This document shows, in pieces, positions 1-21,686 of a stretch of DNA of 21,686 bases; positions within the stretch are counted from its first letter, which is position 1; each line of letters begins with the position of its first letter. The notes under the pieces were generated by a model. That model ran no database searches and had not been told where the DNA came from. It saw nothing but the letters and a program-made list of their open reading frames with translations. The DNA lies in the IMG/VR virus record IMGVR_UViG_3300030108_000665, positions 1 to 21,686 of that record; one strand, given 5' to 3'. A program made the position numbers and the translations under genes. Source of the stretch: a virus.

Positions 1-654
1 GAAACAGATTCTAATGTTTTATCAGATTCTGTTTTAGAAAATATTATTTTAAATGCACAATATAGAATTTTTAGAGATGTTCCTATTGATGCAGATAGGA
101 AACAACAAGAAGCTAATTTAATCGTAGGTCAGGAAACGATTAACGCTCCAGCAGGAGCCGTATTTATTAGAGGAATACAAGTTTATGATTCTACTTCAGC
201 TATAACTGGACCCAATACATGGTTAGAAAAAAAAGATATTACATATTTACAAGAGTATGTTTCCTCAACAGCTTCTGCAAAACGAGGTAAACCAAAATAC
301 TATGCCATGTTTGGAGGGGCTACAGGAGAGTCTGACTCTACGTCTGGAAGAATGATGTTTGCTCCAGTTCCTGATGCAACGTATAAATTTAGGGTTCATT
401 ACAATTTTGCACCTGCATTATTAGAGAATAACGACACAAATTATATTAGTCTTAACTTTCCAAATGGATTATTATATTGTTGTTTATCGGAGGCATATGG
501 GTTTTTAAAAGGCCCAATTGATATGTTGACACTATATGAAAATAAGTATAAACAAGAGGTACAGAAGTTTGCTAATGAGCAAGTCGGTAGAAGACGAAGA
601 GATGACTACACTGATGGCGCTGTTCGTATACCGGTAAACTCAGCAAACCCGTAG
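1..654 (+). CDS. Head-tail adaptor (neck) protein, 5' end missing
   Basis: The frame is open from the first base to a TAG at 652-654, so about 217 residues are visible and the N-terminus lies outside the window. An internal ATG at 307 is not the real start, because the reading frame upstream is continuous and protein-like. The visible part has a helical opening, a block ending in KKDITYLQEY, and a C-terminal helix region rich in charged residues with the run GRRRRDD. This pattern resembles the phage SU10-type adaptor family, which sits between portal and tail nozzle; I recall the resemblance and have not searched it. Its place just before virion and tail-fibre genes agrees with a neck role. 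It could instead be another small connector protein. Confidence 0.6.
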   Translation, partial: ETDSNVLSDSVLENIILNAQYRIFRDVPIDADRKQQEANLIVGQETINAPAGAVFIRGIQVYDSTSAITGPNTWLEKKDITYLQEYVSSTASAKRGKPKYYAMFGGATGESDSTSGRMMFAPVPDATYKFRVHYNFAPALLENNDTNYISLNFPNGLLYCCLSEAYGFLKGPIDMLTLYENKYKQEVQKFANEQVGRRRRDDYTDGAVRIPVNSANP

Positions 655-664
655 GAGAATAATT

Positions 665-1102
665 ATGGCAATATCATCGGCAGTTTGTAACAGCTTTAAA
701 CAAGAAATTTTAGTTGGTACACACAATTTTACAGCTACAAGTGGAGACACTTTTAAAATAGCTTTGTTTACTAGTTCAGCATCTTTAGGTGCAAGCACAA
801 CAGCATATAGCACATCAAATGAAATTTCAAATACATCAGGTTCTGCATATTCCGCAGGTGGTGCAACTTTAACAAGCGTAACTCCAGCTTTGTCTGGATC
901 AACTGCAGTTTGTGACTTTGCAGATGTAAGTTATACTTCTGCATCTTTTACAGCAAATGGTGCGTTAATTTATAATGACGATCAATCTGACAAAGCTGTT
1001 GCTGTTATCGCATTTGGTGGTGACAAAACAGTTTCTTCTGGAACTTTTACAATTCAATTCCCAACAGCAGACGCATCTAACGCAATCATTCGTATAGCGT
1101 AA
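665..1102 (+). CDS. Putative small virion protein (145 aa)
   Basis: This 145-residue protein is dominated by Ser, Thr, Ala and Gly with regular alternation of hydrophobic and small polar residues, which suggests an all-beta fold. Phrases such as FKIALFTSSA near residue 30 and DKAVAVIAFGGDK near residue 108 recall a beta-sandwich family common in tailed phages of marine metagenomes. Its exact role (decoration, tail or fibre base) is not known to me. The start is well supported: AGGAG at 653-657 overlaps the TAG stop of the adaptor gene and lies 7 bases before the ATG. It lies between the adaptor and the repeat-rich tail protein, so a structural role is inferred from context. There is no signal peptide or membrane segment. 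Confidence 0.6.
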   Translation: MAISSAVCNSFKQEILVGTHNFTATSGDTFKIALFTSSASLGASTTAYSTSNEISNTSGSAYSAGGATLTSVTPALSGSTAVCDFADVSYTSASFTANGALIYNDDQSDKAVAVIAFGGDKTVSSGTFTIQFPTADASNAIIRIA

Positions 1103-1105
1103 GGG

Positions 1106-1126
1106 GTAACGACGGATGTCCGTTAC
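1106..1126 (+). promoter_or_regulatory. Possible hairpin around a start codon
   Basis: GTAACG at 1106-1111 and CGTTAC at 1121-1126 are perfect inverted copies. Inside them CGGA (1112-1115) can pair with TCCG (1118-1121) in a competing fold. The ATG of the next gene (1116) lies in the loop, so an RNA hairpin here could reduce initiation. There is no clean AGGAG in front of this ATG, only AAGGGG at 1101-1106, which the stem would partly cover. The stem is short and could be chance. Confidence 0.25.
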
Positions 1127-2486
1127 TAAAACTTTCACAGTAACGGTAGTTAGTACCGATTCAGGAAATAAATATTTTATTGATGGCGTACAACAAGCTA
1201 CAATAAATATAGCTGAAGGCGGTACATACAAGTTTGATCAATCAGATTCTTCAAATTCATCTCACCCTTTAAGATTTTCTACAACAAGTAATGGAACACA
1301 TTCTGGCGGTAGTGAATATACAACTGGCGTAACGACAAATGGAACACCAGGTAGTTCAGGAGCATATACTCAAATTACAGTTGCGGCATCTGCACCAACT
1401 TTATATTACTATTGTCAATATCACTCAGGAATGGGTGGTCAAGCAAACACTCCAGCAGGTGATTCATGGGGTGTATTAACTTGGAACCAAAATTCTTGGG
1501 GACAACAAGATAAAATAGAATTTTCGTTAACAGGTGTTTCCGCTACATCAAGTGTGGGTTCTACTTTAGAAGCCTTTAATGAATCAGGTTGGGGTAGATT
1601 AAGATGGGGTGATGCTGATTGGAATGAAGGAGCTAATGAAACTATTTCTGTTGGAGGTTTAGGTTTAACTTCTAGTGTTGGATCTCTTACTTTAGAATCT
1701 AAATATTTATTAGAGATGATTGGTTCTAATCACTCTTTAACTTCTAGTATTGGTAGCTTACAAGTTAATGGTGAAATAGGTGTACCGTTAACGGGTGTAT
1801 CAGCAGAATTTGCAACACCAACTTTATCTTACACAGGAACATTGGTTGGTTGGGGTAGAGATGGTTGGAATGATAATTCTTGGGGAGAATCTCCTGATCA
1901 AGTTATTCCGTTAGTAGGTCAAGAATTAACTTCAAGCGTTGGATCTCCTACTTTAGGATTTGCATACGAATTATCCGGTCAAGAAGCCACAACAAGCGTT
2001 GATGATGTTAGTTTTGTAATTAGTCCTACTGTTGCTCTTTCTGGACAATCTTCTACTTTATCTTTAGGAACTTTAGGACTATCATTTGGTGCAGTTGATA
2101 TTACAGGAGTATCTTCAACATCTAGTGTGGGAACTTTAGGACTAGAGTTTGGTCCGAGTGACATTACTGGTGTATCAGCAACTTTCAATGTTGGACAAAC
2201 TTCCATAAGTTCCGTTGAAATAATAACTTTAAGTGGTGTATCTTCAACATCTTCAGTAGGTTCTCCTACATTAGAATTTGCATATGAATTATCTGGTCAA
2301 TCTTCTACGTCTTCTGTAGGTTCTATTACCCTTTCAGATGTAGTGCAAGGATTGGTTACAGATGAACTTACATCTACTGTTGGTTTATTAGGAGTACAAG
2401 CTTACGCAAATATTGACACGGGCTCAAATACATCGTATACAGGTGTTGCAACTGGGTCAAATACAAGTTATACTAACGTCGCATAG
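1116..2486 (+). CDS. Repeat-rich tail protein with N-terminal cupredoxin-like domain
   Basis: This 456-residue protein has three parts. Residues 1-112 look like a cupredoxin beta-barrel: GGTYKFDQS, then HPLRF with H50, then YYYCQYHSGMGG with C100, H103 and M106. The order His, Cys-x2-His, Met matches type-1 copper sites, although the Met is three residues after the second His rather than the usual four or five. Residues 117-258 hold three Trp-rich motifs of the form GWGRxxWxxxxWxE, at about 117-130, 157-171 and 245-257. Residues 138-430 carry about twelve short repeats resembling LSGVSSTSSVGSPTLEF. The C-terminus repeats TGSNTSYT twice. Such proteins occur in marine phage tail regions and are thought to be structural. 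Copper binding is inference; the domain may be only a structural fold. Confidence 0.7.
   Translation: MSVTKTFTVTVVSTDSGNKYFIDGVQQATINIAEGGTYKFDQSDSSNSSHPLRFSTTSNGTHSGGSEYTTGVTTNGTPGSSGAYTQITVAASAPTLYYYCQYHSGMGGQANTPAGDSWGVLTWNQNSWGQQDKIEFSLTGVSATSSVGSTLEAFNESGWGRLRWGDADWNEGANETISVGGLGLTSSVGSLTLESKYLLEMIGSNHSLTSSIGSLQVNGEIGVPLTGVSAEFATPTLSYTGTLVGWGRDGWNDNSWGESPDQVIPLVGQELTSSVGSPTLGFAYELSGQEATTSVDDVSFVISPTVALSGQSSTLSLGTLGLSFGAVDITGVSSTSSVGTLGLEFGPSDITGVSATFNVGQTSISSVEIITLSGVSSTSSVGSPTLEFAYELSGQSSTSSVGSITLSDVVQGLVTDELTSTVGLLGVQAYANIDTGSNTSYTGVATGSNTSYTNVA
1527..2405 (+). repeat. Tandem protein-coding repeats, about 12 degenerate units
   Basis: This stretch encodes about twelve imperfect units with the core [LI][ST]Gxx[AS]TSSVGSxTLxF. 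Units begin near residues 138, 178, 202, 225, 266, 286, 308, 328, 349, 372, 392 and 413 of the tail protein. Spacing is close to 20 residues in the second half and wider in the first, where the Trp-rich motifs are inserted. Several units are nearly identical at the DNA level, for example around 2116 and 2246, which points to duplication. Repeated beta-hairpin units of this sort are typical of trimeric fibre shafts. Confidence 0.75.
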
Positions 2487-2496
2487 GAGATAAATT

Positions 2497-3729
2497 ATGG
2501 CATCAACATACACACCTTTAGGAGTAGAACTTCAGGCTACTGGTGAAAACGCTGGTACATGGGGAACTAAAACTAATACAAATTTACAAATTATAGAACA
2601 AATTTCAGGTGGATATACAACGCAAGCAGTTAATGGAACTGGCGCTACTACGTTATCAGTTTCTGACGGATCAACTGGTGCAACTTTATCTCATAGAATG
2701 ATCGAGTTTACTGGTACAATTACTGGAAATATAACTGTAACTATACCACTTGATGTTCAAAATTTTTATTTTTTAAGAAACTCAACTTCAGGTTCATACA
2801 CAGTTGAATTTAAATATGTATCAGGAAGTGGTGACTCGTTTACTTTCGCAGCAGCAGACAAAGGAGATGCTCTTGTATTTGCTACTGCAAATGATGGAAC
2901 TAATCCAGATATTGATACTTTACCAGCTGGAGATGTATCATTAACAGGAACACAAACTTTAACAAACAAAACCTTAACATCACCTAAAATAGGAACTTCT
3001 ATCTTAGATACTAACGGAAATGAATTAGCTCTTTTAACAGCAACAAGTTCAGCTGTTAATGAAGTTACATTAGCAAACGCTGCAACAGGAAATAACCCAT
3101 CTTTCGCAGCAACAGGTGGAGACACAAATATTGGTATTGATCTTAAAACAAAAGGAAGTGGTGTAATTAAAGCTGAAGATAGTGGTGGAAACGTATCTGC
3201 CATTAAAATAGCAGGTAAAGAAACTATATGGGTTCCAGCTGCAGCTATGTATGCAGCGACAACTAATGGAGCTGATGCAGAACAAGTTGAAACAACAGCA
3301 ACAAGACCAGATATGAAAGTATTTGATTTTGATGCAAGTACAAAACAATATACACAATTTACAATAGCTATGCCTAAATCATGGAACGAAGGTACTTTAA
3401 CTTACCAAGTTTATTGGGCACCTAGCACGACTAATACAGGAAATGCTATTTTTGGTTTAGAAGCAGTTGCATGTGCAGATGGTGATACTATCGATGTTGC
3501 ATATGGAACAGCTATAGAAGTCACAGACGCAGGTATAGGAACAGTTGAAGATCAACAAATTACATCTGAAAGTAGTGCTATGACAGTTGCGGGTTCTCCT
3601 GCAGCAGGTGAACAAACTTATTTTCAACTATACAGAGACGCAGCGGATGGTAGTGATACTTTTACTGGTGAATGTAGAGTTCTAGGTATTAAATTATTCT
3701 TTACTACTGACGCGGCTAACGACCTGTAA
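2497..3729 (+). CDS. Tail fibre protein (410 aa)
   Basis: The N-terminus has the features of a phage fibre attachment region, with PLGVELQATGEN at residues 7-18 and WGTKTNTNLQIIEQI at about 22-36. The phrase TLTNKTLTSPKI at residues 154-165 is a recurrent motif of phage tail fibres, here followed by a Thr/Ala/Gly-rich stretch with DLKTKGSGVIKA at about 215-226. The remaining C-terminal part (about 240-410) looks like a compact beta-rich head, with an acidic receptor-type composition. The start is set by AGGAG at 2485-2489, overlapping the TAG stop of the previous gene and 7 bases before the ATG. The protein probably forms fibres that contact the host surface; the receptor cannot be told from sequence. 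Confidence 0.8.
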   Translation: MASTYTPLGVELQATGENAGTWGTKTNTNLQIIEQISGGYTTQAVNGTGATTLSVSDGSTGATLSHRMIEFTGTITGNITVTIPLDVQNFYFLRNSTSGSYTVEFKYVSGSGDSFTFAAADKGDALVFATANDGTNPDIDTLPAGDVSLTGTQTLTNKTLTSPKIGTSILDTNGNELALLTATSSAVNEVTLANAATGNNPSFAATGGDTNIGIDLKTKGSGVIKAEDSGGNVSAIKIAGKETIWVPAAAMYAATTNGADAEQVETTATRPDMKVFDFDASTKQYTQFTIAMPKSWNEGTLTYQVYWAPSTTNTGNAIFGLEAVACADGDTIDVAYGTAIEVTDAGIGTVEDQQITSESSAMTVAGSPAAGEQTYFQLYRDAADGSDTFTGECRVLGIKLFFTTDAANDL

Positions 3730-3740
3730 GGAATTTAAAT

Positions 3741-4769
3741 ATGAGAGAATTAAAAAATAAACTTACTACAGGTAAGAACACAAAAAACATTCAAAGAAGA
3801 AAAAGTAAATCATTCGGTTATCAAGTTTTAGGATTTGGTTCGGGTAGCGGAAAAGCAATATTAAGCGTAGAATATTTAGTCGTTGCTGGAGGCGGTGGAG
3901 CTAACCCAACTGTTTATAGTGGACTTGCGGCAGGAGCTGGTGGTTTTAGAACTTCGGTTGCAAGTGCAACATCAGGTGGTGGTGCTTCAGCAGAACCCCC
4001 TTTTGAAGCAGAATATGGAACTGCTTACACAGTTACAGTAGGAGCTGGAGGCCCTTCTCAATCAACTATTGGTTTATCTTACACACAACAAGGTGCAAGC
4101 GGAAAAGGTGTTAGTTCAGTTTTTGCTACTGTCACTTCTATTGGAGGTGGTGCAGGTACTTATTTTCAAGCTGATAAAGATGTAGATATGAATGACGGTG
4201 GTTCAGGTGGAAGTGGACCTGATTTAGGACCACCTAATCCCCCATCCACAACAGGACAAGGAACACCAGGACAAGGATTTAGAGGAGGATTTAACGATGT
4301 TGCCAGTCAAGGCGGAGGCGGCGGAGCTGGTCAAATAGGACTTAACGGATCTGCTACTCCTGGTGGCCCAAGGTCAGGTGGAGATGGTGGAGATGGTGTA
4401 CAATCTGCAATCAATGGTTCTGCAACTTATTACGCTGGAGGTGGCGGTGGTGGAAATTGGTCTTATGGTGACCCTACCCCTGCTCAAGGCGGAGGCGTTG
4501 GTGGCCTTGGTGGTGGCGGAAATGGAGCGTCATCTTATACACCAGCTACGGCTTCAGCTGGAGGAACAAATACTGGAGGCGGCGGAGGCGGAAGTTCTGG
4601 AGCTCCTGTTGCACCATTTATGGGTAAAGCCGGCGGATCAGGTCTTGTTGTAGTTAGATACGCTGATACTGTGCCTGATGCATCAGCAACAAATGGAACT
4701 AAAACAACAACACCTGGATATAAAGTTTATACATTTACACAGTCAGGAAGTATTACATTTAATCAATAA
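3741..4769 (+). CDS. Glycine-rich tail adhesin-like protein (342 aa)
   Basis: A basic N-terminus (residues 1-40, many Lys and Arg) precedes the phrase EYLVVAGGGG at residues 44-53, the hallmark opening of a glycine-rich domain found in many phage tail proteins. Several polyglycine tracts follow up to about residue 300, then SGLVVVRY at about 300-307 and a C-terminal beta segment ending in ITFNQ. The layout resembles receptor-binding adhesins that stack polyglycine helices, such as the gp38 class of T-even phages, but this is analogy. It contains several Pro-Gly and Pro-Pro pairs near 163-178 in the Gly-rich part. It lies between a tail fibre and a conserved marine phage protein. The preceding Shine-Dalgarno is AAGGA at 3729-3733. 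GC content is raised by GGN codons. Confidence 0.7.
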   Translation: MRELKNKLTTGKNTKNIQRRKSKSFGYQVLGFGSGSGKAILSVEYLVVAGGGGANPTVYSGLAAGAGGFRTSVASATSGGGASAEPPFEAEYGTAYTVTVGAGGPSQSTIGLSYTQQGASGKGVSSVFATVTSIGGGAGTYFQADKDVDMNDGGSGGSGPDLGPPNPPSTTGQGTPGQGFRGGFNDVASQGGGGGAGQIGLNGSATPGGPRSGGDGGDGVQSAINGSATYYAGGGGGGNWSYGDPTPAQGGGVGGLGGGGNGASSYTPATASAGGTNTGGGGGGSSGAPVAPFMGKAGGSGLVVVRYADTVPDASATNGTKTTTPGYKVYTFTQSGSITFNQ

Positions 4770-4771
4770 TC

Positions 4772-5230
4772 ATGGCTCATTTTGCAAAAATAGATTCTAA
4801 CAATAAAGTGGAGACAGTAATTGTTGCTCCTGATCAAGCTTATGTTGACTCATTAGGTGGGAGATGGATTCAAACTTCTTATAATACTTTAGCTGGAGTG
4901 CATTATGATCCTATTACTGGACAACCATCTGCTGATCAATCAAAAGCTTTAAGAAAAAATTTTGCAGGTATAGGGGCAAATTATGATGAATCTAGAGATG
5001 CTTTTATATCAGATCAACCTTATCCTTCATGGACTTTAAATGAGACTTCATGTATTTATGAACCACCAGTTGCAATACCGACAATTTGGACATATGCAAC
5101 AGACGAAAGAGAAGATGAAATTTTTAAATTTACAGATTGGGACGAACCTAATTTAAGATGGATTGCAATAAAACAAGACGATACTAATATATATTGGGAT
5201 CCTAATACTACTAGTTGGGTTTCATATTAG
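4772..5230 (+). CDS. Conserved marine phage protein of unknown function (152 aa)
   Basis: The protein opens MAHFAKIDSNNKVE and contains WIQTSYNT near residue 32, LRKNFAGIGANYD at about 61-73, and YPSWTLNE at about 84-91. I recognise this combination from cyanophage and other marine phage tail regions, where it has no assigned role. There is no membrane segment, signal peptide or catalytic motif. It starts two bases after the stop of the glycine-rich adhesin and has no clear Shine-Dalgarno, so translation probably depends on coupling to that gene. The position suggests a tail-fibre accessory or assembly factor; this is inference. The end is followed by the only gap (38 bases) before the oxygenase cassette. 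Confidence 0.6.
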   Translation: MAHFAKIDSNNKVETVIVAPDQAYVDSLGGRWIQTSYNTLAGVHYDPITGQPSADQSKALRKNFAGIGANYDESRDAFISDQPYPSWTLNETSCIYEPPVAIPTIWTYATDEREDEIFKFTDWDEPNLRWIAIKQDDTNIYWDPNTTSWVSY

Positions 5231-5231
5231 A

Positions 5232-5270
5232 TTGACATTTTTTACATTTATTGTAAATTAAATTTATAAT
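5232..5270 (+). promoter_or_regulatory. Candidate promoter/operator before the oxygenase cassette
   Basis: The 38-base gap holds TTGACA (5232-5237), a perfect dyad TTTACA-5-TGTAAA (5241-5257) and TATAAT (5265-5270). TTTACA at 5241-5246 is 18 bases from TATAAT, giving a plausible sigma70 promoter, but its transcript would start inside the first oxygenase gene, whose ATG is at 5269. TTGACA pairs 16 bases away only with the poorer TAAATT (5254-5259), which would give a normal short leader. The dyad could bind a regulator. The base composition is so AT-rich that chance matches are likely. Confidence 0.35.
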
Positions 5271-5760
5271 GGTTAAGAAAGTAAAATACAGAGTAGAAGA
5301 TTTTTTTATAACTAATGAAGAATTAAAAAATATTCAACAAGTAATATTGAACAAGAATTTTCCTTGGTACTGTTCAGTTGGAGTGTCTTCTGCCATGAAT
5401 AAAGATGGAGTGTATTTTACACACATGCTCTATCAAGATAAAATTACTTCAGAACACACATCAATAGTTGATCCTATTTTAAAAAAATTAAAAGCTTTTT
5501 GTATAAAAAGAATAAAAGTTAACATGTACCCTGCAACTCATAAAATTTTTGAACATGAAAAACATAGAGATTATCCCGAAAAACATAAAGGTTTTTTATT
5601 TTATATAAATAACAATAATGGTTTTACCCGTATGAGTGATAAAACTAAAATTGAAAGTAGAGAAAATAGAGGTTTATTTTTTGATCCTAGTGATTTTCAC
5701 AATAGTTCAACATGCACAGATGAGCCCTACAGAATAAATATTAATTTTAATTATGTATAA
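5269..5760 (+). CDS. 2-oxoglutarate/Fe(II) oxygenase, HxD type, 163 aa
   Basis: This small protein has the iron-binding facial triad of the double-stranded beta-helix oxygenases: H99-R-D101 and the distal H144 in the phrase DFHNSS. R155, eleven residues after H144 in EPYRININF, is placed to bind the 2-oxoglutarate carboxylate. Such enzymes couple decarboxylation of 2-oxoglutarate to hydroxylation of a substrate, which here is unknown. At 163 residues it is near the lower size limit, little more than the catalytic core. It is the first of five oxygenase genes. There is no good Shine-Dalgarno (GGAGA-like sequence absent), and TATAAT overlaps the ATG. Its stop overlaps the next start as TAATG. 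The family assignment rests on the motif and on overall pattern. Confidence 0.72.
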   Translation: MVKKVKYRVEDFFITNEELKNIQQVILNKNFPWYCSVGVSSAMNKDGVYFTHMLYQDKITSEHTSIVDPILKKLKAFCIKRIKVNMYPATHKIFEHEKHRDYPEKHKGFLFYINNNNGFTRMSDKTKIESRENRGLFFDPSDFHNSSTCTDEPYRININFNYV

Positions 5761-6425
5761 TGACTGAACAAGTTTTATATAAAGTAATTAAAAATGCAAT
5801 TTCTAAAGAATTAGCTGAGTTTTGCTATGAATATTTAAGACTAAAAAGTAGAGCCGTTGCCATTATGTACAATAGAAAAGAATTTACTAAACGTAATGTG
5901 TATTTAGGTTATTTTAATGATCCTCAGGTTCCAGGTTGCTATAGCATGTATGCAGATCCTGTAATGGAAACATTACTAATAAAAGTATTACCTAAATTAG
6001 AAGAGTGTTTAGATAAAGAATTAGTTCCAACGTATTCTTATTGTAGATTTTATAGAAAAGGAAATGAACTAAAAAGACATAAAGATAGAGACAGTTGTGA
6101 AATATCCACCACACTACATTTGGGTGGAGACCCGTGGCCTATTTATGTAGAACCAGATCATACAAAAGGAAGAGATACTCCTAATGGATACATGTCTGAA
6201 CAAACAAAAGGAGTTCAGATAGACTTAGAACCTGGAGACATGTTAATCTATTATGGGAGAGAAATAGAACATTGGAGAGAACCTTTTAAAAAAGATAAAT
6301 GTGCTCAAGTTTTTCTTCATTATAATGATTTAAATGGTGCATTGAAAGATACTAATTTATTTGATGGAAGATTGGAATTAGGTTTACAATCAGTTGGAAA
6401 AAAACTAGATGTTCCTAAAACATAA
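5760..6425 (+). CDS. 2-oxoglutarate/Fe(II) oxygenase, prolyl-hydroxylase-like, 221 aa
   Basis: The core runs from YSYCRFYRKG (residues 92-101) into RHKDRD, giving the ligands H107 and D109. LEPGDMLIYYG at about 156-166 is the usual strand before the distal ligand, which I assign to H171 in EIEHWREPF. A second histidine, H187 in VFLHYND, lies in the last core strand. This EHWR type is common in cyanophages and other marine phages, where it is annotated as 2OG-Fe(II) oxygenase; the substrate is not known. The C-terminal 30 residues extend beyond the core. The start overlaps the previous stop as TAATG at 5758-5762. The next gene begins 17 bases before the end of this one. Confidence 0.8.
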   Translation: MTEQVLYKVIKNAISKELAEFCYEYLRLKSRAVAIMYNRKEFTKRNVYLGYFNDPQVPGCYSMYADPVMETLLIKVLPKLEECLDKELVPTYSYCRFYRKGNELKRHKDRDSCEISTTLHLGGDPWPIYVEPDHTKGRDTPNGYMSEQTKGVQIDLEPGDMLIYYGREIEHWREPFKKDKCAQVFLHYNDLNGALKDTNLFDGRLELGLQSVGKKLDVPKT

Positions 6426-6930
6426 GAAAGTTAATATTAATAAATTTTTAGAAGAAATGAAAAAGTGTAAAACAGTAAATGTAAATTGTGATTTATTAAA
6501 ATCAAAATCTACACAAGGAGTTAATTCTTCTCAAATAGAGTTAATTAATATAAGTAAATTGTCTAAACTATTTCTAGAAGCTATGAAAGATCTTATAGAA
6601 ATTAATAATTTAAAACCTACTTCTTGTTGGAGTGTTTCTGGAGACGAGGGTTCTTATCATAGAATACATAGACACCTACCTTTTAATGGAGAGAATGTAG
6701 AAAAAACTAATAGAATATCTACAATTTTATATTTGGATGTACCCTCTAAAACTAAAATAGCAGATGGAGATTTTTACTTTGTTATAAAAGAAGATGATGA
6801 AATAAGATCATATAGTATTGAGCCCAAGGTAGGTGATTTTATAGTCATGTCTGCAAATGTATTTCACGGAACTTATCCACAAAGCAAAGGTTTAAGAAGA
6901 ACTTTAAACATGGATTTTATTTATGCATAA
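6409..6930 (+). CDS. Probable 2-oxoglutarate/Fe(II) oxygenase with HxH motif, 173 aa
   Basis: The second half has the outline of an oxygenase core: SYHRIHRHLPF with H87-R-H89 in place of HxD, VGDFIVMSANVFHG with distal H153, and GLRRTLNMDF, where R163 or R164 could bind 2-oxoglutarate. A His in the second ligand position is seen in one putative 2OG-oxygenase family (2OG-FeII_Oxy_5), but there is an extra H84, so the ligand pair could be H84/H87 or H87/H89. Residues 1-70 are Lys-rich and helical and not recognised. The ATG at 6409 lies inside the upstream gene; a second ATG at 6457 is possible and would remove 16 residues. The frame overlaps the next gene by 8 bases. Confidence 0.6.
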   Translation: MFLKHKKVNINKFLEEMKKCKTVNVNCDLLKSKSTQGVNSSQIELINISKLSKLFLEAMKDLIEINNLKPTSCWSVSGDEGSYHRIHRHLPFNGENVEKTNRISTILYLDVPSKTKIADGDFYFVIKEDDEIRSYSIEPKVGDFIVMSANVFHGTYPQSKGLRRTLNMDFIYA

Positions 6931-7585
6931 ATTTGAAAAATTAAAATTATTTACACCAATAATTTATACTCTTAAAATAGATCCAAAATCTTTTGATAAA
7001 CAAAAACTTATAAAAACTATTACTGCTAATTATAAAAAACAACCAGAAAGAAATTTTTTTGATGGAAAGTCTGAATTAGGTAGATCTAATTCGCACCATA
7101 CCTATAATGATAATACTAATGAAAAATTTAAAAAAATAAATTTTGAATCTTTAATAAAAGTTTATAGTAAAATTTTTAAATTATTTTTTGATAATGAATT
7201 TAAAGCCTCTAAACCATTTAAATATACTTATTCAATAGAAAATGCTACTGCAATGGGTAAAGATCAATACATGAATTCTCATTGTCATTTACCAAGTTCT
7301 TTTTCTTGTGTTCATTATTTAAAAATAAATGAAAATAATTCAGGAATAACTTTTAAAAATCCAAATAATCTATCTGAAACCATGCAATGGGTAGCCCCTA
7401 AATCATATAATATTTTAAATAAAATAGATTCTAGTAATAGTTATTTTTTTCCTACTTTTAATTTAATACCTAAAGAAGATACAATGTTAATTTTTCCTTC
7501 TACATTACATCATGCGGTAGGAAGACAAATTAGTGGTAAAAATCTTAGAATTAGTGTAGCAACCAATATAACATTAGATGAATAA
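6923..7585 (+). CDS. Putative 2-oxoglutarate/Fe(II) oxygenase (Oxy_5-like), 220 aa
   Basis: The motif order fits the 2OG-FeII_Oxy_5 family: MNSHCHLP with H120 and H122, SSFSCVHYLK as the following strand, IFPSTLHHAVG with distal H197, and LRISVATNI with R209. The family signature FPSxLxHxV is met exactly. This family is widespread in marine bacteria and phages and its substrate is not established. Residues 1-100 form a Lys- and Phe-rich N-terminal region. The gene is the most AT-rich in the window: by hand count 94 of 420 bases (22%) are G or C between 7021 and 7440. It overlaps its neighbours by 8 bases on both sides (ATGCATAA and ATGAATAA). Confidence 0.75.
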   Translation: MHKFEKLKLFTPIIYTLKIDPKSFDKQKLIKTITANYKKQPERNFFDGKSELGRSNSHHTYNDNTNEKFKKINFESLIKVYSKIFKLFFDNEFKASKPFKYTYSIENATAMGKDQYMNSHCHLPSSFSCVHYLKINENNSGITFKNPNNLSETMQWVAPKSYNILNKIDSSNSYFFPTFNLIPKEDTMLIFPSTLHHAVGRQISGKNLRISVATNITLDE

Positions 7586-8174
7586 AAAAATACAAAGTTC
7601 AGTTTGGACATTTGAACTAGATAAAGTTAATTTGTTTGCTTATTGGGACAGATTATTTACTCCAGAAGAATGTGCTCATATAATTAAAATAGGAAAAAAA
7701 CTTTCTTTAGAAAAAGGTAAGGTATCAACCACAAATCCCAAAGAAGATTACAAAATAAGAAAAAGTAAAGTTTCTTGGATTTATCCTGAAAAAGAAACTA
7801 GATTTATATTTGAAAAAATTAGTAAAACTGTATTAAATTTAAATGAAAGATTTTTTGGTTTTGATGTAACTTCAATGTCCGAAGGATTTCAATTTACAAA
7901 TTATAAAGCTCCTGGATCTCATTATGGTAAACATATAGATAGATCTCAAGAAAGTTTACCAAGAAAACTTTCGATATCAGTTCAACTTACAGATCCCTCT
8001 AAATACAGTGGAGGAGATTTAATACTTCACGATGGTCCAGAACCGATTGTAATGAGAAAACAAATAGGGGACTTAGTTGTATTTCCAAGTTATGTTCTTC
8101 ACGAAGTTACTCCTGTAACTAAAGGTGAAAGAAATTCACTAGTTTGTTGGGTAACGGGTCCTAGTTTTAAATAA
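7578..8174 (+). CDS. PKHD-type 2-oxoglutarate/Fe(II) hydroxylase, 198 aa
   Basis: This is the clearest oxygenase of the five. It shows YKAPGSHYGKHIDRS with H119 and D121, LSISVQLTDPSKYSGGDLIL at 131-150, IGDLVVFPSYVLHEVTPV with distal H175, and GERNSLVCW with R185 for 2-oxoglutarate. The order and the phrases GGDL, FPS and HEVTPVTKGER match PKHD-type hydroxylases such as bacterial PiuC and the prolyl 4-hydroxylase core. The likely reaction is hydroxylation of a protein or small molecule. An opening FxxxxCxxII-type segment (residues 27-37) is also usual for the family. It is the last gene of the cassette; a promoter candidate for the next module follows directly. Confidence 0.87.
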   Translation: MNKKIQSSVWTFELDKVNLFAYWDRLFTPEECAHIIKIGKKLSLEKGKVSTTNPKEDYKIRKSKVSWIYPEKETRFIFEKISKTVLNLNERFFGFDVTSMSEGFQFTNYKAPGSHYGKHIDRSQESLPRKLSISVQLTDPSKYSGGDLILHDGPEPIVMRKQIGDLVVFPSYVLHEVTPVTKGERNSLVCWVTGPSFK

Positions 8175-8203
8175 TTGATATCTAAATAAAAAGCAGATAT
8201 AAT
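8175..8203 (+). promoter_or_regulatory. Sigma70-type promoter candidate for the second structural module
   Basis: TTGATA at 8175-8180 (5 of 6 to consensus) and TATAAT at 8198-8203 (6 of 6) are separated by exactly 17 bases, the optimum. They lie in the 37-base gap after the oxygenase cassette. Transcription would start at about 8209-8211, at most a few bases before the ATG at 8212, so the message would be leaderless or nearly so. It would drive the nozzle gene and those that follow. Confidence 0.55.
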
Positions 8204-8211
8204 GAGCTACT

Positions 8212-10422
8212 ATGCTACAAAAGATAGGATTTCAACCAGGTATTAATAAACAATTAACTTCCACAGGGGCAGAAGGTCAGTGGGTTGATTGTGATAATGT
8301 TAGATTTAGATATGGCACACCAGAAAAAATAGGTGGCTGGAATCAATTAGGTAACATTAATCAGAACGAATTAACTGGAGCAGGAAGAGGACTACATCAT
8401 TTCTTAAATAGTTTATCTCAAAGGTATGCAATCATAGGGACAAATAGAATTTTATACGCTTTTCAAGGGGGTGTATTTTATGACATCCACCCTATTAAAA
8501 CTACAACAACACTTTCAAATGCTTTTAGCACAACTAATGGATCATCAGCAGTAACACTTACTTTTAGTACTGCACATAATATATCTGTAGGAGATATAAT
8601 TTTACTAGATAATTTTTCTACAATAACTGGATCAAACTTTGGATCATCTGATTTTGACGATAAAAAATTTATGGTTACAACTGTGCCTACAGGCACAACA
8701 TTAACAATTACTATGCCATCAAATGAATCTGGATCTGGTGCAACAACATCAGGTGGAATAAGAGTTCAACATTATTATCCTGTGGGTACTGCTGTTCAAG
8801 AAAAAGGTTATGGTTGGAGTCTTGGATCTTGGGGTGGAGAAGCTTCAAACGCCGCAACTACAACTTTAAATGGAGCATTAGGAGACAACGCATTTGGAAC
8901 TGGAGGTTCAGGAACATCAATTGTTTTAGCAGACGCTACACAATTTCCTGACTCAGGAACAAATTTTATAAAAGTAGGAACTGAAGAAATTTCATACACT
9001 GGAATTACGGGTGGTACAACATTAACAGGAATTACAAGAGCAGTTAGAGGAACAACAAGAGCAGCTCACAGTGATGGAGCAACTGTAACCAACACAAGTG
9101 ATTTTACTGCATGGAACGAACAAACATCTGAAGGTCTTGCACTAGATCCAGGTATGTGGTCATTAGATAATTTTGGTGATAAAGCAATTTGTTTAATTCA
9201 CGATGGTCCTGTTTTTGAATGGAATTCTGCTGCAGCAAATGCTGTTAGCACAAGAGCAACAATCATAACTGGCGCACCAACTGCATCTAGACATATGGTT
9301 GTATCTACACCTGATAGACACTTAGTATTTTTTGGAACCGAAACAACTATTGGAGATACAGGAACTCAAGATGATATGTTTATTAGATTCTCAGATCAAG
9401 AAGATATAAACACTTACACACCAACAGCAACCAATACCGCTGGTACACAAAGACTGGCCGATGGATCACGGATCATGGGAGCTATAAGAGGTAAAGATGC
9501 AATTTATCTTTGGACAGACAATGCTTTATTTACACAACGTTTTGTTGGTCAACCATTTACTTTTGCTTTTGCACAAGTTGGAACTAACTGTGGACTTGTT
9601 GGACAGAACGCATGTGTTGAAGTTGATAATACTGCATATTGGATGTCAAAAAATGGTTTCTTTAGGTATGCTGGTAGATTAGAATCACTACCTTGTTTGG
9701 TAGAAGATTTTGTATATGACGATATAAATTTAACATCAGGTAATCAATTAGTATCAGCTGGTTTAAATAATTTGTTTGGTGAGGTTGTATGGTTTTATCC
9801 TTCTGGAACATCAGATGTTGTTAATAAAATGGTTACTTATAATTATTTTGATTCATCACCACAAAGATCAGTATGGACTGTGGGCACATTAGCAAGAACT
9901 ATGTGGAGAGATTCTGCAATATTTGGTTTACCACATGCATTACAATATGATGCATCAACTGATACATCTTTTGATGTTGTTGGTAATACTGAAGGTAGAA
10001 CAGCATACTATGAACATGAAACAGGAACAGATCAAAATAGAAATGGAACTATAACAGCTATCGCTTCAAACATAACATCTGGAGATTTTGATATTAGTCA
10101 AAGAAGAGGTATAACAGGACAATCTACAGGTATAGCTGATTTTAGAGGAGATGGTGAGTTTATAATGAAGATAAGAAGATTTATACCAGATTTTATATCG
10201 CAAACTGGTAACACACAAATTACATTACAACTAAGAGATTTTCCAAATGATGCAGCAGCAAGTTCTTCACTTGGACCATTTACAGTATCTTCATCAACAA
10301 AAAAAATAGATACACGTGCAAGAGCTAGAGCTATTGCTTTAAAAATAGCAAATACAAGTTCTTCACAAAGTTGGAAATTAGGAACTTTTAGGTTAGATAT
10401 ACAACCAGATGGACGTAGATAA
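8212..10422 (+). CDS. Tail nozzle / P22 gp10-like DNA-stabilisation protein (736 aa)
   Basis: The opening LQKIGFQPGINKQ and CDNVRFRYGTPEKIGGW (about residues 27-43) are typical of the P22 gp10-like family, whose members plug the tail below the portal and keep packaged DNA inside. The remaining fold is expected to be a beta-propeller, with RHMVVSTPDRHLVFFG near 359-374 and MSKNGFFRYAG near 479-489 as repeat-like blades. Two insertions are visible: residues 111-135 (STAHNISVGDIILLDNF) and about 227-292, a module with FPDSGTNFIKVGTEEISYTG that recurs in many phage structural proteins. The only Shine-Dalgarno is GAG at 8204-8206. The C-terminus has a beta segment ending GTFRLDIQPDGRR. I am fairly sure of the structural role, less sure of gp10 equivalence. 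Confidence 0.7.
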   Translation: MLQKIGFQPGINKQLTSTGAEGQWVDCDNVRFRYGTPEKIGGWNQLGNINQNELTGAGRGLHHFLNSLSQRYAIIGTNRILYAFQGGVFYDIHPIKTTTTLSNAFSTTNGSSAVTLTFSTAHNISVGDIILLDNFSTITGSNFGSSDFDDKKFMVTTVPTGTTLTITMPSNESGSGATTSGGIRVQHYYPVGTAVQEKGYGWSLGSWGGEASNAATTTLNGALGDNAFGTGGSGTSIVLADATQFPDSGTNFIKVGTEEISYTGITGGTTLTGITRAVRGTTRAAHSDGATVTNTSDFTAWNEQTSEGLALDPGMWSLDNFGDKAICLIHDGPVFEWNSAAANAVSTRATIITGAPTASRHMVVSTPDRHLVFFGTETTIGDTGTQDDMFIRFSDQEDINTYTPTATNTAGTQRLADGSRIMGAIRGKDAIYLWTDNALFTQRFVGQPFTFAFAQVGTNCGLVGQNACVEVDNTAYWMSKNGFFRYAGRLESLPCLVEDFVYDDINLTSGNQLVSAGLNNLFGEVVWFYPSGTSDVVNKMVTYNYFDSSPQRSVWTVGTLARTMWRDSAIFGLPHALQYDASTDTSFDVVGNTEGRTAYYEHETGTDQNRNGTITAIASNITSGDFDISQRRGITGQSTGIADFRGDGEFIMKIRRFIPDFISQTGNTQITLQLRDFPNDAAASSSLGPFTVSSSTKKIDTRARARAIALKIANTSSSQSWKLGTFRLDIQPDGRR

Positions 10423-10586
10423 TGGCAAAGATAATACAGGTAATAACTAGACCATCACAAGAATATGATGTTAATACAGCTGAATCGCTGGTAAGAGACA
10501 TTGATGGTGTGATAGTAAAATTAAATACTACATATCAACAAGAATTAAAAGATGAGGTAGAAGCTCAAAACTTCTTTTTAAATTAA
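10422..10586 (+). CDS. Small conserved phage protein, 54 aa, unknown
   Basis: A 54-residue frame starts within the stop of the nozzle gene (TAATG at 10420-10424) and ends at TAA 10584-10586. The product begins MAKIIQVITRPSQEY and ends EVEAQNFFLN. It is mixed polar, probably a short beta strand followed by a helix, with no membrane segment. It is linked by TAATG overlaps on both sides, and the reading frame keeps the A/T-rich third positions of its neighbours, which argues that it is real. It may be a small tail or assembly protein; nothing more can be said. Confidence 0.65.
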   Translation: MAKIIQVITRPSQEYDVNTAESLVRDIDGVIVKLNTTYQQELKDEVEAQNFFLN

Positions 10587-10927
10587 TGGCTAATAGTTTT
10601 ATAAATAAAAAAGTAGATTTAACGACAACTGATTTAACAACACTATATACAGTGCCAAGTGCAAAAACAGCTGTAATAAAATCTATATTAGTGTCTGAGG
10701 ACGCTGGATCTGGTGCTAATATAACTGTTACTTTGGTAGACGCTAGTTCTAATATATTTAGTTTATTTAAAACAAAAGCTATTGCATCAAATGCAACCAC
10801 AGAACTTTTAACACAACCTCTTGTAATGGAAGAGAGTGAAATAATTAAAGTACAAGCAAGTGACGCGAATGAGCTGCACGTCATAGCTTCAATATTAGAA
10901 ATACAGCCAAGAGAGGTAACAACATAA
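10586..10927 (+). CDS. Small beta-rich virion-like protein (113 aa)
   Basis: The protein runs MANSFINKKVDLTTTD, then LYTVPSAKTAVIKSILV (about residues 20-36) and a C-terminal PLVMEESEIIKVQAS and VIASILEI. Regular beta alternation and the phrase TVPSAKTAVIKSILVSE recall small structural proteins found near tail genes in marine phages; the exact role is unknown to me. It has no Cys, no catalytic motif and no membrane helix. The start is fixed by the TAATG overlap at 10584-10588, and it hands over to the next gene through another TAATG at 10925-10929. Such proteins are often minor tail or fibre-binding proteins, but that is inference from context. Confidence 0.6.
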   Translation: MANSFINKKVDLTTTDLTTLYTVPSAKTAVIKSILVSEDAGSGANITVTLVDASSNIFSLFKTKAIASNATTELLTQPLVMEESEIIKVQASDANELHVIASILEIQPREVTT

Positions 10928-11097
10928 TGCAAGTAATAAAACCAACAAAAGTAGAAACAACATATAGACACAAGGAAACTGGAGAGCTTTTTAAGGAAAG
11001 AAAAGACTGGGAAGCTAAAGGTTATAAGGAAGAAGACATGGCTCAAGATGTAAATGTCATGATGCCTAGTCTTGATTTATTTGGAAAAACAAAATAG
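10927..11097 (+). CDS. Small conserved phage protein, 56 aa, unknown
   Basis: A 56-residue frame begins at the TAATG overlap (10925-10929) and ends with TAG at 11095-11097. The product is highly charged (many Lys and Glu), contains TYRHKETGELFKERKDWEAK and a C-terminal hydrophobic tail PSLDLFGKTK. The TYRHKETGELF piece looks like a short beta hairpin. It follows two other small coupled genes and precedes a large structural gene by 9 bases. It is probably a real gene because of this coupling and matching codon bias. No function can be assigned. Confidence 0.6.
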   Translation: MQVIKPTKVETTYRHKETGELFKERKDWEAKGYKEEDMAQDVNVMMPSLDLFGKTK

Positions 11098-11106
11098 AAT
11101 GATACG

Positions 11107-13062
11107 ATGGCAATAACTAACGCACAGCAATTTAAACAACTTGTAAACCCACCAATGAAAGGTAAGAAAAGACCTGGATATCGTGGTGTTGGTGAATATC
11201 GTGGAGGGCCTGGAGGTTCTGGGGGAGGCAAAGGAAAAGAGGCACCAGGATCAAAAGGATCTAAATTTGAAGGTGGACAAAATGTTGGAAAAGATTCGGA
11301 TCTAGATAGAGCACGAGAAGTTTATCAAGCAAATCAAACTTTAAAACTATTAGCAGAAGATAAAGCACAAGAACCATTTGAAACTTTAATAATTAAAGAT
11401 AGTAATCTTCCTGGATTTTTAGGCATGGGACTTGACGCATTAAAAGGTCCTAGACAATTTATGTTAAATAAAAATGTAGATTATTTTAGAGGATTAAAAT
11501 CAAGAGGTAGACTCAATGACCCCAACAACAGATATAGCGCAACTGCACAAGGTTATAAAAATTATATGGCCGATAGATTAGCAGGTAAAATAGATGCTAC
11601 GGGTAATCCACTTAATCAGGAAGACGATGATAATCAAATTTTTATACCACAAGGTATTATGACAGCTCAAGAACCAGAGTTCATGAACCAAGAAACAAAA
11701 GACCAAGACGAAGGTTTAAGATTAGCTTTTAGAGCTGATGGTGGACGTATAGGATTTAGAAGAGGAGGTAGACGAGGTGACACTGGACAAGCTAGTTATA
11801 GTGAGTCCCCATCATTCTCAAGACCCGATGATTCAGGGCCTTCAACTCCGCCACCAAGTGTAATTAATCCACCACCAAAAGAACCAACTGGTGGCGGTGG
11901 CAAAGGACCTGAAACATTTCAAATGGTAAACCCTACTTTTAAAAAATCATTATTTGAAGATGAATTAAGATTAGAAAAATTTATAAACAAAATAGAATTA
12001 GAAAATCGTCTTAAAGAACAGGAAGGAGATCAAACAGTGCAAGACTCACTAACGAGAGGAGAGGGAATAGATATATCTAATATTATTAGAAATGCACCGC
12101 AGATTAAACAAAGAATAAGTAATACTGTCTCTGGAATAATGTCTAATCCTGAAATTGCTAACCTTGGTACGGCAAAAACATTTAAAGCTATGGGTGGACT
12201 AGCTGATGGTAATTTTGATTTCGAATCAGCAAGACAAATGTATGGTCTAGGTAAACTTGTTAAGAAAGCAACCAGAGCTGTTAAGAAAATTGCAAAGTCA
12301 CCGATAGGTAAAGCTGCATTGTTATATGCAGGAACAGCAGGATTGGGAGCTTTAGGTGCAGGAGCTGCTAGAGCAGGAACAGGATTTGGAATATTTGCAC
12401 CAAGTAATGTTTTAAGTAATTTGGGAGCTACAAAAGCCCTTTTTACAAATAAACTTTTTGGAGATATCGTAGCACCTAGCATGACACGAACAGGAGGATT
12501 ATTATCTAAAATTCCAGGTGGTGGTGTAACAGCAGGTATAGTTGGAACATCATTATTAGCAGGATTACTAACAGCAGAACAGGAAGAAGAGGCACAAGAA
12601 TTATCAAGAGGTGAGGGCATAGATATAGAAGCAGCTAGACAATCTATTTTAGCAAGAGCACAAGGTAATATTGGAGGTGATCTTAGAATGCTTTCTGCTA
12701 GAGCAAGTGGTGGTAGAATAGGTTATCAAGAAGGATCAAAAGAACCAGTGGCTAAGAAAACTATGCCACTATTAGATATGGGTGGACAAGAGATGGATTT
12801 AAGAGCTGAAGGTGGATTTGTACCAATAGGTAGAATGGAAAAAGCAGACGATGTGCCTGCAAGATTATCCAAAAATGAATTTGTATTTACAGCTGATGCT
12901 GTAAGAAATGCAGGTGATGGAGATGTAGACAAAGGCGCAGAAGTTATGTATAACATGATGAAGAACCTCGAATCCGGGGGTGACGTATCTGAAGAATCGC
13001 AAGGATTAGAAGGCGCAAGAAAAATGTTTCAAACATCACAAAGATTAGAGGAAGTATTATAA
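11107..13062 (+). CDS. Putative internal virion / structural protein with GGRIG repeats (651 aa)
   Basis: The N-terminal third is basic and Gly-rich (PGYRGVGEYRGGPGGSGGGK at about 23-42). Two copies of LxRGEGIDI occur at 315-323 and 499-507. Two hydrophobic Ala/Gly-rich segments lie at about 400-424 and 473-488 and could insert in membranes. Short motifs RADGGRIGF (209-217), RASGGRIGY (about 532-540) and RAEGGFVPIG (566-575) recur, and a conserved C-terminal block runs from there through DDVPARLSKNEFVFTADAV to about residue 632. I recognise the C-terminal block from uncultured marine phage structural regions, without a defined role. Membrane segments and position before the ejection-type genes suggest an internal virion protein. 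It ends in a TAATG overlap with the next gene. Confidence 0.55.
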   Translation: MAITNAQQFKQLVNPPMKGKKRPGYRGVGEYRGGPGGSGGGKGKEAPGSKGSKFEGGQNVGKDSDLDRAREVYQANQTLKLLAEDKAQEPFETLIIKDSNLPGFLGMGLDALKGPRQFMLNKNVDYFRGLKSRGRLNDPNNRYSATAQGYKNYMADRLAGKIDATGNPLNQEDDDNQIFIPQGIMTAQEPEFMNQETKDQDEGLRLAFRADGGRIGFRRGGRRGDTGQASYSESPSFSRPDDSGPSTPPPSVINPPPKEPTGGGGKGPETFQMVNPTFKKSLFEDELRLEKFINKIELENRLKEQEGDQTVQDSLTRGEGIDISNIIRNAPQIKQRISNTVSGIMSNPEIANLGTAKTFKAMGGLADGNFDFESARQMYGLGKLVKKATRAVKKIAKSPIGKAALLYAGTAGLGALGAGAARAGTGFGIFAPSNVLSNLGATKALFTNKLFGDIVAPSMTRTGGLLSKIPGGGVTAGIVGTSLLAGLLTAEQEEEAQELSRGEGIDIEAARQSILARAQGNIGGDLRMLSARASGGRIGYQEGSKEPVAKKTMPLLDMGGQEMDLRAEGGFVPIGRMEKADDVPARLSKNEFVFTADAVRNAGDGDVDKGAEVMYNMMKNLESGGDVSEESQGLEGARKMFQTSQRLEEVL

Positions 13063-14195
13063 TGGCTGTACAAACTACAAGAACATTACCCGCACAATTT
13101 GTAGAAGATTTAGGTAAAGATTTAGCAACTCAGGTTGTAGCACAATCAGGTGTACCTACAGTATCGGTTGGACTAGCAGGAATATCACAAAGACCAGGTG
13201 AAGCAACAGCTGATTTTCAAGCGAGACAACAAGCTGCTAGAGAGTTTGAAACTAGACAACAAAGTTTAGCAGGACTCGCACCACAAGTTGCAGATCAAAA
13301 TGTATTACAACAAACGGCAGCTAGATTAGGAGCAGAAGCTGCAGGAATAGATCCAACCACTGGAAAAAAAACTGGGTTAGCATCTTTTGAGCCATTTTTA
13401 CAAACGGCAGGACAACAAGCACAAGTTGCTGCTGGATTAGGAACACAGGCTTTTGGACAATTAGGAACGGCTGGTGCAACATTAGGTGGTGTACCATTAG
13501 GAGCACAAGCTTTTCAACAAGACGTATCTGATTTTATGTCCCCTTATCAATCACAAGTGATTGATGCATCATTAGCAGAATTTGATCGTAATAAAGCAAT
13601 ACAAGAACAACAGATTAGAGATCAACAAACCGCTTTGGGTGCGCTCGGCAGTGGTCGAGCGGGAGTGCAACTCGCAGAGTTTGGCACAGGGGCAGCGAGA
13701 GAACGAGCATTGTTGGAAGCAGGATTAAGGCAACAAGGCTTTCAACAAGCGTCAGCACAAAGACAACAAGACATTGCTAACAGATTTGGTTTAGGTGCTG
13801 CGCAACAAGGTATTGCGGGAGCAACACAAAATTTAGGTGCTTTCCAATCTGGTTTAGCTGGTCAACAAGCGCAACTCGGAGCACAAACACAAGCATTACA
13901 GGGTACAGATATTTCACGTTTAGGTTCATTGGGCGCATTGAATCAAGCGCAGGCACAAGCTCAACTTGATGCACAAAGAGAAGCAGCTAGACAGGCTACA
14001 TTCTTACCACAAGAACAATTAGATAGATTTGCTGGACAGGTGACAGGAATCATGGGTGGATACCCTGGACAATTCCAATCAACAGTGGTGCCTAACCCTA
14101 CACCATTACAAACTGCTCTTGGTGTTGGTACAACACTTGCTGGTATTTATGGTGCAACTAACCCAACAAGAAATTTATTTGGACCGGCAAACTAA
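13062..14195 (+). CDS. Gln/Ala-rich internal virion (ejection-type) protein (377 aa)
   Basis: Almost one third of the residues are Gln and Ala, arranged as long helices. The conserved block begins FMSPYQSQVIDASLAEFD at 158-175 and continues through QQTALGALGSGRAGVQ to LLEAGLRQQGFQQA near 217-230. This block is a common feature of phage proteins near the end of podovirus structural modules; I place it among DNA-ejection or internal virion proteins by analogy. The coding DNA of residues 191-220 is strikingly GC-rich (56 of 90 bases between 13631 and 13720 by hand count) inside an otherwise AT-rich gene. The C-terminal part (about 340-377) has a short hydrophobic Gly/Ala segment. Both ends are TAATG overlaps. 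Confidence 0.6.
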   Translation: MAVQTTRTLPAQFVEDLGKDLATQVVAQSGVPTVSVGLAGISQRPGEATADFQARQQAAREFETRQQSLAGLAPQVADQNVLQQTAARLGAEAAGIDPTTGKKTGLASFEPFLQTAGQQAQVAAGLGTQAFGQLGTAGATLGGVPLGAQAFQQDVSDFMSPYQSQVIDASLAEFDRNKAIQEQQIRDQQTALGALGSGRAGVQLAEFGTGAARERALLEAGLRQQGFQQASAQRQQDIANRFGLGAAQQGIAGATQNLGAFQSGLAGQQAQLGAQTQALQGTDISRLGSLGALNQAQAQAQLDAQREAARQATFLPQEQLDRFAGQVTGIMGGYPGQFQSTVVPNPTPLQTALGVGTTLAGIYGATNPTRNLFGPAN

Positions 14196-15001
14196 TGAAT
14201 AGAATATTAAAAAGACCAATGTTTAGAATAGGTGGTTCTGCAGGGACTGGTATCACATCAGGACTAGATAGACCTGGATATCAAGATCCATTACCAGCAC
14301 CAGTTGGATCTACAAGAGAGAGACTTTTAAGAGCTATAGGTGAACAGCCTAATAATAGAAATTTATCACGGTTTTTAACAACGTTTGGTTTAGATCTATT
14401 ATCGAGACCGCCATCAGGTGGATTCTTTTCTACAGTAGCACAGTCTGCTAAAGGACCAACAGAACAATTATATTCTGATCTTGATGCAGAAAGAGATCTA
14501 CAAAGACAAGTTTCATTAGCAGCAGAACAATCTGATATCGAACAAGAACAAGCAACTGAATTACAATTGTTAAAAAACCTTGATAAGGATGATGCATCTG
14601 CAATTAAAAAACAAGCTCAAGAAGGTTTTGAAGCTGGAGAATATGGTAGCGTAAATGAAGGTATTAGAACACTTTTACAAATAAAAAGATTTGGTATTGA
14701 AGATAGACCAGAAGAATTAAGATCAAATAAAATAGAAGATCTTGTTGTAAAAGGTCTTAACGCACCAGGCATGAGTTTAAGTGACGAACCTGTTGTAAGA
14801 AAACAAGCCGTTTTCTTAACTGATAAAGGTAAAATAGAAAAAAATAACGAAGGAATATCTTTTGGAGTAAATCCTTTTGTTGAACAAGGTAATACATATG
14901 AACCTGGTAAAGTTTATTATAGTGCCGAACAAGATAAATTTTATATATATAATGGACCAGAGTCAGAGCAACAATTTGAATTAATAGATATTAAAAGATA
15001 G
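14195..15001 (+). CDS. Putative virion protein with Gly-rich N-terminus and coiled coil (268 aa)
   Basis: The N-terminus MNRILKRPMFRIGGSAGTG, followed by ITSGLDRPGYQDP to residue 32, is a phrase I recall from uncultured marine phages. It shares the basic-Phe-Arg-Ile-Gly-Gly flavour of the GGRIG motifs in the 651-residue protein upstream. Residues 90-130 form a Glu/Gln/Asp-rich coiled coil (LDAERDLQRQVSLAAEQ and following). The C-terminal 60 residues include KVYYSAEQDKFYIYNG, probably a beta hairpin. No enzymatic motif is seen. The gene starts at a TAATG overlap and ends with TAG inside AGGAG, which primes the next gene. An internal virion or assembly role is inferred from position only. Confidence 0.5.
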   Translation: MNRILKRPMFRIGGSAGTGITSGLDRPGYQDPLPAPVGSTRERLLRAIGEQPNNRNLSRFLTTFGLDLLSRPPSGGFFSTVAQSAKGPTEQLYSDLDAERDLQRQVSLAAEQSDIEQEQATELQLLKNLDKDDASAIKKQAQEGFEAGEYGSVNEGIRTLLQIKRFGIEDRPEELRSNKIEDLVVKGLNAPGMSLSDEPVVRKQAVFLTDKGKIEKNNEGISFGVNPFVEQGNTYEPGKVYYSAEQDKFYIYNGPESEQQFELIDIKR

Positions 15002-15009
15002 GAGAACAA

Positions 15010-18000
15010 ATGGTATCTCCATACGATCCAAATCAACTTTCTAAACAAGAAGAAAACAACGAAACTAATTTAGCTGTATCTATTGCATCTGGTATTGGTT
15101 CTGGTTTAATAAAAATACCTGTTGGTTTAGCGTCTGTTGCTGCAGAAGTTTATGATGCAGTTAAGGGAGAGGGTGTTGAGATTGAAGATAGTGCGGTCGC
15201 TAGATTAGAAAAATTTATAGATGATAGTGTAGTGGGTGATGTATTATCTGGACTAGAAGAAAAAGCTAGAGACACAGCAGCAGGAAGAATTACAGAAGCA
15301 TTAGTTCAAGTGGGAATACCAGCAGCACGGGGTGCAAAAATAGCTGGACAAATATCTACAAAATTAATCCGTAAAATTAAAAGTGGTAAAAGAGTATCAT
15401 TACAAGGTAAAACAGCTAAAAATTTAAATAAAGGTCAAGTACAAGCAGGTAAATTAAATAGAGCAGCTGGAGTGGCTAGATTTGCAGCAACCACAACTGG
15501 AGGTGCAGCTGGAGCTTCCTTAGTTTATGACATAGAAGACATTGGAACTTTTGGAGATATTTTTGTAGAGGGACCAACAGCTTTAGATGGAGATGCTAAA
15601 AATGATACTGAAGATGAAGCATTACGTAGATTAGAAAACAGAGCTAAATTTTTTGTTGAAGGTGTTTTTGTTGCACCTTTTGCATACGGTGCAGGCAAAC
15701 TTGCAGGATTAATTGGTAAAAAAGGTAAAGAACTTGCATTTAGTAATTCACAGTTTGAAAGATTTGTTGATAAATATATTGCTGCTCCGTTTAGACCAAG
15801 AAGTAAAAAATCACAAGAGTTGTTTGAAGCAGGTATGAGAGTTGAAGGACAAGAGGGTGCAAGTGCAATTGTTGCAAAAGATTTAGTAAAAGATATTGAT
15901 GATTCATTTAAAAAAATTTTTGATAAATCTACACCAGCAGCAGATAGAATAAAAAACAAAGATGAACTATTAACTCAAATGGATAGTTTATTAAAAACAA
16001 GTAAAGATAGAATCGCAGGAAATGAATTTAGATTTGCAGGTTTTAATGAAAAAAAATTAAAAGATTTTTATCAATCTTTAGACAATATAAAAGTTTCTAA
16101 AAAACAACAAGACGCTTTAGTATCTACTTTAATAAATTCTAAAAATGCTTTTAATAGACTTCAAACAGATTTGTTACAAGGTGGCAATCTTACAACAAGT
16201 AACAAAGATGAATTGTTACAGTTTTTTAGTAATAGATTAAAATCCACACTATCAAATGACTATAAAATATTTGAAAATAGTAAAATATTTAAATCATCAA
16301 ACTATGTTCCAACAGATGAAAAAAGATTAGCTGTTGCACAGGTATTTCAAAATTATGCAAAAGCAAATAAAGTTAAAAATTACGGAGAAAAAGATGCATT
16401 ATTAGATGTTAATAAGGTTTTAGATAATGTAAAAATGGATAAGGTGACTAAATCACCAGTGTTTGATTTTGAAAGTAAGAGTGCCTTTTATGACGGTGTT
16501 GTTCAAAAAGCAAATATTGCAAAACTAATAACTACAAATAAATTTGATAAAAAAGATTTAATTACATCACAACAAGATTTAAAAGCATTTAGAGAATTAT
16601 TTGGTGAAATAAAAGACGCTAGAAGAACTATTGTTAACAATATGCAAGCTATGACTGCTGTCACAGCAAAAGATAAATTTTATAATACTATCGCACAAAG
16701 CGGTAAGATTGTTTTTGATAACCCAACGAAAGCACAATTAAATTTACCTAACAGACCTGGATATACAAGAAGCAGGTTTGGTATGCAGATTAAATCTCCT
16801 CTTGGAGAAGAAATATATACTAACCCTATGAATGGTAAATTTACTTCATCGGAGTATGAAGAAGCAATTAAGTTTGCTGAAAAAATGGTATTTGATGGCT
16901 TTATGAAAGAAAATATTTATAGATACGGTATAGCTGTTCCAAAAGGACTTGCACAAGTTGCAAAAACAGTTTTAGGTCCTTTTACACACATGCGTAACTT
17001 TACAAGTGCTGTAGCATTTAGTTATGCCACTGGTAATTTATTTAAAAATCCTGCATTTATTTTACAAAATTTTAGAAAATCTTTTAATACAATACAACCA
17101 CAATTATTATATAGGAACTTGCCAGAGGATCAGGCATTTTATAGATTCTTATTAGATGAAGGTGTGGTTAATTCAAGTTCTACATTTCAAGATGTACAGG
17201 GTTTATTAAAAGATATTGCAAAAGGTGGTGATCTTGTCGATAGAGTTTTTGGAAAACTTGGTAAAAGAATGACAAAAACTTTTAGAGCTGCACAAGATTT
17301 ATATGTTGCAGAGGATGATTTTTATAAAATATATAACTATCTTGCAGAGTTTGATAATTTAAAAGGTGCATACAAAGGTGCTATTCCTGACATAGAACTT
17401 GCAAAAAGAGCGGCTAATATTGTTAGAAACACGGTGCCAAACTATGCATATGTATCTGATTTTGTAAAAGGTCTACGTAGATCACCTTTAGGTAATTTTG
17501 TATCATTTCCTGCAGAGATAATTAGAACTTCTATGAATATTGCTCAACAAGGTGTTAGAGAATTAAAAGATCCTGCATTACGAAGTATTGGTGCAAGAAG
17601 ACTAATTGGTTTTGGAACAGGTGTAGCTATCATACCACCAACAGTAACAGAAATGTTTAGAGGTATGTACGGTATTACAAGAGATCAGGTTGCAGCAATC
17701 AGAAGATTTTTACCTGAATGGTCTAGAGAATCTACAATTATTCCTAACAAAGATAAAGATGGTAACTTATATTATACAGATTTTAGTCATGGTTTTGCTT
17801 ATGATACTGTCGTTAACCCTATACAAGCTCTTGTAGCAAACGTTGAAGGTAATGAAGAAGGACCTTTAATGGCTGATCTTGTAACAGGTGTTGCAAAAGG
17901 TGCTGGTAGATTAGTAGAACCATTTATAAGTGAATCTATTTGGACTCAAGCAATAGCCAATTTGTTTGTAAGAAAAGGTAGAACAGCAGAAGGTAACCAA

Positions 18001-18810
18001 CTATGGAATCCAGAAGACTTTGAGGGAAACAAAATGTTTGGTGGATTAAAACATTTATCAGAAGCATTAGCTCCTTTTTCTTTTCAACAGTTACAAAGAT
18101 TAGGTCAAGCTGCTATATTTGGTGAAGATCCTAAAACAGGACAAGATTTAAGTGTAGGGGGTGAACTTGCAGGATTCTTTGGTTTTAGAAATATTAAATT
18201 AGATATTCCAAGATCATTAAATTTTAAAATATCTGCTTATAATACAACACTTAGAAATAGTAGAAGATTTCTACCAAGGGCAGAAGGTAATGTAAAAGGT
18301 GATGATATAGTTCAAGGTTTAATTACTGGTAATGATAGTTGGATGCAAGGTATGAAAGATATGAAAAAAGACATAAAGGGAATGGAAGATTTAGGTTTCT
18401 CAAACAAAGAAATTGCAACTATATTTGATAGAAGAGGATTAGGTCAGGATTACGGATTTTTAAAAAAAAATAAATTTAAACCATTTCAAATACCAAGAGG
18501 TTTAGTTGAAGCATACATAAGAAATGCAAAAGAAAATAATTATAATAATCCAATGTCAAAAGAAACATTTAATAAAATAAAATTAATTATAAAAAATTTA
18601 TCAAGAATTTCTTTAGACGATCCTTTTCCAGATTTAGGTATTCAATTAGAAAGAATGAGTAGTTTTAAACTACCAACCGCTGCACTACCACAAACACCTA
18701 TGCCAATGGTACAACCAAAAGCGCAAGTAGTTAATCCAAATACTAACTTGACACAAACAGAACAGGCGTTACTATCACCAGAAGAACAAGTTATAGCGAG
18801 CAGAACATAA
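15010..18810 (+). CDS. Giant internal virion / DNA-ejection-type protein (1266 aa)
   Basis: This is the largest protein in the window, at the size and position of the big ejection proteins of podoviruses. Hydrophobic, Gly/Ala-rich stretches at about 21-49, 154-173 and 215-236 could insert in the host envelope. A long Lys-rich helical middle (about 245-640) follows. Then come RYGIAVPKGLAQVAKTVLGP at about 638-657 and the phrases GNFVSFPAEIIRTS near 830-843 and RLIGFGTGVAIIPPTVTEMF near 868-887, which I recall from similar large marine phage proteins. I see no transglycosylase or protease motif, although T7 gp16 carries a lytic domain. Start support: AGGAG at 15000-15004, overlapping the previous TAG stop. 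The end overlaps the lysis-region gene as TAATG. Confidence 0.6.
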   Translation: MVSPYDPNQLSKQEENNETNLAVSIASGIGSGLIKIPVGLASVAAEVYDAVKGEGVEIEDSAVARLEKFIDDSVVGDVLSGLEEKARDTAAGRITEALVQVGIPAARGAKIAGQISTKLIRKIKSGKRVSLQGKTAKNLNKGQVQAGKLNRAAGVARFAATTTGGAAGASLVYDIEDIGTFGDIFVEGPTALDGDAKNDTEDEALRRLENRAKFFVEGVFVAPFAYGAGKLAGLIGKKGKELAFSNSQFERFVDKYIAAPFRPRSKKSQELFEAGMRVEGQEGASAIVAKDLVKDIDDSFKKIFDKSTPAADRIKNKDELLTQMDSLLKTSKDRIAGNEFRFAGFNEKKLKDFYQSLDNIKVSKKQQDALVSTLINSKNAFNRLQTDLLQGGNLTTSNKDELLQFFSNRLKSTLSNDYKIFENSKIFKSSNYVPTDEKRLAVAQVFQNYAKANKVKNYGEKDALLDVNKVLDNVKMDKVTKSPVFDFESKSAFYDGVVQKANIAKLITTNKFDKKDLITSQQDLKAFRELFGEIKDARRTIVNNMQAMTAVTAKDKFYNTIAQSGKIVFDNPTKAQLNLPNRPGYTRSRFGMQIKSPLGEEIYTNPMNGKFTSSEYEEAIKFAEKMVFDGFMKENIYRYGIAVPKGLAQVAKTVLGPFTHMRNFTSAVAFSYATGNLFKNPAFILQNFRKSFNTIQPQLLYRNLPEDQAFYRFLLDEGVVNSSSTFQDVQGLLKDIAKGGDLVDRVFGKLGKRMTKTFRAAQDLYVAEDDFYKIYNYLAEFDNLKGAYKGAIPDIELAKRAANIVRNTVPNYAYVSDFVKGLRRSPLGNFVSFPAEIIRTSMNIAQQGVRELKDPALRSIGARRLIGFGTGVAIIPPTVTEMFRGMYGITRDQVAAIRRFLPEWSRESTIIPNKDKDGNLYYTDFSHGFAYDTVVNPIQALVANVEGNEEGPLMADLVTGVAKGAGRLVEPFISESIWTQAIANLFVRKGRTAEGNQLWNPEDFEGNKMFGGLKHLSEALAPFSFQQLQRLGQAAIFGEDPKTGQDLSVGGELAGFFGFRNIKLDIPRSLNFKISAYNTTLRNSRRFLPRAEGNVKGDDIVQGLITGNDSWMQGMKDMKKDIKGMEDLGFSNKEIATIFDRRGLGQDYGFLKKNKFKPFQIPRGLVEAYIRNAKENNYNNPMSKETFNKIKLIIKNLSRISLDDPFPDLGIQLERMSSFKLPTAALPQTPMPMVQPKAQVVNPNTNLTQTEQALLSPEEQVIASRT

Positions 18811-18986
18811 TGAAAAAATCGGCACTACAAAAAATAGAGGATCATGAAAAGCTTTGCAGAATAATGCAAAAGCAAACCTTTGATCAAATAAAAGAAGTTA
18901 AAGACCGTATTGCACGTATGGAAAAAATGATAGTAGGTGGTGCCATAGGTATAATTATAGCTTTAATATTAAACATGATACAATGA
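18810..18986 (+). CDS. Small coiled-coil, membrane-anchored protein (XhlA/holin-like), 58 aa
   Basis: This 58-residue frame starts at a TAATG overlap (18808-18812) and its TGA overlaps the next ATG (ATGA, 18983-18986). Residues 5-40 form a charged amphipathic helix with a heptad-like pattern; residues 41-57 (IVGGAIGIIIALILNMI) form one C-terminal membrane helix. Length and layout match XhlA-type haemolysin/lysis proteins found beside phage endolysins. It lies directly in front of the M15 peptidase, so a holin or lysis-helper role is likely. A spanin-like or unrelated membrane role cannot be excluded, since only one short helix is present. Confidence 0.62.
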   Translation: MKKSALQKIEDHEKLCRIMQKQTFDQIKEVKDRIARMEKMIVGGAIGIIIALILNMIQ

Positions 18987-19459
18987 ATTTGAGTCGTAAC
19001 TTCACCCTTCAAGAGCTTATTAAATCGGACACTGCGATCAGGTTAGATATTAATAACAATCCTAACTCAGGTCAGATTGAAAAATTAAAAGCATTGTGTG
19101 AAAATATTCTTCAACCGGTTCGAGACCATTTTGGCAGAGTAAAAGTGACTAGCGGATTTCGTTCTGAACAACTTTGTTTAAAAATAGGTAGCTCTGTAAA
19201 TTCACAGCACGCCAAGGCCGAGGCCGCAGACTTCGAATGTATGGGCACAGACAATGCAGAATTAGCTGACTGGATTTATTCAAACCTAGATTTTGATCAA
19301 TTAATATTAGAGTTTTATACACCAGGAGAACCAAACAGTGGGTGGATACACTGCAGCTATACTACTGATCAACCAAGAAAACAATTTTTACATGCTTTTA
19401 AATCAGAGGGTAAAACTAAATACAAACCAGTATTAGGAAAGGCAAAAGATATAGTCTAG
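18983..19459 (+). CDS. M15-type peptidase, probable endolysin (158 aa)
   Basis: The protein has the complete zinc motif of peptidase M15 (DD- or LD-carboxypeptidase-like, M15_3 family): TSGFRS at 56-61, QHAKAEAADF with zinc ligands H76 and D83, LILEFY with the catalytic E110, and WIHCSY with the third ligand H123. Such enzymes cleave peptide cross-links or stems of peptidoglycan and in phages serve as endolysins. At 158 residues it is a single catalytic domain without a cell-wall binding part or signal peptide. It therefore would need a holin to reach the wall, which agrees with the membrane protein encoded upstream. The gene overlaps the convergent helicase gene through a shared CTAG at 19456-19459. 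Confidence 0.85.
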   Translation: MNLSRNFTLQELIKSDTAIRLDINNNPNSGQIEKLKALCENILQPVRDHFGRVKVTSGFRSEQLCLKIGSSVNSQHAKAEAADFECMGTDNAELADWIYSNLDFDQLILEFYTPGEPNSGWIHCSYTTDQPRKQFLHAFKSEGKTKYKPVLGKAKDIV

Positions 19460-20886
19460 ATCCATTCTTTCATTTCTTCTCCCATAACTTCTGATGCTAT
19501 GTTTATTTTTTTACGTAAAGCTTCTACAATCTTTTCATCAATTGTATCTTCAGCTATTAAATCAATATAAGTTACATTTTTCTTCTGTCCTATTCTGTGT
19601 GCTCTGTCCTCTGACTGTAATCTTTTCTCAAGGTCATAACCATTAGAATAGTAAACAACTGTATTTGCTTTTGTGAGTGTAATACCATACCCACCAGTCT
19701 GTGGCGTGCCTATTATAAATCTACATTCCGGACCATTTTGAAACTTACGAATATTATCTTGTCTATCTTCTTGTGGTGTCAAACCATAATAATCTACAAT
19801 AGATTCTTCACCGTATTTTTCTACAATATTTTTTATTATTTGGTTTACATCTCTTTGATAGTTAGCCCATATAATAACTTTACCCTCCGTCTCTTCTAAT
19901 ATATTCATTAATTCTTTTATTCTATTGTTGTCTATTAATTGCGTAGTACCATCATCAGCAGTAAAATGACCACAAGTTATTTGATGTAATCTCATAAGCT
20001 GAGTTAACACAGTCATGGTGGTTGTAACTTTACCATTTAATATAGCCATAGCTGCTTTCTTCATCTGCTCGTATATTTTTCTTTGGTCATGTGTAAGCAC
20101 AATATGTCTTTTAGTAAAATTTTTAGGTGGTAAATCTAAACAATCTTCTTTTAACACTCTATCTGAAAATGTTTTTACAATGTCTGATAACTCACTAAGA
20201 TTTTGAAACTTACTTACAACTTGTATAGATCTGCCTCTTACATGCATTGTTTTCATAATTGCATATCTGTTTCTAAAAGAATAGTAGGAAGCATGATCTA
20301 ATAAATAAGGATCTAAAAAATAACACTGTGTATATAAATCTAATGGATTTTTTGTAATAGGAGATCCTGTCATTATTCTTCTGTATTTTGCTTTTTCTCC
20401 TAAATCTATTATATTTCTAGTTCTTTTAGCAGTGGGTGTTTTTATAGTGGTTGACTCATCTATAGCCATTAAAACTTTATGTGAATTTAAAAATTTAGAA
20501 GCAAATTTAACACCTTTATCTGTAGATAAAGCCTCAACATTCATAATTAAAATGTGTAAAGCAGTTTCTATTTCAAATAAAGAATTTAATTTTTCTTCCT
20601 GACTTTTTGTAATATTTGGTTGCCACAATACAGTTACATTTTCTATATGATTTGGTAAATGTGTAGGTAATTCTTGTTCGTACCAAGTCTTAACAACACC
20701 TTTTGGTGCAATAATTAAGGCACCATCAATCTTACCTTTGTCATACAACATAGCAACATTGTCTATTAATACTTTTGTTTTACCTGTCCCCATTTCCATA
20801 AAATAAGCGTAGTTTTCTTTGTTCCATGACTTTTTTAAAGCAGTTAATTGATGCTCATATGGTTTTGTTTTAAATTTATAATTCAT
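19456..20886 (-). CDS. SNF2-family DEAD-like helicase/translocase (476 aa)
   Basis: All main superfamily 2 motifs are present. Numbered from the chosen start: MGTGKT at 32-37 (Walker A), DEST at 143-146 (Walker B), MTGSP at 172-176 (motif III), GTPQTGGYGITL at about 393-404 (motif V) and QSEDRAHRIGQ at 424-434 (motif VI). The last is the SNF2 signature. It probably remodels or translocates along phage DNA during replication, recombination or transcription. I chose the ATG at 20886 because AGAAAGAAG precedes it and because a start at 20913 would lie upstream of the likely transcription start in the palindrome. It is the only minus-strand gene and is convergent with the lysis genes. Some phages carry similar stand-alone helicases of unknown exact role. 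Confidence 0.88.
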   Translation of the reverse strand: MNYKFKTKPYEHQLTALKKSWNKENYAYFMEMGTGKTKVLIDNVAMLYDKGKIDGALIIAPKGVVKTWYEQELPTHLPNHIENVTVLWQPNITKSQEEKLNSLFEIETALHILIMNVEALSTDKGVKFASKFLNSHKVLMAIDESTTIKTPTAKRTRNIIDLGEKAKYRRIMTGSPITKNPLDLYTQCYFLDPYLLDHASYYSFRNRYAIMKTMHVRGRSIQVVSKFQNLSELSDIVKTFSDRVLKEDCLDLPPKNFTKRHIVLTHDQRKIYEQMKKAAMAILNGKVTTTMTVLTQLMRLHQITCGHFTADDGTTQLIDNNRIKELMNILEETEGKVIIWANYQRDVNQIIKNIVEKYGEESIVDYYGLTPQEDRQDNIRKFQNGPECRFIIGTPQTGGYGITLTKANTVVYYSNGYDLEKRLQSEDRAHRIGQKKNVTYIDLIAEDTIDEKIVEALRKKINIASEVMGEEMKEWI

Positions 20887-20906
20887 AATTTTCTTCTTTC
20901 TATGGG

Positions 20907-20939
20907 TTGACATATAATCCAGGATGCATTATATGTCAA
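20907..20939. promoter_or_regulatory. Perfect 12-bp inverted repeat: likely divergent promoter/operator
   Basis: TTGACATATAAT at 20907-20918 is repeated in exact inverted form at 20928-20939, with a 9-base spacer. Each arm contains TTGACA followed directly by TATAAT. Read across the repeat, both strands show TTGACA, 17 bases, TATATG (20930-20935 on the plus strand, 20916-20911 on the minus strand). Symmetric transcription in both directions is therefore possible, with starts near 20942 and 20904. It sits between the only divergent gene pair, helicase and the 119-residue gene. It may also bind a dimeric regulator or form a hairpin in RNA. Confidence 0.6.
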
Positions 20940-20945
20940 GGCATA

Positions 20946-21305
20946 ATGTCAGAAAGAAAAGTTTATGTAATACAACATATTGCTGGAACACAAGCCGGTA
21001 ACCCTAAAATAAATATTATAGGCGCACAAAAATATGGTGAGTTTAAATTTTTATTGCCGGAGTTTTCGCAAATGATTTTTTCTCCTGGTCCTTTAATTTT
21101 TAAATTAAGACAAGGATTAAAAGATTTTACAGAGAAAGATCATTTATTATTAACAGGTGATCCTGCATTAATAGGTGTAGCATGTTCTATTGTATCTGAT
21201 ATTACAAATGGTAAATACAATTTATTAAAATGGGATAAACAAGAAAGAAAATATTATCCTATATCTATTAATTTATACGAGAAAGGAGAAATAGATGACA
21301 ATTGA
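20946..21305 (+). CDS. Conserved marine phage protein of unknown function (119 aa)
   Basis: I start the gene at ATG 20946 (MSERKVYVIQHIAG). The frame is open upstream to a TTG at 20907, but those codons lie in the palindrome and read poorly as protein. The product contains KYGEFKFLLPEFSQM at about 30-44, LRQGLKDF at about 55-62 and HLLLTGDPALIG at about 67-78. I recognise this as a small protein often found in early regions of uncultured marine phages, without known role. No catalytic motif or membrane segment is seen. The only Shine-Dalgarno-like sequence is AAGG at 20938-20941. The end overlaps the next gene by 11 bases. Confidence 0.65.
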   Translation: MSERKVYVIQHIAGTQAGNPKINIIGAQKYGEFKFLLPEFSQMIFSPGPLIFKLRQGLKDFTEKDHLLLTGDPALIGVACSIVSDITNGKYNLLKWDKQERKYYPISINLYEKGEIDDN

Positions 21306-21686
21306 TTTTGAAAGAGACCAACAAGATGCAATGAAGAAGACTACCAATATTCAATCACTTGCAGATCAAGTAGAAAGATTAGAGGGTGTTGCTTCAGACA
21401 TAGAAGTAGCAGAAAATAATTTAAAAGAATTAAAAAAGAAAAGAGACCATATATCGGGTGATATTATACCGACTATGATGTCTGAAATGGGACTTGCAGA
21501 ATTAAAACTGCATGATGGATCACATTTAAAAGTTTCAACGTCGTATCGTGCTACCATAACGGAAGCAAATAAAGAAGCGGCGTATAACTGGCTTCGTAAC
21601 AATGGACTGGGGGATATAATCAAAAATGAGATATCCGTATCCTTTGGTCGCAACGAAGATAACAAGGCGGCTGATTATGCCGAACT
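21295..21686 (+). CDS. Coiled-coil phage protein of unknown function, 3' end missing
   Basis: A strong AAGGAG (21283-21288) stands 6 bases before the ATG at 21295, and the frame stays open to the window end, giving 130 visible residues. Residues 14-52 form a coiled coil (LADQVERLEGVASDIEVAEN and following). Then come ELKLHDGSHLKVSTSYRATI at about 69-88 and AAYNWLRNNGLGDIIKN at about 95-111, followed by VSFGRNED. I recall the combination of coiled coil, DGS-type strand, Trp-Leu-Arg helix and SFGR-ED end from small early-region phage proteins of unknown function. It overlaps the upstream gene by 11 bases, so the two are co-transcribed. The end of the protein lies beyond the window. Confidence 0.62.
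   Translation, partial: MTIDFERDQQDAMKKTTNIQSLADQVERLEGVASDIEVAENNLKELKKKRDHISGDIIPTMMSEMGLAELKLHDGSHLKVSTSYRATITEANKEAAYNWLRNNGLGDIIKNEISVSFGRNEDNKAADYAE

Follow-up and report, generated by a model that had tools for sequence, protein, structure and literature searches.

Oxygenase clusters in marine phages

Several 2-oxoglutarate (2OG)-Fe(II) oxygenases can be found together in a number of marine phages. In HTVC023P-type pelagiphages, which rank with the most abundant marine viruses and represent about 7.6% of viromic reads (PMC12753301), eight non-orthologous oxygenases are co-located with a "ferrochelatase" (Wittmers et al., 2022; PMC9599517), and Fe(II) oxygenases are listed among the genes that recur in host-recognition metaviromic islands (PMC3909814). 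Synechococcus phage S-SCSM1 harbors 24 divergent 2OG oxygenases, at most 44% identical (PMC9602691), and S-CREM1 harbors 10, at most 41% identical (PMC9964418). Pelagibacter phage HTVC008M has five genes with oxygenase profiles in a row (gp72-gp68), and Synechococcus phage S-SM1 has nine in a stretch of 6.3 kb (SSM1_051-061), both runs being partly masked by "ferrochelatase" and "endonuclease V" labels.

The window analyzed here is the whole 21,686-nt stretch of IMGVR_UViG_3300030108_000665, a 22 kb fragment, in which five overlapping plus-strand genes at 5269-8174 encode divergent 2OG-Fe(II) oxygenases, OX1 to OX5. The enzyme families and the viral neighbourhood are the same as in the HTVC023P-type pelagiphages; however, the oxygenases there are described as close by without being adjacent, and their partner is considered a heme enzyme, whereas in the present cassette the genes follow one another directly and the partner, too, is a 2OG oxygenase. 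S-SCSM1 and S-CREM1 resemble the cassette in their many divergent oxygenases per genome but are myoviruses, and the oxygenase genes of S-SCSM1, judging from their ORF numbers, are mostly scattered. HTVC008M and S-SM1 are T4-like myoviruses, in which the members and their order differ and the clusters do not lie between a podovirus fibre and nozzle.

The five-gene cassette and its neighbours

The features of the locus are as follows:

2497..3729, + strand: upstream tail-fibre-region protein, phrog_31104 (PHROG match), left anchor of the island
3741..4769, + strand: Gly-rich fibre or adhesin protein (PF21722, 1.6e-15, at residues 41-307)
3859..8346, no strand: exchange module of distal Gly-rich fibre domain, g7759 and OX1-OX5 (87% nt identity as one block)
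4772..5230, + strand: g7759, small protein between fibre and cassette, phrog_7759 (PHROG 2.3e-27)
5232..5270, + strand: promoter-like matches in the 38-bp gap before OX1 (consensus match only, best 11 of 12)
5269..5760, + strand: OX1, predicted 2OG-Fe(II) oxygenase, 163 aa, phrog_274 (HxD..H..R, AF2 fold, Foldseek)
5760..6425, + strand: OX2, predicted 2OG-Fe(II) oxygenase, 221 aa, phrog_2954 (HxD..H, AF2 fold, Foldseek)
6409..6930, + strand: OX3, predicted HxH-type 2OG-Fe(II) oxygenase, 173 aa (PHROG 81 2.7e-15, PF13759 1.7e-4)
6923..7585, + strand: OX4, predicted HxH-type 2OG-Fe(II) oxygenase, 220 aa, TIGR02466-like (PF13759 3.9e-11, TIGR02466 4.7e-12)
7578..8174, + strand: OX5, predicted PKHD-type 2OG-Fe(II) oxygenase, 198 aa (PF13640 2.3e-15, PDB 3dkq 6e-11, PiuC)
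8175..8203, + strand: promoter-like TTGATA-17-TATAAT between OX5 and nozzle (11 of 12)
8212..10422, + strand: P22 gp10-like "phage stabilization" (nozzle) protein, right anchor (phrog_3287 1.7e-92)

The five 2OG-Fe(II) oxygenase genes proposed in the initial annotation, with their positions and lengths, were confirmed by an ORF check, Pfam and PHROG profiles, AlphaFold2 (AF2) models with Foldseek, and catalytic triads; its gapless, coupled run between fibre and nozzle also stands, neighbouring genes overlapping by 1-17 bp. The fold is assigned from AF2 and Foldseek for OX1 and OX2, from Pfam matches passing the curated cut-off for OX4 (PF13759) and OX5 (PF13640), and from a single profile, the 2OG family PHROG 81, for OX3, whose PF13759 match is below the cut-off. 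OX4 falls below the cut-off of TIGR02466. OX5 has both the PF13640 domain and the HxD..H..R motif in common with PKHD-type hydroxylases (PiuC/YbiX, 3dkq), with PDB sequence matches to 3dkq and PiuC, but remains below the NCBIfam cut-offs for PKHD equivalogs. OX1 and OX2 have only weak Pfam 2OG matches.

At the residue level, three proteins display HxD and two HxH, exactly as initially described. The triads are H99/D101/H144 (with R155) in OX1, H107/D109/H171 in OX2 and H119/D121/H175 in OX5, and the HxH pairs are H87/H89 in OX3 and H120/H122 in OX4, and within the OX4 class of these islands it is HxH that is conserved. The distal histidine of OX4 is probably H197, judging from an L-x-H-x-V pattern; H196 was rejected since column 196 shows no conservation. 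Regarding candidate basic residues for the 2OG carboxylate, R155 of OX1 and R185 of OX5 fit the position after the distal histidine, R173 of OX2 is only +2 from it, and OX3 has R163. It is very probable that all five proteins are 2OG oxygenases and form one cassette, with 2OG turnover as the predicted activity. Their mutual divergence was upheld as well: a blastp comparison among OX1-OX5 gave a single match below 1e-3, between OX3 and OX5 and spanning 27 aa, and by this measure they are not recent duplicates.

PDB sequence searches with the OX1 and OX2 profiles yielded nothing usable, so that structure prediction, already suggested as a check in the initial annotation, was needed for these two proteins. 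Their AF2 models (pLDDT 93 and 92, respectively) display a 2OG oxygenase fold, and all Foldseek matches listed in the PDB are 2OG oxygenases or relatives, the best for OX1 being PHD/P4H and the top ones for OX2 being P4H, PHD2, HygX and OkaE, with MysH and SnoN also among the matches listed. The prolyl-4-hydroxylase/PHD2 fold is the best structural match of both, at 8-18% identity. The HxD..H..R motif of OX1 is kept across 27 homologues and the HxD..H of OX2 is invariant across 43. Consequently, OX1 (phrog_274, filed as "DNA endonuclease V") and OX2 (phrog_2954, filed as "ferrochelatase") are both predicted with high confidence to fold as prolyl-hydroxylase-type 2OG oxygenases. The ferrochelatase label is ruled out by this fold, by the invariant motif and by the absence of any ferrochelatase match to OX2 in Pfam and NCBIfam up to E 1 or among its top Foldseek matches in the PDB; the endonuclease V/DenV label is ruled out by the PHD/P4H-like fold and the absence of a Pfam endonuclease V or pyrimidine-dimer glycosylase match. 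OX1 relatives occur in 250 phage records, denV being one of the labels given there, and the P-SSM2 and S-SM1 proteins so labelled retain HxD..H..R. Auxiliary genes called "ferrochelatase" or "endonuclease V" in pelagiphages and cyanophages hence need new names, and published heme/iron conclusions have been drawn from "ferrochelatase" labels on proteins that are predicted 2OG oxygenases.

Cellular relatives of OX2 can also be found, the genome matches being mostly phage contigs within MAGs or single cells. A few chromosomal ones occur in Legionellales, beside an ApbC-type gene or beside an ABC transporter and a HipA gene, with no clear functional lead.

In the gap before OX1, the second hexamer of the promoter-like site overlaps the OX1 start codon, and the site is partly conserved in four contigs; in the site downstream of OX5, the TTGATA box is kept in four contigs and TATAAT in three of the four. 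No RNA families were found within the window.

Spread and exchange of the island

The nozzle, whose relatives are annotated as stabilization proteins, is 45-48% identical to those of 023Pt_psg01, HTVC027P and HTVC023P, and the tail gene order is also present in L374, a phage contig from a single cell of the Pelagibacteraceae. By nozzle and tail gene order, the source virus is a SAR11-type podovirus related to the HTVC023P group; the PolA and primase genes lie outside the window. Related contigs (n=54) were picked by the nozzle gene, without regard to oxygenases, and all 54 bounded loci harbor oxygenases in the fibre-to-nozzle interval, 2-10 each with a median of 5. The run of five had initially been considered unusual, which does not hold given these numbers and the similar runs of HTVC008M and S-SM1. 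As the gene order recurs in independent contigs, an assembly artefact, raised initially as a concern, is ruled out. In searches of genome records, the sensitivity of the first pass was limited, PF13640 having missed OX5 in its own record.

Within cassettes, pairs with at least 50% identity number 0, compared with 11.4 expected from shuffles (0/1000 shuffles as low). Cassette members are mutually non-redundant and close copies are avoided, a lack of close paralogues that supports the different, non-redundant activities suggested initially. Related islands also hold halogenases, carbamoyltransferases, sulfotransferases and methyltransferases (including O-methyltransferases); no NRPS, PKS or glycosyltransferases were found at 1e-3 among the Pfam matches of island genes, and no DNA-processing genes were recognized in the islands.

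A block of about 4.5 kb, starting at codon 40 of the Gly-rich fibre gene and with its right end at 8346 for contig L046 and at 8389 for contig L126, is 87% identical at the nucleotide level in these two phages, amid flanking tail proteins with 40-49% aa identity or undetected, which indicates that it moves as a module. Within it, g7759 is 91-93% identical. Physical linkage alone could cause this co-transfer of fibre and cassette. Loci with the same fibre have all oxygenases in common, even in pairs whose nozzles are just 80% identical, while a recurrent OX5-OX4-OX2 core is found with unrelated fibres, which suggests that the target of the core is conserved. A strict one-to-one pairing is therefore rejected: the fibre predicts the oxygenases but the converse fails. 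Likewise, g7759 was rejected as a dedicated substrate or partner, since no oxygenase follows it in 62 of the 67 relatives whose contigs extend 2 kb downstream.

Possible targets of the oxygenases

It can be hypothesized, with a likelihood approaching an even chance, that the locus belongs to a lineage-wide, exchangeable late "tailoring island" whose enzymes alter the chemistry of the phage adhesion apparatus; that the main oxygenase target is a virion or adhesin protein is a plausible but tentative proposal. The oxygenases would be made late in infection, from the late structural gene block, and would act as protein hydroxylases (PHD/P4H fold), each with its own residue or site to oxidize on the phage fibre or on fibre partners before release, with O2, Fe(II) and 2OG used and succinate and CO2 produced per turnover. 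The halogenases, sulfotransferases, carbamoyltransferases and methyltransferases that other members of the lineage carry would modify this material too, and the surface chemistry of receptor binding would be varied with the backbone sequence unchanged, or the surface stabilized. This proposal is favored because the island sits between fibre and nozzle in 54/54 loci, because the distal fibre domain, g7759 and OX1-5 are exchanged together and the full oxygenase set is common to loci that have the same fibre, because cassettes avoid similar members, because other tailoring enzymes occupy the same intervals with scaffold-making enzymes absent among the families found, and because host-recognition islands are listed with Fe(II) oxygenases (PMC3909814). 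Moreover, these families are also found next to tail genes in T4-like phages, which are unrelated: at gp12 in S-PM2 and at neck/baseplate genes in HTVC008M. In the available parts of two virion proteomes (PMC9602691, PMC9964418), no oxygenase is named among the virion proteins, as expected of enzymes that would act before assembly. Counted against tailoring are the core trio with unrelated fibres, g7759 without oxygenases, P-SSM2 and S-H38, where these families are distant from tail genes or grouped with DNA genes, and many cyanophages, where a helicase gene directly adjoins or overlaps that of an OX5 relative. No relevant report of tail-fibre hydroxylation in phages was found in the literature searched.

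The retention of the core trio with different fibres would also suit a host-directed role, in which the oxygenases use or signal via 2-oxoglutarate, iron or heme to reprogramme the infected cell, as proposed for cyanophages (PMC3037559) and pelagiphages (PMC9599517, PMC11561400), and iron uptake is up in HTVC027P infection (PMC12753301). Such a role appears unlikely: its heme part leans on a wrong label, OX2 having the fold and triad of a 2OG oxygenase, mere 2OG consumption requires neither 5-10 divergent enzymes nor the exclusion of duplicates, and the genes sit in a structural gene block. The fibre-independent core trio is also compatible with hydroxylation of host proteins such as translation factors, and the best structural neighbour of OX2 is a Pseudomonas prolyl hydroxylase solved with EF-Tu (top Foldseek matches 4j25 and 4iw3); the fold likeness is however generic (TM about 0.5, 14% identity), and the fast turnover of the other members and the fibre co-transfer are left unexplained, which makes this explanation very unlikely.

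VirX1-like halogenases, carbamoyltransferases, sulfotransferases and O-methyltransferases are typical of natural products and, together with HygX, OkaE, MysH and SnoN among the OX2 matches, may suggest decoration of a small molecule or surface glycan (a host metabolite, lipid or polysaccharide), yielding a phage natural product or a superinfection block. The lack of NRPS, PKS and glycosyltransferase matches, the position of the island among the virion genes and its joint movement with the fibre render this improbable. Nucleic-acid modification or repair (AlkB-/TET-like, or the "endonuclease V" of the records) is hardly probable at all: denV labels, the DNA repair proposed for cyanophage 2OG enzymes (PMC3037559) and weak AlkB-like matches to OX2 and OX5 (PF13532 0.05; TIGR00568 0.027) are set against a prolyl-hydroxylase-like OX1 devoid of Pfam endonuclease matches and islands devoid of recognized DNA-processing genes.

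Action on virion targets, among the possibilities raised initially, would agree with the joint transfer of fibre and cassette and with the broader range of tailoring enzymes. Once the names are corrected, seemingly isolated "auxiliary metabolic genes" can be recognized as a single system of 2-10 non-redundant oxygenases next to an adhesin, and the role of phage 2OG oxygenases becomes a question answerable by virion mass spectrometry. In a bolder form of the tailoring proposal, possible but rather doubtful, the islands would constitute a combinatorial post-translational chemistry, in which exchangeable hydroxylases and optional tailoring enzymes rewrite the receptor-binding protein; host range would then be set by chemistry as well as by sequence, as compared with peptide natural-product tailoring. 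Among the optional enzymes, a halogenase of a related island, outside this window, has the viral halogenase VirX1 (PDB 6qgm) as its best PDB match (4e-101).

Oxygenase families and the labels of OX1 and OX2

The overlapping genes OX1 to OX5 (positions 5269-8174) lie on the plus strand where the initial annotation had placed them, and the oxygenase cassette it proposed is real and well supported. Overlaps amount to 1 bp for OX1/OX2, 17 bp for OX2/OX3 and 8 bp for both OX3/OX4 and OX4/OX5. In Pfam, OX5 matches PF13640 (2.3e-15) and OX4 matches PF13759 (3.9e-11), both exceeding the curated cut-off; OX3 matches PF13759 under the cut-off (1.7e-4), and the best 2OG scores of OX1 and OX2 are weak (0.01 and 0.05). 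PHROGs assigns OX3, OX4 and OX5 to 2OG families but labels OX1 "DNA endonuclease V" (phrog_274, 4e-37) and OX2 "ferrochelatase" (phrog_2954, 8e-52). As these labels conflict with the initial reading for two of the five genes, OX1 and OX2 were selected for structure prediction. OX3 and OX4 (6409-7585) carry HxH in place of HxD, and HxH is conserved throughout the OX4 class of the related islands, which suggests a three-histidine or otherwise altered metal site.

The HxD..H triad is invariant in alignments of viral-contig homologues of OX1 (27) and OX2 (43), and R155 of OX1 is nearly invariant. AlphaFold2 models reached a mean pLDDT of 93.3 for OX1 and 92.2 for OX2, and the Foldseek matches listed against the PDB were exclusively 2OG oxygenases and their relatives, namely Dictyostelium PHD, P. 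putida P4H, human PHD2 and a chlorella-virus collagen prolyl hydroxylase for OX1, and P. putida P4H, PHDs, MysH, OkaE, HygX and SnoN for OX2. Even with E values as high as 1 allowed, neither protein matched any ferrochelatase or endonuclease entry in Pfam. Triads, models and structural matches thus bear out both as 2OG oxygenases; because the triads are invariant, the predicted folds of 2OG type (PHD/P4H-like in OX1) and the label families unmatched, "DNA endonuclease V" for OX1 and "ferrochelatase" for OX2 are ruled out.

The labels are widespread: relatives of OX1 occur in 250 phage records, many called denV, and those of OX2 in 156, many called ferrochelatase. The triad is retained in the aligned "denV" of P-SSM2 and S-SM1 and the "ferrochelatase" of S-PM2, HTVC008M and S-SM1. 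The alignment shows the first metal His to be missing from the "endonuclease V" of S-PM2 (S-PM2p230, L287:10575-11084), which may be a degenerate oxygenase. Eight non-orthologous 2OG oxygenases plus a "ferrochelatase" were described in this phage type and interpreted in terms of heme and iron (Wittmers et al., PMC9599517), and a seasonal time series relied on the same labels (PMC11561400). A limited literature search found no correction of either label. The case is of value for revealing that two family names are wrong and for yielding a testable hypothesis on the targets of these enzymes. Single OX2 relatives also occur on Legionellales chromosomal contigs, adjoining an ABC transporter and a HipA gene (L386) or an ApbC-type gene and gyrB (L389).

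The fibre-to-nozzle island in related phages

Related contigs were retrieved via the nozzle gene without regard to oxygenases, and since the 80 loci with the most similar nozzle were kept, the counts apply to close relatives. All 54 intervals between g31104, the fibre-region gene, and the nozzle contain oxygenase-profile ORFs, from 2 to 10 (mean and median 5.0), with five or more in 30; the median is still 5 in the 42 loci left after removal of near-duplicates. The run of five, initially regarded as unusual, is therefore ordinary in size for this lineage. The profiles were built in this analysis and iterated, with drift possible; of 120 cluster representatives checked at 1e-3, 52 matched PF13640 and 50 PF13759 (sets that may overlap), and the classes poorly recognised by Pfam include OX1 and OX2, both backed by predicted structures. 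Of 189 pairs of neighbouring oxygenase genes, 96% are at most 10 bp apart (median -4), and in three loci (L244, L253, L256) the complete set lies inverted as one unit, with the same genes on either side. Oxygenase genes have a lower GC content than the nozzle in 54/54 loci (28% vs 38%). Within the window, GC drops to 25-28% over 5001-8000, against about 28-44% elsewhere.

Comparable clusters are found in other phages. The T4-like pelagiphage isolate HTVC008M has five consecutive oxygenase-profile genes adjoining neck and baseplate genes, S-SM1 nine inside 6.3 kb, and S-PM2 five downstream of the short tail fibre gene gp12; HTVC023P, HTVC033P, HTVC027P and 023Pt_psg01 have three or four oxygenases at or near the equivalent position. 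P-SSM2 and S-H38 possess the same families, but distant from fibre genes. Fe(II) oxygenases have been noted among host-recognition genes of metaviromic islands (PMC3909814), PHD-like folds are common across marine phages according to Phold (PMC12774648), and S-SCSM1 carries 24 divergent oxygenases (PMC9602691) and S-CREM1 ten (PMC9964418).

Regarding redundancy, the maximum identity among 662 within-locus pairs is 46%. Random reallocation of the 218 oxygenases among the 42 loci, repeated 1000 times, gave an expectation of about 11.4 within-locus pairs of at least 50% identity; none was observed, and no shuffle was as low. OX2 is present in single copy in 37/42 loci and in two copies in none. 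The five are mutually divergent, as first proposed, and the lack of pairs at this level of identity supports distinct tasks for cassette members, although part of the pattern is that of position-specific orthologues.

Positions 3859-8346 align as one block at 87% nucleotide identity with L046, and positions 3859-8389 likewise with L126, whereas the flanking proteins are only 40-47% (g31104) and 46-49% (nozzle) identical. The left edge is codon 40 of the Gly-rich fibre protein, at the start of its Gly_rich_2 domain (residues 41-307, Pfam), and the right edge lies 135-178 bp into the nozzle gene. Diverged phages have thus exchanged the distal fibre domain, the small protein g7759 and the five oxygenases as a unit. 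Among 51 loci compared, all ten pairs with strongly similar fibres, including pairs with 80% identical nozzles, have all oxygenases in common, a pattern that may reflect physical linkage. An OX5-OX4-OX2 core recurs beside unrelated fibres, which argues that its target would be other than the variable fibre tip.

Accompanying enzymes of the islands

The 78 clusters of non-oxygenase island genes include 14 of Gly-rich proteins, five of tryptophan halogenases (matches as strong as 8e-109) and three of carbamoyltransferases. Sulfotransferases, O-methyltransferases and DUF6445 proteins are also found; no glycosyltransferase, NRPS or PKS family was detected by Pfam at 1e-3.

Selected genes within oxygenase islands of related loci
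L258:7453-8973, flavin-dependent tryptophan halogenase
L236:5229-6611, flavin-dependent tryptophan halogenase
L228:7442-8956, flavin-dependent tryptophan halogenase
L249:2601-4022, flavin-dependent tryptophan halogenase
L226:4348-5544, flavin-dependent tryptophan halogenase
L280:3036-4622, carbamoyltransferase or sulfotransferase
L271:6327-7901, carbamoyltransferase or sulfotransferase
L259:7534-8919, carbamoyltransferase or sulfotransferase
L221:4889-5701, carbamoyltransferase or sulfotransferase
L275:7569-8378, carbamoyltransferase or sulfotransferase
L258:5706-6374, DUF6445 protein
L242:7207-7923, DUF6445 protein

The viral halogenase VirX1 is the nearest PDB sequence (4e-101) to the one island halogenase compared with the PDB; the halogenases occur in related islands only. 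Because one of the recurrent DUF6445 proteins also weakly matches 2OG-FeII_Oxy_3 (0.0036), DUF6445 may be a further 2OG oxygenase family. Hydroxyl groups are common acceptors of carbamoyltransferases and sulfotransferases, so a coherent scheme can be envisaged in which the oxygenases would hydroxylate first and these transferases would then decorate the new hydroxyls.

Promoter-like sites, likely host and remaining genes

Two sigma-70-like sequences stand out as the region's best matches (11/12 each), one in the gap before OX1 and one in the gap before the nozzle. The pre-nozzle site keeps its TTGATA box in four contigs and TATAAT in three; the site before OX1 is less conserved and, at its best match, extends into the start codon. 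Both are to be read as promoter-like consensus matches rather than as promoter evidence. Since the nozzle is closest to HTVC023P-type phages (45-48% identity) and the same kind of island occurs on phage contigs from Pelagibacteraceae single cells (L373, L374), SAR11 is the likely host. The source record is a 22,463 bp fragment. Further genes of the window are:

11107-13062, downstream of the cassette, large protein of 651 aa
15010-18810, downstream of the cassette, large protein of 1266 aa
19456-20913, minus strand, SNF2-type helicase

The 1266-aa and 651-aa proteins, without a match in Pfam or PHROG, are probably internal virion or ejection proteins, judging from their position. The helicase is the sole clear strand switch in the window.

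Follow-up and report, generated by a model that had tools for sequence, protein, structure and literature searches.

The bio operator of E. coli holds overlapping divergent promoters under an identified regulator, and a polymerase on one blocks the other. On plasmid pLS20, the outward Pc and Pr promoters also overlap and a bound polymerase blocks the other promoter, with the part of the report concerned describing an identified regulator and two unequal promoters (PMC4207663). The bacterial bidirectional promoters of Warman, Grainger, Wade and colleagues are, in the extracts of their reports drawn on here, short symmetric DNA on which sigma-70 polymerase can take either orientation, each excluding the other (PMC12825309, PMC10268837). 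In the same extracts they often lie between divergent genes, share one -10, and are defined by divergent starts 7-25 bp apart with reciprocally overlapping -10 positions. The natural E. coli examples tested there were too weak for polymerase competition, which was created when a -35 was strengthened (PMC12825309). Literature searches found no promoter analysis of the phages described below; "promoter" occurs 0 times in PMC12753301, a transcriptome paper whose text names neither gp01 nor gp87, the two HTVC027P neighbours, and "palindrom" and "intergenic" occur 0 times in PMC9599517.

A related arrangement is present in an IMG/VR virus record, of which a stretch of 21,686 nucleotides (the window) was analysed. 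Window positions 20907-20939 form a palindromic element reading TTGACATATAATCCAGGATGCATTATATGTCAA, with arms TTGACATATAAT and ATTATATGTCAA and a gap of 9 bases. It is probably a symmetric, interlocked two-way promoter for the host sigma-70 polymerase in HTVC023P-type pelagiphages, a reading drawn from sequence patterns and with predicted starts. The sequence-only reading had reported the coordinates, sequence and 12-9-12 layout of the palindrome, and all were as claimed when re-read from the window. It had also described TTGACA-17-TATATG on both strands, and the same boxes were found with a 17-base spacer. Its statement that the element lies at the only divergent gene pair is true among the convincing genes of the window, with the element inside that pair. 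The features are as follows.

20907-20939, no strand: putative 33-bp palindromic two-way promoter element, from its sequence, shuffles and conservation at the junction
20907-20912, plus strand: -35 box TTGACA of the rightward promoter, exact in 90 of 103 distinct 33-, 34- and 37-bp alleles
20930-20935, plus strand: predicted -10 box TATATG of the rightward promoter, 17-base spacer; relatives of 33 or 34 bp have TATATG at 17 or TATATT at 16 or 17
20934-20939, minus strand: -35 box TTGACA of the leftward promoter, exact in 102 of 103 distinct 33-, 34- and 37-bp alleles
20911-20916, minus strand: predicted -10 box TATATG of the leftward promoter, 17-base spacer
20942, plus strand: predicted rightward transcription start, placed from the -10 position, with a 4-base leader, CATA
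20904, minus strand: predicted leftward transcription start, placed from the -10 position, with an 18-base leader, purine-rich AGAAAGAAG
19456-20886, minus strand: SNF2/DEAD-type helicase, the leftward gene (PF00176, PF00271, phrog_62)
20946-21305, plus strand: first rightward gene, Pam3 gp32-like, function unassigned (PF23992, phrog_5888)
21295-21684, plus strand: second rightward gene, Pam3 gp33-like (DUF7307), running off the window end (PF23984, phrog_2378)

Like the published bidirectional promoters, the element is short and symmetric, sits between divergent genes and is predicted to bind one polymerase to the exclusion of another. However, its -10s are separate rather than shared, each abutting or overlapping the opposite -35, and both -35s are near consensus. 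The predicted starts are 38 bp apart in the window and 28-39 bp apart across 105 distinct alleles, which is outside the 7-25 bp definition. With starts so placed, the element would work on the same principle as these promoters while not being a member by their definition. The halves are near mirror images, in contrast to the unequal promoters of pLS20. As consensus -35s occur on both sides in nature, the element would offer a ready-made test of strong competition between orientations.

Both strands of the window element match the -35 consensus at 6/6 bases and have a spacer of 17, within the 16-18 bp typical of sigma-70 promoters, with the 37-bp class of relatives being looser. Transcripts of such promoters begin some 7 bases past the -10. 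Both -10s read TATATG, with the A at -11 present and the T at -7 absent. T at -7 is one of the two best conserved promoter bases. In the window form, overlap with the opposite -35 fixes this base; in the 34-bp class the rightward -10 is TATATT in 14/14 distinct alleles. A standard promoter scan of the window did not have the TATATG boxes of the element among the matches listed. The missing -7 T counts against the two-way promoter, as does the 37-bp class, where TATAAT at 19 bases, a long spacing, is often the best match leftward. The TATAAT within each arm abuts its own -35 with no spacer and so cannot serve as the -10 of that -35.

Judged from the window alone, the palindrome is just mildly unusual. 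It is the sole perfect inverted repeat in the window whose arms reach 10 bases and whose gap does not exceed 20, compared with a mean of 0.88 such repeats in dinucleotide shuffles of the window (n = 60), and an arm of at least 12 occurred in 3/60 of these shuffles. Conservation in relatives is far stronger evidence. Two IMG/VR scans by helicase similarity gave 160 loci, the best 80 of at least 600 and the best 80 of 343 relatives, and in 149 of them a TTGAC...GTCAA pair lies directly beside the helicase. Five of the other 11 contigs end before the junction, and six loci that had seemed to lack the element carry it, moved away from the helicase by an inserted stretch. The pair is thus found between the SNF2-type helicase and the divergent gene in all 155 of the 160 best-scoring loci able to show it. 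The pattern TTGAC-N23..28-GTCAA has 156 matches in the 1.23 Mb of these loci, spread over 155/160, while 20 single-base shuffles of the loci gave a mean of 5.85 and a maximum of 10.

Scans that used no helicase reference led to the same junction. The window's form was found on 41 contigs, every one with a gap of 9 bases. The TATATT form, TTGACAATATA..TATATTGTCAA, was found on at least 120, with 113 of 34 bp and 7 of 33 bp among the matches listed. A helicase match is present on 39/41 window-form contigs and on 117/120 of the TATATT-form matches listed, and the other five show the first codons of the helicase. As far as each contig reaches, all have the element directly at the junction apart from L170, where it is displaced. 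Inserts, apparently small leftward ORFs, separate promoter and helicase in L251, L292, L304, L305 and L170. As they lie on the helicase side, the element remains with the gp32-like gene.

What is conserved differs in part from the earlier claim. The sequence-only reading had regarded each 12-base arm, a fused TTGACA and TATAAT, as the unit to look for in relatives; the -35 pair is kept at the junction in the 155 loci, but perfect 12-base arms occur in only 2/26 distinct 33-bp alleles, which argues against the fused TTGACATATAAT arm as a functional unit. The TATAAT of the right arm is retained in 4/26. The conserved core consists of a -35 box at either outer edge, and the -10-like box of each usually lies 16-19 bases from it and against the opposite -35. 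With this pair at every junction able to show it, the check that the sequence-only reading had set for itself, whether relatives keep the arms, came out for it, and its proposal of two overlapping promoters, taken here to face outward, is the best supported. Its compact switch between the helicase and the rightward early genes is a hypothesis, as is the binding of a dimeric regulator.

The allele set, comprising the helicase-scan loci and the window, has 105 distinct alleles with edge-to-edge lengths of 33 (26 alleles), 34 (14), 36 (1), 37 (63) and 38 bp (1). Each -35 is separated from its near TATA by 0, 1 or mostly 2-4 bases and from the far -10 by mostly 16-19. The near gap and total length covary while the cross-distances remain near 17, and this compensation fits two promoters and argues against a single rigid site for a dimer. 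Counted from the far -35, the rightward -10 of the 33- and 34-bp forms is TATATG at 17 or TATATT at 16-17, and the leftward is mostly TATATG or TATATT at 17, the rest being TATCTT-like at 16-17. In the 37-bp form, the most frequent rightward boxes are TATAAG, TATGAT or TATAGT at 18 or TATATT at 16; those leftward are TATAAT or TATAGA at 19 and TATATT at 17. A -10 with at least 4/6 matches at 16-18 occurs in both directions in 93/105 distinct alleles, compared with a mean of 25 and a maximum of 38 in 500 interior shuffles. The leftward mean is higher still at 17-19, owing to the 19-base cases. When the best hexamer of the interior was sought, with ties broken towards 17, 20/105 rightward and 19/105 leftward boxes fell outside 16-19. 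The -10 weights and consensus are those of E. coli, and the SAR11 sigma factor may differ.

It is hypothesised that host sigma-70 RNA polymerase would sit on the shared 33-37 bp in either orientation, with the -35 at one edge pairing with the -10 just inside the opposite edge. Facing right, it would start the replication-module operon (gp32-like, gp33-like and, in relatives, primase, helicase and polymerase A) with almost no leader; facing left, it would start transcription of the SNF2-type helicase. As the two footprints coincide, one polymerase could bind at a time, and it is proposed that both operons would consequently be expressed together in a fixed ratio. We infer that both promoters fire at the predicted start sites with the host sigma-70 and, from their overlap, that they would compete for polymerase. 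HTVC027P is said, in the part of its report consulted, to encode no RNA polymerase and to depend on that of the host (PMC12753301). Literature searches found no mapped transcript starts for these phages.

The start codon of the rightward gp32-like gene is ATG 20946. Among 34-bp forms, the corresponding ATG is found 2 bases past the element in 94/98 distinct flanks, 1 base past the predicted start, and in the 33-bp class it lies 2, 3 or 6 bases past in 48/52 flanks. In the 37-bp class it overlaps the final base of the element in 26/81 flanks and is 10 bases past it in 34/81. These positions predict a rightward message that is leaderless or nearly so in most 33- and 34-bp forms and about one third of 37-bp forms. 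The helicase most likely starts at ATG 20886; the choice of the ORF caller, the ATG at 20911-20913 inside the palindrome, is 9 codons too early. On the leftward side, a conserved leader 61-64 bases past the element in nine contigs was counted in favour of the two-way promoter. It has a core of GGGTWAGGAGYGAATGACGATCTTCCTAGGCGTAT ... TAATACGCCC in the interval between promoter and helicase (L004 5838-6000, L061 5836-5998 and L349-L355) and a loop of varying length, and is probably a structured RNA. An Rfam search with this leader gave no match.

In relatives, the rightward side carries gp32-like and gp33-like genes followed by primase, helicase and polymerase A. In Pam3 and Rhizobium phage RHph_I65, a helicase immediately precedes, in the same orientation, two short genes matching in size and order, with the gp32/gp33 correspondence based on Pfam family names and gene order. 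The element suggests how a helicase that is in line with the short genes in those phages could be inverted in pelagiphages yet remain driven together with them.

The alternative that survives best is an operator as the main role of the palindrome, bound by a dimeric (or tetrameric) regulator that phage or host encodes and that controls one divergent gene or both. The symmetry of the palindrome and its place between divergent genes are consistent with this, as are the strictly discrete lengths, with 33, 34 or 37 bp in 103/105 distinct alleles. Lengths of 35, 36 and 38 are missing or almost missing, a tighter restriction than promoter spacing by itself would impose. Length class (33/34 short, 36-38 long) also changes repeatedly: quick trees require at least 11 changes for the helicase (76 rows) and 8 for the rightward gene (74 rows), and the classes could represent operator types. 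These trees cover the window and the undisplaced first-scan loci reaching the junction, and recombination and weak branches can inflate the counts. As a length of 35 was never seen, class switching by segment exchange is likelier than stepwise indels. However, a dimeric operator has a fixed half-site spacing on one DNA face, whereas 33, 34 and 37 bp occur in related phages, a shift in edge-to-edge distance of 4 bp or about one third of a helical turn. Arm symmetry extends over just 5-7 bases in 60/63 distinct 37-bp alleles, the part kept being the -35-like boxes. Pfam and PHROG annotation of ten window proteins per library, including both neighbours of the element, matched neither neighbour to a regulator family. 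An operator as the main role is therefore unlikely.

It is improbable that one direction only is a working promoter, with the mirror match a by-product of AT-rich overlap. In favour of this, the 37-bp class and some 33-bp alleles have weaker leftward boxes or boxes at unusual spacings, but the exact TTGACA is kept at both edges in nearly all of the 103 distinct alleles (left 90, right 102), both flanking genes require a promoter, and there is roughly one -35 pair per locus. That the element is instead a replication origin, recombination site or terminator is very improbable: although the records of deposited relatives open at this junction, the conserved portions match -35/-10 boxes, the cumulative GC skew of 023Pt_psg01 climbs nearly genome-wide with no turn at the element beyond the arbitrary record start (hence an origin was rejected), and a terminator was likewise rejected as the stem is not followed by a T-run and the element is not among the results of the terminator scan of the window.

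A broader interpretation can be put forward tentatively. Two-way promoters of this kind, in which strong -35s mirror each other and the -10s interlock instead of being shared, may form a distinct class that would hard-wire a one-polymerase-at-a-time choice between helicase and replication operon in abundant ocean phages. Its discrete 33-, 34- and 37-bp alleles may be exchanged between lineages, perhaps as some cellular factor, such as a repressor or a competing phage, recognises one type. The host group comprises the ocean's most common bacteria.

The two cultured relatives, HTVC027P and HTVC023P, both with Pelagibacter HTCC1062 as host, lack the palindrome at the junction, which counts against the two-way promoter. 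In place of a palindromic -35 pair, HTVC027P has TTTACT-18-TATAAT rightward and TTGACT-17-TATATA leftward with overlapping -10s (10/12 and 9/12 box matches, respectively), and HTVC023P has just a 9/12 rightward match. The deposited relative 023Pt_psg01 has the same junction and carries a 37-bp palindrome. Further copies of the palindrome, as the sequence-only reading had suggested seeking, were absent from the window's own record, and 023Pt_psg01 has none besides the junction copy. Away from the junction, HTVC027P has a single unrelated pair of 29 bp. Three sites in HTVC027P, at 19224 and 19774 (plus strand) and 17718 (minus strand), resemble one-way promoters of the form TTGACA-17-TAGGAT; they apparently precede genes and may form a temporal class of their own.

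A scan of bacterial genomes for TTGACATATA-N11..15-TATATGTCAA found 15 contigs. Four are SAR11 single-cell contigs bearing the phage helicase and the element (L327, L332, L333 and L338, from SAG-MED41, 48, 47 and 49, respectively), likely from infected cells or carry-over. In three of these the helicase appears as two overlapping matches, as if the frame were broken. The other 11 (L328-L331, L334-L337 and L339-L341) come from scattered, unrelated bacteria and hold similar TTGACATATA palindromes with gaps of 11-15, which may be chance, operators or other two-way promoters. Elsewhere in the window, five adjacent genes occupy 5269-8174, of which two match 2OG-Fe(II) oxygenase families above the Pfam cut-off and one below it, and one gene of this run matches a PHROG labelled ferrochelatase.
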